A DNA stretch of 64,000 nt from Planctomycetota bacterium (GTDB lineage Bacteria > Planctomycetota > Phycisphaerae > UBA1845): positions 64,049-128,048 of the forward strand of contig JAJRWX010000005.1 in assembly GCA_024276605.1 (NCBI GenBank). The letters are read 5' to 3'. Below are positions 1-64,000 of the stretch, piece after piece; the stretch's first letter is position 1, and every line of letters begins with the position of its first letter. The translations under genes were made by a program, and so were the position numbers. The notes below the pieces were generated by a model, which saw only the letters and a program-made list of their open reading frames with translations, had not been told where the DNA came from and did not search any database.

Positions 1-762
1 CGCTTGAGCTGCAATGCCAATTCGCCCTTCATTCAAACTCGATAAACAAACGTTCAAACCTTGGCCATGTTGTCCTAGGAGGCGATCTTTGGGCACAAAA
101 ACCTGGTCCAAATGGATTACCGCCGTTTCACTTCCGCGAATACCCAACTTCCCATGAATCTGCGTACGCTGCAAACCGGGATCGTCGCCGTCAATGAGAA
201 AAGCACACAAACTCTCACTATCCGGTACACCCTGCAAACGGGCAAGTGTCAAAAACCATCGCGCATGCATCCCATTGGTGATCCACATTTTCTCGCCACT
301 AATGCGATAGCCATCGTCCTCCTCAACAGCCATGGTCCTCACCGCAGCCGCATCGCTACCCGCTCCGGCCTCAGACAACGCGAAAGCACCAAAATGTTTC
401 ACGCCTGCCCAGCCACGTAAACACATATCCTGCAAAGCGTCGTTGGCGTATTTTTGAATGATCCGCCCCACCATGCTGTGAACCGCCACGGTCACACTCG
501 TCGAAGGAGACCACTTAGCCAATTCATGGATAATAGCTGCATAGACACGATAAGGACAAGCGAGACCGCCAAAAACCTCCGGCACACAAAGCGTCAATAG
601 CCCCATGTCGCCCAACTGAGGCAACACGTCGTACACCGCCCCGCTATATTGGTCCCAAGCACGATCAAGAGGTAGTAATTCGCTTTGTGCAAATTCGGCA
701 ACCGTGCTGATCAGCATCAAATGATCATCAGTCAAACCATCAGCATCGGGGACCAACGACAT
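1..762 (-). CDS. Acyl-CoA dehydrogenase, partial (C-terminus beyond left edge)
   Basis: Reading leftwards from an ATG at 762 gives 254 codons that are open to the window edge. The protein begins MSLVPDADGL and shows acyl-CoA dehydrogenase landmarks. These are the N-terminal helical part, then LSEAGAGSDAAAV (the flavin/substrate loop, usually LTEPxAGSD), then GEKMWITNG, then the middle beta domain with KLGIRGSETAVIHLDQVFVP. The enzyme should oxidise an acyl-CoA to the 2-enoyl-CoA with FAD, passing electrons to ETF. The catalytic glutamate lies in the missing C-terminal domain, so chain-length specificity cannot be judged. The S in the LSEAGAGSD loop and the GSE motif resemble short-chain/butyryl-type enzymes. 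A second family member lies at 5892. Confidence 0.93.
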   Translation of the reverse strand, partial: MSLVPDADGLTDDHLMLISTVAEFAQSELLPLDRAWDQYSGAVYDVLPQLGDMGLLTLCVPEVFGGLACPYRVYAAIIHELAKWSPSTSVTVAVHSMVGRIIQKYANDALQDMCLRGWAGVKHFGAFALSEAGAGSDAAAVRTMAVEEDDGYRISGEKMWITNGMHARWFLTLARLQGVPDSESLCAFLIDGDDPGLQRTQIHGKLGIRGSETAVIHLDQVFVPKDRLLGQHGQGLNVCLSSLNEGRIGIAAQA

Positions 763-822
763 ACATTTACCTTTCGTATCAATCGTAGTGCGCGCGAGTT
801 GAACATCACACGCAACATCGAT

Positions 823-1389
823 CTATGAGTTCCATGACGGTCTAATACCGGCCAAAAAGTGTAGCCTACGAAACAAATGATTTCTTCGCACAATAAGCTC
901 GCGAAGTCGAGTCAACACCTGCTCTTGGAAACGAGAGGAAAAACGCCAGGAAATCACATCCTCTTCCAATTCCTGCCAACGACGAGTACCACTCAGCTTG
1001 CGTTTTCGTTTAGGGTCATAGTCGGCGAGCAGCTTCCGCACTTCACTTTCAATCGACTTAAGCTCAACAGCGATACGATGGGCGGACGGCGCCGGCGTCA
1101 TCCCATCTTGAAGTCGCTTCGTAACGAAAGACATAGGCGCCTCGTTCGGCGCCGCCTCAATCGCATCCGCATCACCCGCATCGTCCACATCGACAACACC
1201 GGCACGGGTGGTCGCTACACCCTCACTATCAGCCAATGCACCTACCGCTTCCAGTGACCTCGTGGAAGCTTCTAATAAATCCGGATCATCCTCGGCTACC
1301 TCACCCGCCTCAGACAAATCAGGTTCGCTAGCATCTTCGATACTGGGGACGTCATTATTTTGGTCAGGCTGTCCGTTTTCCATCTTCAC
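823..1389 (-). CDS. Hypothetical acidic/basic two-part protein
   Basis: 188 residues from a GTG at 1389; an ATG two codons on (1383) is an equally possible start. I do not recognise a family. The first ~85 residues are very acidic and low in complexity (many D, E, A), which suggests disorder. The C-terminal ~85 residues are basic and probably helical, with DYDPKRKRKLSGTRRW and a run of R/L/F such as RRNHLFRRLHF. There is no signal peptide or membrane segment. It lies 60 nt upstream of the acyl-CoA dehydrogenase on the same strand. Expression is plausible from the long open frame and codon use, but the function is unknown. Confidence 0.6.
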   Translation of the reverse strand: MKMENGQPDQNNDVPSIEDASEPDLSEAGEVAEDDPDLLEASTRSLEAVGALADSEGVATTRAGVVDVDDAGDADAIEAAPNEAPMSFVTKRLQDGMTPAPSAHRIAVELKSIESEVRKLLADYDPKRKRKLSGTRRWQELEEDVISWRFSSRFQEQVLTRLRELIVRRNHLFRRLHFLAGIRPSWNS

Positions 1390-1559
1390 TCTAAAAACCA
1401 GGTGTACATTTCATCACAGCCGTAGTGTAGCAAGTCTGTCGAATTTCGCACGTTTCGACCGAACTCACACGGCATGCTCACTTATTAGTGTAGTGTGGAA
1501 TCGTTCATATACGCCTAAGTGAATCTACTATTAGGCGCAACAAACGATTAGCACTCATG

Positions 1560-2645
1560 CTAGCAACAGGCGGAGGGCAAATTCACTGCGCTACCAGGAT
1601 CGGCTTGGCATACTTTACTATTAAACGGACCGTAATGAGTTGAGCGGTCACCCTGGACGGTAAAATGTGCTGCGAAACGTGTCCGAGAAATCATAGAAGC
1701 CGTATTACCGCATACCCTCACAGGTTTGCCCGTTTCGAAGGTGTGATGATCGTCTAATACAAATTGATGCGGGCACTCAGCCAGAGTGCCGTTATATGTC
1801 GCTACCTGACCATAGTCTTCGCATATATCCTCCAGATCATCCAGCTTGAATGCACGTACCGTGATAGAATGGAAATCGACCATACCTAATTTCGCTTCGA
1901 TATCCGCATCGTTAATGGCAAATGCGCGAGAGTCTACAACCCGGTAATCAAGGCAACCCAACTTACAAAGCAAACGGCGAAAATCTTCGAGATACATCGC
2001 GCCGCCCAGACACTCCCCGCGTAACACAGGATCATCCATGAGTGATTCGGGAATTCTTCGACCGGCGAAGACATCTGAAAAATACAATTCACCACCGGGC
2101 TTTAGGACACGGAATATTTCGGAAAAAACGCTAGGCTTGTCGGCTGATAAATTGAGCACACAATTGGAAATCACGACGTCAACACTATTGTCTTTCACAC
2201 CAACCGCAGCTAAATCCTCAATATAACCAAGTTGAAATTCGATATTCGGCTTGCTAAAACCGAACCGGGTCATCTGTGATGGTACATGACGCTGCGCAAT
2301 CTCAAGCTGCTGCGATGTCATATCCACACCGATCACGTGACCATCAGGCCCGACCATTTTAGCTACCATGTAGGCGTCGCGCCCCGTACCGCATCCTAAA
2401 TCGAGGACGGCTTTACCTGCCAGTGCCAATGGAATCGGCGAACCACAACCATAGAACTTCTGTACAATCTCATCTTCGATATCCCCCAGGATAGCCCGCA
2501 CATGTTTGGGCATAGTCCCCCCTACGCAACATGCTTTTGTTTTCAAATCGCGCGTCGATTGTACCGTATCCCCGTAATACGTTTTAACCTGCTCACGTGT
2601 TTTATCCATCCCGGATGATATCATCGAACTCAACTTTCTATACAA
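1560..2645 (-). CDS. arsM: Arsenite methyltransferase (ArsM-like)
   Basis: 361-residue class I SAM-dependent methyltransferase. Motif I is LDLGCGTGRD at about residues 81-90, followed by GVDMT. The cysteines that bind As(III) in ArsM have counterparts here: C39/C40 in KACCVGG, C162 in ISNCVLNLS and C212 in GECLGGA. ArsM converts arsenite to mono-, di- and trimethylated forms, a detoxification route. The length fits the longer bacterial ArsM group, and the protein ends in a vicinal Cys pair (SACC), as some ArsM proteins do. No arsR or arsenical permease lies nearby, so the gene seems to stand alone. A related methyltransferase acting on another substrate is possible but less likely given the three cysteine sites. 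Confidence 0.88.
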   Translation of the reverse strand: MYRKLSSMISSGMDKTREQVKTYYGDTVQSTRDLKTKACCVGGTMPKHVRAILGDIEDEIVQKFYGCGSPIPLALAGKAVLDLGCGTGRDAYMVAKMVGPDGHVIGVDMTSQQLEIAQRHVPSQMTRFGFSKPNIEFQLGYIEDLAAVGVKDNSVDVVISNCVLNLSADKPSVFSEIFRVLKPGGELYFSDVFAGRRIPESLMDDPVLRGECLGGAMYLEDFRRLLCKLGCLDYRVVDSRAFAINDADIEAKLGMVDFHSITVRAFKLDDLEDICEDYGQVATYNGTLAECPHQFVLDDHHTFETGKPVRVCGNTASMISRTRFAAHFTVQGDRSTHYGPFNSKVCQADPGSAVNLPSACC

Positions 2646-2681
2646 AGACTAAATCAGCCAAACAAACAACCTCCCGACAAA

Positions 2682-2745
2682 CGGTAGGGCAGGTCGTTCT
2701 TTCGCCAATCCCAAATTGGCGAAAGGTTGACCTGCCTGAAGTCAT
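2682..2745 (+). repeat. Family A palindromic repeat, copy 1
   Basis: Begins CGGTAGGGCAGGTCGTTCTT and ends CCTGCCTGAAGTCAT. Its arms (…TTTCGCCAAT / ATTGGCGAAA…) form a long hairpin with a small loop. A nearly identical copy is at 17358-17425; shorter relatives are at 2831 and 17637. Confidence 0.85.
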
Positions 2746-2830
2746 GAGCACCCGCAACCACCCACATCTAACCTAATCCTCATGCCAACACACATTCGAT
2801 GTTGCAGAAGATCCGGTGCGTGATAGCTAA

Positions 2831-2880
2831 AGGCAGGCCAACCTTTCGCTGGAAGGCGATAGAACGATCTGCCCTACCGG
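2831..2880 (-). repeat. Family A palindromic repeat, copy 2 (inverted)
   Basis: AGGCAGGCCAACCTTTCGC ... GCGATAGAACGATCTGCC is the family A hairpin in the opposite orientation, with several substitutions, ending in CCTACCGG. Confidence 0.75.
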
Positions 2881-2980
2881 GCTACTCGCTGTTTGAATGA
2901 TAGTATATCACGCACGAAACGTCATGTATTGCACACAGCCTAGACGTTGGGCATTCATCCCAAGATGGATCAGTTTGTGA

Positions 2981-3023
2981 GTCCCATGACCTTCCGTTTG
3001 GACATGGCGGAGACGATGATGGC
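2981..3023 (+). repeat. Family D repeat, degenerate copy
   Basis: GTCCCATGACC ... GGACATGGCGGAGACGAT matches the right half of the copy at 22455-22496 (GGACATGGGGGAGACGAT), including its hairpin arms. Confidence 0.6.
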
Positions 3024-3067
3024 GTTTCTCTTGCCTTCATGATGTGATTCACCCGCCATCATCGACT

Positions 3068-3097
3068 CCCCCACCTCGAAAACGAGGTGGGCCACCC
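3068..3097 (+). repeat. Family D repeat (CCCCCACCTC hairpin)
   Basis: CCCCCACCTCG, an AAAA loop, CGAGGTGGG, then CCACCC. The same unit with a different loop is at 27077-27105. Confidence 0.7.
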
Positions 3098-3142
3098 ATC
3101 CGCCGACATGCCCGCGCTTTCAGCTTGGGCATGCCACACGCC

Positions 3143-3228
3143 GTGTCAACAGGCTTGCGCCGTGGTGCTCTTACCATACTCGTCGCGCGACAGGACATCG
3201 CAACCCAAAGACATACCAAGGCGTGTGT
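3143..3228 (+). repeat. Family C dispersed repeat, long copy 1
   Basis: Starts GTGTCAACAGGCTTGCGCCG and ends near CAAGGCGTG. It aligns over its whole ~85 nt with 17549-17630, including GACATCGCAACCCAAA against TAACATCGCAACCCAAA, at roughly 80 percent identity by eye. Confidence 0.75.
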
Positions 3229-3302
3229 GACCATTCGAAGACACGGGTCGCCGGCGCTCGCCGCTCGGATTAGGTTGGAGGCACCTTCTAACCCTACGAA
3301 GT

Positions 3303-5381
3303 TTACTCCTGGCTGTTGGTTCTCGATCTTCCCGGTCTATACCCTGTGTCGGAACTTCGTCGCTTGTTTCTACTGATGCGCTGTTTCGGCATACGGCGGC
3401 GGGAATGGACATGGTCGCTTTGCACAGCTTCATGCTGAGCACGTGAACGACGTGCTTCGATAGCTTCTTTAGGCGCTCTTGCGGGGATAAGACAATCACA
3501 CCCTTCGCCTACTAAGTCCATGCGCCCGGCTTGAGATAGTGCTTTGCGTACTAAAAAATAATTTTCCGGCTTAAAAAACTGCATCAACGCTCGCTGCAAT
3601 TTTCTATCACGTAGCATCTTAGCCACGTAAACCTCTTTCTTGGTGATGGGATCGATCCCAGTGTGATACATGCAGGCCGCAATGTCCATCGGCGCGGGAA
3701 TAAAATCCTGCACCTGATCGGGCCGATACCCATTATGCTTTAGGAATAACGCCAACTCGATCATGGCATGTATATCACTACCGGGATGCGCCGAAATAAA
3801 ATATGGGACGAGATACTGCTCCTTACCGGCATCATCTGAAATATCCCGGAAAGACCGGGCAAACTTGTCAAAATTCGCAATCTTCGGACGCTTCATAAAT
3901 TGAAGGGTCGTATCGTTGGCATTTTCCGGCGCAACTTTAAGATGCCCCCCCACATGGTGCGTTACCAACTCCTTCATATACGCCGGCGAATGTTGGGCCA
4001 AGTCCATGCGCACGCCACTAGCGATCAACACCTTCTTAACCCCCGGCTGCTGGCGTGACTGCTTCATCACCTTAATCAGCGATGAATGATCGACGTCCAG
4101 CAGCGAACATATAGTGGGGTGAACGCAAGATAGCCGACGACATATAGCCTCAATTTCCGGGTCTTTGCAGCGCATCTTGTACATATTCGCCGTCGGACCG
4201 CCGATATCGCTGATCGTACCTTTGAACGCACGATCACGCCCCATACCTGCCACTTCGCCCACAATCGATTCTTCGCTGCGCGATTGAATAATGCGCCCCT
4301 GATGCACGGTAATCGAGCAATAGGTACATCCGCCAAAGCAACCGCGCATAATCGTAACGGAATCCTTCACCACCTGTAGTGCTGGAATCGATTCCGTATA
4401 ACAAGGATGTGCTTTGCGGGTAAACGGTAAGTCATAAAACGAGTCCATCGCTTGCTGTGATTCCGGCAAGCGCGGCGGCGTGCATACCACTGCTTGACGA
4501 TCGTGATATTGCACCAGGGTCCGTGCGTTGTACGGATTACTCTCGTGATGCACCACTCGCGTCGCCTCTGCAAAAGCATATTTATCACGCTTCACCTCTT
4601 CATAGGTAGGCAACACCCGCACATGCGATCCCGATGGCGGCGTTTCGCTGGCACCCATAACATAAGCCACCCCGCGCATATCGCGTAAATCTTTGACCGT
4701 TTCGCCGTCTCGAAGTCGTTGGGCTATGTCAAGAATGGAAGACTCCCCCATACCGTAAGCGACTAAGTCAGCCTTGGCATCTAATAGGATGGATCGACGA
4801 ACGGTGTCACTCCAATAATCGTAGTGTGCGACTCGGCGCAAACTAGCCTCCACACCCCCGGCTATAATCGGCACACCCTTGAACGCTTCCCGCGCCCGTT
4901 GACAATAAGCTAACGTCGCACGGTCCGGACGAAGTCCAATCTGACCGCCCGGCGAATAGGCATCATCGTTGCGTACCTTTCGGTTGGCGGTGTAATGGTT
5001 AATCATGGAGTCCATATTGCCGGCGCTGATCGCATAGAAAAGCCTGGGCCGACCAAATGTTTTCCAAGGCTCACAACTTCGCCAGTCCGGCTGGGCGATG
5101 ATACCCACGGAGAAACCAGCCGCCTCCAGCACCCGTCCAAGAATCGCTGTGGCAAAACTGGGATGATCCACATAGGCATCACCCGTCACAAAGACCACGT
5201 CAATTTCGTCCCAGCCCCGCGCCTTGGCCTCAGCTAAGTTCATGGGCAGTGGCTTGGGATTACCCAAACTAGATACGCTCAGTTGAACGAGTGGCGTAGG
5301 ATTACACGCACCGGGTACAGCTACACTAACCATTGATTTGTCTCTCGATAACCTCCAGTCCGCACCCGGAACAACCCGCAC
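3303..5381 (-). CDS. ygiQ: YgiQ family radical SAM protein
   Basis: 692 residues. The N-terminal region has [20 protein letters not shown], a hallmark of YgiQ. The radical SAM cluster motif [10 protein letters not shown] gives CxxxCxxC, and [10 protein letters not shown] follows as in the family. [16 protein letters not shown] and the [20 protein letters not shown] segment match the conserved C-terminal half. The substrate of YgiQ is not known. The last ~50 residues are strongly basic ([15 protein letters not shown]), a tail that varies in the family. The start is uncertain: an ATG 16 codons downstream (MVSVAVPG) or the one at MNLAEAK would also keep the conserved core. The gene runs alone on the minus strand. 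Confidence 0.92.
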
Positions 5382-5891
5382 GCTCGCTGGAAGAACCCTT
5401 GATTTTCACGACCAACACGCCCACGTAGGGCGCATGACTTGGTCTTTCATATCCGGCGATTATAGCAAAATGGCAGGGAAATGGGTAGCGTTCGCCCCAA
5501 CGTGACGATATGATGCCCCGCTTTGGTTGACGAGACAGCCATATAGCGGATTAGAGCAAGGTGTGCTTTGTGTTACGGAAACAACACAACGAAAGACGTT
5601 TTAGTCCGGTAGGTTCGCACAGGCTAAGAGCCCAAGACTCGTTATAAAATCAGGGACACTGCTCTAGTGCTCAATCTCGCATAGATTGAGATGTGATCCG
5701 AACCCCGACCGTGAGGGAGAGGGCCTTTGGATATCATGGGTGTACGGAATCCGCTTCCTGACGGGCGCGGCTCTGTTAAGATAACCCATCACATTAATCG
5801 CAATGGAGCACTAGTATCAATAAAACGGTGATTTTGAAGTTGCCAAGGTGTATCGACCAACAACAAGTATTGAATAGCAAGGAGAGAGCTC
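5382..5891. other. Intergenic region between divergent genes
   Basis: 510 nt between the divergent ygiQ and acyl-CoA dehydrogenase genes, so it should hold both promoters. No gene was seen. It contains a ~150-bp stretch bounded by a 9-bp inverted repeat, listed separately. Confidence 0.5.
5664..5814. repeat. Possible small non-autonomous element with inverted ends
   Basis: CTAGTGCTC at 5664-5672 is matched in inverted form by GAGCACTAG at 5806-5814, and the bases just inside are partly matched. Internal sequence shows no frame. A 9-bp match can arise by chance, and no second copy was seen in this window. Confidence 0.35.
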
Positions 5892-7055
5892 GTGCCGGAT
5901 GTGACAACACCTGACTTGTATCAAATCGAGTCTCAACTGTCGGACGAAGAACGAGCCGTGCGTGACGCGGTAGGACGCTTCGTCGACGACCGCGTACTAC
6001 CGATTATCGCCGACTGCTTCGAACACGAACGGTTCCCATCTGAACTCATTCCCGAAATGGCCGAGCTTGGTTTGTTCGGACCTACACTGACGGATTATGG
6101 CTGTGCCGGCGTCGGTAATGTGTCGTATGGCTTGATGATGCAGGAATTGGAACGTGGTGATAGCGGTATCCGAAGTTTCGCCTCCGTGCAAAGTGGTTTA
6201 GTCATGTATCCGATCCACGCCTACGGCTCAGATGAACAAAAAAATCGCTGGTTACCGGAGATGGCTAAGGCGAAAGCGCTCGGATGTTTCGGACTCACCG
6301 AACCGGATGGTGGCAGTGATCCGGGTACAATGAAAACCCACGCGGTCAAACAAGGCGGCGACTGGGTTCTCAATGGCGCGAAAATGTGGATCACCAGTGG
6401 TACGGTTGCCGACGTAGCTGTGGTCTGGGCACAGACGGATGACGGCATTCGAGGTTTTCTCGTTGAAAAAGGAACGCCGGGATATACCGCGCGCGACATT
6501 GCACACAAGTTCTCCTTGCGGGCATCTATTACCAGCGAATTATTTTTTGACAATTGTAAAATTCCCGCAGAAAACCAACTACCCAAAGCCAAGGGTTTGG
6601 GGGCACCGCTTAGTTGTTTGACGCAAGCTCGTTATGGCATCGCCTGGGGTGGAATTGGCGCAGCCATCGCTTGTTATCGTGAGGCCCTGGCTTTCGCCAA
6701 GGAGCGCATTCTATTCGGCTCAGCACTCACAGCTAAACAAACGATTCAAATTCGCCTTGCCAACATGTTACGACAAATCGTCACGGGCCAGCTTCTCGCA
6801 CTGCAACTTGGACGACTCAAAGATGCGGGAACCATGCACCATTCGCAAGTATCGCTGGCTAAGTGGAATAACGTCCGCGTGGTCATGGACGTCGCCCGCG
6901 ATGCCCGTGATTTACTCGGTGCCGGTGGCATCAGCGTGGAATGTTGCCCCATACGACACATGCTAAATCTAGAAAGCGTCATTACTTACGAAGGCACCGA
7001 GTCGATCCACCAGTTAATCGTAGGCCGGGAAATTACTGGTATCGCAGCATTTTAG
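5892..7055 (+). CDS. Acyl-CoA dehydrogenase, glutaryl-CoA dehydrogenase type
   Basis: 387 residues from a GTG at 5892, preceded by AAGGAGAG at a good distance. Landmarks are FGLTEPDGGSDPG, LNGAKMWITSG, the K-SLRAS segment of the glutaryl-CoA group, and the C-terminal ITYEGTESIHQLIVGREITG. The Glu of YEGT is the catalytic base. Glutaryl-CoA dehydrogenases make crotonyl-CoA by oxidation and decarboxylation in lysine/tryptophan degradation. The overall pattern (GxEITGI tail, SLRAS) points to that subgroup, though some family members act on other acyl-CoAs. It is followed after 93 nt by a fused 2-oxoacid dehydrogenase E1, so both may serve amino-acid or acyl-CoA catabolism. Confidence 0.9.
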   Translation: MPDVTTPDLYQIESQLSDEERAVRDAVGRFVDDRVLPIIADCFEHERFPSELIPEMAELGLFGPTLTDYGCAGVGNVSYGLMMQELERGDSGIRSFASVQSGLVMYPIHAYGSDEQKNRWLPEMAKAKALGCFGLTEPDGGSDPGTMKTHAVKQGGDWVLNGAKMWITSGTVADVAVVWAQTDDGIRGFLVEKGTPGYTARDIAHKFSLRASITSELFFDNCKIPAENQLPKAKGLGAPLSCLTQARYGIAWGGIGAAIACYREALAFAKERILFGSALTAKQTIQIRLANMLRQIVTGQLLALQLGRLKDAGTMHHSQVSLAKWNNVRVVMDVARDARDLLGAGGISVECCPIRHMLNLESVITYEGTESIHQLIVGREITGIAAF

Positions 7056-7148
7056 TTAGATTAGTTTCACCTAAAGTATGAAACGAGCCGCGGGCTAACG
7101 ACAGCGCGGTCGTCGTGAACAAACTCCGTCGTAGAACAGGTGACCGTT

Positions 7149-9431
7149 ATGCCCTCAATACCATCCGATACACGTTCGAACCGGTACCATCTGAACCGTG
7201 CCATGGTCGTGGATGAAAACTTTGTAGCCTATGTCCAATCGTGCACGAGCCACGATGAACGGCCTTCCAACCCAGCGTTGGACAAACCAATTATTCACCA
7301 AAGCAAGCTTACCGGGCAAGACCTCATCGATCTATTCGAATCACAAGCCACTTCACGATTGATCGACATCGTAGCCAGACAGATGCGCGCTCAAGGTGTA
7401 GGTTATTATACCATCGGCAGTTCGGGGCATGAGGGAAACGCCCTTATTGGCCAACTCACGCGATACACTGACATGGCCTTTCTACATTACCGCTCCGGCG
7501 CTCTCATGTGTGAGCGTGCCAGGCAACTACCCAGTTACGATTTTATCTACAACACAATGCTAGGCATCGCAGCCTCTCGGGAAGACCCGGTGGCAGGAGG
7601 ACGGCACAAAGCATGGGGTAGTCGAGAGCTGAACGTTCCACCGCAAACCAGTACCATAGCCTCACACCTACCCAAGGCCGTCGGTACGGCTATGTCAATT
7701 GCCCGAGCACAACGATTGCAATCCGGCAAGACACCCGAAGATATGATCGTGGTATGCAATTTCGGTGACGCCTCAGCCAATCACGCCACCTCCCAAACCG
7801 CTTTCAACGCGGCAGCCAGCGCCGCGTATCAACGATTACCCGTCCCCATTCTATTTGTCTGTGAGGATAACGGTGTCGGCATTAGCGTAGCGACACCGCC
7901 TACCTGGATCGAGTCCCAATTTCGCCATCGGTACGGTCTTACTTATTACCAGGCCAATGGTCTTGATGTGGTTGAAGCTTATGCCACCGTTCGCCAAGCC
8001 GTTGACCATTGTCGCGGGAAACGAAGGCCGGTATTTCTACATTTGAAAACCGTTCGATTGTTAGGTCATGCAGGGACGGACCCAGAGACTGAATACCACT
8101 CTTGGCAAACAATCGAAGCAAACGAAGCCAAAGACCCGCTCTTACGCACGGCTCAGCACGTCATGGAATTGGGCTTGTTAACCCCCACAGAAACGCTGGA
8201 TCGTTATGAGTCGATTCGTAATCGTATTGTTAACGCAGCCAGTGACGCAGCCAAGACACCCAAGCTAAGAGACAAGCAAGATATTATTTCAACGCTAGCT
8301 CCGTTATCACCGGATCAAGTTCATGCAGAGGCTACGCGCTGTCCGAATCACCAAGCACGTGTTGAAATCTTTGGTGGTGACCATCGGTTGCCGGAATTAC
8401 GCCCCCCCAAGCACATGGCTGCGTTAATCAACCTCGGCCTGCACGATTTGCTCATCAAATATCCCCAGGCGATTATCTTTGGTGAAGATGTCGCTAAAAA
8501 AGGCGGTGTCTATTTCGTCACCAACGGACTAACCAACAAATTCGGCGTCGGACGCGTGTTCAATACTATCCTCGACGAAACCACCATCCTCGGCTTGAGC
8601 ATCGGCGCTGCCCACGTCGGATTGCTACCTATTCCTGAGATTCAATACTTGGCGTACTACCATAACGCTCAAGATCAAATTCGCGGTGAGGCGGCTTCAC
8701 TTAACTTCTTCTCAAACAATCAATTCCGTAACCCCATGGTTGTCCGCATTGCCGGTTGGGCATACCAAAAAGGATTCGGCGGTCATTTTCACAACGACAA
8801 TAGCATTACCGCACTGCGCGACGTACCGGGACTGATCATGGCCACTCCCTCTCGCGGCGACGACGCCGTCAACATGATGCGCACCTGCATGTCCCTGGCC
8901 GCAACCGATGGGCGCGTGATAGCTTTCATTGAACCCATTGCGATGTACATGAAAAAAGACTTGTACCAGGAGAAAGATCACAAGTGGATCTTTCCCTACC
9001 CCGAACCCGGCGAAGCCATCCCGCTTGGCGCCGGAAAAATTTACCACGAAACCGCCGGCGATCTAACGATATTAACCTTCGCCAATGGCACGCACATGTC
9101 ACTACGTGCAGCCAAGATATTACGCGAAACGCACAACATAAACGCGCGTGTGGTAGATTTGCGCTGGTTATGCCCACTCAATGAAACCTTCATCATGGAA
9201 CAATCCTTAGCGACGGGCAATGTGCTCGTGGTGGATGAAGGACGTCGGAGCGGGGGCGTTGCAGAAGCTATACTCGCATTATTGATGGAATCCTGCGGCA
9301 CCAAAGTTCACGCTAGACGCATGAACGCCGTAGACACCTTCATACCGTTAGGTCCAGCCGCCGACTACGTCCTACCCGCCATGCCTGACATCGTCACCGC
9401 AGCGGTAGACCTGATGAAATCATCAACGTAG
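7149..9431 (+). CDS. Fused E1 alpha/beta thiamine diphosphate-dependent 2-oxoacid dehydrogenase
   Basis: About 760 residues. The N-terminal half (about 60-380) is the E1 alpha domain. It has YTIGSSGHEGNA, the RG...GSREL region and the ThDP motif starting FGDASANHATSQ and running to CEDNGVGIS. The C-terminal half (about 410-760) is the E1 beta, transketolase-like domain, with IIFGEDVAKKGGVYFVT, the FNTILDETTILGLSIGAA segment and VVDEGRRSGGVAEAIL. It should decarboxylate a branched-chain or related 2-oxo acid and reductively acylate E2. No E2 or E3 gene lies in the window. I chose the ATG at 7149 because AGGTGA at 7136-7141 is spaced correctly for it; the in-frame GTG at 7140 overlaps that site. 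Alpha-beta fusion is known in Bacteroidota and others. Confidence 0.9.
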   Translation: MPSIPSDTRSNRYHLNRAMVVDENFVAYVQSCTSHDERPSNPALDKPIIHQSKLTGQDLIDLFESQATSRLIDIVARQMRAQGVGYYTIGSSGHEGNALIGQLTRYTDMAFLHYRSGALMCERARQLPSYDFIYNTMLGIAASREDPVAGGRHKAWGSRELNVPPQTSTIASHLPKAVGTAMSIARAQRLQSGKTPEDMIVVCNFGDASANHATSQTAFNAAASAAYQRLPVPILFVCEDNGVGISVATPPTWIESQFRHRYGLTYYQANGLDVVEAYATVRQAVDHCRGKRRPVFLHLKTVRLLGHAGTDPETEYHSWQTIEANEAKDPLLRTAQHVMELGLLTPTETLDRYESIRNRIVNAASDAAKTPKLRDKQDIISTLAPLSPDQVHAEATRCPNHQARVEIFGGDHRLPELRPPKHMAALINLGLHDLLIKYPQAIIFGEDVAKKGGVYFVTNGLTNKFGVGRVFNTILDETTILGLSIGAAHVGLLPIPEIQYLAYYHNAQDQIRGEAASLNFFSNNQFRNPMVVRIAGWAYQKGFGGHFHNDNSITALRDVPGLIMATPSRGDDAVNMMRTCMSLAATDGRVIAFIEPIAMYMKKDLYQEKDHKWIFPYPEPGEAIPLGAGKIYHETAGDLTILTFANGTHMSLRAAKILRETHNINARVVDLRWLCPLNETFIMEQSLATGNVLVVDEGRRSGGVAEAILALLMESCGTKVHARRMNAVDTFIPLGPAADYVLPAMPDIVTAAVDLMKSST

Positions 9432-9437
9432 TAAAAC

Positions 9438-10379
9438 TTAATTTGGCATAATCAAGCAAGCGGCACCCAGTACGCCACTTTCCTCGCTGCCGGGCATCTG
9501 CATGATGCGGGGAAGTGTGAGATTTTTTTCGTCAAAGGTTTTTTCCGCCTCATGCCGCACCGCATCTATCAACATCGGCCAATGGGTCACCACACCACCG
9601 CCGAGAGTTATCACGTCAGGTTGAAATGCCCGGTTGATCGAAAACAACGCACGAACAATGGCTGACACTATCTCATCGCCAATCTTTCGAAGCCTGCTAT
9701 CCCCCTGCACAATACCTTCCTGCCATGCAGCCACGCTAGGCGCTAATCCGTGGGCTTTGGCCATAGACAATAGCGCTTTGCCGGAGGCGATGGTTTCCAA
9801 ACAACCGCGCAATCCACAGGCACAGGGAATAGCCGATTCGGTTTGATCAACTACCAGCAACCGCAAATGCTCGTAACCGATGCGCTCCAACGGTACAACC
9901 TTACCCTCTATCACGCAGCCACACGCCACACCCGTCCCCAGACGAAGATGAACTAATCGATCAGGTCTCGGTGATAACTGACAAATTTCTCCCCACGTCG
10001 CAGCATCTGCATCCGTCATAAGCGTGACGGGTAATTTTGTTTTCTGCGACAGTTCTGCACGCAGCGCAACGCCTTCCAAATAAGATACATTGATCGAACG
10101 AAGTAACGATCCCCTTGACTCATCGAGCTTGCCCGGTAACCCCATGCCAATGCCCGCCATGCGCGATCGACCACCGTGCTCGTTGCAGAGTTGGTCAATG
10201 GAATGATCCAGCCAGTCAAACAGTTGAGTAGCTGTGGTAAACGTAGACGTGGGTGTTCGGCACAGTCCGTCGAGTACGCGCATTCCTTTAATTACGCCCA
10301 CACGAATTTGCGTACCGCCGACATCAATACCAACGGCTAAGGATGGTTGCTTTAACCCGTCCGTAAAATACTCCCTCAC
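9438..10379 (-). CDS. ROK family sugar kinase
   Basis: 313 residues from a GTG at 10379. The N-terminal phosphate-binding motif is GIDVGGTQIRVGV, then GMGLPGKLDE. The ROK zinc motif CACGLRGCLETIASG sits near residue 185, and TLGGGVVTHWP lies in the second domain. ROK proteins of this type lack a DNA-binding helix-turn-helix and phosphorylate glucose, fructose, N-acetylglucosamine or similar sugars; the sugar here is unclear. It lies 21 nt downstream of the GHL10 lipoprotein gene on the same strand, which suggests joint expression and a role in handling sugars released outside the cell. Confidence 0.9.
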   Translation of the reverse strand: MREYFTDGLKQPSLAVGIDVGGTQIRVGVIKGMRVLDGLCRTPTSTFTTATQLFDWLDHSIDQLCNEHGGRSRMAGIGMGLPGKLDESRGSLLRSINVSYLEGVALRAELSQKTKLPVTLMTDADAATWGEICQLSPRPDRLVHLRLGTGVACGCVIEGKVVPLERIGYEHLRLLVVDQTESAIPCACGLRGCLETIASGKALLSMAKAHGLAPSVAAWQEGIVQGDSRLRKIGDEIVSAIVRALFSINRAFQPDVITLGGGVVTHWPMLIDAVRHEAEKTFDEKNLTLPRIMQMPGSEESGVLGAACLIMPN

Positions 10380-10400
10380 GATGTGCCTGCCCGGCAGCGC

Positions 10401-11636
10401 CTAGGGCGTTCTTAAAGCTACGGTAGTGTTGTCACTGACCGGTCGATGTAGCGTCGGCAATACACGCTGCCGTAGCGCCTGCCTGGAACCGCTTTGTTCA
10501 TTTTTTATAGGCCGCCCGCGATCATCTAAACGCTCATACAAAGAATGGTAGGCGAAAGCTGCCACGTGTTTATTGGTTAATCTAGCCAACCGAACCTGCT
10601 CGCGTACCAAGTCAGGAGATCGTTTATCAAACATCACACCCATAACAACCGGAATGCGCAAATGCATAGCCGACCACGTGTGCAATCGCCGTTGATACGT
10701 TTTCATATCGGCGGCGTAGTTCATCGGAAATACCGCATCGAGCAACCCCAGCGCAATCCAAGCACTCACGTCTTGAAAATGATGGCGCCGCGCTCGATCC
10801 GGTTGAGCACCCACCGCAGCCGTTAGCTTCACATGAGGCTTCGTCGTCTTACACATGTGACGAATATCTTTCACCAGGCGCGTCACCTGCTCACTACGCC
10901 ATCGATCCCACTGCCGGGGAGATTGCTCCGGCGTCTTGCCCGTCGCTTGTCGAAATAACAGTAACGTGAGAGGATCACGTGGATAATCCGGCACCGTCGC
11001 ACCTTTGGCATACCCCTCATTCCACTCATTGGGGAAGCGAATATAATCCATATGCAAGCCGTCAACCTCATAGCCGGACACAATCTCTCGCATTACAGCC
11101 ACCAAATACTTTCGAACTTCCGGCAAACACGGATTCAAGTTGTTATACCATCCCAGCGGTTCTCGCCGACCGCGCCCATCACGCCAAAACCAATCCGCAT
11201 GCGCATGATACAACTGCCGAGCATTGGTCGGCGGTTTATCACCGCGCCAACCGGGAACAACATTCACCCACGCATGAATAGCCATTCCACGAGAGTGAGC
11301 CTCGCGCGTGGCTATTTTCAGTGGATCAAAACCGGGATCGCGCCCGCCTAATTCGTCCGCCCAGGGTTCGAGACGGGATCGATAAAAGGCCGTGCCATTC
11401 CCTCGAACCTGAAATAAAACCGTATTAAACCCACCACGCATCGCATTATCCATAACCTTAGCGATGTCCCGTGGCGACTTATAGTCCCACCGCGTTACCC
11501 ATACCGCACGAATCGACGAATCCACTGAAAGAGTTCCCGAGTGATGTCGCGGGTTTATCTGACAACCCGACAACCCGGAAACCATCAACGCCGCGATCGT
11601 CAAACCAACCAGGTTACGCTGCGGGAGATATGTCAT
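10401..11636 (-). CDS. GHL10 family glycosyl-hydrolase-like lipoprotein
   Basis: About 411 residues when started at the ATG at 11636 (MTYLPQRNL). That start gives a normal lipoprotein signal peptide ending LMVSGLSGC. The in-frame ATG at 11663 only adds a polar stretch. The core starts IRAVWVTRWDYKSPRDI, then FNTVLFQVRGNGTAFY, IHAWVNVVPGW, YEVDGLHMDYIRFP and VFPMNYAADM, which is the (beta/alpha)8 glycosidase-like family formerly DUF187 (YngK/YddW-like). The DGLHMDYIRFP segment holds the probable catalytic acidic residues. It is expected to be membrane-anchored in the periplasm or outer membrane and to act on a polysaccharide or on peptidoglycan; the substrate is unknown. Confidence 0.88.
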   Translation of the reverse strand: MTYLPQRNLVGLTIAALMVSGLSGCQINPRHHSGTLSVDSSIRAVWVTRWDYKSPRDIAKVMDNAMRGGFNTVLFQVRGNGTAFYRSRLEPWADELGGRDPGFDPLKIATREAHSRGMAIHAWVNVVPGWRGDKPPTNARQLYHAHADWFWRDGRGRREPLGWYNNLNPCLPEVRKYLVAVMREIVSGYEVDGLHMDYIRFPNEWNEGYAKGATVPDYPRDPLTLLLFRQATGKTPEQSPRQWDRWRSEQVTRLVKDIRHMCKTTKPHVKLTAAVGAQPDRARRHHFQDVSAWIALGLLDAVFPMNYAADMKTYQRRLHTWSAMHLRIPVVMGVMFDKRSPDLVREQVRLARLTNKHVAAFAYHSLYERLDDRGRPIKNEQSGSRQALRQRVLPTLHRPVSDNTTVALRTP

Positions 11637-12373
11637 CTTTCTTCTGTTCCCTTCTGATAACACAATAAGTTCTCAACGTCGGGCATCGTTTGCCGCCCAG
11701 GCATAGCGCAGCTTAGCGCATCTTCCCAACCCCTTCAACTGCATCGGCGATGAACGCGTCATAACGCCAACCTACCCAGCGGAATAAGCACACCATATCA
11801 GAGCCGCAGGCGCGAGCCTGCGGACACACGATCAAATATACCGCGACACGGATTCCGTCACGCTTCCCGTCGTTCCAATTAGCGAGTACGGTGATCGTAC
11901 CAAGGCATTTCACGTTCTCCCTATTGATCGAAGACCTTGGTCTACAAGCTTCGCGGGTTAGGCAATTACTGCGCTGTTCATTTCCGACGCACCCCGCCAT
12001 CACGCATGCTTCCCATTCCCTCTACCAAAGTGCGATAAAAACAACTCGCATGACGACGAATAACGTCAATTATTGTGACCCAATAACTACACCCCAAACC
12101 ACGACACATCGACGGTCAGATGCGCGTGTTTGTGTGAAAATGAAAGCGGAACTGTCCAAACTTGCCCCCATAATTCGTCGATGCTAGCGCATATGGCGCC
12201 CACACTCATCTCTCGTCGTCAATGGTGAGAAAGTCTGGTCGCATGTTCGAGTGTTACGTTTTCCATACGCGGTCGGATGACATCCATACGCCCGCTATGG
12301 AGTTATGAATAGATATCAAAGGTATAAAGTGTCATTTATCTGACATAATCCGTTTTGGCAGGAGATTTCGAAG
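11637..12373. other. Long intergenic region between divergent lipoprotein genes
   Basis: About 735 nt with no gene I can support. It holds one short family C repeat (11800-11823) and the leader of the gene at 12374. A 96-codon minus-strand frame (11713-12003) overlaps the repeat and has an unusual composition, so I do not call it. Confidence 0.5.
11800..11823 (+). repeat. Short family C repeat
   Basis: CAGAGCCGCAGGCGCGAGCC TGCGG-type unit with complementary CCGCAGGC/GCCTGCGG arms. Related units lie at 17479-17513 and 25871-25923. Confidence 0.6.
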
Positions 12374-14647
12374 ATGAGAATTGGATCGAAAAACACTTGG
12401 TTCGCGTTCTCCGCGTCCACCATAGCCGCAATTGGCATCTCCGGTTGCAGTATATTTCATCCCAGCACGCTCACACCGACGGGTATGATTGTCCGCACCC
12501 ATGCCAAGCCCATCAACACGGGCTATCACGGCGATTGGGATCCTCATGCCGTACAAATCACCATGAATCGTGTGGAAGACACAACACCTGTTAGCACCAA
12601 TCAGGTATATGTAGCGACCATCACGGATAAAAATGGAAAACCGTTAGCTGGACGTCGCGTTGAATGGATGATCGCGGAAGGCGGTATCGGTGACATCGTC
12701 GAAATAGATGAAACAGGTATTAGCGATGGCCGTGGATACAAAGTCAACAATCAATATGCCATTTCGCATACGAACTTTTTCGATCATGTGTTGGATCGAG
12801 GAACGGACGACCCCTCAGACGACATCTACATCAAGGCGGGCCAAACGTGGTGTGTCATCTCGTCACCCCTTGAAGGTACAACCCACCTCACCGCCTTCGT
12901 CCCTGCTATCTACAATTGGGACAACAACAAAGTCCTAGCGGTGCACAACTGGTATGATGTAAACTGGGATACCCCCGAAACGTCGACCGATGCGACAGGA
13001 ACCTCGAATACGTTCTCGACCTATGTGTACAGACATTCCAATGGAGAGCCTCTACAGAATTACATCGTACGTTATGAAATCCTCAACGGCCCTTCCGGTA
13101 ACTTCCACAACGGTTTTGGACAAGCAGTGGAAGTACGCACCGATGTCAATGGTATCGCTACCGCCACCATCACCCAGGATTCCCCTGTCGAAGGCACCAA
13201 CGACATCAAAGTCACCATCATCCGTCCGGAAGATATTCAGTGCTGCAATAAATCGGTCAAGATTGCACAAGCGTTCACACAGGAAAACTGGATCAGTCCT
13301 AAGATTCATGTGACCAAATCCGCACCGTCACAAGTAAACTGTGGAGAACAGTTCATCATCCCCATCACTGTGTCTAACACGTCAACGGTAGACGCACACA
13401 ACGTCATGGTAAACAATCCCTTGCCAAGCGGCCTGGCTTATGTTTCCAGCTCACCAGCTGGGATGTTTACTAACGGCAATGTCAACTGGAACCTCGGCAC
13501 CCTGCCAGCCGGTAGTCAGCGGACGATTAACTTGACAGTCAGTGCAAACCCGACCGGACGATTCGGCAGCTATGCTGAAGCCAGTGCCGATCAAAATCTT
13601 TCCGATCGTGACTTCGCAGAAACCAACGTCGTTTGCCCACAACTCGCACTCACCTGCCAGGCCCCAACCCAAGTCTCTGCTTGCGATATGATCAACTACA
13701 CCATCACCGTCCACAACAACGGCACGGGTATGGCTGAAAATGTTCAGATCACTGACAAAATGGCTCAGGGACTGATCCGAACAAACGGCCAATTCGCTCA
13801 GTCGTTTAACATTGGCACGCTGTCTCCGGGTGAGTCACAAACATTCTCTATCCAAGCCAAACCGCAAAACGCCGGTACGTTCGTAAGCTCCGCCGTCGCC
13901 ACGGCCAATGGTGGTCTCATGGCAGAAGATTCTGCCACAACGATCGTCAATCAGCCACGGCTTTCCATCACTAAATCCGGTCCGGATGAGCGTTATCTAG
14001 GGCGAACCGCTCAATACGAAATCACCGTCACCAACACCGGTGATACACCAGCCATCAACACCACCATCACCGACACGGTCCCCACGGGCATGTCCTTTGT
14101 CAGTGCCAGCAACAACGGCTCTTTCAATGGCGGCCAAATTCGCTGGAACATCTCCAGCCTGGCACCTGGCGAGTCCCAGACCGTGTCGCATAAACTTCGT
14201 GCAACGGGCAGTGGTGTAGCACGCAGCACGGCCTTCGTGAAGTCACGATGCGCCGATGCTTCCACAAGCAGTGAAACCAACATCTCAGGTATTGCTGCTA
14301 TGCTCGTAGAAGTCAGAGATACTGAAGACCCCATCGAGGTTGGTGATTTTCAGATCTATGAGATCAAAGTGACGAACCAGGGATCCGCTGACTTAAACGC
14401 AATCCAGGTTGTTTGTGAATTACCTCTTGGTCAGCAGTTCGTTGAGGGCGCCGGCCCCACCAATGCCAGAAGCGCCGGGCAAAAGGTCACATTCAACCAA
14501 ATGCCAACCCTAGGACCACAGCAGCAAGCCACGTTCCGCGTAACCATCAAGGCTACGCAAAAGGGTGACGTTCGCTTCAAGGTATGGGTTACGACCGACC
14601 AGTCCCCGGAACCGGTGATGGAGACCGAAAGCACGTTCATGTACTAG
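12374..14647 (+). CDS. DUF11-repeat surface lipoprotein
   Basis: 757 residues from an ATG preceded by AGGAG at 9 nt. The signal peptide ends AIGISGCS, a lipobox. The first ~300 residues hold Ig-like segments with KNGKPLAGRRVEWMIAEGG and YRHSNGEPLQNYIVRYEI, like invasin/big-1 type domains. Residues ~310 to 757 contain four DUF11 (conserved repeat) units. Typical phrases are VSNTSTVDAHNVMVNNPLPS, TVHNNGTGMAENVQITD, VTNTGDTPAINTTITDTVP and VTNQGSADLNAIQVVCELP. Such repeats form beta-sandwich stalks in cell-surface proteins. It is probably anchored in the outer membrane and exposed. Its role is unknown; adhesion or surface structure are guesses. Confidence 0.88.
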   Translation: MRIGSKNTWFAFSASTIAAIGISGCSIFHPSTLTPTGMIVRTHAKPINTGYHGDWDPHAVQITMNRVEDTTPVSTNQVYVATITDKNGKPLAGRRVEWMIAEGGIGDIVEIDETGISDGRGYKVNNQYAISHTNFFDHVLDRGTDDPSDDIYIKAGQTWCVISSPLEGTTHLTAFVPAIYNWDNNKVLAVHNWYDVNWDTPETSTDATGTSNTFSTYVYRHSNGEPLQNYIVRYEILNGPSGNFHNGFGQAVEVRTDVNGIATATITQDSPVEGTNDIKVTIIRPEDIQCCNKSVKIAQAFTQENWISPKIHVTKSAPSQVNCGEQFIIPITVSNTSTVDAHNVMVNNPLPSGLAYVSSSPAGMFTNGNVNWNLGTLPAGSQRTINLTVSANPTGRFGSYAEASADQNLSDRDFAETNVVCPQLALTCQAPTQVSACDMINYTITVHNNGTGMAENVQITDKMAQGLIRTNGQFAQSFNIGTLSPGESQTFSIQAKPQNAGTFVSSAVATANGGLMAEDSATTIVNQPRLSITKSGPDERYLGRTAQYEITVTNTGDTPAINTTITDTVPTGMSFVSASNNGSFNGGQIRWNISSLAPGESQTVSHKLRATGSGVARSTAFVKSRCADASTSSETNISGIAAMLVEVRDTEDPIEVGDFQIYEIKVTNQGSADLNAIQVVCELPLGQQFVEGAGPTNARSAGQKVTFNQMPTLGPQQQATFRVTIKATQKGDVRFKVWVTTDQSPEPVMETESTFMY

Positions 14648-14811
14648 CGCTAAGTCGTTGATCATTTGTTGGGGGGCATGGCCAAGCGAAGCGCGGCCAT
14701 GTGCGTCCATATTAAGTGTGTCTCACGACTAACGCTACCTCGAATTTTGGGTATGAACGGGGGATGTCGGCGATGGCACCCGGCGTCCCCCAACTATTTT
14801 TTCCAACCGGT

Positions 14812-15309
14812 ATGACTGGAGACCTCAAGTTGCTACGTAACACCTGGATGCGAATCACAACAACCCTTTGTGGCGCTATGTCGCTCGTAGGCTGTACAAC
14901 ATCCCAGGTCACGTTCCAGATGTCGCAAACCCAGATCGTACGAAATCCACAGCAACAAAAAATAATCGAAGGCGTGAAGTTTGAATCTTCCGTAATAACC
15001 AAAGGTCTTGGCGGTCAACAGCTCATCTATCAGGTAACGTTACAGGACAAGGCCGGTCGCCCTATTCGTTCGCGCGACGGACGCTATCAGACCAAGGCAG
15101 GTGAGGTAGCTGCAGCGCGTAGTTTCTTCGTGCATTTTCCCCTACAAACATTCTCCAATTTGCAGGTAACGATTCCTGCCGATCAATTTGAAGTGCGCAA
15201 CAACCACCTCCCCATCACCGCGAAGGTTGGCATATACACCATCGCCGGCAACGAATTGGCCAGAAACCTTTGCCCCATCCCCGAAGCAAAATTATTAGCC
15301 ACACCATAG
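14812..15309 (+). CDS. Small lipoprotein, unknown function
   Basis: 165 residues when started at the ATG at 14812 (MTGDLKLLRN). This gives a basic n-region, a short hydrophobic core and the lipobox MSLVGC. The frame is open from 14716, but the upstream part overlaps repeat-like sequence and lacks signal-peptide character; an ATG at 14848 is another possibility. The mature part is probably beta-rich (VTLQDKAGRPIRSRDGRYQT, FSNLQVTIPADQFEV) and ends LCPIPEAKLLATP. I do not recognise a family. It follows the DUF11 lipoprotein gene on the same strand and may be a partner of it. Confidence 0.65.
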   Translation: MTGDLKLLRNTWMRITTTLCGAMSLVGCTTSQVTFQMSQTQIVRNPQQQKIIEGVKFESSVITKGLGGQQLIYQVTLQDKAGRPIRSRDGRYQTKAGEVAAARSFFVHFPLQTFSNLQVTIPADQFEVRNNHLPITAKVGIYTIAGNELARNLCPIPEAKLLATP

Positions 15310-15647
15310 CATCCCCTTCAGCACAGCAATGATCCCAAACATGGGCGAGCACCATTCCCGCTGTTGGTTGCTCCGATAACGCAGTAAATAAACCATGTAT
15401 TTTCTTCTTATGCGTTCCTTCGTCATGGCATCCTTCCATCGCCTAAATGAACGGACACATCCCCACAGTTGTGATTGATGTTGACTCTTATCGGAGTCGC
15501 GCACATCAACCAACCCATGGCAACCTCTACAAGAATAACCGTTGGTTCGATATTGATCCGCTTTGATGAGAAATGATAAGATAACGGGCCTATACTCCAA
15601 TTACGCGACCGCAAGGTACCTGCGACTATCGCGTGAGGAAGGGAAAG
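15310..15647. other. Intergenic region, no supported gene
   Basis: 338 nt upstream of the protease gene. A 101-codon minus-strand frame (15295-15600) contains SCRGCHG and could be a small zinc-binding protein, but it has no clear start signal and no recognised relatives. It would overlap the end of the lipoprotein gene. Confidence 0.4.
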
Positions 15648-17117
15648 ATGCGCACGCCGATAACCCACGGAAGATACCCAAAGTGTATCAACGGCTTCAT
15701 CTGCGCACTGTCATTATGCAGTGTGGTGATCGTCTTTTCTACATGCGCTCTCGCCGACGAGAAAAAATCAGCAATCATCCAAAACCTTCGCACCGTCGAA
15801 AAAGCATTCACCCAACTAGCTGATAAGACTCGCGTTCATGTCGTTGCCATTGTCACTTATCAATCAACCTCATCGGTTCGTGCCAACCATGAGCCGAAGG
15901 TGCTGAATCAGGGAAGCGGTTTTGTTCTCGGCGCCGAGGGTCTGATCGTCACAAATCACCACGTCATCGCCGGTGCAGCATCCATTACAGTAGTCCTAGC
16001 AGACGGTACCAGGCACATAGCCAATATCGTAGGAACTGACGATCACGCTGACTTAGCCGTGCTTAGAATTCCAGCGAGAAATCTCGCAGCAGCGCCGCTT
16101 AGCGACCTATCGCATGTCACGGTGGGCCAATGGGCATTCGTCATCGGAAATCCCTATGGACTCGCAGCCGGTGACGGACATACCTCTTTCACCGCCGGCG
16201 TCGTTTCCGGCCTTGGTCGTTCACTCGCAGGACTATTCGAAGAATATGACGACCGCTACCTCGGCAACATGATCGAAACGGACATCTACCTCAAACCCGG
16301 TTACAGCGGCGGCCCCATGTTCAATATCGACGGCGAAGTCATGGGCATCTCCGCAGCCGTAGTCACTAAAGAAAACCTCGCCCCCACCGGCTTTGCCATA
16401 CCCATCACTCAGCGAACACGACACATTCTCAAAGCGCTGAGCCAGGGTATCTCGATACAATATGGATCGATGGGCGCCTATAGCCGCACTGTCTCTAAGA
16501 AAGAAGCCATAGAGTTGGGATTGCCGCAACAAGGCGGGGCTATGATTACCAAAGTCTCCGGCGGAGGCTCCAAAAACCCCGCCGCACGAGCCGGTATCCG
16601 TCGACGTGATGTGATTACACAATTCGGCGACCGAACCATCCTCACCGCAGATGTACTGCACGATGTCGCAACATCAACCCCTATCGGTGAAGCAATAGAC
16701 ATCACGTATTACCGTAAAGGTGAGGCTCACCAAACGTCAATCATACTCATAGATCGAAAAGAATTAGCTGACGACCGTCACCGTAACAACGAATCTCGCG
16801 TCGCCGTACACATGCTCACCTGGCACGGCTGCCTACTCGTCGAAGCCACGGAGTACTATCGCGATCTGAACAACCTATCCAAAGACATACAAGGCCTATA
16901 TATCAGCCAAATCCAACCTAACACACTAGCTGCCATAAGCGGCTTAAAACCTCACATGTTCATCACCAAATACAATGAACAAAAGGTCACGACGATCAAT
17001 TCGTTTATCGAGGTAGACGATCAAGTCGCACAGGGAATCGCCCGCATTGAACTCTCAACCGGCGAAGTAATAAACGTAAGTACCACAATCTCCCAAGACA
17101 TCCTATCCACTCATTGA
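15648..17117 (+). CDS. HtrA/DegP-like serine protease with PDZ domains
   Basis: 489 residues from the ATG at 15648. AGGAAGG lies 6 nt upstream; the in-frame GTG at 15633 overlaps that site. The N-terminal signal peptide ends near TCALADEKK. The S1C protease domain has the full triad: H105 in NHHVIAGA, D135 in DHADLAVLRI and S220 in GYSGGP (Tyr replaces the usual Asn before Ser). A PDZ domain follows at about 285-370 (ITKVSGGGSKNPAARAGIRR), and a second, degenerate one at about 400-480 (ISQIQPNTLAAISGLKP). It should act in the periplasm in protein quality control, as a protease or chaperone. It is not adjacent to other stress genes. Confidence 0.9.
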   Translation: MRTPITHGRYPKCINGFICALSLCSVVIVFSTCALADEKKSAIIQNLRTVEKAFTQLADKTRVHVVAIVTYQSTSSVRANHEPKVLNQGSGFVLGAEGLIVTNHHVIAGAASITVVLADGTRHIANIVGTDDHADLAVLRIPARNLAAAPLSDLSHVTVGQWAFVIGNPYGLAAGDGHTSFTAGVVSGLGRSLAGLFEEYDDRYLGNMIETDIYLKPGYSGGPMFNIDGEVMGISAAVVTKENLAPTGFAIPITQRTRHILKALSQGISIQYGSMGAYSRTVSKKEAIELGLPQQGGAMITKVSGGGSKNPAARAGIRRRDVITQFGDRTILTADVLHDVATSTPIGEAIDITYYRKGEAHQTSIILIDRKELADDRHRNNESRVAVHMLTWHGCLLVEATEYYRDLNNLSKDIQGLYISQIQPNTLAAISGLKPHMFITKYNEQKVTTINSFIEVDDQVAQGIARIELSTGEVINVSTTISQDILSTH

Positions 17118-17150
17118 CACATTTCTGGCACCTCCATGGACCGCATAGGG

Positions 17151-17194
17151 ATGGGTGCCCCATCCTTCAGGTACTCCCGAAGGGTGGGGGATGG
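17151..17194 (+). repeat. Family B repeat, copy 1
   Basis: ATGGGTGCCCCATCC ... GGGTGGGGGATGG with a variable centre. Copies are at 17739-17777 (inverted) and 26867-26909. Confidence 0.7.
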
Positions 17195-17357
17195 ATCTTG
17201 CTTCGAAAGGTATCGTAAGTGTCACTGTCATATCACTGTCAGTGCACGGCACATCCGTCCCTCAATTGCCCTACCGGTCTTCCCTCACCTGATCCGAGCC
17301 GGTAGCGCCAGCGCCCGGTGTCTTCGGACGGTCATACACACGATGAATGATCTGAGA

Positions 17358-17425
17358 CCGTAGGGCAGGTCGTTCTTTCGCCAGAGCCCATAGGCTTTGG
17401 CGAAAGGTTGACCTGCCTGAAGTCA
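17358..17425 (+). repeat. Family A palindromic repeat, copy 3
   Basis: CCGTAGGGCAGGTCGTTCTT, hairpin arms TTTCGCCAGAG / CTTTGGCGAAA, then GGTTGACCTGCCTGAAGTCA. It is nearly identical to 2682-2745 except in the loop. Confidence 0.85.
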
Positions 17426-17478
17426 TTTGGCATGCGCTACCACCAGTCATCTGGCACCCCCTACCACCAGGATAATCG

Positions 17479-17513
17479 ATCAGAGCCGCACGGCGCCAGC
17501 CTGCGGACTGGCG
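17479..17513 (+). repeat. Short family C repeat
   Basis: CAGAGCCGCACGGCGCCAGC followed by CTGCGGACTGGCGC. Same type as 11800-11823. Confidence 0.6.
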
Positions 17514-17548
17514 CACATAAACAAGTCCACCCACGCCAAGCTGTCTGC

Positions 17549-17630
17549 GTGTCACCAGGCTTGCGCCGTGGTGCTCTGACAAACGCGTCACACGACCTAA
17601 CATCGCAACCCAAAAACAAGTCGAAGCGTG
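17549..17630 (+). repeat. Family C dispersed repeat, long copy 2
   Basis: Starts GTGTCACCAGGCTTGCGCCG and ends near GAAGCGTG. It aligns end to end with 3143-3228. Confidence 0.75.
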
Positions 17631-17636
17631 ATAATT

Positions 17637-17688
17637 AAAGGCAGGTCGTTCTTTCGCCTTAAGGCGAAAGAACGACCTGCCCTACGGG
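17637..17688. repeat. Family A copy 4, perfect 42-bp palindrome
   Basis: 17640-17660 (GGCAGGTCGTTCTTTCGCC plus TT) is followed at once by its exact reverse complement at 17661-17681, with no loop. CCTACGGG follows, as in other copies. It is the most symmetrical member of the family. Confidence 0.9.
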
Positions 17689-17738
17689 TCTTGTGTTGAT
17701 CTGTATTGTAAGTGTCACGATCATTGCACGAAACATCC

Positions 17739-17777
17739 TTCCCCCACCCTTTGCCAGTAGGCAATGGATGGGGCACC
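17739..17777 (-). repeat. Family B repeat, copy 2 (inverted)
   Basis: CCCCCACCCTTTGCC ... GGATGGGGCACC is the family B unit on the opposite strand, next to the end of prfB. Confidence 0.7.
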
Positions 17778-17812
17778 TACGCGGCCATGACGAATGTCTT
17801 GAAACTACAGAC

Positions 17813-18926
17813 TTATCTATGCCTCGCAGAAGCCCGACGGCGCAATTCCGCACTGATAAATTCCTGTATCTCACCGTCAAGCACACCTTGCGTATTCGAC
17901 GTGGTATAGGCCGTCCGTGCATCTTTCACGCGCTGTTCGGGATACAAAAAATAACTCCGAATCGCGTTACCCCAACCAATTTGCCCCTTCTCGTTATACG
18001 CCTTGGCTAGTTCACTATCCCGCTTGGCCTGCTCCATCTGGAACAACCGCGCTAAGAGCATTTTACGAGCCGTCGCACGGTTTTTGTGTTGTGATCGCTG
18101 ACTTTGACATTGCGCAATAATGTTCGTCGCCAGGTGCGTCAAGCGAACAGCCGAGGAGGTCTTATTGACATGCTGCCCACCCTTACCACTCGCGCGATAC
18201 GTATCCTCACGAACTTCTTGATCCCAATCGACCTCAATTTCGATCGTGTCCAACTCCGGCTGGACATCAACGGAAGCGAAACTCGTCTCGCGTTTCCCCT
18301 GTGCACTAAACGGTGAAATGCGCACCAGCCGATGGACGCCAATCTCGCACGACAGATACCCATACGCATAAGGCCCTTTCACCAGCAAACTACAAGACTG
18401 AATACCCGCCGCCTCACCATAACGCATCGACAATTCTTCCACGCTATACCCGTTACGCTCAAAATACCGCAAATAAAGGCGAAGCATCATCTCAGCCCAA
18501 TCACACGCATCATCCCCCCCCGTGCCCGCCTGTATATTAAAATAACAGTTACTGGCATCATTAGGGCCGGAAAGCAGCGTCAACAATTCAACCCGATCAA
18601 GGTCTCGTGCAAGTGCCGTCAATCCCTCATCAAGCTCTTCGCGTACCTCTACATCCTCGCCCTCCTGCAACAACGCAAGCATGGCATCCAATTCCTCGTG
18701 CTGCGCGGTCAGCTTGCGCACAGGATCAACCTTTGCCTTGAGTGCTTTGAGGCGTACAACGGTCGCTTGAGCGGCTTCCGAATGATCCCAAAAATTTGGC
18801 GCAGCCATCTCCTGTTCAACAGAGGCTAGCGCTTCGACTTGCGTGGGGTAGTCAAAGAGAGTCCCGGATAGCTACAATCCGGGCCGAAAGATCTTTAAGT
18901 GTAGAGGTGGGATTTTCATACAACAT
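17813..18926 (-). CDS. prfB: Peptide chain release factor 2, with programmed +1 frameshift
   Basis: The main frame (to 17813) has the class I release factor landmarks: GGQHVNKTSSAVRLTH for peptidyl-tRNA hydrolysis and SPF in LVRISPFSAQGKRETSF, the RF2 tripeptide for UGA/UAA. The frame in which this lies has its first ATG at 18808, but homology does not begin there. Upstream, a second frame starts at an ATG at 18926, reads MLYENPTSTLKDLSARIVAI and then RDSL, and hits TGA at 18854-18852 in the context CTT TGA C. A +1 slip at CTT continues as DYPTQVEALASV... straight into the main frame. This matches the N-terminus of E. coli RF2 residue for residue in length. RF2 thus controls its own synthesis. 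The cyclophilin gene lies 53 nt upstream on the same strand. Confidence 0.95.
18852..18858 (-). promoter_or_regulatory. prfB: prfB +1 frameshift site (CTT TGA C)
   Basis: On the minus strand CTT at 18857-18855 is followed by the in-frame stop TGA at 18854-18852 and then C, the classical RF2 shift site. A purine/G-rich CCGGGA just upstream may act as the weak Shine-Dalgarno-like stimulator, though it is less perfect than AGGGGG of E. coli. Confidence 0.9.
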
Positions 18927-18979
18927 ATCAGTTTTACTCTGTAAGGCTCTTCTCTTGCGTCAAAACGTGTCGTCAACGC

Positions 18980-20197
18980 CTACTCAACCACACGTTCGAT
19001 GGACTCGATAATAACATCTTCCACCGGCAGCGATACCTCGTCGGCGATAATCGTACTATCCGTTCGTTCCATAGCGGCGATGGCATCAACTACATCAGTC
19101 CCCTCAACAATCAAACCAAACGCCGTAAAACCCTGACTGTCCAGAAAACCGTTGTCCGTAAGATTGATAAATATCTGTGTCGTACCGCTATCGGCACCAC
19201 CACTCAGCGCAAGAGCCACCGAATACACAACGCTATTGCTCAACTCTTCACGTGCCTCCGAAGCAATAGGATCGCGCGTCGGGTCTTTCTTTATCAATTC
19301 GTCACCAACCCGCTCAAAACCACCACCCTGCAAAACAAATGGATCGCACACACCCGTATCCGCATTTTCCGAACAAGCGTTTCGATGAAAAAGCGTTGAC
19401 GTATAAAAATCTTCGTCCACGTAACGCAAAAAATTCACCACATGCCCCGGCGCTAACGACGCATCCATCTCCATCGTAAACGACCCGAAATTAGTAGTAA
19501 TCAACACCTGAGGCGACAAATCTGCCACGCTAACCAACGAAAATTCGCGTACAACCTCAATATCATTACCACCCGCACCCGGCAACGTCACCACAGCCTG
19601 ACCAACAATGGTATCCGCACGATCAGCCGTGAATTGCGGCGATAGTGAAGTCGCATCGTCATAATCTCCACCACCACCCGTCAAAGACCACAGCACCGTC
19701 GCACCAGCCACGTCTGTATCGATCATAGCTGATAGCGCCACCGGCTCACCAATCACAACTAACTCCGGCACGGAAATCGTCACATCACCACTAATTTCAA
19801 CCGTCACAAAGCCACTCGCCATCGACTCCGCACTATCGACCACCACCACACGAAACACATATCGCCCCGGTGTGGTCAACACACCCGTCTCCAGCGTATC
19901 CGTTGTCGATGTAACCAACTCAACTTCCACCGGCGAAGCATTCACATCCCACACATACGAATACGGAAGCACCCCACCCGTCGCAGTCGCCGTAGCCATG
20001 ATGGCACCACCCGGCAAAGCAATAGCCGTGTCCGTGCTAGCAGTAACCTTTAGACTACCGGAATTCATCGGCCCGGTTACTCCTCCACCACTCCCAAACG
20101 GCTGGCAAGCGGAAACCAAACAAATCACAGGTAATAGCATAAATCGCCGCTTAGTATTAAACATAAAAGTAACTTTCGTCATGCTTAGCTTCGTCAT
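18980..20197 (-). CDS. Lipoprotein cyclophilin-type peptidyl-prolyl isomerase with Ig/PKD-like domains
   Basis: 405 residues; the signal peptide ends ICLVSACQ, a lipobox. The likely start is at MFNTKRRFMLL or a few codons upstream. Residues ~40-215 form two Ig/PKD-like beta domains (YSYVWDVNASPVEVEL; GATVLWSLTGGGGDYDD). Residues ~225-400 are a cyclophilin: ITTNFGSFTMEMD, NFLRYVDEDFY, the active-site FHR, VLQGGGF, TQIFINLTDN and FGLIVEG. It should speed proline isomerisation for folding of exported proteins, anchored in the periplasm or on the surface. The arginine of FHR and the Q of LQGGG are present, so activity is likely. It lies just upstream of prfB on the same strand. Confidence 0.9.
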   Translation of the reverse strand: MTKLSMTKVTFMFNTKRRFMLLPVICLVSACQPFGSGGGVTGPMNSGSLKVTASTDTAIALPGGAIMATATATGGVLPYSYVWDVNASPVEVELVTSTTDTLETGVLTTPGRYVFRVVVVDSAESMASGFVTVEISGDVTISVPELVVIGEPVALSAMIDTDVAGATVLWSLTGGGGDYDDATSLSPQFTADRADTIVGQAVVTLPGAGGNDIEVVREFSLVSVADLSPQVLITTNFGSFTMEMDASLAPGHVVNFLRYVDEDFYTSTLFHRNACSENADTGVCDPFVLQGGGFERVGDELIKKDPTRDPIASEAREELSNSVVYSVALALSGGADSGTTQIFINLTDNGFLDSQGFTAFGLIVEGTDVVDAIAAMERTDSTIIADEVSLPVEDVIIESIERVVE

Positions 20198-20327
20198 AAT
20201 AAATCTTTATCGGTTCAACCTATGAACAGCCGGTAGTCGTGTCGCGCTGAATCCGTACAATACACGCAACATCAACGAGGCAACAGGCCGGCCCGAAACG
20301 GTCTGCGTACTATCTACCGGACACCCT

Positions 20328-21758
20328 ATGTCAGTGCATGATGTCTACCAGTCGCCACTCGTCGAGCGCTACGCCTCCAAGCACATGTGTGAACTATTCG
20401 GTTCTACCCACCGTATTCGTACATGGCGGAGACTTTGGCTGGCACTTGCCAAAGCGCAAAAGCGTAGTGGACTTAAAATCTCCGCCACCCAAATTCGCCA
20501 ACTCGAACGAACAATCGACAACATCGATTTCAAACGAGCCGCACGTCACGAGAAACGCCTTCGCCACGACGTTATGGCCCACCTCCACACTTGGGGCGAC
20601 ATCGCCCCTAGCGCCAAAGGCATCCTACATCTCGGGGCCACCAGTGCCTACATCGTGGACAACGCCGACCTCATCATCATGCGCGACGCGTTACAACATA
20701 TAGCAGAATGGTTAGCTAGCGCCGTAGATAAGCTCGCCACATTCGCTAAACAACACCGGGCTTTACCGACCCTTGGCCTCACCCACTTTCAACCAGCCCA
20801 GGTAACAACCGTCGGCAAGCGCGCCGCCCTATGGTGCTACGATTTCGTCCGTGATCTAGGCGAAATCGAACACCTCCTCGACACACTAAAATTTCGAGGC
20901 GTGAAAGGAACAACTGGAACCCAGGCCAGTTTCTTAGCCTTACTCAACGACGATCACCAAGCAGTCGTCAAACTCGAAAGTGACGTAGCTAAGCAGTTCG
21001 ACTTTCAGCAGGTCGAACCCATTACCGGCCAAACCTACTCACGCAAGGTGGATGCCCAAGTCGTCAGCACACTAGGCAATATCGCCGTCAGCGTGCATAA
21101 GTTCTCCAACGACATGCGCCTTCTAGCCAATATGAAAGAAATCGAGGAACCCTTTGAGACATCGCAAATTGGCTCCAGCGCTATGGCCTATAAGAGAAAC
21201 CCCATGCGCTGCGAACGGGCTACGGCACTGGCGCGATTCGTCATTGCACTCGGTCAATCCGCCCTACAAACCGCTGCTGAGCAATGGTTCGAAAGAACGC
21301 TCGACGACTCAGCCAACAAACGACTCACTGTGCCTGAAGCTTTTCTAGCCACAGACGCCTCGCTCCGTATTGTTTGCAATGTATCCGACGGTATGGTGGT
21401 TTATCCAAAAGTAATCGAGCGTCGCCTACAAGCGGAATTACCTTTCATGGCCACGGAAAACATCATGATGGCCGCAGCCGCGAAAGGTGGTGACCGTCAG
21501 GATTTACACGAACGAATCCGAAAACATGCCCACGCCGCAGCCGCCCGCATCAAAATGGAAGGTAAGGACAACGACCTATTAGACCGACTCCGCAACGATA
21601 GCGCCTTCGCCGCTGTAGATATAAACAGAGTAGTTAAACCCAAAGCTTTCATTGGAAGAGCGCCTCAACAAGTGGACGAGTTCATCAAAGCCCATGTGGC
21701 GCCCATCCGACGTCGTTATAAAAAAGCGTCAGGAAAAACAAATGAACTTTCCGTATAA
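20328..21758 (+). CDS. purB: Adenylosuccinate lyase
   Basis: 476 residues from an ATG at 20328. The fumarase/lyase signature SSAMAYKRNPMRCER is present at about 285, with the flexible catalytic serine loop just before it. LTHFQPAQVTTVGKRAALW holds the conserved substrate-binding histidine region, and KGTTGTQASF is typical of PurB. The enzyme acts twice in purine synthesis, cleaving SAICAR and adenylosuccinate with release of fumarate. The length and motifs fit the longer, human-like PurB group. It is followed after ~115 nt by pyrE on the same strand, a pairing of purine and pyrimidine genes. Confidence 0.95.
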   Translation: MSVHDVYQSPLVERYASKHMCELFGSTHRIRTWRRLWLALAKAQKRSGLKISATQIRQLERTIDNIDFKRAARHEKRLRHDVMAHLHTWGDIAPSAKGILHLGATSAYIVDNADLIIMRDALQHIAEWLASAVDKLATFAKQHRALPTLGLTHFQPAQVTTVGKRAALWCYDFVRDLGEIEHLLDTLKFRGVKGTTGTQASFLALLNDDHQAVVKLESDVAKQFDFQQVEPITGQTYSRKVDAQVVSTLGNIAVSVHKFSNDMRLLANMKEIEEPFETSQIGSSAMAYKRNPMRCERATALARFVIALGQSALQTAAEQWFERTLDDSANKRLTVPEAFLATDASLRIVCNVSDGMVVYPKVIERRLQAELPFMATENIMMAAAAKGGDRQDLHERIRKHAHAAAARIKMEGKDNDLLDRLRNDSAFAAVDINRVVKPKAFIGRAPQQVDEFIKAHVAPIRRRYKKASGKTNELSV

Positions 21759-21785
21759 ATTTATTCATACAAGCCTCGTGCGGAA

Positions 21786-21812
21786 TATGACCCGACATGT
21801 CGGGAGCACGCA
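21786..21812 (+). repeat. Short palindromic unit between purB and pyrE
   Basis: ATGACCCGACATGTCGGGAG contains the palindrome CCCGACATGTCGGG. A related GATCCCGATGTGTCGGGAGC lies in the unit at 25871-25923. It could form a hairpin after purB. Confidence 0.5.
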
Positions 21813-21872
21813 TGGTGCTTGTCGAGCAGTATAACTCTGTCATGTTCACTCTATAAAAAGGAAACCTCAGTC

Positions 21873-22397
21873 GTGCAACAATCTGAACTAGCCAGTCGAA
21901 TCCGCGAAGCCGCTTATCTGGAAGGCAATTTCACCCTACGCTCCGGTCGCAAGAGCAACTACTATCTCGACAAATATCTCTTCGAAACGCAGCCTGATAT
22001 TCTCAAAGCCCTTGGTGACATGTTTGCCGGCTTTGTAAAAAGTTCAACGACGCTCATTGCCGGCGCAGAGTTAGGCGGCGTATCGCTTGCGGCAGCGACT
22101 TCTATGTCAGCCAACAAACCATTCGTCATTATTCGTAACAACAAAAAAGACTACGGCACACAAAAACCCTTCGAGGGAAAACTTACGGATAGCGACAGCG
22201 TATTACTCGTTGAAGACATCGCCACCACCGGCGGACAAGTGCTCGAAGCAGCCAAGCTCATATGTGAACTCGGCGCTAAGGTCGAATCTATTATCTCTGT
22301 CATCGACAGACAGGAAGGCGCCAGAGAAAACATCGAAGCCGCAGGATTTACTTTCGATTCCCTATTCACAAAAGCAGACCTGGGCATCACTAGCTGA
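21873..22397 (+). CDS. pyrE: Orotate phosphoribosyltransferase
   Basis: 174 residues from a GTG at 21873, with AAAGGAAA about 10 nt upstream. The frame is open from 21819, but the extra residues (MSSSITLSC) are not like the family. FTLRSGRKSNYYLDKYLFE is the conserved N-terminal region. The catalytic loop with NKKDYGTQK and the PRPP-binding motif VLLVEDIATTGGQVLEA are intact. The enzyme joins orotate and PRPP to form OMP in pyrimidine synthesis. The size is the normal one for short bacterial PyrE. Confidence 0.95.
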   Translation: MQQSELASRIREAAYLEGNFTLRSGRKSNYYLDKYLFETQPDILKALGDMFAGFVKSSTTLIAGAELGGVSLAAATSMSANKPFVIIRNNKKDYGTQKPFEGKLTDSDSVLLVEDIATTGGQVLEAAKLICELGAKVESIISVIDRQEGARENIEAAGFTFDSLFTKADLGITS

Positions 22398-22454
22398 AAA
22401 AGTCTAAACGCATCATTTCAAAACCATCACGCCGCGTCAGGTAAGTTTAGTCGT

Positions 22455-22496
22455 CGGGTGGCCCATGTCCTGTTTTTTGGACATGGGGGAGACGAT
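22455..22496 (+). repeat. Family D hairpin between convergent pyrE and yidC
   Basis: CGGGTGGCCCATGTCC, loop TGTTTTTT, GGACATGGGGGAGACGAT. The CCCATGTCC/GGACATGGG stem has 9 bp. Placed between two converging genes, it could work as a terminator as well as being a dispersed repeat. Confidence 0.65.
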
Positions 22497-22531
22497 AAAT
22501 GCCAAGATATTGTCATTCTTACAATCACCCG

Positions 22532-24685
22532 CTACGACTTACGACCTTTATTGACTTTCCCGGATCGCTGTTGTTGTAATTGCTGGGCTTCCGTCGCTGC
22601 TTTCTGCATGCGCTCAAGGAAAGAAGGCTTGCCTGATTTTTTAGCTTTGCCTTTCGCTCCATTCTTTTCTTTGGGATTAAACAACGTCCCTGCAGCTTCT
22701 TGTTCTTTGATATGCTTGCGGATACGAATCTGCTCGATCGTACCGAACACGGAACTGGTCATGATATACAGCGTCAATCCACTTGGTGCTTTATAGAAAA
22801 TAAGGAACATCATAATAGACATCATCGGACCCATTTTCTGCATCATGTCCTGCTGCTGTTTTTGTTGATCGGTCATGTTGGGGTTAGGCGCAGGCTTGGG
22901 TTGCATTTTCTGCTGTGCGAACATCGCCACGCCCAGAAGTAGGGGAAGCAGATTAAAGGCGGCCACTTCCCACCCAAACAGTGGCACATGAAAAGCCTGA
23001 CTAAATCGATACAACTCATCCGGCGCTGTGAGGTCGCCAATCCAAGTAAACAAAAAACCTTGATGTCGCATAGAAATGTTATTGCTTAAACTAATCCAAA
23101 GTGCCACCCAGATCGGCATCTGAATAAACATCGGTAAGCACGTCAGCATCTGCCCCGCAGGATTGATATTAAGCTTCATCATCTCCTGGTTCATGCGTGC
23201 CTTGTCATTAGCATACTTTCGCTTGATCTCTTCAATTTTCGGTGCCATCTCCTGCATACGCTTTTGCATCTTGACCATATTGACTTGGCCTTTTTTCGTA
23301 ATCGGATGCAGTAACGTACGCACAATAAGCACCATAATAATAATCGCCACACCGTAATCGCGTACGATCGAATGTAGACCGTTAAGCAACAAAATCATCA
23401 ACTCAACAAGCCAGGAAAAGGTACACATCCCGTAACCTTGAGAAATCTGGTAATAATAATTTCGGGACTTATAGGTATCAACCTTACGGAACCCGTCGAA
23501 CTCTTTTTCGCCTAGATAAATATCAGACCGAAAAATCAACGGTGTCGTACCAATATCCGTTGCTTGCGTGACGAATTTGACCGTGATGTCATCATCCGTT
23601 TCCATCAAACCGTCAACATCATACGCAGACACTTGCGTAATATACGCCGGCTGATCTTCCCCACTGATAGATTGTGGCGCAATGGTGCATGTGAAATATT
23701 TATTCGCCGTCGCCGCCCAACTCAACCTGGCATTTTTATCTGCACCCATACGCGAAAAAATTTCCATCGGTCGACCGGATTGACCGTGAATTTTACTGGT
23801 TGCCAGTCTGTGACCGACAACCAGCCCTTCACTTTGATAGATGCCACAATCGATAATCCGATCGTCCATACGCGTATCCGCAGCGCGAATACCAAGCCCG
23901 CCGCGATAAGATAGGATGACACGCCGTTGTCTCTCCGCGTTTAAGTTTGTAATCACAATCTCATCAAAAATATCGTGACGACGCTCATCTAATGCTTGAA
24001 CTGGTAACCGAAATACGCGCGTCAACCGCAGGGCAGGCTCACCGGCATCGTGAATGTCTAACTGAAACGACAACGCCTGGCCGGTCTGGTTCGTCCCATC
24101 AGATAACGTACGCTCATACGTCGTGACCTCACCAATCTGCCATAGCTTATCGTGCAGTGAAATATCAACATTATCGATATTGATCGATTCCACAGCCAAA
24201 GAACGCGTTACCATACCGCTTGCAGATGTTGATGGAGCCAGTAATTTGTAATGTTCAGGGTGATGCAGCGTTTCACGATGGCCCGTCATCGTCGCATATT
24301 CAACCGACGCCCCCACATTCGACAAGACCAACCCCATACGAAAGGGTTCATCACCGACAGGCGTATCAAGTTTATGGCTCTCCAATGAACCCATATGACG
24401 GGTCTGCGCCAGCGGCGCTTCAATCACCAAAAATCGCTTCGATGTTTCATTCCCATCAGGTGAAGCGGAAAGTTGTTTCGCAACGCTGGAATCTGCAACA
24501 AAATTAGGGTTAGCGATGGTTTGCCCAGGCACATCATCCGTTTGTCTTGAAGTTCCCTGACCGACTGTTTGCTGAGACGACGGCGTGCTCGGTGGCGTGG
24601 GCAATATTTTTGGCGCTACCCACATGACCGCAAAGAAAATACTCGCCGCGATCAGCACATTTCGTAGTGTATCACTTTTTTCCAT
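22532..24685 (-). CDS. yidC: Membrane protein insertase YidC
   Basis: 717 residues. There is one N-terminal membrane segment (VLIAASIFFAVMWVAPKIL), then a large periplasmic domain (~60-400). The conserved YidC/Oxa1 core at ~430-660 has five membrane segments. They include IVRTLLHPITKKGQVNMVKM, the PKIEEIKRKYANDKARMNQE coiled region and PAGQMLTCLPMFIQMPIWVA. The hydrophilic-groove region also looks intact. The C-terminal tail is lysine-rich (KKSGKPSFLERM...GKVNKGRKS), which suits ribosome contact. It inserts and folds inner membrane proteins, alone or with SecYEG. It is longer than the E. coli protein (548) mainly in the periplasmic part. The upstream gene on the same strand encodes a metallophosphoesterase. 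Confidence 0.96.
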   Translation of the reverse strand: MEKSDTLRNVLIAASIFFAVMWVAPKILPTPPSTPSSQQTVGQGTSRQTDDVPGQTIANPNFVADSSVAKQLSASPDGNETSKRFLVIEAPLAQTRHMGSLESHKLDTPVGDEPFRMGLVLSNVGASVEYATMTGHRETLHHPEHYKLLAPSTSASGMVTRSLAVESINIDNVDISLHDKLWQIGEVTTYERTLSDGTNQTGQALSFQLDIHDAGEPALRLTRVFRLPVQALDERRHDIFDEIVITNLNAERQRRVILSYRGGLGIRAADTRMDDRIIDCGIYQSEGLVVGHRLATSKIHGQSGRPMEIFSRMGADKNARLSWAATANKYFTCTIAPQSISGEDQPAYITQVSAYDVDGLMETDDDITVKFVTQATDIGTTPLIFRSDIYLGEKEFDGFRKVDTYKSRNYYYQISQGYGMCTFSWLVELMILLLNGLHSIVRDYGVAIIIMVLIVRTLLHPITKKGQVNMVKMQKRMQEMAPKIEEIKRKYANDKARMNQEMMKLNINPAGQMLTCLPMFIQMPIWVALWISLSNNISMRHQGFLFTWIGDLTAPDELYRFSQAFHVPLFGWEVAAFNLLPLLLGVAMFAQQKMQPKPAPNPNMTDQQKQQQDMMQKMGPMMSIMMFLIFYKAPSGLTLYIMTSSVFGTIEQIRIRKHIKEQEAAGTLFNPKEKNGAKGKAKKSGKPSFLERMQKAATEAQQLQQQRSGKVNKGRKS

Positions 24686-24785
24686 AAATTTGATTTACGC
24701 TTTGCTGATTGTGATAAGACAACTGGATCAAGCATGGTATCGCAGGTCAAAAATACCCGGCGATTCCCACCTATAACGGTACGGA

Positions 24786-25613
24786 TCATCTCCCTTCAAA
24801 GAGACGCGTACCGAGAAAATCATCCAGGTCCGGAGTGTCAAAAATCTTGCGAGCCGATGACTCAATATCGTACTCAAGACGTACATATTCGATCGTCGTA
24901 CAGTATTCGTCCTCTCCTACTTCAGGTGGCTCATACTCCGCCGGTGACTCACCCTTCTCGTATACAACGATAAAACAAAGTCGCGGATCACGGTCACGAG
25001 GCTGGCCAATACTACCTACATTGATGATCGCTTTCTCATCCGATGTCACGGAATACACATTTTGATCCGGCAACTCATCCGGAGAATCAAAACATGGATC
25101 ATCCAGAAAAACACCCGGCACGTGCGTGTGTCCTACCATACACGCCATGTGCGAAGGCTCCAGCCGTTTGAAATTATCCAAAATTTTAGAAGGATTCGTA
25201 TACACATCCTCCGGGAACAAATACTCATTTACCGGTCGACGCGGAGATGCATGCACCATATACAAGCCGTTGACCTCGTGCATCACCGGCATGCGCCCAA
25301 GAATCCCCCACCGATGATCGCGCTTACTTTTGTCAGGTTCATCTTCCAGCGTCTGTCGCGTCCAATAGGCCGCTCGCTCAGCGCCGACATTAAAATTCGC
25401 CGGCTCATAAAAAACCGCGTGATCGTGGTTGCCGCAAAGCACTACTTCGCAACGCTCAGATACCAAATCCAAACATTCACGCGGACTAGCGCCATAGCCT
25501 ACAACATCACCCAAACAAAACACACGATCTATGGCACGGCGCTCCAATTCCCTAAGGGCCTCTTCCAGCGCTTCGAGGTTTCCATGAATGTCAGAAATCA
25601 CCGCAAACATCAT
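24786..25613 (-). CDS. Metallophosphoesterase (YfcE/ApaH-like)
   Basis: 275 residues starting MMFAVISDIHGNLEAL. Metal-binding motifs of the calcineurin-like fold are in order: SDIHGN, LGDVVGYG, CGNHDHAV, GHTHVPG and NVGSIGQPRD. The family includes phosphodiesterases and diadenosine polyphosphatases; the substrate is not evident. The C-terminal ~60 residues (YEPPEVGEDEYCTTIEYVRLEYDIE) resemble the predicted-phosphoesterase group that acts on small molecules. It lies 100 nt upstream of yidC on the same strand. Confidence 0.9.
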   Translation of the reverse strand: MMFAVISDIHGNLEALEEALRELERRAIDRVFCLGDVVGYGASPRECLDLVSERCEVVLCGNHDHAVFYEPANFNVGAERAAYWTRQTLEDEPDKSKRDHRWGILGRMPVMHEVNGLYMVHASPRRPVNEYLFPEDVYTNPSKILDNFKRLEPSHMACMVGHTHVPGVFLDDPCFDSPDELPDQNVYSVTSDEKAIINVGSIGQPRDRDPRLCFIVVYEKGESPAEYEPPEVGEDEYCTTIEYVRLEYDIESSARKIFDTPDLDDFLGTRLFEGR

Positions 25614-25984
25614 TCAATCGCTATTAACGCCGCCCATAAAAAGCAGAAATTCATATCGCCACAAAGTTAGAATCACGCACACACAGGCTCGGAGCACCCC
25701 AGCTGGTGGTTCCGCCGCAGCCAACCTGTAAAGCCCCGGACTGTACCGCCATGTGCGTCCGCCCGTCAATCCCCACGCACCGAACTCAGCCAGTATATAA
25801 CCATATTCGCATATCTTTTCCCAAATGATGTCTAAGACCGTGAAAACTTGTACGATATGTGCAACGTTATTGAGCCGCAGGCGGAATATGATCCCGATGT
25901 GTCGGGAGCCTGCGCGGAGCCGAGATTACTTATAACCGTTAGAATCAAATGATCAACATGATTGTAAATAACCATTGACCTTCC
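25614..25984. other. Intergenic region between divergent genes
   Basis: 371 nt holding the promoters of the metallophosphoesterase and tsaB genes and one family C-like repeat (25871-25923). No gene seen. Confidence 0.5.
25871..25923 (+). repeat. Family C-like repeat with nested palindrome
   Basis: TGAGCCGCAGGCGGAATATG, then ATCCCGATGTGTCGGGAGCC, then TGCGCGGAGCCGA. Outer GCCGCAGGC/GCCTGCGCGG arms enclose a CCCGA...TCGGG hairpin. Confidence 0.6.
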
Positions 25985-26704
25985 ATGACTTCTACCAACA
26001 CATACCATCTCGCTTTCGAGACATCTAGCGCCCGAGGGGAAATTGCGCTGGGACGAGGCCGGGATGTGCTGCAAACCACCACCTTCTCAGGCCCGCGTAA
26101 ACACGCATCGGAATTCTTACCAACGATCGACACGCTGTGCCGCAAGGCCGACGTCAACCCTTCAGCCATTACTAGCGTGTTTGTATCCATCGGACCGGGT
26201 AGCTTCACCGGACTACGCATTGGGGTAACAGCCGCGAGATTCATCGCCTACGCCACCGGCGCATCCATCGTAGCCGTACCCACTCTCGAAGTTATTGCCC
26301 AAAACGCGCTCGATGTTGATCCTACGCCGCCAACTATAGTTGTTCTCTTAGACGCCAAACGTCAGCACGTATTCACCGCCACATTCAAACCTCTGGATGG
26401 CGCGTATATCTCCACCTGCAACGCACAGGAAGCCGATCCACAGGTTTTTCTCAAACAATTGGATCGAACCTCAGCCGTACTCGGCGAAGGCGTGAAATAT
26501 CACGAAACCGCCGTCCGCGCATCGGGCCTTCGCGTTCTCCCTGAAAGCACCTGGCCACCCCGCGCCGCAACGCTCTATCATCTTGGCTATGCCATGTCCC
26601 AGCAGGGCAAGTTCACCGACTTTCGATCTCTAGTCCCCCACTACATCCGCCCGCCCGAAGCCGAGGAAAAGTGGGAAGAACGTTTCGGCGCAAAGTCAAG
26701 CTAA
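25985..26704 (+). CDS. tsaB: tRNA threonylcarbamoyladenosine biosynthesis protein TsaB
   Basis: 239 residues from an ATG at 25985. The ASKHA-fold start is YHLAFETSSARGEIAL, followed by KHASEFLPTIDTL and the family signature SIGPGSFTGLRIGVTAARF. TsaB acts with TsaD and TsaE to transfer threonylcarbamoyl to A37 of ANN-reading tRNAs. The C-terminal tail (VPHYIRPPEAEEKW) holds the YxRPPxAE motif typical of TsaB. No tsaD or tsaE lies in the window. Confidence 0.94.
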   Translation: MTSTNTYHLAFETSSARGEIALGRGRDVLQTTTFSGPRKHASEFLPTIDTLCRKADVNPSAITSVFVSIGPGSFTGLRIGVTAARFIAYATGASIVAVPTLEVIAQNALDVDPTPPTIVVLLDAKRQHVFTATFKPLDGAYISTCNAQEADPQVFLKQLDRTSAVLGEGVKYHETAVRASGLRVLPESTWPPRAATLYHLGYAMSQQGKFTDFRSLVPHYIRPPEAEEKWEERFGAKSS

Positions 26705-26813
26705 CTCATCTTTTTGCTACATCCCCCATAATCGAACCGCGCCCGCCAGGAAGCGGCCACCATCCATAGTGCCATGTCATTGTCTTTCATATGGTTCGCA
26801 TGGGGATGCAATC

Positions 26814-26840
26814 AGAGCACCTGGCGCAAGCCTGGTGACA
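26814..26840 (-). repeat. Family C repeat, partial (inverted)
   Basis: CAGAGCACCTGGCGCAAGCC TGGTGAC is the reverse complement of the GTCACCAGGCTTGCGCC...GTGCTCTG unit at 17551-17579. Confidence 0.65.
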
Positions 26841-26866
26841 GGAGTAGATAGTGACGGTGTACATGC

Positions 26867-26909
26867 GGGTGCCCCATCCTTTGCCTACTGTCATAGGGTG
26901 GGGGACGGA
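26867..26909 (+). repeat. Family B repeat, copy 3
   Basis: GGGTGCCCCATCC ... TAGGGTGGGGGACGGAC, same layout as 17151-17194. Confidence 0.7.
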
Positions 26910-26935
26910 CACGATGACAAACAAACTTCGTAAGC

Positions 26936-27078
26936 TTAGTCGGTCCGACGAATACGATCATGCTTAGGGATTGGTGGTCTCCCATCATCGCAGGTTATTA
27001 AGCTTTCTTCCACAATCTTATCAGCATGAAGGGCCACGTCTGACACATGTAACGCTACGACGGCAACATCATCGGCTC
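26936..27078 (-). pseudogene. C-terminal fragment of an RsbU/SpoIIE-type phosphatase gene
   Basis: Minus-strand translation gives ADDVAVVALHVSDVALHADK then IVEESLIT... to a TAA at 26938-26936. ADDVAVVALHV is identical to the C-terminal end of the intact phosphatase at 28865-29899, and the DNA matches closely (ACATGTAACGCTACGACGGC in both). The rest of the gene is missing: just upstream (27077-27105) lies a family D repeat. This is best read as the tail of a lost or truncated paralogue. Confidence 0.75.
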
Positions 27079-27105
27079 CCCCACCTCAATCGAGGTGGGC
27101 CACCC
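27077..27105 (+). repeat. Family D repeat (CCCCCACCTC hairpin)
   Basis: TCCCCCACCTCAATCGAGG then TGGGCCACCC. Same unit as 3068-3097 with a shorter loop; it abuts the truncated phosphatase fragment. Confidence 0.7.
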
Positions 27106-27121
27106 GATCATCCAACAACCA

Positions 27122-28510
27122 TCAAAAATTAGCCCAACGAACAGCCATCAGCGCCCGATGGAATCGTCGAAACGATAGTATACCCAGAAGCACATAACCA
27201 AAAAACATGACAAAAAGCTCCATCGGCATACCACAGAAAAACTTACGCCCAACAAATTCACTCACCCAATCGTCGTATGCAAAATAGCTTGTCATCAAAA
27301 CAGCCGTGAAAATAAAAAACGGCCAAAGTACGGTAGTTTCGTAGGCTAATACTTTCCGCACAACCGACGGATCAGGCAACATCCTATTCGCCATCCACCA
27401 TGTCGTTAGAATGGCCGCGACAAAATGAAGACCAATCCAACCCAGCAGCGGAGTCAATATGAGCATGTAAAAAGACATATATATCATGGATGAGAAATTG
27501 GGATTTGTGCTGAGAAACATTTGCGCAAAATATATCCAACTCGCACTGGCGATACTCAGTAGTAGGTAGTGCAACGTGACAAACTTCTTCGTTCTCTCGA
27601 CCGAAGTACGAATTTTCAACGCTCCGTAGAACGACTCCAAGTTCCGCAAACTAGCATTAGTCGTGGAAAAAAAGGCTGATGCCGACGCGCGACACGGCAA
27701 TTCCCACACGCACCCCGTCCGCCGCTTCTCCGGTAAGAGCGATTCATCCAACGCCAACCCGCACTCCGTACACTTGCCTTCGCTGGATTGGTGCGTCAAA
27801 TCATATCCGCACCCTTCGCATAGTTGAGGTAATTCTGTCGTATCAGCCGTCGAGACTAGATGATACCCAGCTCTACTAACCCAAATTAGCAATAGGCAAA
27901 GCGACACCAACGAGGGTAGCATAGTGATGTCCAGCATGTACACGAAAAGCCAATAAGGTGTCCTCGGGTTTAGCGATAGTCGTATGTATACATAGCAGGC
28001 GACTATACTATTAATAATCAAAACAAGAAGAGCAACGAAACCTAAGCTGCTCGCCATGCAACGGAAGGCATAACCAAACGAACTCGTTTGCCTATCTTTG
28101 CTCAACAACGAAGGCCATTTCAGCCATGCTAATAATAGATTCAAGGCTACCGCGATCACGCAAATCATGACGGAATTTAGAACAGACCTCGAAAATGCGC
28201 TTGTAGTCACCCAACTATTCCGAGTATCTCGTACGGCATTCATTAAATCCGAAAGATACAGAAGCTGATGTCCATAAGCCAATCGCGAAATTATCTGATC
28301 AAAGAACTTGGCTATAAGAATAACGCACGTTAGCACCGCACATCCGCATAGATAACTGATAACAAACGACGATGTTCTCGCATTCACCATCGTCTCAGCT
28401 GCTCGACCGGGTCGAAAGATGTACATCCACGGTGTGAGGATGACACGCCATGTCGATGCCATCTCGGTGACGTAGGGTTGCTGAGTGTCGATTGGCCTAT
28501 CGCTTGTCAT
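27122..28510 (-). CDS. Multi-pass membrane protein with a central CGYDL zinc ribbon
   Basis: About 462 residues from the ATG at 28510 (MTSDRPIDTQQPYV). The frame stays open to 28837, but that extra part is basic, low in hydrophobic order and overlaps a repeat with GGGTGGCATGG, so I exclude it. Several membrane segments precede and follow a four-cysteine ribbon near residue 230: CEGCGYDLTHQSSEGKCTEC. The ribbon is of the CxxCGYDLxG type common in planctomycete proteins and is shared with the gene at 37082, where it is N-terminal. Function unknown; a membrane sensor or scaffold is only a guess. A family D-type repeat and noncoding leader occupy 28511-28864. Confidence 0.75.
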   Translation of the reverse strand: MTSDRPIDTQQPYVTEMASTWRVILTPWMYIFRPGRAAETMVNARTSSFVISYLCGCAVLTCVILIAKFFDQIISRLAYGHQLLYLSDLMNAVRDTRNSWVTTSAFSRSVLNSVMICVIAVALNLLLAWLKWPSLLSKDRQTSSFGYAFRCMASSLGFVALLVLIINSIVACYVYIRLSLNPRTPYWLFVYMLDITMLPSLVSLCLLLIWVSRAGYHLVSTADTTELPQLCEGCGYDLTHQSSEGKCTECGLALDESLLPEKRRTGCVWELPCRASASAFFSTTNASLRNLESFYGALKIRTSVERTKKFVTLHYLLLSIASASWIYFAQMFLSTNPNFSSMIYMSFYMLILTPLLGWIGLHFVAAILTTWWMANRMLPDPSVVRKVLAYETTVLWPFFIFTAVLMTSYFAYDDWVSEFVGRKFFCGMPMELFVMFFGYVLLGILSFRRFHRALMAVRWANF

Positions 28511-28864
28511 GCTTTTAATCATACGCAGACGGAACGATGACGCGAGTCCACCACCACGAGCCGCTGGCTTCAGGGTGCATGACAAAATTGGCAGGTGGGT
28601 GGCATGGACAAACGCTGCGGAATCGGGCTGTAGAATGTCCAATGGATGCTGCTCGCGGCGTTTGCCCGTGCAGGCGCAACCGAGGAAAAGCACGGGCAAG
28701 CGTCGCCCCATACGCCTCTTTTCATCCGTGATCCCTTCAACGCGACGCTTGTCCATGCCACCCCACTCAAGCCCGCCTAATCTGTCTTGCACCCCTGGCT
28801 TCAACCCGCGCGAACGCTTGATGTGGTGAGTACTCATTCTCGGTCGATGTTCGCTGAATAATCG
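28511..28864. other. Leader region with repeat-like sequence
   Basis: 354 nt between the membrane protein start and the phosphatase stop. It contains GGTGGGTGGCATGGACAAAC and a matching GCGTTTGCCCGTGC further on, arms related to the GGGTGGCATGGG units at 36927 and 39965. Confidence 0.45.
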
Positions 28865-29899
28865 TTAAACAGCTAGTAGCTGCGATTTGGTGGAAGACGC
28901 CATCTGATCAGCACGAGTGGTAGTGGCTGGTACATGTAACGCTACGACGGCGACGTCGTCGGCTCTTTCATCTGATCGACTGAGTCTCACTTGCTTATTG
29001 ATCCGCTTGATAGTAGATGTCTGGGATATGGCACTGTGACCTTCCAGCCATGTAGCCACTGAATGCTCACCGGCTGTATGACCGGCACCGGGGGCGACGG
29101 CGGTCTCAAGGCCATCGCTATAAAAGAGCACCGTCTCACCGGGAACCAACTGCACTTCTCCCACCCCAAAATCCGCTCGATCCGTCATACCAACCAACGG
29201 GCCTTGTGCCATCAGTGATTTGGATTGGCCATCGGAACGCATCATCACAGGGTGACATCCCCCACCACGCGACCAACGAAGCAGGCCGGTTCGCTCGTGA
29301 TACACTGCGTAGGTTGCAGCGACGAACTGACAATCCGTTAGGTCTATCGCCAATATCTCACGGTTGAGTTGCGTAAGGACGGCTGAGGGGTCCATCGCGG
29401 AGACGTTGGTATCGCCTCCCGCCATACGGCAGAGCGATCGTTGTACGCACGCCACGAGTGTGCCCGCCGCCATACCATGCCCCGTCGCATCGATAACCCA
29501 CACGGCTAGATGTTCGTCATCCAAGCGAACGACATGATATAAATCGCCGGAGACGGAATCCGTCGGTACGAACAGAACATCAAAGTGAGCCGAATCGGAT
29601 GTTGGCAGCGTGTGTGGGAGTAAGTCTCGCTGCAACGCAGCCGCCTCACTTCGCTCGCTCTCCCACCGTGCAAGCAACTTTTCCTGTGCCGCCGCCCGTA
29701 ATCGCATCATAGCTAATTCACGCCGTAGAATGGTGTTATCGCGTCTGAGTTGGGCTTCTGCATCCACCGACGCAAGCTGTGTAACAAATGACGGTCCACC
29801 CATCGGATGAGCGCCATTAAGCACGACGTCAGCGGTTAATTTGTCAACGGTTTCGCTTGGCATACTTGTCTGCCATGTCGATCGACTACAAAGCGCCAT
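28865..29899 (-). CDS. RsbU/SpoIIE-type PP2C serine phosphatase
   Basis: 344 residues; an alternative start 12 codons in (MPSETVDKL) is possible. Residues ~45-95 look like a coiled coil (LRRDNTILRRELAMMRLRAA). The SpoIIE/PPM domain follows: FVPTDSVSGDLYHVVRLD, VWVIDATGHGMAAGTLVA (the metal-binding DxxGHG), LRWSRGGGCHPVMM, ETVLFYSDGLETA and RADDVAVVALHV. Such enzymes dephosphorylate anti-anti-sigma factors in partner-switching control. No STAS or anti-sigma kinase gene is next to it. The usual acidic metal-binding residues appear intact. A truncated relative of its 3' end lies at 26936-27078. Confidence 0.9.
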   Translation of the reverse strand: MALCSRSTWQTSMPSETVDKLTADVVLNGAHPMGGPSFVTQLASVDAEAQLRRDNTILRRELAMMRLRAAAQEKLLARWESERSEAAALQRDLLPHTLPTSDSAHFDVLFVPTDSVSGDLYHVVRLDDEHLAVWVIDATGHGMAAGTLVACVQRSLCRMAGGDTNVSAMDPSAVLTQLNREILAIDLTDCQFVAATYAVYHERTGLLRWSRGGGCHPVMMRSDGQSKSLMAQGPLVGMTDRADFGVGEVQLVPGETVLFYSDGLETAVAPGAGHTAGEHSVATWLEGHSAISQTSTIKRINKQVRLSRSDERADDVAVVALHVPATTTRADQMASSTKSQLLAV

Positions 29900-30427
29900 C
29901 TACAGCGCCGGGTACTATACGACGCGTGATGTGTCGGAAGAGATCAAGGGTGGCTAAAGATAACGCCCTATAATCCTTCACCTAAATCATCACGACCGGG
30001 GTATCCATACGCGGTCTTCGACTGCTCCCTACACATACTAAGAACAAGCCGCGTGATCGCTGAAGCGGGGCCGGGACGACCATATCAGGGCTGATAGGCT
30101 CACTAGCGATAAAACCCGCACTCAGCCGGTATTGATCCCGGTATGCCAACTCACCGGAGTCTGCCTCGAAAAAGAACGCCAAAAATATTTTGAAAGCAAC
30201 GGACGACAAATCCTCTGCGTGACGCTAAGCTTGCCGCCCCGCGGGCAGGCTGCGGGTAAGTGGATAGGCCAGTCGAACAAAGTTCGTCGAGACACTACAC
30301 TAGCACATAGCCCAATGCTGTGTAGCGGCTACAAACCTCACGAACGATGTTATTCCTCGTGAGACCGTGCAGACTAAAGCCTGCGGCTCGATACGACATG
30401 AGTTAAACCGCTCCGGCGGTAGGAGGA
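29900..30427. other. Intergenic region between divergent genes
   Basis: 528 nt with no gene I can support. It should carry the promoters of the phosphatase and glutamate dehydrogenase genes. AGCCTGCGGCTCG at ~30384 echoes the short family C unit. AGGAGG at 30421-30426 is the ribosome site of the next gene. Confidence 0.5.
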
Positions 30428-31684
30428 TTGATCATTTCATCCGCACATAATCCATTTCATCACGCGCAGGCGCATGTGGACCGTGCGTGCCACGATCTTG
30501 GCATGCGCGATGAAGTCCGCGAACTATTACGTCGACCCATGCGCGAATATCATGCCCTACTTCCACTACAGATGGACAATGGAAATCGCCGGGTCTATGA
30601 AGCGTATCGCGTGCAATACAACAATGCTCGTGGCCCCACGAAGGGCGGTATTCGCTGGCATGCCAACGAAACCATTGACACCGTCCGTGCCCTAGCCTGT
30701 TGGATGACCTGGAAGACTGCCGTACTGGACCTCCCACTCGGTGGCGGCAAGGGAGGGATCACCTGCAATCCCAGAGAACTTTCGGATACGGAAAAAGAGC
30801 GTTTAGCCCGCAGCTATATGCGCGCCTTCGCTCCGGTAATGTCCGTCGATCGCGACGTACCCGCGCCGGACGTTCACACGACACCGCAAATCATGGCCTG
30901 GATGCTCGACGAATATGAAATCATCACAGGCCAACACCATCCCGGCGTGATTACCGGCAAGCCTCTACCGTTAGGTGGATCAGCCGGTCGGGCAGATGCA
31001 ACGTCGTTCGGCGGCATGATTATCATTCGAGACATCGATGAAGCCTTGGGATTGAAACTGAATAAAGCACATTACGTGATTCAGGGATTTGGCAATGTGG
31101 GCGGCGGCATCGCTAAACTACTTCACGAGCAAGGTGGGTGTGTCGTGGGTATTAGTGCGGAAGACACAGCTCTGTATAATGTGAAGGGGATAGATATTCC
31201 CAGCGCTTTGGTTCATTACCAACGCAACGGGCAACGCTTGGCCGGGTTCGATGGTGCAGATGAAATCAGTAACGATGAGTTGCTCACATTGGCATGTGAC
31301 ATTCTTGTCCCGGCTGCAATTGAACACGCCCTTACCCGAAGTAATGCCGACGCAGTATCAGCCAGGGTGATCGTTGAATTGGCCAACGGACCTATCACCC
31401 CGTCGGCGGATCACATCTTTCGTGATAAAGGTATCGTGGTCGTACCGGATATCCTGGCCAATGCCGGCGGCGTCACGGTGTCTTACCTAGAGCAAGTACA
31501 AAACGCACACAACTACTACTGGTCACTGGAACAGGTACGTCATCAGTTAGACCAACGCATGTCCGGTGCATTTCGCTCGTTATGGGAATTATCGCAAGAA
31601 AGAAGTATCAGTATGCGAGATGCAGCCTATCAGATATCCGTAGAGCGCGTAGCTAAAGCTTGCGAGGTTCGCGGTTGGGTATAG
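30428..31684 (+). CDS. gdhA: Glutamate dehydrogenase (Glu/Leu/Phe/Val family), unusual start
   Basis: About 418 residues. GPTKGGIRWH, LPLGGGKGGITCNP (with the catalytic-site Lys), PAPDVHTTPQIMAWMLDEY and the Rossmann VIQGFGNVGGGIA are all intact. It should interconvert glutamate and 2-oxoglutarate with NAD(P). The start is odd. AGGAGG ends at 30426, a TTG at 30428 is too close to it, and the next codons are ATC (30431) and ATT (30434). The ATT is well spaced and would give SSAHNPF, close to where relatives begin. No ATG or GTG lies in frame until well inside the conserved part. The coordinate given uses the TTG; the ATT at 30434 is my preferred alternative. Confidence 0.92.
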   Translation: MIISSAHNPFHHAQAHVDRACHDLGMRDEVRELLRRPMREYHALLPLQMDNGNRRVYEAYRVQYNNARGPTKGGIRWHANETIDTVRALACWMTWKTAVLDLPLGGGKGGITCNPRELSDTEKERLARSYMRAFAPVMSVDRDVPAPDVHTTPQIMAWMLDEYEIITGQHHPGVITGKPLPLGGSAGRADATSFGGMIIIRDIDEALGLKLNKAHYVIQGFGNVGGGIAKLLHEQGGCVVGISAEDTALYNVKGIDIPSALVHYQRNGQRLAGFDGADEISNDELLTLACDILVPAAIEHALTRSNADAVSARVIVELANGPITPSADHIFRDKGIVVVPDILANAGGVTVSYLEQVQNAHNYYWSLEQVRHQLDQRMSGAFRSLWELSQERSISMRDAAYQISVERVAKACEVRGWV

Positions 31685-31717
31685 GGCATTCTCGTTTTGA
31701 GTGTAGTGCACGAAGGA

Positions 31718-32434
31718 CTATAGAGCAGTTTCTACGTTGCTGCTTGGTATGATGCGGTGAATGATTTCAAGCGCACGCTTCGCGGCTTCTTGCTCAGCCT
31801 GTTTCTTGGTCGGCCCCCATGCACTGGGATAACGACGACCGGCTACGGATACACCAACTTCAAAACATTTACTGTGGTCAGGCCCCTGTTCGTCTAACGC
31901 TTCGTAATAAGGTGTCGCAGAAAGCTGTTGTTGCGCGTATTGTTGCAGAGCCGATTTGTAATTTTCATGGTGCTCAGATGCCAGACAGTCATCAATGTGC
32001 GGTTCGGTTACACGAATAATGAATTCTTTGGCCGCATCCAAACCACCATCCAGGAAAATCGCACCGATCAATGCCTCAAGGACCGCAGCCCGCAGTGATG
32101 TCGGCAATGGACCTCGCCGATCAATGCCATTACCAAGAATAAGCAATTCTGCCAGACCTAACGAATCTGCGATGGCCGCACACACACGACGCGAGACAAT
32201 CACCGATTTAACTTTGGTCAAATCACCCTCGAGCCAATCACTGAAGCGATGGTAGAGTTCGCTGCATACTACCATGCCTAACACGGCATCGCCAAGAAAC
32301 TCCAGCCGTTCGTTACTTGTCACTCGAGAGGCCGCACACGAGGAATGTGTCAGTGCGGTTAATAATAGGTCAGGATTGTTATAATGATATCCCAGTACTT
32401 TTTCCGCGCGAGCGGTAAGATCGTCGCAATTCAC
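31718..32434 (-). CDS. rnc: Ribonuclease III
   Basis: 238 residues from a GTG at 32434, preceded on the minus strand by AAGGATGG at ~7 nt. The frame is open to 32578, but the upstream residues (MWHNRMRCGWPVCC) are not RNase III-like. The signature ERLEFLGDAVLGMV holds catalytic acidic residues, and the second catalytic cluster is in LEALIGAIFLDGG. The C-terminal double-stranded RNA-binding domain starts YKSALQQYAQQ and ends with PTKKQAEQEAAKRAL. It cuts double-stranded RNA in rRNA and mRNA processing. Confidence 0.95.
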   Translation of the reverse strand: MNCDDLTARAEKVLGYHYNNPDLLLTALTHSSCAASRVTSNERLEFLGDAVLGMVVCSELYHRFSDWLEGDLTKVKSVIVSRRVCAAIADSLGLAELLILGNGIDRRGPLPTSLRAAVLEALIGAIFLDGGLDAAKEFIIRVTEPHIDDCLASEHHENYKSALQQYAQQQLSATPYYEALDEQGPDHSKCFEVGVSVAGRRYPSAWGPTKKQAEQEAAKRALEIIHRIIPSSNVETAL

Positions 32435-32915
32435 TGTACCATCCTTACAGGCCGACGGCGAAAAGCACGACACGCGCGAGTTAAACTCGTCGTATCGTGG
32501 CGTTCGCCACGGGCCGGTTACGTTGTGGGAATAGGGGCAACATACGGGCCAACCGCAACGCATCCTATTGTGCCACAATTCAACACCTTAACGTAACATG
32601 ATTCGAGCGTTGAGTCAATGAAAACATAATAACGTCCGAGAATAATGGCGTTTTCATATCATTACATCATAAGATGCTACTAAAAATGGTCATAGTAAAT
32701 GTAGGCTAATGTCTGTTAGCTAATCGGGCGGAATATTCTCATTGTTTCTTGATTGCTCCTAGCCTCATTCAGCGTTTGACTACTCAGTAGACCACTATGA
32801 CATACTCAAGCAGTGGGCTTGCCCTGTAATAACAGCTGTATTACAATCTTTGTTTCACCGTACCCTGGACCGGTCTGGGGGTTATGTTGTTGTGTTTGCC
32901 CAATGATTAAACGCT
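32435..32915. other. Intergenic region between divergent rnc and rpmH
   Basis: 481 nt, AT-richer than the neighbours. It should contain the promoters of both rnc and rpmH. No gene, clear hairpin or repeat seen. Confidence 0.5.
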
Positions 32916-33053
32916 ATGCACTATCCAAGAAAAAACAGTAAGATCAAACGTATCCGAAAACAGGGATTTCGCGCTCGCATGCGCACATCTTCTGGTAGAA
33001 AGTTGCTGAATCGACAGCGCCGTCAAGGCCGGCATCGTATCGGAATTTCGTAA
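32916..33053 (+). CDS. rpmH: 50S ribosomal protein L34
   Basis: 45 residues from the ATG at 32916, easily missed because of its size. It reads MHYPRKNSKIKRIRKQ then GFRARMRTSSGRKLLNRQRR and ends GRHRIGIS. GFRARM with the flanking basic residues is the L34 signature. The protein binds 23S rRNA in the large subunit. In most bacteria rnpA and then yidC follow; here no rnpA is seen in the next 260 nt, and yidC sits about 8 kb away on the other strand. Confidence 0.93.
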   Translation: MHYPRKNSKIKRIRKQGFRARMRTSSGRKLLNRQRRQGRHRIGIS

Positions 33054-33316
33054 ACTCCGGTGGTTACGATGTGGTTCGCAACTCATTCCCACATAATATG
33101 CGGAAATTCAAGTACGAGAACTGGCGAGCCGTCAATGGTACGGATATACTCGCTTTTACGTTGGCGATACGTGTATCAGGTTCACCGTGTGGTGTACCCG
33201 CGTTCGTCTGGGCACAATGTATTTCATGTCAGATCGGAAGGCTGTGGGGGCAACGTCGCGTCACTTAACAACCTGCGCTATTTCCCCGCCATTCCGAACG
33301 GAAAAGTAACAGACCT

Positions 33317-35179
33317 ATGGTAGATCACAATCTGATCAACGAACTGGACACAGAAGATGGTGGATTAGGCTCGGGATTTGAATCCCTTTTCTCAGGTAGC
33401 GAAGGTGAGGCCGTTGTGGCGACCATCCTTGGTACGGAGAACAAAGAGTTTCAACCGGGGACAATTTTAACCGGTAAAATTGTTGGACTCGCTGGAGACG
33501 ACATCGTGGTCGATGTGGGACTCAAAAGCGAGGGGTTAGTGCCTTCATCGGAATGGGACGACCCTAGTTCGGTTGATATTGGCGATGAAGTCCAGGTATG
33601 GCTGGAAAACGTTGAATCAGATAGTGGGCATATCGTTTTATCCAAGCGAAAAGCTGATCGCCTGCTTAACTGGGAACGGATCATTGAATCCAAAAAAGAA
33701 GGTGACACCATCACCGGTAGCGTGATGCGCAAGATCAAAGGTGGCTTGTTGGTCGATATTGGCTACCCCGTTTTCCTTCCGGCCTCTCAGGTTGACATTC
33801 GTCGCCCCGGCGACATCGGCGAATACATCGGGAAGGACATTACCGCCAAAATCCTTAAGATCGACACAGAACGTCGCAATATCGTCATCTCGCGCCGTAA
33901 GCTCATCGACGAGGAACGCGCCGCAGCGAAAGACAAACTCATGACTGACATTGAGGTAGGTCAAACGCGCTCGGGTGTAGTGAAAAACCTGGCAGGTTTT
34001 GGTGCGTTCGTCGACCTTGGCGGCATCGATGGTTTGTTGCATATCACCGATATGAGTTGGGACCGTGTTGGTCATCCCTCTGAGATCGTAAAGATCGATC
34101 AGGATATTGAGATTAAGATCCTCAGCATTGACCGCGATAAAGAAAAAATTGCCCTTGGTCTCAAGCAACTGACCGTCAATCCTTGGGAAGAAGTCGAACA
34201 GCGCTACCCGCCGGACTCCAAACTAAGCGGGGAAGTCGTCAACATCACCAACTACGGTGCGTTCGTGAAAATCGAGAATGGCGTTGAAGGTCTGGTCCAC
34301 ATCAGCGAGATGAGCTGGACGCGCCGTATTAACCACCCATCCGAGCTTTTATCCGTAGGGGATACGGTGGATGTCATCGTTCTTGAGGTGAACAAGGACA
34401 AGCATGAGATTTCTCTCGGTCTCAAACAGACACAGCCCAATCCGTGGGAACACGTAGCCGACAAATATCCACCCAACACCCGCGTTTCCGGACGTGTTCG
34501 CAACCTGACGAATTATGGCGCTTTCGTGGAAATTGAGGAAGGCATCGACGGTTTGCTTCATGTATCGGACATGAGTTGGACCAAAAAAATCAACCACCCA
34601 TCCGAACTGATTAAAAAAGGCGACGAAATCGATTGTGTGGTCCTGAACGTGGACCAAGAAAAACATCGAATTGCGCTCGGTCTCAAGCAAATCCACGAAG
34701 ATCCATGGGAAAGGGCGGTGATCGACAATTACATTCCTGGTCAAATTGTCGAGGGTACGGTAACGAAAATTACGAATTTTGGTGTTTTCGTAGAACTTGA
34801 AGAGGACCTTGAGGGGCTACTGCACGTCAGTGAATTAGCCGATCATAAGGTTGAGGATCCGCACGCCGAGGTAAAAATCGGAGATAAGGTGCTGGTTAAA
34901 ATTCTTCGCGTTGATGCCGTCGAGCGTAAGATCGGTCTGTCGAAAAAGCGTGCAGAATGGTCCGCAGAACAGCAAGAAGCTGATACGGAAATCAAGAGCG
35001 TACCACGCAGAGGCGGCCTGGATGGACCCGGCGAACTGACGATAGACGCGCTTGATGCCACGATAGCGTCTAAAAGGCCGGAACCGGCACCTATTGCACC
35101 TGAATCGCCTGCCGGCGAAGACAAGGCCAAGGACGAAGGTGGTACTTCTGATGCATCAGCCGAGACGACGGATGGGTAG
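33317..35179 (+). CDS. rpsA: 30S ribosomal protein S1
   Basis: 620 residues with six S1 (OB-fold) domains. The domains begin near residues 45, 130, 215, 300, 385 and 475. Typical phrases are [16 protein letters not shown] in the second, [20 protein letters not shown] in the third, [20 protein letters not shown] in the fourth and [20 protein letters not shown] in the sixth. Domains 3-6 are the most alike. The C-terminal ~80 residues are acidic and low in complexity ([18 protein letters not shown]). S1 brings mRNA to the ribosome. The region is followed by the sigma factor gene on the same strand. Confidence 0.95.
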
Positions 35180-35272
35180 CTTGGCGGGCTAATGTTGACT
35201 GCCTGATTGCGAATCCTCAACGGTTCTTCACCATGCTACTATAATAATGGTAGACATGGCGAGGTTTTCTTT

Positions 35273-35290
35273 GAGGAGGTTTGAGCTATC
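35273..35290 (+). promoter_or_regulatory. Strong Shine-Dalgarno leading to an ATC codon
   Basis: GAGGAGG at 35273-35279 is followed 8 nt later by ATC at 35288-35290. Translation from ATC gives (M)AVDTGLQVYLKQINE, just where related sigma factors have ATG. TGA at 35282 closes the frame upstream, so no other start is possible in front. Confidence 0.75.
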
Positions 35291-36163
35291 GCTGTCGACA
35301 CCGGACTACAAGTTTATTTGAAGCAAATCAACGAGGCGGCACTCTTGACTCCCGAAGAGTAGAAGGAGTTCGGGGCCATTATCCGCAATGGTCAACAGGC
35401 CGCAGACGACTTTGCGAAAAAGCTCATAACACTTCACGAGCGAGAAAGAGCCGAATCCGACGCTGCCGAAGCGCGCGAAAGGATGGTCCGGTCTAATTTG
35501 CGACTGGTGGTCAACATCGCCAAAAAATACGCCAAGCGCGGCGTTCCGATTAACGACCTGATCAACGAGGGCAATCTGGGTTTAATACGCGCGGTTGAGG
35601 GATTTGACCCTGGCCAAAATACGCGTTTTAGCACCTACGCTTCGTGGTGGATCAAACAGGCCATCAAACGCAGTTTGATCAACAGTGACAAGCCCATTCA
35701 TATTCCGGCTTATATGGTGGAAATGATCTCGCGTTTTCGCCAAGCTGGAGAGCGCTTTCTCGAAACGGAAGGCCGCCCTCCCACGGTAGAAGAATTAGCT
35801 GAGAAGTTGGATATGACCGTGGCTAAGGTCAACCATATTCGCTCGGCGGTTAAGGCTGTTTCGACACCAACCCAAGACACAGACGACATCACCGGCGCAG
35901 CGTTGACTGAGGGACTGGCTGATGATCGTTCGCCGACCCCGGAAGATGCCCTGGCTTTTGAATCTGAAACAACCCAGGTGGTTGAATTGCTGGAAGAGCT
36001 GGATGAGCGCGAGTCGCGCATCCTACGCTTGCGCTATGGGTTGGACGGCGGCGAACCAATGACGCTCAAGGAGATTGGTAAGAAAATCAATCTCACCCGA
36101 GAGCGCGTCCGTCAGATCGAGGGTGAAGCGCTCAAGAAGATCAAAGAACATATCACAAGCTGA
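35288..36163 (+). CDS. RpoD-like sigma-70 factor, with ATC start and in-frame TAG
   Basis: The frame reads AVDTGLQVYLKQINEAALL, TPEE, TAG (35360-35362), KEFGAIIRNG, an extra ~25-residue helix, then ARERMVRSNLRLVVNIAKKY and on to the end. Region 1.2, region 2 (STYASWWIKQAIKRSLI), region 3 (HIPAYMVEMISRFRQAG) and region 4 (RESRILRLRYGLDGGEPMTL; LTRERVRQIEGEALKKI) are all recognisable. Downstream of the TAG the first ATG is at 35483, which would yield a 226-residue protein lacking region 1.2. The stop replaces a Glu/Lys position. So the gene is either broken at its 5' end, translated in two pieces (AAGGAG follows the TAG), recoded, or misread. It looks like a short RpoD-group factor rather than an ECF. 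Confidence 0.85.
35360..35362 (+). other. In-frame TAG inside the sigma factor gene
   Basis: TAG lies between codons for TPEE and KEFG, in phase with both the upstream region 1.2 and the downstream region 2. AGAAGGAG begins at the stop and could serve reinitiation at ATT 35378. TAG is used as a normal stop by neighbours such as rpsA, so general reassignment is unlikely. Confidence 0.9.
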
Positions 36164-36305
36164 TGCGACGATAGGCACGTGTTAAACGTATGCAACTCCA
36201 CGTAGGATAAAACCCACGTCTCGTGGCGTACAGGATGTCCTTGTTACACTCGGCTCAATTGTCGTAATTGGAGTCCCCCTTTCGATCGTTTATATTTACT
36301 CAAGT

Positions 36306-36391
36306 GCAAGCTCTTTTATTGAGTAGCGGTCAATACTCATCATTTCCCGAAAGATTGCTTCAAAAAAGCGATACGCAAAAACGAAGGATGC
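36306..36391 (+). repeat. Family E 86-bp repeat, copy 1
   Basis: Aligns without gaps to 52773-52858, with about 70 of 86 positions identical by eye. The best-conserved part is GCTTCAAAAAAGCGATACGC and AAAAACGAAGGATGC. It lies in the leader of the dUTPase gene. Confidence 0.8.
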
Positions 36392-36471
36392 TGTATACTG
36401 AATTCGGCCACCCTATCTACACGGCGGTCTACAGACTTGGGCGATCTAGGTACGGAAAAAGGAGCGACGTC

Positions 36472-36903
36472 GTGACTACGGACATGTTAACAGAACTATT
36501 CGAACTTCAATCAAAGCTCAACAAGCGAATTGGTTACGACACGAAATCGCTGCGCGACAATTTCGATTCTCACAGCGCCGGCCAATGGCTGAACGATTAC
36601 ATCAACGCGGCTTCCAACGAACTCGAAGAGCTGCGCGATTGTACATTTTGGAAGCATTGGTGCAGCGAGGCGCAGCAAGGACATCGCTTTGACATCCACG
36701 ATCTTCAAAACGCCAGAGTCGAGGTGATCGATCTGCTATTCTTCTGGATCAGCATGGCCCAGTGCGTGGGATTAAATGCTCAAGACGTGCATAACCTGTA
36801 TTTGCAGAAACTCAACGTCAATCATAAACGCCAGGACGGTGAGTATTCCATGAAGAACAAAACCGAGGCTGATAACGAAGCGATTACGCTGGACAATGGT
36901 TAG
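36472..36903 (+). CDS. Dimeric (all-alpha) dUTP diphosphatase
   Basis: 143 residues from a GTG at 36472 preceded by AAGGAG at ~8 nt. The frame is open from 36268, but that part overlaps the 86-bp repeat. LFELQSKLNKRIGY resembles the start of dimeric dUTPases. ASNELEELRDCTFWKHW carries the first ExxE/E metal-binding site, ARVEVIDLLFFWISM the second (ExxD), and LQKLNVNHKRQDGEY plus KTEADN the C-terminal nucleotide-binding motifs. These enzymes hydrolyse dUTP/dUDP to dUMP, keeping uracil out of DNA. The size is shorter than the ~230-residue trypanosomal/Campylobacter types, as in compact phage/bacterial versions. Confidence 0.82.
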   Translation: MTTDMLTELFELQSKLNKRIGYDTKSLRDNFDSHSAGQWLNDYINAASNELEELRDCTFWKHWCSEAQQGHRFDIHDLQNARVEVIDLLFFWISMAQCVGLNAQDVHNLYLQKLNVNHKRQDGEYSMKNKTEADNEAITLDNG

Positions 36904-36926
36904 TGCTGTGTCACAGCTAAGAATTC

Positions 36927-37039
36927 GGGTGGCATGGGTAAGTCCCGATGTATCCCGACGTAAAGTCGGGATACATCGGGACTTACCCGTGTAGTTCCGG
37001 AGGCCAACACGGGCAAAAAAAACATTGCCCATGCCACCC
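36927..37039. repeat. Nested inverted-repeat element (family D type)
   Basis: Outer 12-bp perfect inverted repeats GGGTGGCATGGG (36927-36938) and CCCATGCCACCC (37028-37039). Inside, a 24-bp perfect stem (36936-36959 against 36965-36988) has the loop GTAAA. There is no coding capacity. It looks like a tiny non-autonomous element or a strong bidirectional terminator. Confidence 0.85.
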
Positions 37040-37081
37040 ATCAAGAGAGCAGCGACAGCACAGTAGTCATGGGGTATCGTC

Positions 37082-38095
37082 GTGACTGAAGAAGCGACAA
37101 CACTGCCCACCGTCAACCATACCTCTCATCGAGAATGCCTCGCGTGTGGGTACGACCTGCATGGTCTTGGTGACGACACTCGCTGTCCGGAATGCGGTCT
37201 ACTCAACATTCCGCAAGGGTATCGTCAGCAGGTATGGGATCTTGTCGATTCCGGCAAGTGGTCCTTCTCAGGGTTCTTACATCCACTCAAGAAACGACTA
37301 CCCGGCTGGTGGTGGGCACTGGACCGTGATGGTGACTTGCGACGATCGTATAAGTTTGCCGTGAGGAATTTTATTATCGCGTCGTTGATCGTGTTAGTTA
37401 GCTGTTATTTTGCGAATGCCTGCATCGTAAAAGATGTTACCCGCGTCATGGTTCGCGACACATCAGATTCTGCAACTACGTGGGTAGAGGCTGGAAAAGA
37501 TGTTGTTTTGTATGGCGTGGCCATGCTACGAAGCGATAAAGTCAAGCAGGTAGATTACAATCAAATACCACATGAAAACAAGAGACGCAGTTGGCGACAC
37601 AGCGTACATTTTGCATACGTCCCTTCGTGGCATGCATACGCCTACGCTTTGGGATTCATCTCGTGGCTGGTACTCTCGTGGGGTATCCCAACCTTCGTGG
37701 GGTTGATCACGCAATTGAGGAAAGGGATGCCGGATTTCGCCCGCCCTCAACGGACGGTATTGGCTGCATGCATGTATGAATCGCATCGCCTTGTGTACTC
37801 TGCATGTGTAATCGCATTGCTACTGCCCGTCGAATTTGTTGCTCGGTATTCTATATTGGGCAGGCCAACGCCCTCTTCTGTCGTATTCTTTATTTCATAT
37901 ATACTAATTCTAATCGTTACCGTTATCAACTTCGGGGGATTAGGTTGGATGGGGCCGCTCAGTAGTGATTATACAAAACAACTTGTTCGATCACGATGGC
38001 ACAGATCACGGATCATTATCATGTATGCCATCGGCTTTCCTATTTTTATTGCGTTCGCTGCAATAATGTTAATTACAATGATCCAGTCAATTTAA
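37082..38095 (+). CDS. Membrane protein with N-terminal CGYDL zinc ribbon
   Basis: 337 residues from a GTG at 37082. The N-terminal zinc ribbon is CLACGYDLHGLGDDTRCPEC (residues ~19-38). A soluble stretch follows (KWSFSGFLHPLKKRLPGWWW), then about five membrane segments (NFIIASLIVLVSCYFANACI; ALGFISWLVLSWGIPTFVGL; ACVIALLLPVEFVA; VVFFISYILILIVTVINF; IIIMYAIGFPIFIAFAAIML). The ribbon resembles the one in the 27122 gene. Function is unknown. Proteins of this build are frequent in planctomycete genomes. Confidence 0.8.
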   Translation: MTEEATTLPTVNHTSHRECLACGYDLHGLGDDTRCPECGLLNIPQGYRQQVWDLVDSGKWSFSGFLHPLKKRLPGWWWALDRDGDLRRSYKFAVRNFIIASLIVLVSCYFANACIVKDVTRVMVRDTSDSATTWVEAGKDVVLYGVAMLRSDKVKQVDYNQIPHENKRRSWRHSVHFAYVPSWHAYAYALGFISWLVLSWGIPTFVGLITQLRKGMPDFARPQRTVLAACMYESHRLVYSACVIALLLPVEFVARYSILGRPTPSSVVFFISYILILIVTVINFGGLGWMGPLSSDYTKQLVRSRWHRSRIIIMYAIGFPIFIAFAAIMLITMIQSI

Positions 38096-38166
38096 ACACT
38101 TGACGAACCGGTATTTCGATTGTTGCCATGATGTTGAATGGTCCAGCAATCTAACATCTCACCTCA

Positions 38167-39201
38167 TTAAGTCACGCTCGCTAACCAATCCCAGATCAGC
38201 GTTTTCAGATTAAAGCCCGCGTGGATGATGACTGGGACAATCATCGATCCTGTTTTCTCGTAGGCATATCCCAACAACACGGCTAACACAAACAATGCAG
38301 GGACGGCGTGAGGTTGTTGCGGAAAGTGGATCATGGCAAACACACCGGAAGCGACGAAAATGGCTTTATATCGGCTGCCCAATACCGAGACCAGGAACGT
38401 CTGCATTAGACCGCGGAAGAATATCTCCTCGGCTAACGGCGCTATCACAGCAGCGCCTACCCATAAGCCAACTATCAGAGCGGAACTTAGAACACCGGAT
38501 TGCAAGGCGAAAAGCGTGGGATGTGAATCGAACGTATACTCAGGATTAAACCTCAACGTGAGTAACATGGTGACTTCGACGATGACAGGACATAATCCCA
38601 AGGCGAGTACGAGCACGACGCTTGTGATGCGTAGTTGGCTACGCCAATTTCTAGCAGAGTGCGCGACCGTGCCGTGGGAAAATGCGGTACGAACGTCAGG
38701 TTCATCCGGTGACTCCGCGCAGGTTGAAGCTAGCGGCTCGACAAATGAAGCGTGAAGCCTTTCTGGTGATGGACCTAGCAGAAAAACTGATATCCCTCCG
38801 ACAAACCGCGACGAGGCCATCACTAAACAGGCCAGGGCTGCAATCAATTGGGTTCCACTACCGGTTAGAAGAGAGAAAAACGCGATGGCTGAAAGATTTT
38901 TAGGATCTTTGGTCAATGATGAAAAAGCCAGCGCCAAGATCGATTGCACGACAAAAAAGATAAGCAACGACCAGAGTACGATATCCTCTTTTACGCTATT
39001 GGGTCGCGCCGGCCAAGGGATGAATGGATCTGTCCGTCGATACCGCACGATGAAGCGTAGGGTGATTAACAACACGAGGGAGAAAATCATCAAATCCACG
39101 AGCCAACAAACCGTGGGAAGTTCCACGACCGTCTTAGCGGCGGGCGCAGTCCCAGCGTTTTGGGCTACAATGCCTAAGGAAAAGATGGGTACGGAGATCA
39201 T
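38167..39201 (-). CDS. CPBP family intramembrane metalloprotease
   Basis: 344 residues with about eight membrane segments. The three CPBP (CAAX protease / bacteriocin-processing, ABI) motifs are present near the C-terminus: EEIFFRG, FAMIHFP and IIHAGFN, which supply the metal-binding glutamates and histidines. Roles known for the family include processing of prenylated or other membrane peptides and self-immunity to bacteriocins. No bacteriocin genes are near. The N-terminal membrane part (~140 residues) is unassigned. Confidence 0.88.
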   Translation of the reverse strand: MISVPIFSLGIVAQNAGTAPAAKTVVELPTVCWLVDLMIFSLVLLITLRFIVRYRRTDPFIPWPARPNSVKEDIVLWSLLIFFVVQSILALAFSSLTKDPKNLSAIAFFSLLTGSGTQLIAALACLVMASSRFVGGISVFLLGPSPERLHASFVEPLASTCAESPDEPDVRTAFSHGTVAHSARNWRSQLRITSVVLVLALGLCPVIVEVTMLLTLRFNPEYTFDSHPTLFALQSGVLSSALIVGLWVGAAVIAPLAEEIFFRGLMQTFLVSVLGSRYKAIFVASGVFAMIHFPQQPHAVPALFVLAVLLGYAYEKTGSMIVPVIIHAGFNLKTLIWDWLASVT

Positions 39202-39475
39202 TTAGTACAGACTATATTGCAGCAGATCGTAGAAACCAAGTGATGGGAAGTCCCCGAGGCTATAAAACGTCTTCCTTGGCAGCGAACGCGATCAGGTTCT
39301 CAGCGCCTATGCTACGAAAAATTTATTCAGCAAAATTACCCACGCGATGATGTTGTGCGCATACAACGTGCTAGTGCTATGCTGTTTGGGGAATCACTTC
39401 TGAAAAGTAAAACCATCGGCAAAAGGATTCAAACCCCGTTGGGTCAATAATTCCCTCTCGCACCAGCGCCTAAAG

Positions 39476-39811
39476 CTATGCAGGCTCGATGGTGACGTTG
39501 AGCGAAAGCGACATAAACTGATCGAGATACAGTTCTGCGCGTTCGCGGTGCGTGATGAGCAACAGCGATACCCCGTGCGTATGGGCTTCAATCGTGTGTT
39601 GTAGGGCTTGTTCCGGTGCAACCGTAGTCAATTGAATGATCGAGCGCACGACATGCTCAAAGGAATTCACATCGTCGTTATGCAAAAGAACCTTATACTG
39701 CGGCAATTCCTTGGGCGGCGTACGGACCGGCTTCTTCGCCGGCGGTAGCATCGTCGCCGTGGCGCTCTCAGATGTAGTATCACTATTTGTGTTGAGTTGC
39801 TCTTCTGTCAT
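39476..39811 (-). CDS. clpS: ATP-dependent Clp protease adaptor ClpS
   Basis: 111 residues. The disordered N-terminal ~40 residues are followed by the ClpS fold: YKVLLHNDDVNSFEHVVRSI with the N-degron-binding ND and Met/Val positions, then EAHTHGVSLLLITHRERAE. ClpS delivers proteins with destabilising N-terminal residues to ClpAP. clpA is not next to it in this window. Confidence 0.94.
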   Translation of the reverse strand: MTEEQLNTNSDTTSESATATMLPPAKKPVRTPPKELPQYKVLLHNDDVNSFEHVVRSIIQLTTVAPEQALQHTIEAHTHGVSLLLITHRERAELYLDQFMSLSLNVTIEPA

Positions 39812-40273
39812 CGCCCTAACCTCTTTTAATCATCACTACTCATTCGAGCATCGGCTTAATGACGCCAATCGCTTGATTTAGCCGACATCGCAGCGCCGTA
39901 ACCCTAAACTCACGACACTATTATTTACTAGTACAGCAATACGGCTCATTCAATGGGTTACACAGGGTGGTAAACTTGTTTGCCCATGCTCTTTTAGACC
40001 ACCGTCACGGGCAAGCTGCTGCTTGCCCATGCCACCCGATTTCTTAGCTATACCAAAGCACTACTATCACTACTATAGGTATTATATGACGTAGAGGTCG
40101 CTTTTCCAAATCCGATCTCTAATCACCAGAATTGCCGTATAATTGAAGGATTCAGCCCACCTTTTGACCCACCCGAACCCGGCGTCATGTTGCTGATCTG
40201 CTGGATTTACAGCCAAACCAAGCATACCACACACACCGTTGGCCCTGCCTCTTTGCGCCATGAATGCGATCAG
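39812..40273. other. Intergenic region with a family D element
   Basis: 462 nt upstream of clpS and downstream of the lipoprotein gene at 40274. Besides the repeat at 39965-40037 nothing is recognised; frames at 40185-40445 are shadows of the lipoprotein gene end. Confidence 0.5.
39965..40037. repeat. Family D element, GGGTGG...CCACCC
   Basis: GGGTGGTAAACTTGTTTGCC at the left and ATGCCACCC at the right. The inner hairpin is GGGCAAGC/TGCT/GCTTGCCC. The right end matches that of 36927-37039. Confidence 0.7.
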
Positions 40274-40900
40274 CTAATGGGCCACGATGGAAATGGGAAC
40301 CTGCTTTACGGCAGTGATTCTGCGCCCCGTAAGATAATCGAGGAACTCGACTTTGACGTCTACATCCGTCAATCCGGTGAGATTGTCTCCCGCTTTTAAT
40401 GGGCATTTGAAGGTGAAATGGCTGGTGCCGAACTTTCCAAACCATGCTTTTTTGATTTGCTCGGGATCGTGAAACTTATATACGCCGAGTACGCGAGGCG
40501 AACCCAGATCACGGTTGTCTAGCAACTGAATCGTAAACCGTCCGGCGGCTTTGTGAATATCGCCGTCGGCGTCTCGCAACCTGAGGTGAACGGTGACGCC
40601 GTCATGGCCCGGTTTGCCATCGTAATCCGATCCGCCGGTTAGCCGAACAATCTCAACCTTGGTGACGGCGAAAAGATCCGCCGGGGTATCGCTGTCAAAT
40701 GTTGTTAAGTCGTCTACCTGCACCTTCAAGGCGGCTATCGTGCGGTCACGATCCGCCAAGTCACGGGTGAGGTTTTCGTTTTGTTGGCGTAATTGATCGT
40801 AACCCGTCACTAATCGTTCGCGTTGGCCGGTGTTACAGCCTCCGGTCATACAAACGATAACGACACCTGAGAGAATAGTCACGAGACATGGGTGATTCAT
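40274..40900 (-). CDS. Lipoprotein with coiled coil and beta domain
   Basis: About 208 residues from the ATG at 40900 (MNHPCLVTIL), giving a signal peptide that ends VCMTGGCN, a lipobox. Residues ~25-65 form a coiled coil (LRQQNENLTRDLADRDRTIA). The C-terminal ~130 residues are probably a beta sandwich (EIVRLTGGSDYDG; HDGVTVHLRLRDADGD; LTGLTDVDVKVEFLDYL). I do not recognise the family. It begins 64 nt after the aminotransferase gene and probably shares its transcript. Confidence 0.75.
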   Translation of the reverse strand: MNHPCLVTILSGVVIVCMTGGCNTGQRERLVTGYDQLRQQNENLTRDLADRDRTIAALKVQVDDLTTFDSDTPADLFAVTKVEIVRLTGGSDYDGKPGHDGVTVHLRLRDADGDIHKAAGRFTIQLLDNRDLGSPRVLGVYKFHDPEQIKKAWFGKFGTSHFTFKCPLKAGDNLTGLTDVDVKVEFLDYLTGRRITAVKQVPISIVAH

Positions 40901-40964
40901 AGATGTTATTCTCAGCCTCCCATTATATAGAACATCCAACATGATCGCCATCGCCAATGGGTCA

Positions 40965-42110
40965 TCACGACTTCATCGCCTCGGCAAATACCGCAGTAGC
41001 CGCAGACACACCGGATCCAACATTGACGGCGTAGCCTTGCTCAGACAGTGCCATCTCTAAGGCAGCTATGGCGCCAATGGTATCGAAGGCATCCACGTAA
41101 CCCATGTGTGAAAAGCGAATGATCTTGCCTTTTAGATCACCTTGACCACCGGCTACCTGAAAACCAAACTTACTGCGCATCGTCTTTCGGAGCATCGCTT
41201 CATCAACGCTATCCGGCACGAGCATAGCTGTCACCGAATCTACGATATCCGTCGCAAAAACCTTCATCCCAATCGCTTCAGCAGCTGCCCGCGTCCCCTT
41301 AGCTAACATGCTCGTCTCAGCCCAGATACTCTCCAACCCGCGTTCCTTGATGCCGCGCAGCACGTGCAACAAGCCGCGTACCAGCGTGAGGGCTGGAGTA
41401 TATGGTGCGTCCCAGGTGTCCAGCGATTTGCGATAAGCTTTGAGATCATTGTATAGCGTGGGCATGGTTCCTGAATCGATGCGCGACCAGGCGCGATCAC
41501 CCACGGCAGCCAAGCCCAGGCCCGGCGGGAGCATGAGCGCCTTCTGAGAGCCGGTGACATAAGTATCCACGCCCCACTCGTCCATCTTCACAGGGATAGC
41601 CCCCACGGCTGTGATGCCGTCTACCAAGAGCAGCGCATCGCGCTCACGTGTAAGCTTAGCTATGGACTCAACATCCGACAGCGCCGTCGTCGAAGTCTCG
41701 CTATGTACTACGATGATGGTGTCGATTTTGTCATCGGCATCCATAGCCGTGCGCATGTGGTCAGCTTTTGCGCCCAGGCCCCAATCCAGTTCCAGGACTG
41801 TATGATCGATGCCAAATGTCTGGCACACTTTAGTCCACCGCTCAGAAAATTTCCCGTTCTGCACAACCAATGCCTTGTGCCCGGGCGGGCAACAACCGAC
41901 GATCACACCTTCCATAGCCGACGTACCGCTACCGGTGAAAATCGGGCAGGTGGCCTTTGTTTGGAAAAGATATTGCAATAACCCGTGAACTTCTTTGTAC
42001 ATATCGCGATAGAACCCGGTCCGGTGGTGCTCCATCGGACGGGCCATCTCCAGCATCACATCCTCGGGCACCATCGTCGGGCCGGGCGTAAAAAGTCGTA
42101 ACTTCTTCAT
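40965..42110 (-). CDS. Class V aminotransferase (alanine-glyoxylate / serine-pyruvate type)
   Basis: 381 residues. FTPGPTMVPEDVMLEMARPM is the family N-terminus, followed by FTGSGTSAMEGVI in the PLP-phosphate site, LLVDGITAVGAIPVKMDEWG with the PLP-binding Asp region, and TGSQKALMLPPGL with the Schiff-base lysine. The fold and motifs match archaeal/bacterial alanine-glyoxylate, serine-glyoxylate or serine-pyruvate aminotransferases. The amino donor cannot be read from sequence alone. A role in serine/glycine or C2 metabolism is likely. Confidence 0.92.
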   Translation of the reverse strand: MKKLRLFTPGPTMVPEDVMLEMARPMEHHRTGFYRDMYKEVHGLLQYLFQTKATCPIFTGSGTSAMEGVIVGCCPPGHKALVVQNGKFSERWTKVCQTFGIDHTVLELDWGLGAKADHMRTAMDADDKIDTIIVVHSETSTTALSDVESIAKLTRERDALLLVDGITAVGAIPVKMDEWGVDTYVTGSQKALMLPPGLGLAAVGDRAWSRIDSGTMPTLYNDLKAYRKSLDTWDAPYTPALTLVRGLLHVLRGIKERGLESIWAETSMLAKGTRAAAEAIGMKVFATDIVDSVTAMLVPDSVDEAMLRKTMRSKFGFQVAGGQGDLKGKIIRFSHMGYVDAFDTIGAIAALEMALSEQGYAVNVGSGVSAATAVFAEAMKS

Positions 42111-42488
42111 GGCATCACCTCAAAAAAAACTCGCACTAATAAACCCATAGCTGCAAACGTCCGCATTATATAGCTGCGTTGAGCACGCACCAGAGCCAAC
42201 ATAACCTATACTCAATCCTCCTGTGGTGTTGAATCCACCATAAACTTCGGTAGGAACGCTCCCCCATGCACTATCATGGGGTAGGGCTTGCTTTGGCCGT
42301 ATCTATCGCCCGAATAACCGCGAAAATATTCCCAAGCTGGCTACGAATATGATATCGTCGTAAGCTAGGTAAAGCTCTGTGTTTTGTCGAGGCCGATAGA
42401 CTCGTATGATCCAGCCATACGCCATAACCAAGAAGCTGGAGAGATCCACCAGCGCTGATCGGTGGGATGGATTTGATGAGGAACTGTC
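42111..42488. other. Intergenic region between divergent genes
   Basis: 378 nt. CCCCCATGCACTATCATGGGG at ~42262-42282 can form a hairpin of the family B/D type. A minus-strand frame (42303-42641) has a hydrophobic end (LVMAYGWIIRVYRP...IIFVASLGIFSRLFGR), but it overlaps the next gene and is not called. Confidence 0.45.
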
Positions 42489-43037
42489 ATGATCAATATA
42501 TGCATCATGTCCGGACATGAAGGGCAGTTGCGTTCGGAGAAAAAGTTCTATTTCACCCTCATGGGAGGATGCGAACTCCTCCGACCAACTATCGCCCAGA
42601 TGATCGTCGATAAGCGTGAGCGCATGCGGAACAATATTCAAGCTCCCTCACCAAAATTCTTTCTCACGCTGATGGGCGGTACGGAATTAAAATCCCCCAC
42701 GCTAACGCAGGAGTTTCTCGACCTTCGCGAGTTGATCGATAGTGGCAGTTTCTCTCTCGACGATTGGGAACAAACCATGGTCGAAGTAGCAAGCATGGAC
42801 CGATCTATCGCTTCATTTACACTGATGGGCAGTTTTGAGGAATGCAGCCTCCCTACCGACAATGACGAAGTGGACGGGCTAGCCCTACATTACCATCTTG
42901 GCAATATATCCGAACAGTCGCTCAACCTCCTCCAGGCAGGTGTTGGCCTGCGCAGTGCAGAGCGACGTACCATCATCTACCGTGCACTCCTAGCCGAGGT
43001 CGAATCTGCTGAACCGGCCTCTCGGCAAATTGCATAA
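42489..43037 (+). CDS. Protein with three FTLMGG repeats
   Basis: 182 residues from an ATG with GAGGA 6-7 nt upstream. No known family is certain. Three similar segments stand out: YFTLMGGCELLRPTIAQMIV, FFLTLMGGTELKSPTLTQEF and SFTLMGSFEECSLPTDNDEV. The spacing is about 40 to 50 residues, each with a small hydrophobic strand, GG turn and acidic residue. The phrase recalls the strand pattern of LiaF/DUF1707-linked C-terminal domains (FGGVEI), but is more repetitive. There is no signal peptide or membrane segment, so it is probably cytoplasmic. tRNA-Ser lies 200 nt downstream. Confidence 0.7.
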   Translation: MINICIMSGHEGQLRSEKKFYFTLMGGCELLRPTIAQMIVDKRERMRNNIQAPSPKFFLTLMGGTELKSPTLTQEFLDLRELIDSGSFSLDDWEQTMVEVASMDRSIASFTLMGSFEECSLPTDNDEVDGLALHYHLGNISEQSLNLLQAGVGLRSAERRTIIYRALLAEVESAEPASRQIA

Positions 43038-43237
43038 CATGAAACGTCTATCGCATTTCGCGCATTCGTTCGTTATGTCAGACGCCCCTATTTCATCATA
43101 TGGAACGGGATCAGCCTGCGAATTCTATGCCTTAGTTGCCTAACGCAAGGTACGCCTATATTCTCTCCAACTTCTGGTGCTGACACTTGGAGTTGGCCTG
43201 TTAACTTTGGCCTGCCGATTTGAGTCACACACTAACT

Positions 43238-43324
43238 GGAGAGGTGCCCGAGTGGCTGAAGGGGCTGGTTTCGAAAACCAGTGTACGGGTAACCGTACCG
43301 GGGGTTCGAATCCCCCCCTCTCCG
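43238..43324 (+). tRNA. tRNA-Ser (anticodon CGA)
   Basis: 87 nt. Acceptor GGAGAGG pairs with CCTCTCC. The anticodon stem CTGGT/ACCAG holds loop TTCGAAA, with anticodon CGA at 43272-43274. A long variable arm (GTACGGGTAACCGTAC) marks a class II tRNA, followed by GGGGGTTCGAATCCCCC as the T arm. G is the discriminator; CCA is not encoded. Confidence 0.96.
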
Positions 43325-43399
43325 ATATTTTTCGACGATCGATTGTAAGGCCTTGATTCGCAACCACTTGCGATCAGGGCCTTCAGGCATTTAGGGGCT

Positions 43400-43420
43400 A
43401 CTGTCCCAATACTGTCCCAA
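43400..43420 (+). repeat. Tandem ACTGTCCCAA downstream of tRNA-Ser
   Basis: ACTGTCCCAAT is repeated twice in a row starting near 43400, ~75 nt after the tRNA end. AAGGCCTTGA/TCAGGGCCTT just before it (43347-43383) can pair. No integrase lies nearby; a past integration scar is possible. Confidence 0.4.
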
Positions 43421-43603
43421 TTCGGTTACCTATCCACTCTGCTTTTCAAGTTGACGCCACGCGTGATTGATCGGTAACGGTGCGGTCCTTGTTAACAACT
43501 ACCGCGTTGGATGCCTTGACGCGTGTCTGTCGGACCAACGATATCTGCGCGAAGGAACAGACAGTTTTTCAGCGAAAAACAGGCACAATTACGGTGTTCT
43601 CGA

Positions 43604-44119
43604 TCATTCCGCTAGGCCGGTCGTTGTCACCGTCAGGCGGTAAAGCCAACTGAAGTCGAAGAGGTTATCAACTTCGCCGAGCTCATTGATCGTCAGGAAA
43701 TAGTCACCCCCTGCGTCGGCTGGAACGCTCAACACATAGCGGTCTTCCATCCCCATGTTCAGCCCAACACCATTAACTGTTAACGGCGGTTCAAAACCAC
43801 GATCTCCACAGAAAAAATGTTGATCGGCGAATAACTCCGTGCCATCAGGCCCGGTAACGGTGAAGGCCACACAATCCTCTTCACCCAACGATTCAAGTGT
43901 GAAAATCAGTAGCTCACCCGGATCTGCCATAAATTTGAAGACATCCGGATTACCTTGGACGGCCCGTGCGGTGATCGGCACACCAACTTCAAGCGTTGTT
44001 GCCATTTCCCGTGTGTCATTTGGTTCAAAGCCGTCTTCCATACGTGGGAATCTCGGGCACCCACACAACAACAGAGCGAACAGCCCGATTGCAAAAACCA
44101 ATACGTTTGACCGATTCAT
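43604..44119 (-). CDS. Lipoprotein with PPC-like domain
   Basis: 171 residues from the ATG at 44119 (MNRSNVLVFA); the signal peptide ends ALLLCGCP, a lipobox. The mature protein opens with FEPNDTREMATTLEVG, the hallmark start of pre-peptidase C-terminal (PPC) beta domains, followed by DVFKFMADPGELLIFTLES and DRYVLSVPADAGGDYFLTI. PPC domains usually accompany secreted hydrolases or bind at the surface; here the domain stands alone. Function unknown. Confidence 0.8.
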   Translation of the reverse strand: MNRSNVLVFAIGLFALLLCGCPRFPRMEDGFEPNDTREMATTLEVGVPITARAVQGNPDVFKFMADPGELLIFTLESLGEEDCVAFTVTGPDGTELFADQHFFCGDRGFEPPLTVNGVGLNMGMEDRYVLSVPADAGGDYFLTINELGEVDNLFDFSWLYRLTVTTTGLAE

Positions 44120-44718
44120 GGTAGCACTCCACATGGCATTATTGATTGCAGCCACACTTCGACACTTGGATCACAGGTTCCGATGGGAAGCGTAGAAGAA
44201 AAGGCGTACGCTGTATATGCTTAGCTGAATTCGCATAGTGTACCCATCGAAACCACAATTCCACTGAATTGCTTGGCCGTCTCCACACACAAGCTGCCAT
44301 TTTTCTAAAAAATCACTTGTTTTCATCACCACAGACAGGCATGTCTCAACGGCTGTTTTTCTGCCTACTCAAGAAAGTGGACGCGGGCGCGACCCTTTCT
44401 AAGAACGGCCCAATCTCCTTCATAACACGCACTATTATTAGAGCGCAAATGATCCGCCCTACCCCCATTATCGTGTGGACCTGCTCGACGTTTGATCATT
44501 ATCGGTCGTAGGATTTACTACCATCCCAAAAGTGAGATGGTGAGCTACTTGGGATGCAAACACCCCTATCACACTACAAACCTGATCTGAAACCCAGACC
44601 CAATGCGGATGATGTTTATAAGCATGCAGCAAGCTCGAACTCCGGAACGCCAAAGCTTCATCCGACTCGTCCATCGTCCGATAGCTTTCGTATTAGGTTA
44701 TCCCTATGAGAGACGAGT
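44120..44718. other. Intergenic region upstream of the signalling operon
   Basis: About 600 nt with no supported gene. ATCCCAAAAGT ... ACTTGGGAT at ~44523-44555 can form an imperfect hairpin. The promoter of the porin operon should lie here. Confidence 0.45.
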
Positions 44719-45930
44719 ATGCTGCGTAGTCATTGTGCAATTATCTTCACGTTGTTGTTCATCGTGACACCTTCGCGCGCCGGTGCTCAGGATCAGAACG
44801 TTGTCGCTCAACTTCAAGAGGCACTTCAAGCCCAGCAAGCTCTCAACGAGAAGTTGCTCGAACGACTCGAATCTGTGGAAGCCGGCCAGGCCGCACTTCT
44901 GGCTAAGTTTCAATCTCTTGAAACCTCGGTGCCGGATGCCGAAAAGTTTCGTGAAGAGCGCGACGAGATGCTCGATGACATGCGCGAGGAATATTTCAGT
45001 CTTCAGGAAAGACTCGATAACCTTCCGACGATTTCCGGGTACTACGACTTTCAATACTTCAACGACGACCGCAAAGACAGTCCCGGCGAATTCCGCCAGC
45101 ATGTTCTATCCATACACCTGAGTAGGGAATGGGACAAATGGCGCTCGTTTTCGGAATTCGAGTTTGAGTTTGGCGCCAAATTCGAAGGCGACGGCGGAAC
45201 GGATTTGAGGGAAGCTCGCGGCGAAATCAAACTCGAACAGGCATGGGGTGAATATATTCATTCGGATGCTCTGACGCTGCGTGGCGGCCTCATGCTAACA
45301 CCCGGCTATTGGAACGTGAACCACTATCCGAATATCGTACTGCCAACACGTCGTCCTCTGATGGTACGCAATGTCTTCCGTGAATCCTTTGTTGGTCTTA
45401 TGGGCTACGGATCTAAGTATTGGGATGAGTTCGGATTTACCTACTACGGTTACATCGGTAATGGGGAGTCCGGCTTCTTCGCTAAGCACGATGACAACGA
45501 AGGTAAGGCGGTCGGTAGCAAGGTAACGTTTCATCTGCCGACGAAAGGTAAGCTGGACACATTGGACTTCGGACTCAGCATGTATCAGGAAAGCCCTTCG
45601 AACGAAACTCGAAACTTCACATGGGGGCTTGATGCACAGATCCGCCAAGGCCCCTGGGAAATACTCACCGAGTTTGCGATGCGCAATGCCGAAGAAGACC
45701 GTACAGGCTTCTATTTACAGCCAAGCTACCGGTTTAACGAAAAGTGGGCCACCTTCTACCGCTACGATTTGTTGAGCATTCAGCATACAGGAGAAACGCA
45801 GGAGCACTCCGTTGGCGTCAACTTCCGACCGATCCCGGATGTCTCATTGAAGCTGGAGTATTTTCATTCACGACTATCGTATGATGAGGATGCTAGCGGT
45901 GTTGCGATCTCCGCGGCCTTTCACTTTTAG
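44719..45930 (+). CDS. Outer-membrane porin-like beta-barrel protein
   Basis: 403 residues with a signal peptide (MLRSHCAIIFTLLFIVTPSR, AGAQ). Residues ~25-95 form a coiled coil (LQEALQAQQALNEKLLERLE), as in trimeric porins that tether to the wall. The rest is an alternating beta-barrel pattern beginning ISGYYDFQYFND, with many aromatic strand ends (LSIHLSREW, FGFTYYGYIGNG, WATFYRYDLLSIQ). It ends in AAFHF, the terminal Phe expected for outer-membrane assembly. It is the first gene of a tight four-gene operon (14 nt to the next), so it may admit the ligand sensed by the following proteins. Confidence 0.82.
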   Translation: MLRSHCAIIFTLLFIVTPSRAGAQDQNVVAQLQEALQAQQALNEKLLERLESVEAGQAALLAKFQSLETSVPDAEKFREERDEMLDDMREEYFSLQERLDNLPTISGYYDFQYFNDDRKDSPGEFRQHVLSIHLSREWDKWRSFSEFEFEFGAKFEGDGGTDLREARGEIKLEQAWGEYIHSDALTLRGGLMLTPGYWNVNHYPNIVLPTRRPLMVRNVFRESFVGLMGYGSKYWDEFGFTYYGYIGNGESGFFAKHDDNEGKAVGSKVTFHLPTKGKLDTLDFGLSMYQESPSNETRNFTWGLDAQIRQGPWEILTEFAMRNAEEDRTGFYLQPSYRFNEKWATFYRYDLLSIQHTGETQEHSVGVNFRPIPDVSLKLEYFHSRLSYDEDASGVAISAAFHF

Positions 45931-45944
45931 GTTTAGAAGGAGTT

Positions 45945-46445
45945 GTGGGCAATCTCACTATGATGCGTTTCTTCGTCATATCATTGTACGTCCTCACCAC
46001 ACTTGTCACCTACGGTATGCGCGTAACAGAGGACGGCCCAAGTACGACAGACAAATCTGACATATCTCGTGATGAACCTCGAATTGTCGTTGTTGTATCG
46101 ACGAAGAACCCTATCAAAACATTAACACCCGCCGAGTTAGCACGCATCTACTTACGAAAAAAAATTCAGTGGCCCAACGGTGAGTCCATCACGGTGTACG
46201 AGCGACCGGTCAAGACAGACGTACGTCAGCAGTTTTCTATGAAAGTGCTGGACAAAAAACCGGAAGCGTTGCGCGAGTATTGGATGAACCTCACACTTAC
46301 GCGAGGCCTGAAACCGCCAAAGGTACTGCGTTCCCCGAAGCTAGTCAGGCGATACCTTGCCCGGGTGAAAGGCGGGATTGGATACCTATATGAGGACGAA
46401 GTCGACGAAACGGTCAAAGTAGTTCAAATCGTGCGGAAAAAGTAA
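45945..46445 (+). CDS. PstS-like periplasmic substrate-binding protein
   Basis: 166 residues. The N-terminus is hydrophobic (MMRFFVISLYVLTTLVTYGM), a signal peptide. The mature part matches the short phosphate/anion-binding PBP-like family: EPRIVVVVSTKNPIKTLTPA, ELARIYLRKKIQWPNGESIT, RQQFSMKVLDK, YWMNLTLTRGLKPPKVL and VKGGIGYLYEDEV. The start is uncertain: the GTG at 45945 is only 2 nt from AAGGAG, and ATGs lie at 45960/45963. It sits between the porin and a hybrid kinase (2 nt gap), and no phosphate transporter is present. This suggests a sensory rather than a transport role. The ligand is unproven. Confidence 0.82.
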   Translation: MGNLTMMRFFVISLYVLTTLVTYGMRVTEDGPSTTDKSDISRDEPRIVVVVSTKNPIKTLTPAELARIYLRKKIQWPNGESITVYERPVKTDVRQQFSMKVLDKKPEALREYWMNLTLTRGLKPPKVLRSPKLVRRYLARVKGGIGYLYEDEVDETVKVVQIVRKK

Positions 46446-46447
46446 TC

Positions 46448-48973
46448 GTGATAAGATCGAGAAACACGCAAATCTCTCCGCCCACACGAGCTTTCGGTCT
46501 CGCCGCAGGTATTCTCGTCATCATGATTGCTGCCGGAGCCGTTGTATTTTGGCATGGGCGCTCGGTACTTGTTGCCCGCATAGACGAACAGATCGTCAAC
46601 GAAGCCAGCCACAAAGGATCACTATTGGAGCAAGCTGTGGCAGAGGCCGTTGCCCTAGTCGAATCATTGGCCGCACAACCATTGATGGGGCGTATCCTTG
46701 ATGACGACGAAGATCACGAAATCGCTGAGCTTCTAGCGGTTGCGGTCGAACAATCGAGTGCTATCACCGAATTAACATGCTTCAATAGCTACGGCAAGGC
46801 GATCGCGTTTACCAATTTGACCAAGTTAAGCGCAATTGAAAAATCACCTATCAAAAAGATGCCCGACGGCCTGCGGTATGTCCTCTCACATACATCGGGT
46901 GAGGAACGCATTATCGTCCCGGTCGTTCGACAATTTGATGAACGCGAACAGATCGGGCAATTGATAGCTGTCATCGATCGCCATGCGCTTCTTGATGAGC
47001 TAGATGTTTGGTGGGCAGGACTGATCTCTGAATCCGGTGAGGTGCTCGTCGACGTAGGGCAACCGCAGCTACAGCAATTGCCTGCCGGTGCCAATCAGTA
47101 CATCCACCCGGACTTGGGGATTATACGCATTGTTCAAGCGCTGGTGAAAATGCCTGAAGGAGCTGACATGCGCTCATGGAATTTGGCGATTGCTATACCA
47201 CTTGCCAATCGCTACCACCCTGTCGGAATCCTCGGCTTAATGATTGCACTGACCACGCTCTTTTCCAGCGTTTTGGTCCTGGGCGTAGTTCACCACTTCT
47301 CCCAAAAGCAGCGTGGTCTATTACGCGATCTTTCCAAGCAATACCAGCGTCTTGAGCAAGCGACAATGGAGATCGAGGGACAGAAAAAAGAAGCCGAGTC
47401 GATGAATGCCAAGTTAATTAACATCAATGCCGACCTGGAGGCGGCCCAAGTTGAGACGATGCTGGCAACCAAGGTAAAAAGCGATTTTCTAGCTAACATG
47501 AGTCACGAAATTCGTACGCCCATGACTGCCATTCTCGGATTCGCCGATACCCTGCGCGAGGAGAGTGACATCACACTCTCGCCCAAACAACGAGCCGAGG
47601 CAATCGACACCATCCATCGAAACGGCCAATATCTACTCAATCTCATCAACGACATTCTAGATATGTCCAAAATCGAAGCCGACAAAATCGCCGTGGAACA
47701 TGTTGCATGCTCGCCGCGCGTGATTGTAACGGAAGTACTAGATCTACTGAAGGGTCGTAGCGACGCCAAGAAAATCATGCTGCATGCCGAGTATATCGGT
47801 GCCATACCGGAAACCATACTGTCAGACCCGACACGGCTGAAGCAGATTTTGATTAACATCATTGGGAATGCCATCAAATTCACCGATGACGGCAGCGTCC
47901 GGCTCATCACACGCTACATCCCGGACGCTACTCATCCCATCATGCAATTTGATATTCTCGATACGGGTCTTGGCATGACTAAGGAGCAATCCGAAAACCT
48001 CTTCCAGCCATTCTCGCAAGCTGACAATACCATGACACGTAAGTACGGCGGGACCGGTCTGGGTTTGACGATCAGTAAGCGATTCGCCGAAATGCTCGGT
48101 GGCGACATCACCATCGTTGATTCACAACCAGGCTGCGGAACTCGATTCCGGGCAACCATCGCAACGGGTTCACTCGAAGGCGTCAGGATGGTCGATCATC
48201 CAACTGCGGCTAAGCCCACCAAGCGCATCAAGGCACCAAGTAACGATAAGCCGCTGAAATGCCGAATCCTTCTTGCTGAGGATGGGCCGGATAATCAACG
48301 CCTGATTACTTTTGTACTCAACCAAGCCGGCGCGAAAGTGACAGTGGTAGAGAACGGTCAAATGGCCGTGGATGAAGCCATGGCTGCCCTAAGTAAGGGC
48401 AGACCGTTCGATGTAATCCTTATGGATATGCAGATGCCCGTACTCGACGGCTACAAAGCGACAATGTCGCTGCGGGAAAAGAAATACCAAGGGCCGATCA
48501 TCGCGTTGACGGCACACGCTATGGCCAACGACCGGCAGAAGTGCATTGACGCCGGGTGCGACGACTACGCCACCAAACCCATCGACCGAGCCAAATTGAT
48601 TGCCATGATAGCAACACACAATTCAAATGGAGAAACTGTAATGACATCACAAGCAAACACGTCTGATACGATCATCAGCGAGCTGGTTGATGAAGACATG
48701 CGCGAGCTGGTCGAAATGTTCGTCGATGAATTGCCGGACAAGATCGCAGCGATCGAACAAGCAATCGCCGCACAAGACATGACGACGCTCGCAACGGTTG
48801 CACATCAACTGAAAGGATCAGCCGGAGGATACGGCTTCCCAACCATTACGGAATCGGCTAGAGGGATTGAACAGGGCGCCAAGGCGAACGAAGACTTGGA
48901 AACGCTCAACAACCAGATCAGTACGCTCGCGGATATGTGTCGTCGAGCCAGAGCAAGTGCCCCAACGGGTTAA
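46448..48973 (+). CDS. Hybrid sensor histidine kinase with receiver and Hpt domains
   Basis: 841 residues from a GTG at 46448. A membrane segment at ~16-36 (FGLAAGILVIMIAAGAVVFW), a periplasmic sensor of ~220 residues and a second membrane segment at ~258-282 are followed by a coiled coil. HisKA has H353 in FLANMSHEIRTPM, and HATPase has GNAIKFTDDG, DTGLGM and GGTGLGLTISKRF. The receiver domain runs from RILLAEDGPDNQRL to D660 in ILMDMQMPVLDG and TKPIDRAKL. A C-terminal Hpt holds H786 in HQLKGSAGGYG. All phosphorelay residues are present. The periplasmic part is not a named domain to me. The neighbours point to a binding-protein input upstream and a receiver-bearing c-di-GMP enzyme as output. 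Confidence 0.93.
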   Translation: MIRSRNTQISPPTRAFGLAAGILVIMIAAGAVVFWHGRSVLVARIDEQIVNEASHKGSLLEQAVAEAVALVESLAAQPLMGRILDDDEDHEIAELLAVAVEQSSAITELTCFNSYGKAIAFTNLTKLSAIEKSPIKKMPDGLRYVLSHTSGEERIIVPVVRQFDEREQIGQLIAVIDRHALLDELDVWWAGLISESGEVLVDVGQPQLQQLPAGANQYIHPDLGIIRIVQALVKMPEGADMRSWNLAIAIPLANRYHPVGILGLMIALTTLFSSVLVLGVVHHFSQKQRGLLRDLSKQYQRLEQATMEIEGQKKEAESMNAKLININADLEAAQVETMLATKVKSDFLANMSHEIRTPMTAILGFADTLREESDITLSPKQRAEAIDTIHRNGQYLLNLINDILDMSKIEADKIAVEHVACSPRVIVTEVLDLLKGRSDAKKIMLHAEYIGAIPETILSDPTRLKQILINIIGNAIKFTDDGSVRLITRYIPDATHPIMQFDILDTGLGMTKEQSENLFQPFSQADNTMTRKYGGTGLGLTISKRFAEMLGGDITIVDSQPGCGTRFRATIATGSLEGVRMVDHPTAAKPTKRIKAPSNDKPLKCRILLAEDGPDNQRLITFVLNQAGAKVTVVENGQMAVDEAMAALSKGRPFDVILMDMQMPVLDGYKATMSLREKKYQGPIIALTAHAMANDRQKCIDAGCDDYATKPIDRAKLIAMIATHNSNGETVMTSQANTSDTIISELVDEDMRELVEMFVDELPDKIAAIEQAIAAQDMTTLATVAHQLKGSAGGYGFPTITESARGIEQGAKANEDLETLNNQISTLADMCRRARASAPTG

Positions 48974-48976
48974 GCT

Positions 48977-51900
48977 ATGAAGAACGCGGCCTATCAAAAA
49001 ATCAAGAACACCGGCAAACTGCCGTCACCGAGTGGCGTCGCGTTGAAACTGATGCGTTTGGTTGATGACGAAGCATCCACGCTAACGCAAATTACGGCCA
49101 CCGTAGAATCGGACCCCGCACTCGCCGCACGCATGATCAAGCTGGTCAACTCGTCGCTCTATGGGGCCTCACGCACTATCGCATCGGTTTCCACCGCTGT
49201 TAATCTTCTGGGTAGGAACACCGTCAAGAACCTTGCCCTCGGAATGTCTTTGCTCTCATCGCACCGAAAAAGCATGTCGAAGGCTTTTGATTTTGAACAG
49301 TTCTGGTCGGAGTCCGTCGCACGGGCAGTGGCTGCTCGCGGGCTAGCGAAACAATTTGGCGGCTGCGCGCCAGACGAAGCGTTTACGGTGGCTCTTTTGA
49401 GCCAGATCGGACGTATCGCGTTGGCCACCGCTTTTCCCATGGAATATGACGACTTGTTGGGTAAGGTGCACGGCAGTTCGTTGTCGGTGCTCCTGGATGC
49501 GGAACGTAGAGCCTTTCAAATCGATCACAATGATTTGACGGTAGCGATGATGGCCGACTGGCGTTTGGCGGATGTATTCTGCGAAGCTGTGCGATGTCAA
49601 AACTCTATTGATGGCATGAGATTGGGTGATGATTCACGTGTAGCCAGAATCTCAAAAACACTGCACATGGCGGGAGCGATGGCCAGCGTCTTGGCTGATC
49701 AGAAGGTCTATCGTGAGGACTTGGCTGCCCTGTTGGAAACCGCTGACAGGTTTGGAGTGGGTGCGGACATCTGCTCCGCTGCATTCGAAGTCGCGAAGGA
49801 AGAGTGGCGAAACCTCGGAACCGTACTCTCGGTTCAAACGCATAAAGTACCCTCACTGCAAGAAGCCCATACGCGCGCATCTCGGATGCAGCAGCGCATC
49901 TTGGTCGTGGATGACGACACTTCCGTACTTAGATTGCTTTCCAAATACCTGAAAGATGCGGGGTATGAGGTTCTGACAGCGACAAACGGTATCGAAGCGC
50001 TACGGATTATCCACGCCGAAGGTTGCCCGTTGGTCATTACCGACTGGATGATGCCCGACATGGACGGGCTTGAACTTTGTCAGGCTATACGCGCGTCGGA
50101 GGGTATCAGCTTTGCATACGTCATTATGCTCACAGGACAATGTGATGAGGACAGCCTGGCGAAAGCATTTGATGCCGGCGCAGACGATTTCCTGACGAAA
50201 CCCTGCAAAAAGCAGGAGTTACTAGCACGACTTAAAGCGGGTGTTCGAGCTTTGACGTCGGAAACAAAAGTGGCCACGCAACAACTGGCCATCCATAAAA
50301 CCAACGCTGAGTTGGAAACACTGAACGGCAAGCTTCAGCAAATTGCGACGACCGACGAACTCACCGGGCTGTACAACCGGCGGGAAGCCATGCATCGTTT
50401 AGAAGATTACTGGGCCAAAGCAGATCGAGAAGGTCAACTACTTGCTTGCATGATGCTGGATATCGACCACTTCAAAAAATGCAATGACACATACGGACAT
50501 GATGTCGGCGATGTCGTACTGCGGGAAACTGCCCGTACACTAAGACGCAACACACGTGCAGGGGAAACCGTCTTTCGACTAGGTGGCGAGGAATTTGTTG
50601 TGCTATGTCCCAGCTCATCAGCCAAAATGGCAGCCGTCGGGGCTGAACGCTTGCGCGCCGCCGTCGAGGCAAACCGAATTGAACGAGGCCGGATGTCACT
50701 CGGTATTACGATCAGCGTGGGTGTAGCCGAGCTGGACCACCGAACAACCGGACCGGATGACTTACTGAAACTAACCGACGAAGCACTCTATGAGGCAAAA
50801 CGCAGCGGTCGCAACCGAGTTTGCGTGGCCGGAGCCGACAAACCGACGGTCTCGCAACAGCAACCCGTTTCGCAAAAACCTATAGCCATGACACGAACGC
50901 GCGTTGACCATACGGCCAACGGTGGTGTCTCTCTCGGAACGGTGTTGGTGGTCGACGACGACCAAAGTGCTCGACGCTTGGCGCGCAAGCTCCTTGAACG
51001 TGAAGGGTTTGAAGTCAATGAAGCCTGCGATGGACGTGCTGCGCTAACAGAAGTACTGGAGATTCACCCGGACGTCATCTTGATGGATGCGGTGATGCCG
51101 AATCTTGATGGCTATGAATGCACACGAAAATTAAGTGCGGACCAGTCCACTTGCGAAATCCCGGTCATCATGGTCAGCGGGAAAACGGATGAGAAGCATA
51201 TAGAAGCCGGGTTTGATGCCGGCGCCAACGAGTACATCACGAAGCCCTACCGCCATCGAGAATTCGTTCTTCGCATCCGAGCCATGGCGGAGTTGGCGCG
51301 TGGAAAGAAAGACCTTCTAGCAAGCAACAGCATACGTGGTGAACAAGCGCGGGCCATGCAAATCCTATTTGATCTTTCACGTTCACTCGCCGCTGCCGAG
51401 CAGCTGGACACCATCGTTTCACATACTGTTACCGCAACTGCGGAACTCATGAACAGCCGTCGCGTCTCACTCATGCTTCCCGAAGAATCGGGAAATATCT
51501 TGTTTGTCGCCAATTCGATTGGCATTGACAACGAACTGGCAGCCAAAATTCGCGTACCAGTTGGTAGCTCAATCTCCGGGCGCGTCTTTTCGTCGGGCGA
51601 ACCGACAATCTTCAATTCCCAAGACGAGCGTATTGAATGCTCCGATCGTTACGAATCCGGTTTCTTTGCTAGTATACCCTTGGCTTCAAAAGCGCTTGTC
51701 GTTCCCCACAAAATAGTCGGCGTTCTTAACGTCACAGAACGCTATGACCGACAACCGTTCGAACCGCACGAAATAGAGTATCTTGATCTCGTATGCAACA
51801 TGGCTGCCTCCGCCTTGGAACAGTACGAATCCGGACAAGCGCGAGAACACGCCCACACCGCCATCGTCATCGGCCTGGCCAAATTGGCGGAGCATCGCGA

Positions 51901-52549
51901 CGCTGACACGGGCAATCACCTGGAACGCGTTACCCAATATGCACTACGACTTGCCCGTGAACTTAAACAGTCTGTGCAGTATGCCTCAACGATTGATGAA
52001 GGATTCCTTGCGGATCTTAAACATGCCATGCCATTACACGATATCGGCAAAGTGTCGGTTCCGGATGCCATCTTGCTCAAGCCCGGTCCATTAACCGATA
52101 CGGAATTCACGGCTATGAAACGACACGCGATTGTCGGCGCTACTGCCATCCAATCCGTCATTGACCAAGCACCCGAAGCAGGCTTTCTTGCCATGGCTAG
52201 GGATATCGCTCACGGCCATCACGAGTGGTTCAACGGCACCGGATATCCGAGAGGCTTGGCAGGAAACACTATCCCGTTTGCCGCCCGCATCGCCGCCGTC
52301 GCAGATGTCTACGACGCACTCACCACGAAGCGACCCTACAAAGAAGCCTTTCCCCACAGTCAAGCTGTAAAGATCATTCGGGAGTCATCGGGAACGCACT
52401 TTGATCCCGAGGTGGTCGAAGCTTTCCTACGCCTCGGGAAGGATTTCGCTAATTTGGCGATTCGTCTGTCGGATGAGAATAATGACTCACACAACACAGT
52501 ACCGGAAACCGAACTCGTCGCATGTTCCACGTATGTAGCCGATCCATAG
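48977..52549 (+). CDS. HDOD-REC-GGDEF-REC-GAF-HD-GYP cyclic di-GMP regulator
   Basis: 1190 residues, 3 nt after the hybrid kinase. Domains in order: HDOD (~10-285, KLPSPSGVALKLMRLVDDEA); REC1 (~306-425, D356 in ITDWMMPDMDG, K in LTKPCKK); GGDEF (~457-612) with the active GGEEF at 536-540 and DIDHFKKCNDTYGHDVGD; REC2 (~655-770, D704 in LMDAVMPNLDG); GAF (~795-945); HD-GYP (~965-1165) with H1021/D1022 in HDIGKVS, HHEWFNGTGYP (GYP 1089-1091) and AAVADVYDAL. Both catalytic domains look intact, so it could make and degrade c-di-GMP. Two receivers and the GAF would set the balance. There is no membrane segment. Confidence 0.95.
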   Translation: MKNAAYQKIKNTGKLPSPSGVALKLMRLVDDEASTLTQITATVESDPALAARMIKLVNSSLYGASRTIASVSTAVNLLGRNTVKNLALGMSLLSSHRKSMSKAFDFEQFWSESVARAVAARGLAKQFGGCAPDEAFTVALLSQIGRIALATAFPMEYDDLLGKVHGSSLSVLLDAERRAFQIDHNDLTVAMMADWRLADVFCEAVRCQNSIDGMRLGDDSRVARISKTLHMAGAMASVLADQKVYREDLAALLETADRFGVGADICSAAFEVAKEEWRNLGTVLSVQTHKVPSLQEAHTRASRMQQRILVVDDDTSVLRLLSKYLKDAGYEVLTATNGIEALRIIHAEGCPLVITDWMMPDMDGLELCQAIRASEGISFAYVIMLTGQCDEDSLAKAFDAGADDFLTKPCKKQELLARLKAGVRALTSETKVATQQLAIHKTNAELETLNGKLQQIATTDELTGLYNRREAMHRLEDYWAKADREGQLLACMMLDIDHFKKCNDTYGHDVGDVVLRETARTLRRNTRAGETVFRLGGEEFVVLCPSSSAKMAAVGAERLRAAVEANRIERGRMSLGITISVGVAELDHRTTGPDDLLKLTDEALYEAKRSGRNRVCVAGADKPTVSQQQPVSQKPIAMTRTRVDHTANGGVSLGTVLVVDDDQSARRLARKLLEREGFEVNEACDGRAALTEVLEIHPDVILMDAVMPNLDGYECTRKLSADQSTCEIPVIMVSGKTDEKHIEAGFDAGANEYITKPYRHREFVLRIRAMAELARGKKDLLASNSIRGEQARAMQILFDLSRSLAAAEQLDTIVSHTVTATAELMNSRRVSLMLPEESGNILFVANSIGIDNELAAKIRVPVGSSISGRVFSSGEPTIFNSQDERIECSDRYESGFFASIPLASKALVVPHKIVGVLNVTERYDRQPFEPHEIEYLDLVCNMAASALEQYESGQAREHAHTAIVIGLAKLAEHRDADTGNHLERVTQYALRLARELKQSVQYASTIDEGFLADLKHAMPLHDIGKVSVPDAILLKPGPLTDTEFTAMKRHAIVGATAIQSVIDQAPEAGFLAMARDIAHGHHEWFNGTGYPRGLAGNTIPFAARIAAVADVYDALTTKRPYKEAFPHSQAVKIIRESSGTHFDPEVVEAFLRLGKDFANLAIRLSDENNDSHNTVPETELVACSTYVADP

Positions 52550-52641
52550 TAATCGCCTTGGAAGCGTCTACTCTATGTTGCCATAGAACCAGAAAGCGCC
52601 CCCTTGCTTCACCAGTCATTCCTGATAACTTGTAACCGGTC

Positions 52642-52715
52642 GGGCGATTAGCTCAGTTGGCTAGAGCGCCTCCCTTACAAGGAGGAAGTCACAGGTTCGA
52701 GTCCTGTATCGCCCA
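52642..52715 (+). tRNA. tRNA-Val (anticodon TAC)
   Basis: 74 nt. GGGCGAT pairs with ATCGCCC; the D arm is GCTC...GAGC; the anticodon stem CCTCC/GGAGG holds loop CTTACAA with anticodon TAC; the T arm is ACAGGTTCGAGTCCTGT. A is the discriminator; CCA is not encoded. Confidence 0.97.
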
Positions 52716-52772
52716 ATTTCTTCACGCCCGCGTAAAAACCGATCAAATAGAACAATCGTCGACCGTTTTAGA

Positions 52773-52858
52773 GCAGGCTCTTTTAATGTTTAGCAGTCCA
52801 TTTTCATCATGTCGCAGAAGATGGCTTCAAAAAAGTGATATGCAAAAACGAAGGATGC
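52773..52858 (+). repeat. Family E 86-bp repeat, copy 2
   Basis: Gap-free match to 36306-36391, lying 57 nt after tRNA-Val. It ends GCAAAAACGAAGGATGC like copy 1. It is not in front of any plus-strand gene here. Confidence 0.8.
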
Positions 52859-52899
52859 GGTAGAGAGCTGCACTGGCATGTCACCATGCGTGCAACGAC

Positions 52900-55347
52900 C
52901 TATGTTGTCATTGGGAATGCGGTTTCGGCCAGCACCAAGTGGTGGTGTATCTTGTCGATCAGCTTCTTTCTGTCGATGGGTTTAGCCACATAGTCGTTGC
53001 ACCCGGCCTTGATACACTTCTCACGGTCACTAGACATCGCATGTGCAGTGAGTGCAATAATCGCCCCGGTGTAGCCCTTTCTTCGAAGCTGTCCGGTTGC
53101 CTCATAGCCATCCATGATGGGCATCTGCATATCCATAAGGATGATGTCAAAGGGGTTACCCTTGTCACACGCCAATAGCGCAGCTTCGAGTGCGCGTTCA
53201 CCATCCGTCACGGAGGTGACTTCCGCTCTCGATTTGCTGAGAATACCAGCCACAAGAACTTGGTTGGTCAGGTTGTCCTCGACCAGCAGGATGCGGCAAC
53301 CGTGCAGGTCCGTTAGAATAGCTTGAGCGCCGGGATCGGCTACGGCATCCACCACGGTCGCTGACATAGGGTCATCGAGCATTCTCACGCCATTCAGCGG
53401 CCCGGTATCCACGGTGGCGCGGAAGGTCGTACCTACGCCCAATTCCGTTGCGGCTACGATGATGTCGCCACCGAGCAAATCGGCAAAGCGATGGCTAATA
53501 GCCAAGCCGAGACCCGTTCCACCGAACTTCCTCGTGGTTGAGCTGTCAGCCTGCATGAACGGCTGGAATAGTTTAGCGACCTGCTCCTTTATCATACCAC
53601 GCCCTGTGTCGATTACTTCGAATTGCAGGCACGGTGATTTCCCGTGACAGTCGCCAACAAAACGGGTGACAAGACGAACGGCGCCGGCTTCGGTGAACTT
53701 GACCGCATTGCCAATCAGGTTGATGAGGATTTGGCGCAATCGTATGGGGTCGCTTTGGATGGTTTCCGGTATCGCCCCGATATATTCAATGTTGAAAGAT
53801 ATCCCCTTAGCATCGGCCCGCATACGCATCAGCGAAGCCACCTCGGCGACAATCCGGCACGGCTGGCAGTCCCTACGTTCAATGGTCATTTTGCCCGCCT
53901 CGATCTTGGAGAGATCGAGGATGTCGTTGATTAGGTCCAACAGGTACTCCCCATTGCGGCGGATCGTGTGGGCGCAGTTCAACTGCTCCGACTTAGACTG
54001 GTCACCGTCGAGTATGTTCTCGGCAAAGCCGAGGATAGCTGTCATCGGCGTGCGAATCTCATGGCTCATGTTGGCCAGGAACTCGCTCTTTGCCAGATCG
54101 GCTGCCTCGGCATGTAATTTAGCTTCCATCAACCGTTTCGCATTCTCTTCCAGCTCCTTCCCGCGCACCTCCAAGTCCAAGAAGAGCTTACCGATGTTTG
54201 CCACCATCCCATTGAAGCACCGAGCCAACGCGCCGATTTCGTCTCGAGAGTTGATCTCGCTTCTCACGGACAAATCCCCATCCGCCATCAACGCCGCACT
54301 GCGGGTCAAGTCTTTGATTGGCACGGAAATCGTTCTCGAAAGAAGTATCGTCGTACAGATCAATGCAAACAGGCTGGCCAATCCGATGGCCAGTGACCGA
54401 TCTCTTAATGCATAAACCGCTGCATACGCTTCGGCCGTATCCTGCTTCACAACCATACCTAATCTCAAGTGCGGCAAGTATCTCCACGCGGCCAACACTT
54501 CTTCATTGCGATAGTCATCAAATACGCCCATGCCTTTCCTACCCTGCACTGCTTGCTGAACAGGCATTCCGTATTCAGAACCGATAGACAATTTTCTGTT
54601 GAATCCCGCATCAGGGTCATGTCTTAATGGGTTCAGTAATACGGCATCATTTCCTATTTTCGATGCGATGACCATCTCGCCCGTCCGACCCAACCCGGTG
54701 TAGTCCTGCGTCAATTGATAGATGGCCTGCGTATCCATTTGGGTAGCAAGCAAACCAATAACAACTCCGTGCTTGTATATGGGCGAGGCAACAAATGCCG
54801 CAGGCCTTCCAGAAGGCTCATAATATCTAAAATCGGATACTGCTGTTTCCAGTATGGTTGCGGCCCCTTCAACACTCTTCGCCAATTCCGAATCACGATA
54901 AGGCCCCGTCTTCAGATTTGTCCCGAAATCGCTACCTTGTGTCATCGAAAGTACAATGTCGCCTGACAAAGAAATAAGGTACACGTCATAATAATCAAGG
55001 GCTTCCATATGGAACATGAGAAAGGACTTAAGCTCGCTTTCCATGTCCGCGTATTCCGCCGACTCCGCTCCGTTGGTCTCGTATGTCAAAACAAGTTTTG
55101 TCGTGGCGTTGACGATGGTAGGGCTATGCGCAAGAGACTCTACATCTTTTCTTCTTGTATCAAAATACATATTGATGTGATTAGCTTTTGTTTCAGCATA
55201 GGCATCCAGATTGCGCGAGATTTCCTTCGTCATCATCTGAACCGAATTTTTGTAGCTCAGATAGCCGATAATGATCGAAGGCGTCAACCCTGCTAGCAGG
55301 AGAAAGCATGTCAACCTTACCGCGATAGTCACCCTCATAACAAACAT
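52900..55347 (-). CDS. Hybrid sensor histidine kinase with Cache, HAMP and receiver domains
   Basis: 815 residues. An N-terminal membrane segment (AVRLTCFLLLAGLTPSIIIG) precedes a large extracytoplasmic double-Cache-type sensor (~35-320; DVYLISLSGDIVLSMTQGSD, GVVIGLLATQMD, RLGMVVKQD). A second membrane segment (~323-345) leads to a HAMP domain (VPIKDLTRSAALMADGDLSV). HisKA has H429 in FLANMSHEIRTPM, the HATPase follows (GNAVKFTEAG, GTGLGLAISHRF), and the receiver has D739 in ILMDMQMPIMDG. There is no Hpt. It lies 3 nt downstream of the UrtA-like gene, so the two are surely co-expressed. Its last ~520 residues and even the 3' flank resemble the kinase at 57243. Confidence 0.93.
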   Translation of the reverse strand: MFVMRVTIAVRLTCFLLLAGLTPSIIIGYLSYKNSVQMMTKEISRNLDAYAETKANHINMYFDTRRKDVESLAHSPTIVNATTKLVLTYETNGAESAEYADMESELKSFLMFHMEALDYYDVYLISLSGDIVLSMTQGSDFGTNLKTGPYRDSELAKSVEGAATILETAVSDFRYYEPSGRPAAFVASPIYKHGVVIGLLATQMDTQAIYQLTQDYTGLGRTGEMVIASKIGNDAVLLNPLRHDPDAGFNRKLSIGSEYGMPVQQAVQGRKGMGVFDDYRNEEVLAAWRYLPHLRLGMVVKQDTAEAYAAVYALRDRSLAIGLASLFALICTTILLSRTISVPIKDLTRSAALMADGDLSVRSEINSRDEIGALARCFNGMVANIGKLFLDLEVRGKELEENAKRLMEAKLHAEAADLAKSEFLANMSHEIRTPMTAILGFAENILDGDQSKSEQLNCAHTIRRNGEYLLDLINDILDLSKIEAGKMTIERRDCQPCRIVAEVASLMRMRADAKGISFNIEYIGAIPETIQSDPIRLRQILINLIGNAVKFTEAGAVRLVTRFVGDCHGKSPCLQFEVIDTGRGMIKEQVAKLFQPFMQADSSTTRKFGGTGLGLAISHRFADLLGGDIIVAATELGVGTTFRATVDTGPLNGVRMLDDPMSATVVDAVADPGAQAILTDLHGCRILLVEDNLTNQVLVAGILSKSRAEVTSVTDGERALEAALLACDKGNPFDIILMDMQMPIMDGYEATGQLRRKGYTGAIIALTAHAMSSDREKCIKAGCNDYVAKPIDRKKLIDKIHHHLVLAETAFPMTT

Positions 55348-55350
55348 CCT

Positions 55351-56613
55351 CTACGATCGCGGATTCGCCCAACTCCGGCCCCAGTCTTCATAGATATCTC
55401 GAAGAAACGCTTGCCATTCCAACTTGGTTCTTGTACGAGGGTAAGGAATCGGCTGAATCGGTTTCTTTGAATCCCACACAATCTCGAATTGCCCATCTTT
55501 CTTGATCTTCCCGATCCTGACAGTCTTCCATATGTGCTGATTTTCCGGATCGACATAAACAAGCCCACCGGGCGCATCAATACTCTGGTTGCTTATAGCC
55601 CTGCGCACTTCATTCACATCATCCGTGCCGGCATCTATCACTGCATGTGCCCAAAGATTCACCGAGGTATAGGCGGCTTCCATCGAGTCGGCGACGGGCC
55701 TGTCGGCCCCGTATTTCTTCTTGAAGCTACGTACAAAGCGATGATTCAAGTCCCTGTCTACGCTTTGAAAATAGTTCCAGCAGGCATAGTGCCCCACCAT
55801 GTTCTCGGAGTCCAATGAACGGAGTTCATTTTCAGCAATACTGAATGACATAACCGGTATCGTTTCAGACCCGACACCGTCATGTTTCAGCTCTTCAAAA
55901 AACGGGACATTGCTATCACCGTTAATCGTATTCAGAATGACATCCGGTCTAACCTCTCGTATCTTGTGAATCACATCGTCGACATCAGTGCTGCCGAGCA
56001 ACAAGTATTCCTCTCCTACAATTTCCGCGCCTAATGCCGTTGCATAGTCTCGTATAATCGCATTAGCCGTCCGTGGGAAAACATAATCGGAGCCTACCAA
56101 AAAGAACCTTTTCCCAAGATTTTCAAGAGACCATTTGACCGCCGGTGCAATTTGTTGATTCGGCGCTGCACCCGTGTAGACGATATTCGGCGATTGCTCC
56201 AAACCTTCATACTGGACGGGGTAGAAGAGCAGGTGATTGTGCTTTTCAAAAACCGGTTTCACTGTCTTTCTACTGGCAGAAGTCCAGCATCCAAAGACGA
56301 CTGATACTTTGTGCACGGTGATCAGCTTCTCCGCTTCTCGTGCGAACGTAGGCCAATCGGATTTGCCATCCACCAGCACCGCCTCAATCTTTCGCCCAAG
56401 AACACCACCAGACTCATTCAGCTCTTCAATAGCCAGCCGAGTTGCATCGACAACGGCTAACTCACTGATGGCCATCGTTCCAGTCAACGAATGAAGAATG
56501 CCAACCTTGATCGGGAATCTCGACATACTGCGGTCTTCACCAACGCCGAGCCAGGATGCTGAGGCAGGTAGAATAATGCAGAGGAACACGATAAGTCCGT
56601 ACTTTTTCATCAT
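55351..56613 (-). CDS. UrtA-like (urea/short-chain amide) periplasmic binding protein
   Basis: About 420 residues from the ATG at 56613 or 56610 (MKKYGLIVFLCIILPASA), a signal peptide; the frame extends further upstream without family likeness. The mature part closely follows UrtA: IKVGILHSLTGTMAISELAV, GGVLGRKIEAVLVDGKSDWP, VVFGCWTSASRKTVKPVFE, LLFYPVQYEGLEQSPN, YTGAAPNQQIAPAV, GSDYVFPRTANAIIRDYA, STINGDSNVPFFEEL-like NTINGDSNVPFFEEL, and DSMEAAYTSVNLWAHAV. No permease or ATPase (urtBCDE) or urease genes are present. It is coupled to a Cache-type hybrid kinase, so it more likely feeds ligand information to a sensor. Urea, short amides or similar are candidate ligands. Confidence 0.9.
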   Translation of the reverse strand: MMKKYGLIVFLCIILPASASWLGVGEDRSMSRFPIKVGILHSLTGTMAISELAVVDATRLAIEELNESGGVLGRKIEAVLVDGKSDWPTFAREAEKLITVHKVSVVFGCWTSASRKTVKPVFEKHNHLLFYPVQYEGLEQSPNIVYTGAAPNQQIAPAVKWSLENLGKRFFLVGSDYVFPRTANAIIRDYATALGAEIVGEEYLLLGSTDVDDVIHKIREVRPDVILNTINGDSNVPFFEELKHDGVGSETIPVMSFSIAENELRSLDSENMVGHYACWNYFQSVDRDLNHRFVRSFKKKYGADRPVADSMEAAYTSVNLWAHAVIDAGTDDVNEVRRAISNQSIDAPGGLVYVDPENQHIWKTVRIGKIKKDGQFEIVWDSKKPIQPIPYPRTRTKLEWQAFLRDIYEDWGRSWANPRS

Positions 56614-57242
56614 GGTGCCGTCATAACGGGGACATTCCGAACCAAACATGCAAGCGCGGCCTCCCAAAGCGCGCACGCCACGGTAAAAAGCCGGATCGGA
56701 TGGCGAACCCTGGATGTTCGTTGATGGCGATCTTTCAACACCACTAACATTTCGCTAACTATTAGAGTATGTCCACACCGCTGTCCCCTTCTAAAAGAGC
56801 TACCGCGGCGATGTGTGGTTCCCATAGCCCCATCGGCATGATTACGGTGCGCCTGGATTCAACTGTGTGCGTAAATCGGTAGGCTGCGTCTATGTCCGAA
56901 ATGATCCACCACAACGGCCTTCGATCTGCGAATTTACGCCTTTTAACTATTCCAACGAGGATCATCACCATGCAATGACTAGCGGATCAGTGCAACTGAA
57001 GCGATGGCCTTGAACATCCCATAAAATCGTTCGTAGCCGTCAACATCAGCCCGGCTGGGCGTGCATGAGCATTGTCCCTAAAGTGACCAATAACATCGCC
57101 CGGTCGAATGTGCAAGGCGCGCAAACGTAGCTTCGAATCCCGTACCGTCCAGTACCTTCGTGTGCTTGTAAAACCCGACCATTTCAACAATCATCAAGTG
57201 TTTACGAAAGCTTCTTTGGTATGTCACAATGCATGCAACGAC
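56614..57242. other. Intergenic leader of the UrtA-like operon
   Basis: About 630 nt. The part near 56840-56905 aligns with 59680-59765, in front of the next kinase (shared CCTGGATTC and TGTCC-A-ATGATCC). The part next to 57243 (57222-57242) matches the flank of the other kinase at 52879-52899. No gene is supported. Confidence 0.6.
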
Positions 57243-59591
57243 CTATGTTACCATAGGGAATGAAGTTTCGGCAGGCGCCAAGTGATGTTGTATCGTCTCG
57301 ATCAGCTTCTTCCTATCGATGGGCTTGGCCACATAGTCGTCGCACCCAGCCTTGATACACTTCTCGCGGTCACTAGACATCGCATGCGCAGTGAGTGCAA
57401 TGATCAACCCGTTGTAGTCCTTCCTACGAAGTTTCCCCGTAGCCTCATAGCCGTCCATCACGGGCATCTGCATGTCCATCAGGATGACATCGAACGGTTT
57501 GTCCTCATCGCGTGCCGTTATCACTGCGTCGAGTGCGATCTGCCCGTCCTTCACGGCAGTGATCTCCGCCCCCGCGTGTTTGAGAATGCCAACAACGAGA
57601 ACTTGGTTCGTTGTGTTGTCCTCGGCTAACAGAATGCGGAGGCCTTGAAGGTCTGACGTCAGGACACGCGCGACACTGCCAGCGGTGTCAGCCACCACGG
57701 TCACCGACATGGGGTCGTCGAGCATTTTCACGCCATGTAGCGGTCCAGTACCTATGGTGACGCGAAATGTCGTACCTACACCTATTTCGGTCGCCGCTAC
57801 GGTGATGTCGCCGCCGAGCAAGTCGGCAAAGCATTTGCTGATAGTCAGGCCAAGCCCTGTTCCGCCGAACGTTCTTGTAGTTGAAGTGTCGGCCTGCACG
57901 AACGGCTGGAACAAATTGGCAACCTGCTTGTGTGTCATACCCCGCCCCGTGTCGATCACATCGAATTGCAAATACGGCAAGTCACATCGATCGACGAAGC
58001 GAGTGACCAGACGAACAGCTCCAACCTCGGTGAACTTGATCGAGTTGCCGATCAGGTTGATGAGAATCTGACGCAGGCGTGTAGGGTCGCTTTGAATGAT
58101 TTCCGGAATCGCCCCGACGTATTCGATGTTTAACGGCAATCCCTTCGCGTCAGCCCGCACGCGCATCAGCGAAGCCACCTCAGCGATGACAAGGCACGGC
58201 TGACAGTCTCCATGTTCAACCACCATCTTGCCCGCCTCAATCTTAGAGAGGTCGAGAATGTCGTTGATAAGGCCCAGCAGGTATTCACCGTTGCGGCGAA
58301 TGGTGTGGACACAATTCAACTTCTCCGAATCGGACTGATCAGTATCGAGCAAGTTCTCGGCAAAGCCGAGGATAGCCGTCATAGGCGTCCGAATCTCGTG
58401 GCTCATGTTGGCCAGGAAGTCACTCTTGGCGCGCGTCGCGCTGCTAGCAGTCTGGCACGCTGCCTCCAGCGATGCATTGACAATAGCGATCTCATGGTGT
58501 CGCGTTTCCAACTCCCTCTGCATCTCGATGCCCCGATCGACCTGTCGCAGCGCAAAATACAGGAATACGACCAATAAGGATGCGATGAATATCGCCATCC
58601 CTAACGACATGACAATCATCCTGTTGAACTGCGCTGTTTCCTCGGACACATCCTTTAAGGCAAATAGCTCGCCCACCTCGACACCCGCCTCGTCGACGAG
58701 AGGAGTGACCAAGACATGCCACGGGTTGCCGTCGATTTCCAAGTCGACCATAGTGCCGTCTTGCCGGGCCTCTCTACCGACGAGACGCCCGGCTGCTTCG
58801 GGAAAGTGGCTCAAAGACGTGTAGATAACGGCATCGGCGGCAAATCGGTTCCAGTCGCCCTCACGGCCCAGCATCTTCATACCCGCTTCCCATGCTTCCC
58901 GCTGTATGAAGGTCTTATGGATGGTAACCGCTAGCTGGATTCCGCGTTCAGTATGAGTACTGTCCAGAACATCTTCAATCTCCTTGCCCAATTCCAGGTA
59001 GCCGATGAGAGTACCGTCATCAAAGATTGGCACCACCACCCGTAGTGTGAAAGTACCCATCAGCCCCAGTTCAATGCCGGAGGCAGTCCGGCTGGTGCGT
59101 TCGGCTTCACGTAACGTGAACCGTTCGATCAGATCCCCATTCTTTTCCGGTTTATGCACGCGCAAGAGATTCACTCGATCAGGGCGGTGAAAGTAGAAAT
59201 GCGTGATCGCATGCTTGGCCTGGAGTTGAACAAACAACGATTCATAGTGTTCCAGCAAGGCGTCACGATCCTGTGCCTGGAGTGCAAGGGTCATATCCTT
59301 GTCACGAATGATGACTCTTTCGATGGCTTCCAGGTTTTTGGATTGTTCAGTTAGAGATGCCTCCAATTCGACGGAAGTCTCTTCGAGCAGCCGTCGGCTG
59401 ACTTGATCCAGGTCATCGTGAGACATGTCAAGCAAGAGAGTGTCGATTCCGCCGACTAGCAACAGCAATACGATTGTCAACGGAACCAATAGGCGACGTT
59501 GGAAGGGCCTGATTGAGGTGTTTCTACCCGACGTTGGCGATGAACCAGTCGTACACCCACCTAGGCGGTTAGTTGGGGGTCTTGGTGTCAT
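57243..59591 (-). CDS. Hybrid sensor histidine kinase with dCache_3-type sensor and receiver
   Basis: 782 residues from the ATG at 59591 (MTPRPPTNRLGG), with AAGG ~7 nt upstream. The frame is open to 59939, but that part lies in the leader shared with the UrtA-like gene. A membrane segment at ~34-54 is followed by an extracytoplasmic sensor. The sensor has FHRPDRVNLLRVHKPEKNGD and GIELGLMGTFTLRVVVPIF, then GYLELGKEI, typical of double Cache 3. A second membrane segment at ~330-355 leads to HisKA with H398 (FLANMSHEIRTPM), then HATPase (GTGLGLTISKCF) and a receiver with D706 (ILMDMQMPVMDG). There is no Hpt or HAMP. Its output partner is not evident; the Hpt of the kinase at 46448 is one candidate. 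Confidence 0.92.
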   Translation of the reverse strand: MTPRPPTNRLGGCTTGSSPTSGRNTSIRPFQRRLLVPLTIVLLLLVGGIDTLLLDMSHDDLDQVSRRLLEETSVELEASLTEQSKNLEAIERVIIRDKDMTLALQAQDRDALLEHYESLFVQLQAKHAITHFYFHRPDRVNLLRVHKPEKNGDLIERFTLREAERTSRTASGIELGLMGTFTLRVVVPIFDDGTLIGYLELGKEIEDVLDSTHTERGIQLAVTIHKTFIQREAWEAGMKMLGREGDWNRFAADAVIYTSLSHFPEAAGRLVGREARQDGTMVDLEIDGNPWHVLVTPLVDEAGVEVGELFALKDVSEETAQFNRMIVMSLGMAIFIASLLVVFLYFALRQVDRGIEMQRELETRHHEIAIVNASLEAACQTASSATRAKSDFLANMSHEIRTPMTAILGFAENLLDTDQSDSEKLNCVHTIRRNGEYLLGLINDILDLSKIEAGKMVVEHGDCQPCLVIAEVASLMRVRADAKGLPLNIEYVGAIPEIIQSDPTRLRQILINLIGNSIKFTEVGAVRLVTRFVDRCDLPYLQFDVIDTGRGMTHKQVANLFQPFVQADTSTTRTFGGTGLGLTISKCFADLLGGDITVAATEIGVGTTFRVTIGTGPLHGVKMLDDPMSVTVVADTAGSVARVLTSDLQGLRILLAEDNTTNQVLVVGILKHAGAEITAVKDGQIALDAVITARDEDKPFDVILMDMQMPVMDGYEATGKLRRKDYNGLIIALTAHAMSSDREKCIKAGCDDYVAKPIDRKKLIETIQHHLAPAETSFPMVT

Positions 59592-60066
59592 ATTCAAACC
59601 TTGTGGGACAGGGCACGCACCGACCATCCACTCGCGGTCACGGCTCAACAGCCGACATACCCATGGATGCATCGACATTATGAGGGTATACCTGGATTCG
59701 ACAGCGTGTGTTGTGGCGAGGTTGCATGTGTGTCCTATATGATCCGTCATCACGACCTCTGGATTCCAGGCGGCGAGACGACACCCGATAACACTTTCAT
59801 GCCGAGCATGATCGCCCGGTGATGGGTGGTTGTGTCTAGTGGGCTTGCGACGTGTCCAACGACAGAGGCCACTTTCCCGAAATACCGGCCATGCACTCCG
59901 ACAAAAACGCGTGCCAGAGTTCAAGCACGTAAGGCGCATTGACCTAGTAGCTGTGCAACGTTAGCGGCTCAGAAGCTCGACGGCACCGCGCTCGGCACAT
60001 GGTTTTCATCTTGCCGGAGCGTGGCGCCACCAAAGCCGCAGACGCCACACTCACCGTTCCTAACAC
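59592..60066. other. Leader of the kinase gene and spacer
   Basis: 475 nt. 59680-59765 is related to 56840-56905. No gene, tRNA or clear terminator seen; small frames on the plus strand are shadows. Confidence 0.5.
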
Positions 60067-60507
60067 TTACGGACAACTCGGCACGCACGTTCCGGTTAGG
60101 CAATTCGTGACGCCGAAGCCGAAGTCGCCGCCGGCGAAGGCGACCACTGCCCGTAGGATGTCATTACTGGCGACAATACCGTTGGGCGTCTGGCCGTCAT
60201 TATCCACGCGCGACAGATGCGGGGCCACAGGGTTAAGTTGGAATTTCTGCACCACACAGGTTATGTCATTCACCGTGACAATCCCATCCGGCGCCGTCCA
60301 TGCTCCGGCTACTAATGCGCCGACCACATCACCGAACTGCCGACTGGCACCAATCTGAGGTGCCGTGGTAAAGATCGATAGTGATGACGAGAAGACGACA
60401 TCATCCGCCGTGGCTTCGATGAGATACTCATTACCCGGCACCACCTCGCAGCCGCGTACATGAATGACAGAATCCGTCCAGTCACAGAACTCAGCCGCAG
60501 TCACCAA
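60067..60507 (-). CDS. C-terminal piece of the giant surface protein (dockerin-like)
   Basis: 146 codons from a TTG just after the TAA that ends the upstream frame, in the same phase. It contains FCDWTDSVIHVRGCEVVPGN and a beta stretch. Two dockerin-like segments follow (DGIVTVNDITCVVQKFQ; NGIVASNDILRAVVAFAGGD), then the tail CLTGTCVPSCP. The continuity of sense across the stop (DAGADGKLS, stop, LVTAAEFCDW) shows this was one protein with the next entry. Alone it lacks a signal peptide. It is probably not made unless the stop is read through or is an error. Confidence 0.7.
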   Translation of the reverse strand: MVTAAEFCDWTDSVIHVRGCEVVPGNEYLIEATADDVVFSSSLSIFTTAPQIGASRQFGDVVGALVAGAWTAPDGIVTVNDITCVVQKFQLNPVAPHLSRVDNDGQTPNGIVASNDILRAVVAFAGGDFGFGVTNCLTGTCVPSCP

Positions 60508-63500
60508 TTAACTAAGCTTGCCATCCGCTCCGGCATCTTGCAGCGTACAACTCACGTACCACGGCGTAGCCGATCCAATACGGGTAACCCGTAAGGCTGT
60601 CATTTGTCCTGCGTTGGTACTGGGATCAAAGGATAGGTATCGATCTTTGGTGAAATCGTGCGGCGCCACCGCGGGCACGGGCGGGGCAATGGTCACGGGT
60701 AATGGTTCAAACTTGGCTGTGCCTACGAGTGTAGGTACGAAACCCGGCGGGATCAGTGTACGGTAGTACACGCTGCAATTGTCCACCGTCACACTCGCCC
60801 CAGCCCCAATGGTCAACGTACCGACATACAACGCTTCTTGTGCACCACGCACATAATCCTCGTTGTCGAAGTTATCTACAAAAGTAACCGTGGCATTGTC
60901 ACCTATATCCACAAGGCCCATAGATACGTTGGTATACGGCGTGCATGTTTCATTGGTACACGTGGGCGTCCCCACTTCACCACACGGTGTCAACGTCTTA
61001 CTACAGCCTTGCAGGGCGAAGCCTTTCATGTCCACGCCCACATCTCTACCGGCCACTTCAAAAAAGTGTGTATCCAACGCTGACAAGGCTATACCGCCGG
61101 TTGACCAATCGAAAGTGAGCGGCGTCGTGGAATGATTTACCACATCACCTTTTACAAGTACTTGCGCTTCGCTAACCGCTGTCGTACTTCTGGCACAATT
61201 TACACTCGTGGTGACCACCACGTTATCTTGTATGCGTAGACTGCCGCCGATGATCACGTTGGGCGTACCCGTTCGCCGACCACCGCCACAACCGTTGGGA
61301 TCAAACTTGGGTGGCGGTGTGACCCCACCGCGAGATGGCAGACAATCCGCCGCCGTCTCCAATGATCCTTTCATGATTAAATCACCGGTCACGTTGAGCG
61401 ACATCTTATCATCGAGCACTAACTCACCACCGTTGGTCCCGGCTGCACAACTACCGCCGCTAATCACCACCGTACCCGCATCAATAGATGCAGCTACGGC
61501 CACGGCCACGGGGTCTTTAGACACCCGACCACCAGCGGCGATTTCCAACGTGTCGGATACATTCAGGCGGCTGAGGCCATCGAGATATACCTTGCCCTCG
61601 TTGCGTACCTGCATGTCGTCCGTGGTGACTACCTGCGTACCTCGGATGAACAGCTCCGCGTTCACCACACCGCGCACTCCCGTCGTATCGCCATTGACTT
61701 CGATCCCACCCGGCAGGGCCGTGGTCAAGTCGCCACCGGACACATCCAGGCTTGAACAACTTCGGATGTTCATGGTATCCACGGTCACATTGGCATCGAG
61801 AATCAACTTGGCGCCGCAACCGTCCAGCGTAGCGCTATAAGAATCTATCGCATTGTTAATAGCCGGCACGCCACCAATCCAGTTGGTTCCGTCCGTATAG
61901 TTGGTGCTGCCGCCACCGCCGATAGCCACTAGGCATTCATCCGGAATGCCATTACCGTCGGTGTCTGCGCTAAACGCGCCAATACAAGGGGATCCGTCGC
62001 AGTCGGTCGAATCCTGACAGTCCATCCCATCGTTGATGCCGCCATTGCATACGCCGGTCAAGTCGCAGAGGTCGGGAATGTCATTGCCGTTGCAGTCATT
62101 ACAGGTGGGGTCGTTAGCCCGGTCGCATAGGTCAATATCACACGCATCGGGGATGCCGTTACCGTTGCAATCAGAACAATCCGGATCGCCCGCACAATTT
62201 GTGATGTCCTCGCTATCGGGGATGCCGTTGAAGTTGCAGTCAGCGACAACTTGCAGAGTCAAGTCCGTGGCGTTGTAATTAAGTTGAAACGCTAGACCAC
62301 TACCGAAGCTACTGCGCTCCACCTGTGCAAAGGTACCCACGCGCGAGGCATAGGTCATCACGGTAAAGGTGTCACCTAAAGTTGGGACGAAGAAAAAGTC
62401 TCGATCGATGACCAACCGTCCATCCAACGTCGCCACTCCGGAAATGTTGATTTGATCGAAACTGCTAGCCGCAATGCCGTCGATCTCCAGGATAAGCTGA
62501 CCGTCGCTACTCTGCGTATAGTCACCCGTAACCGTGAGTACACCCGGCGACGAACCCGGATGGAACCGACCGCTGTTGATATAGTCACCGTCCATGGTGC
62601 CCACACCAAAGACCTGTCCATCAAGGCCAACGCTTGTACCTGCTAAATTATCATCCGTCATCACGCCGCCGTTAGCGATAGTGATATGCGCCAGGCCATT
62701 ACTACCTATCGTCAGGCTACTGGAGTTTTCCCAACGGGCACCCGCACCACTGACCGTGATCTGCGCGGGACTTATAAACGACGAACCTGCAAACGAAGTG
62801 CCGATGTTGGTAGGACCACGCGTGATTAATGTGCTGCCTGCCGAGATATCAATTAGAGCGTTCGGACCGACATCAAAGTTACTTGCAGCACGACCGACCA
62901 TGCGTTGGGTATTACCTGATGCTACTATATCAGTCGGTAAGCCCCACTCATCGCCATCGCTGCCGCCGCGTCGGGCTGGACATGAGAATTCCGCGCACAC
63001 CCGACTATAGTAATACACGCCGCCGAAGACTAAACAATCAGAATCGTAAAGTCCATCTATACACACGCCAGATAAACAACAAACGCCCAATCCTGATGGA
63101 TCGAATGTTTCCACTACCGCGCCGCCGCCAATGCTCATACTAGCCGGGCCGTATTCACCCAGACTAACGCTATTGAAAATGTCCCAACGGGCACTGGCAC
63201 CATCAACCACCAAGGAAGCCGTCCCACTGGCCCAGCCGTCGGCCATGATAGGTCCGCGGGTGATCATCGTGCCACCGGCTTGTACGTCTACAAGGCCTAC
63301 TGATCCGATCACCGATGGATAGCCACTGAGCACCATGATGCATGTTCCGCCTTCGCAATCCCAATCGCCTGTGCATAGTGCGCCGGCGTTAGCGCTGCCC
63401 CCATCACATACCGAGCCGATCATCGGTTCCTGCATCTCCAGCACGCCGCCGCTAGCTACCGTGATTGAACCAGGCCCACCCTCGACACCCACTTGTACTT

Positions 63501-64000
63501 CGCCATACGTGTCCCAACGCGATCCACTACCCGATACGGTCATGGACGCCGTACCGCCGGCTGTGGTTCCAATAGCCGCCCAGCCACGGGTAATCAGTTG
63601 TCCACCGTTGAGCATGGATACGGCACCTAACGGCCCGACAAAGTAGGCAGATGCTTCCATTACCCCGCCGGTGGTGATTAAAACGCTCGCACTGCCGGCG
63701 TCACCAACGTCGGTTGAACCGGTGATGTCCCAGCGACTGCCCGCGTCGGTAATGGCAATGGTGGCGTTACCGGCCCCAGCCGCACCGAAGGTGGTATTCG
63801 TCGTGGTGATCGTACCGGCCGTGACGACACTCACCGTCGCTTGCGACCCGACGATCCAGGGATCGGGATTTCCTCCCTGATTAAACCCTCCACCGCCTCT
63901 CACCTCGACCCATGCCGGACCGCTGACACCAATATCGGTAGGCCCGAAAGTCTCCCACAGTGAACCGGCGCCGTCGATAGACACCGACGCCGTCCCACCG
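60508..64000 (-). CDS. Giant repeat-rich surface protein, partial (N-terminus beyond right edge)
   Basis: At least 1163 residues, open to the right edge. The first part has ~110-residue repeats of the kind DGAGSLWETFGPTDIGVSG, SGSGSRWDTYGEVQVGVEGG and DGASARWDIFNSVSLGEYG, interleaved with GGVM/GGQLITRG strands as in autotransporter passenger or PEP-CTERM-like beta solenoids. Next comes an autotransporter-repeat-like segment (GRFHPGSSPGVLTVTGDY). NGIPD calcium-type repeats follow (DCNGNGIPDACDID, DCNGNDIPDLCDL, DTDGNGIPDECL), then a second beta-helical region. It ends KLS followed by TAA at 60508-60510. It is probably exported and cell-surface bound. The conserved C-terminal piece lies beyond the stop, in frame (60067-60507). 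Confidence 0.88.
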   Translation of the reverse strand, partial: GGTASVSIDGAGSLWETFGPTDIGVSGPAWVEVRGGGGFNQGGNPDPWIVGSQATVSVVTAGTITTTNTTFGAAGAGNATIAITDAGSRWDITGSTDVGDAGSASVLITTGGVMEASAYFVGPLGAVSMLNGGQLITRGWAAIGTTAGGTASMTVSGSGSRWDTYGEVQVGVEGGPGSITVASGGVLEMQEPMIGSVCDGGSANAGALCTGDWDCEGGTCIMVLSGYPSVIGSVGLVDVQAGGTMITRGPIMADGWASGTASLVVDGASARWDIFNSVSLGEYGPASMSIGGGAVVETFDPSGLGVCCLSGVCIDGLYDSDCLVFGGVYYYSRVCAEFSCPARRGGSDGDEWGLPTDIVASGNTQRMVGRAASNFDVGPNALIDISAGSTLITRGPTNIGTSFAGSSFISPAQITVSGAGARWENSSSLTIGSNGLAHITIANGGVMTDDNLAGTSVGLDGQVFGVGTMDGDYINSGRFHPGSSPGVLTVTGDYTQSSDGQLILEIDGIAASSFDQINISGVATLDGRLVIDRDFFFVPTLGDTFTVMTYASRVGTFAQVERSSFGSGLAFQLNYNATDLTLQVVADCNFNGIPDSEDITNCAGDPDCSDCNGNGIPDACDIDLCDRANDPTCNDCNGNDIPDLCDLTGVCNGGINDGMDCQDSTDCDGSPCIGAFSADTDGNGIPDECLVAIGGGGSTNYTDGTNWIGGVPAINNAIDSYSATLDGCGAKLILDANVTVDTMNIRSCSSLDVSGGDLTTALPGGIEVNGDTTGVRGVVNAELFIRGTQVVTTDDMQVRNEGKVYLDGLSRLNVSDTLEIAAGGRVSKDPVAVAVAASIDAGTVVISGGSCAAGTNGGELVLDDKMSLNVTGDLIMKGSLETAADCLPSRGGVTPPPKFDPNGCGGGRRTGTPNVIIGGSLRIQDNVVVTTSVNCARSTTAVSEAQVLVKGDVVNHSTTPLTFDWSTGGIALSALDTHFFEVAGRDVGVDMKGFALQGCSKTLTPCGEVGTPTCTNETCTPYTNVSMGLVDIGDNATVTFVDNFDNEDYVRGAQEALYVGTLTIGAGASVTVDNCSVYYRTLIPPGFVPTLVGTAKFEPLPVTIAPPVPAVAPHDFTKDRYLSFDPSTNAGQMTALRVTRIGSATPWYVSCTLQDAGADGKLS

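Follow-up and report, generated by a model that had tools for sequence, protein, structure and literature searches.

Does a sigma factor gene that seems to open with ATC, and whose frame is cut by TAG only 24 codons later, have an unusual start, a decaying or recoded reading frame, or errors in its sequence? The gene lies in a 64,000 nt stretch of planctomycete DNA (the window), which comes from a 110-contig draft metagenome assembly that is 96% complete (G000). The initial annotation treated the ATC and the TAG as a single problem, but comparison with relatives separates them, the ATC being ancient and conserved and the TAG confined to the G000 assembly.

Layout and identity of the sigma factor gene

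The ATC at 35288-35290 follows a GAGGAGG Shine-Dalgarno (SD) sequence after a spacer of 8 nt and opens AVDTGLQVYLKQINEAALLTPEE (24 codons), after which the in-frame TAG at 35360-35362 is followed by an open frame of 266 codons that runs to TGA at 36161-36163. The arrangement first described (GAGGAGG, 8 nt, ATC, 24 codons, in-frame TAG, then regions 2 to 4) is all present in the sequence. One detail needs correction, as the AAGGAG motif said to overlap the stop directly follows it without overlap. The features of the locus are:

33317-35179, + strand: rpsA (ribosomal protein S1), directly upstream of the sigma gene, ending in TAG 108 nt before the ATC
35240-35245, + strand: TATAAT, candidate -10 element of a promoter of the sigma gene's own, also present at this site in both sister species
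35273-35279, + strand: SD sequence GAGGAGG, anti-SD duplex -13.4 kcal/mol
35288-35290, + strand: ATC start codon of the sigma factor gene, assigned from recurrence of ATC, ATT or ATA (ATH) in at least 65 genomes, SD spacing and an upstream TGA
35288-36163, + strand: RpoD/SigA-like sigma-70 gene without region 1.1, interrupted by TAG in the G000 assembly, assigned from Pfam/NCBIfam and orthologues
35360-35362, + strand: in-frame TAG, GAG (Glu) in both sister species
35363-35368, + strand: AAGGAG directly after the TAG, a sequence motif older than the TAG

The frame in G000 cannot begin earlier than the ATC, because an in-frame TGA (35282-35284) stands two codons ahead of it. The next ATG in frame is at 35483, where ORF calling restricted to ATG, GTG and TTG places the start, 65 codons late and at the cost of region 1.2 and part of region 2.

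For homology searches the query carried Glu at the stop position, and searches among relatives were rerun with X. Pfam finds regions 2, 3 and 4 in the window product after the TAG, and region 1.2 only in the uninterrupted relative G002, not in the interrupted window product; in G002 Sigma70_r1_2, r2, r3 and r4 all exceed the Pfam gathering score, which places the protein in the sigma-70 family. Like the group 1 and 2 factors (RpoD, RpoS and the SigA-like TIGR02997) it has regions 1.2 to 4, but unlike them it lacks region 1.1 and falls under every NCBIfam equivalog cut-off. It shows no Sigma70_r1_1 and reaches 242 of the 555 bits required for RpoD by NF004208, about 230-236 bits against the RpoS cut-off of 378.7 (TIGR02394) and 241 bits against 384.5 for TIGR02997. 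A complete RpoD is encoded on another contig (C108); it is intact, 576 aa long, has region 1.1, and scores 355.3 of 354 bits for RpoD_Cterm (TIGR02393) and 522.6 of 555, just under the cut-off, for NF004208. The window gene is therefore an additional RpoD/SigA-like factor, not the genome's rpoD; its initial annotation as a sigma factor was right. The second, intact rpoD that the initial annotation proposed to look for thus exists, but the decaying paralogue it was to betray does not follow, because the sigma gene is single-copy in its subfamily and present in 42/42 good-quality relatives. It is not a duplicate of the genome's RpoD.

The ATC start codon and its conservation

ATC, ATT or ATA occupies the start point in at least 65 genomes from five families and over 44 genera of one uncultured order of Phycisphaerae, and those records that carry names place these genomes in uncultured Phycisphaerae, Planctomycetota. 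When the start codons of 75 orthologues from the order were read individually, 57 were ATC, four ATT and three ATA, with one further ATT a codon earlier; the exceptions are mostly ATG (genera g4, g28 and g29), with two GTG-like starts in family f2 and one unclear case. Of 114 genomes of the order, 62, from 44 of 85 genera, match a strict DNA pattern with ATH at the start (55 ATC, 4 ATT, 3 ATA); the same pattern has no match among 299 genomes of the class outside the order. All three species of the window's genus (G000 and its sisters G001 and G002) share the ATC, while the start is ATG or GTG in f4, a distant family of that order, and ATG or an upstream GTG in the sister clades. On the tree, in which 17 outgroup rows were labelled canonical as a group and those without a near ATG had their starts checked afterwards, ATH arose once, in a clade of 74 genomes, within which it later changed once to ATT and twice to ATA and reverted to ATG a few times. 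An AUH codon is in this way kept across species at the same position, a recurrence beyond chance, and on this comparative evidence ATC is the ancient, conserved start codon of the sigma gene, not an error. AUC is not indispensable, since a few members of the order use ATG or GTG.

This recurrence bears out the original proposal that ATC starts the gene, and it divides the proposal of sequence error, which falls for the ATC and still stands for the TAG. That both are sequencing or assembly errors might be suspected of a draft metagenome assembly, but the ATC recurs in independent assemblies from many studies, which refutes the idea for the ATC and leaves error possible for the TAG alone; as an account of the two together it has practically no chance of being correct.

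As ATC, ATT and ATA are also synonymous codons for Ile, conservation of the codon alone does not prove initiation. Four independent signs indicate that ATH is the translation start. First, the best upstream anti-SD duplex has a mean energy of -10.0 kcal/mol over 64 ATH genomes; the mean is -5.5 for 39 sister genes with an ATG start and -3.6 for background (p about 1e-14 for ATH-start versus ATG-start sister orthologues), and the spacing from SD to ATH is mostly 7-8 nt among the ATH genomes, i.e. the ATH-start sigma genes have a strong SD at the proper distance. Second, in 31 of 63 genomes no ATG, GTG or TTG occurs from the upstream in-frame stop to the ATH, and across the 63 no position within codons 2-24 holds a conserved canonical start codon; the canonical alternatives are thus wholly closed upstream in 31 and conserved in none. 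Third, selection on codons 2-24 is strongly purifying, with an omega of 0.037 between G000 and G001 and values near 0.04 for many pairs. Fourth, two lineages have replaced the ATH by ATG, or put an ATG before it, at the same place. Among these signs the SD energy and spacing and the closed upstream frames carry most weight, and they do so strongly.

The rival view, that the ATC is an Ile-like codon, either internal or untranslated, and the true start lies elsewhere, at an upstream canonical codon, at a downstream ATG or TTG or across a frameshift, can draw on some in-frame canonical codon upstream of the ATH in about half of the genomes. The frame is nevertheless closed in the other half, in G000 by a stop just two codons upstream, none of the positions has a conserved canonical codon, the SD spacing is locked to the ATH and codons 2-24 are selected as protein, all of which makes a start elsewhere highly improbable. 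Sequence comparison thus establishes that the gene starts at AUC and that codons 2-24 are translated, and no reading other than translation from AUC agrees with it. The suggestion that region 1.2 has been lost in evolution is contradicted by the same selection on codons 2-24 and by the lack of any lineage acceleration.

The in-frame TAG at codon 25

Comparison of the orthologous locus, as the initial annotation had advised, proved informative on both codons, the ATC being shared by the relatives and the TAG position reading GAG in both sister species (88 and 86% identical). No relative searched has TAG at codon 25. A TAG flagged in G001 was considered as a sign of a conserved recoding site and rejected, being that gene's normal terminator. 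Neither sister species reveals acceleration of the G000 lineage in the sigma gene, and apart from the TAG no private amino-acid change was seen in codons 2-24 of G000. About 15 other orthologous genes of the syntenic region contain no broken frame, so the assembly is not generally poor. From these comparisons the TAG is private to the G000 assembly and unrelated to the ATC.

Readthrough or reinitiation at the TAG, yielding in the G000 species a functional sigma factor, full-length or N-truncated, would accord with purifying selection that has acted up to the present both before and after the TAG and, in a lineage that uses AUC and AUU starts, with the AAGGAG and the in-frame ATT ATC (35378-35383) 9 nt beyond it, the only conceivable near-by reinitiation codons. 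However, the AAGGAG belongs to old EEKE codons, read as GAG AAG GAG in G001 and G002, and both it and the ATT are older than the TAG in relatives, so that they are merely EKE and an Ile codon. TAG, moreover, is the commonest stop in the window, ending 16 of the 29 listed ORFs, rpsA included; as their usual terminator it is not recoded. The tRNA set of 46 comprises three Met-CAT genes (one with initiator features) and one Ile-GAT, and among the 46 there is neither an unusual initiator tRNA nor a CUA suppressor. With no positive support, and with the TAG absent from every other relative, readthrough or reinitiation is improbable. On the sequence comparisons, the TAG more likely stems from an error in the sequence, from a strain variant or from a nonsense mutation of very recent date.

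A very recent nonsense mutation could also mean that the gene is dying in the G000 species, the factor being dispensable given the intact RpoD on C108. The position of the TAG after codon 24 and the presence of that RpoD would suit such a loss, but there is no acceleration and no other lesion, the gene is the only copy in a subfamily retained by all 42 good-quality relatives, and RpoD already coexists with it. Loss of the gene is accordingly a possibility that we hold to be rather unlikely. We favour, with good confidence, a native AUC start kept since the common ancestor, with putatively throttled and IF3-dependent translation, and a TAG that is an unrelated private change.

Near-cognate starts, gene context and predicted function

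The gene for initiation factor IF3, infC, starts with ATC or ATT in nearly all of these genomes across the order (loci L105-L157). Its exceptions follow lineage: TTG in G005, G035 and G050, perhaps ATA in G015 or CTG in G058; G005 and G035 combine TTG in infC with ATG in the sigma gene. Tight covariation of the infC and sigma start codons was considered and found weak, as several genomes of family f1 pair an ATT infC with an ATC sigma gene. ATT stands in both genes of five f8 genomes, but as f8 is a single clade this pattern lends covariation little support.

That AUC might serve the lineage as a start codon in general was rejected for genus g5, where only the sigma gene, among 109 orthologue pairs, has a clearly non-canonical start; an early canonical start is present in 79 of the pairs, and the rest mostly have a slightly later canonical start or are spurious frames. 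Among sampled orthologues of the window's genus the only exceptions are infC, the sigma gene, a Glu/Leu-dehydrogenase-like gene (ATT) and a ThrRS-like gene (CTG). Near-cognate starts are thus uncommon in these genomes, though not limited to the sigma gene.

The Glu/Leu-dehydrogenase-like gene (30434-31684, + strand) probably starts with an ATT confined to the window's genus, in two species of which AGGAGG is followed after 7 nt by ATT TCA TCC, while in the third GGAGAA precedes the same ATT. An alternative TTG is missing in one species (TTA) and too near the SD in the others, and other genera have TTG or GTG at the ATT position. The ThrRS-like gene lies near infC and has an apparent CTG start in all three species of the genus, the infC there starting with ATC. 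Its loci are:

L313: ThrRS-like gene, G000 contig C109, about 109-111.5 kb
L321 and L323: further loci of the ThrRS-like gene

rpsA adjoins the sigma gene in 48 of 49 loci of the order against 5 of 52 sister-clade loci, a limit set by flanks of 1-3 kb, and the rpsA-sigma order (window 33317-36163) is a marker of the order that is rare in sister Phycisphaerae. Termination-reinitiation coupling between the two genes was rejected as a general cause, the gap being 16-461 nt (median 159) and mostly over 60. The TATAAT, 43 nt before the ATC and common to the three species of the genus, suggests that the sigma gene may have a promoter of its own; a generic promoter scan did not call it, found no -35 element and gave nothing above chance. 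Leader structure is weaker than that of shuffles (z +1.3), and no riboregulator was seen. Elsewhere in the window a small gene of about 185 codons (42489-43037) has a counterpart in G002 (C86, 34036-34909) whose frame of 291 codons runs on into an S1 domain resembling the rpsA end, which may reflect fusion to a duplicated piece of rpsA.

In our proposed explanation the near-cognate start, AUC and in places AUU or AUA, has persisted in the order from a common ancestor onwards, paired with an unusually strong SD at fixed distance. The ordinary initiator fMet-tRNA (CAU) would pair imperfectly with AUC, making initiation inefficient, and the strong SD would compensate only in part, so that the yield of sigma factor stays low and depends on how IF3, itself encoded by a gene with an AUC or AUU start in these genomes, discriminates between start codons. 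The gain for the sigma factor may be a low set-point, or an amount linked to the state of translation initiation. Throttling and IF3 dependence are what we infer by analogy with E. coli infC and S. aureus ccpN. More tentatively, and we think it the less probable case, there could be an order-wide circuit in which IF3 and the rpsA-adjacent sigma gene share the AUC/AUU start class, and the fidelity or abundance of initiation sets the amount of sigma factor and through it the transcription programme.

As far as is known, near-cognate AUH starts occur almost only in infC and a few other genes. What the sigma gene shares with infC is a near-cognate AUH start that is conserved and has a good SD. In E. 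coli infC starts with AUU, its expression being limited and autoregulated by IF3 (cited in PMC9845219), and in S. aureus it starts with AUA (PMC13009471). The sigma gene differs in its product, a sigma factor and not the discriminating factor, so there would be no direct feedback loop of the infC kind. In S. aureus ccpN starts with AUA and cvfC1 with AUU, with an extended SD; ccpN encodes a transcription repressor and keeps its AUA in S. aureus and B. subtilis, and such near-cognate starts give about 10% of AUG expression in a reporter, in a medium-dependent manner for ccpN (PMC13009471). The nearest precedent is this S. aureus/B. subtilis ccpN; both genes encode transcription regulators with a conserved non-canonical start. 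The present gene differs from ccpN and cvfC1 in phylum and in identity, encodes a sigma factor and not a repressor, and uses mainly AUC instead of AUA or AUU. A sigma factor is also read from an AUH start in the E. coli rpoS ATA mutant, which makes up to 5-fold less protein (PMC12864459), but that is a single laboratory mutation, unlike the order-wide start described here. The open-access literature yielded no report of an AUC-started sigma factor, and a conserved one appears to be undescribed.

Gene finders that accept only ATG, GTG and TTG truncate such genes, losing region 1.2, and others may be hidden in the same way. The keeping of AUC in a sigma factor over five families indicates that a weak start can be actively maintained in a central transcription regulator, and an AUC-started sigma factor would tie transcription to the fidelity of translation initiation.
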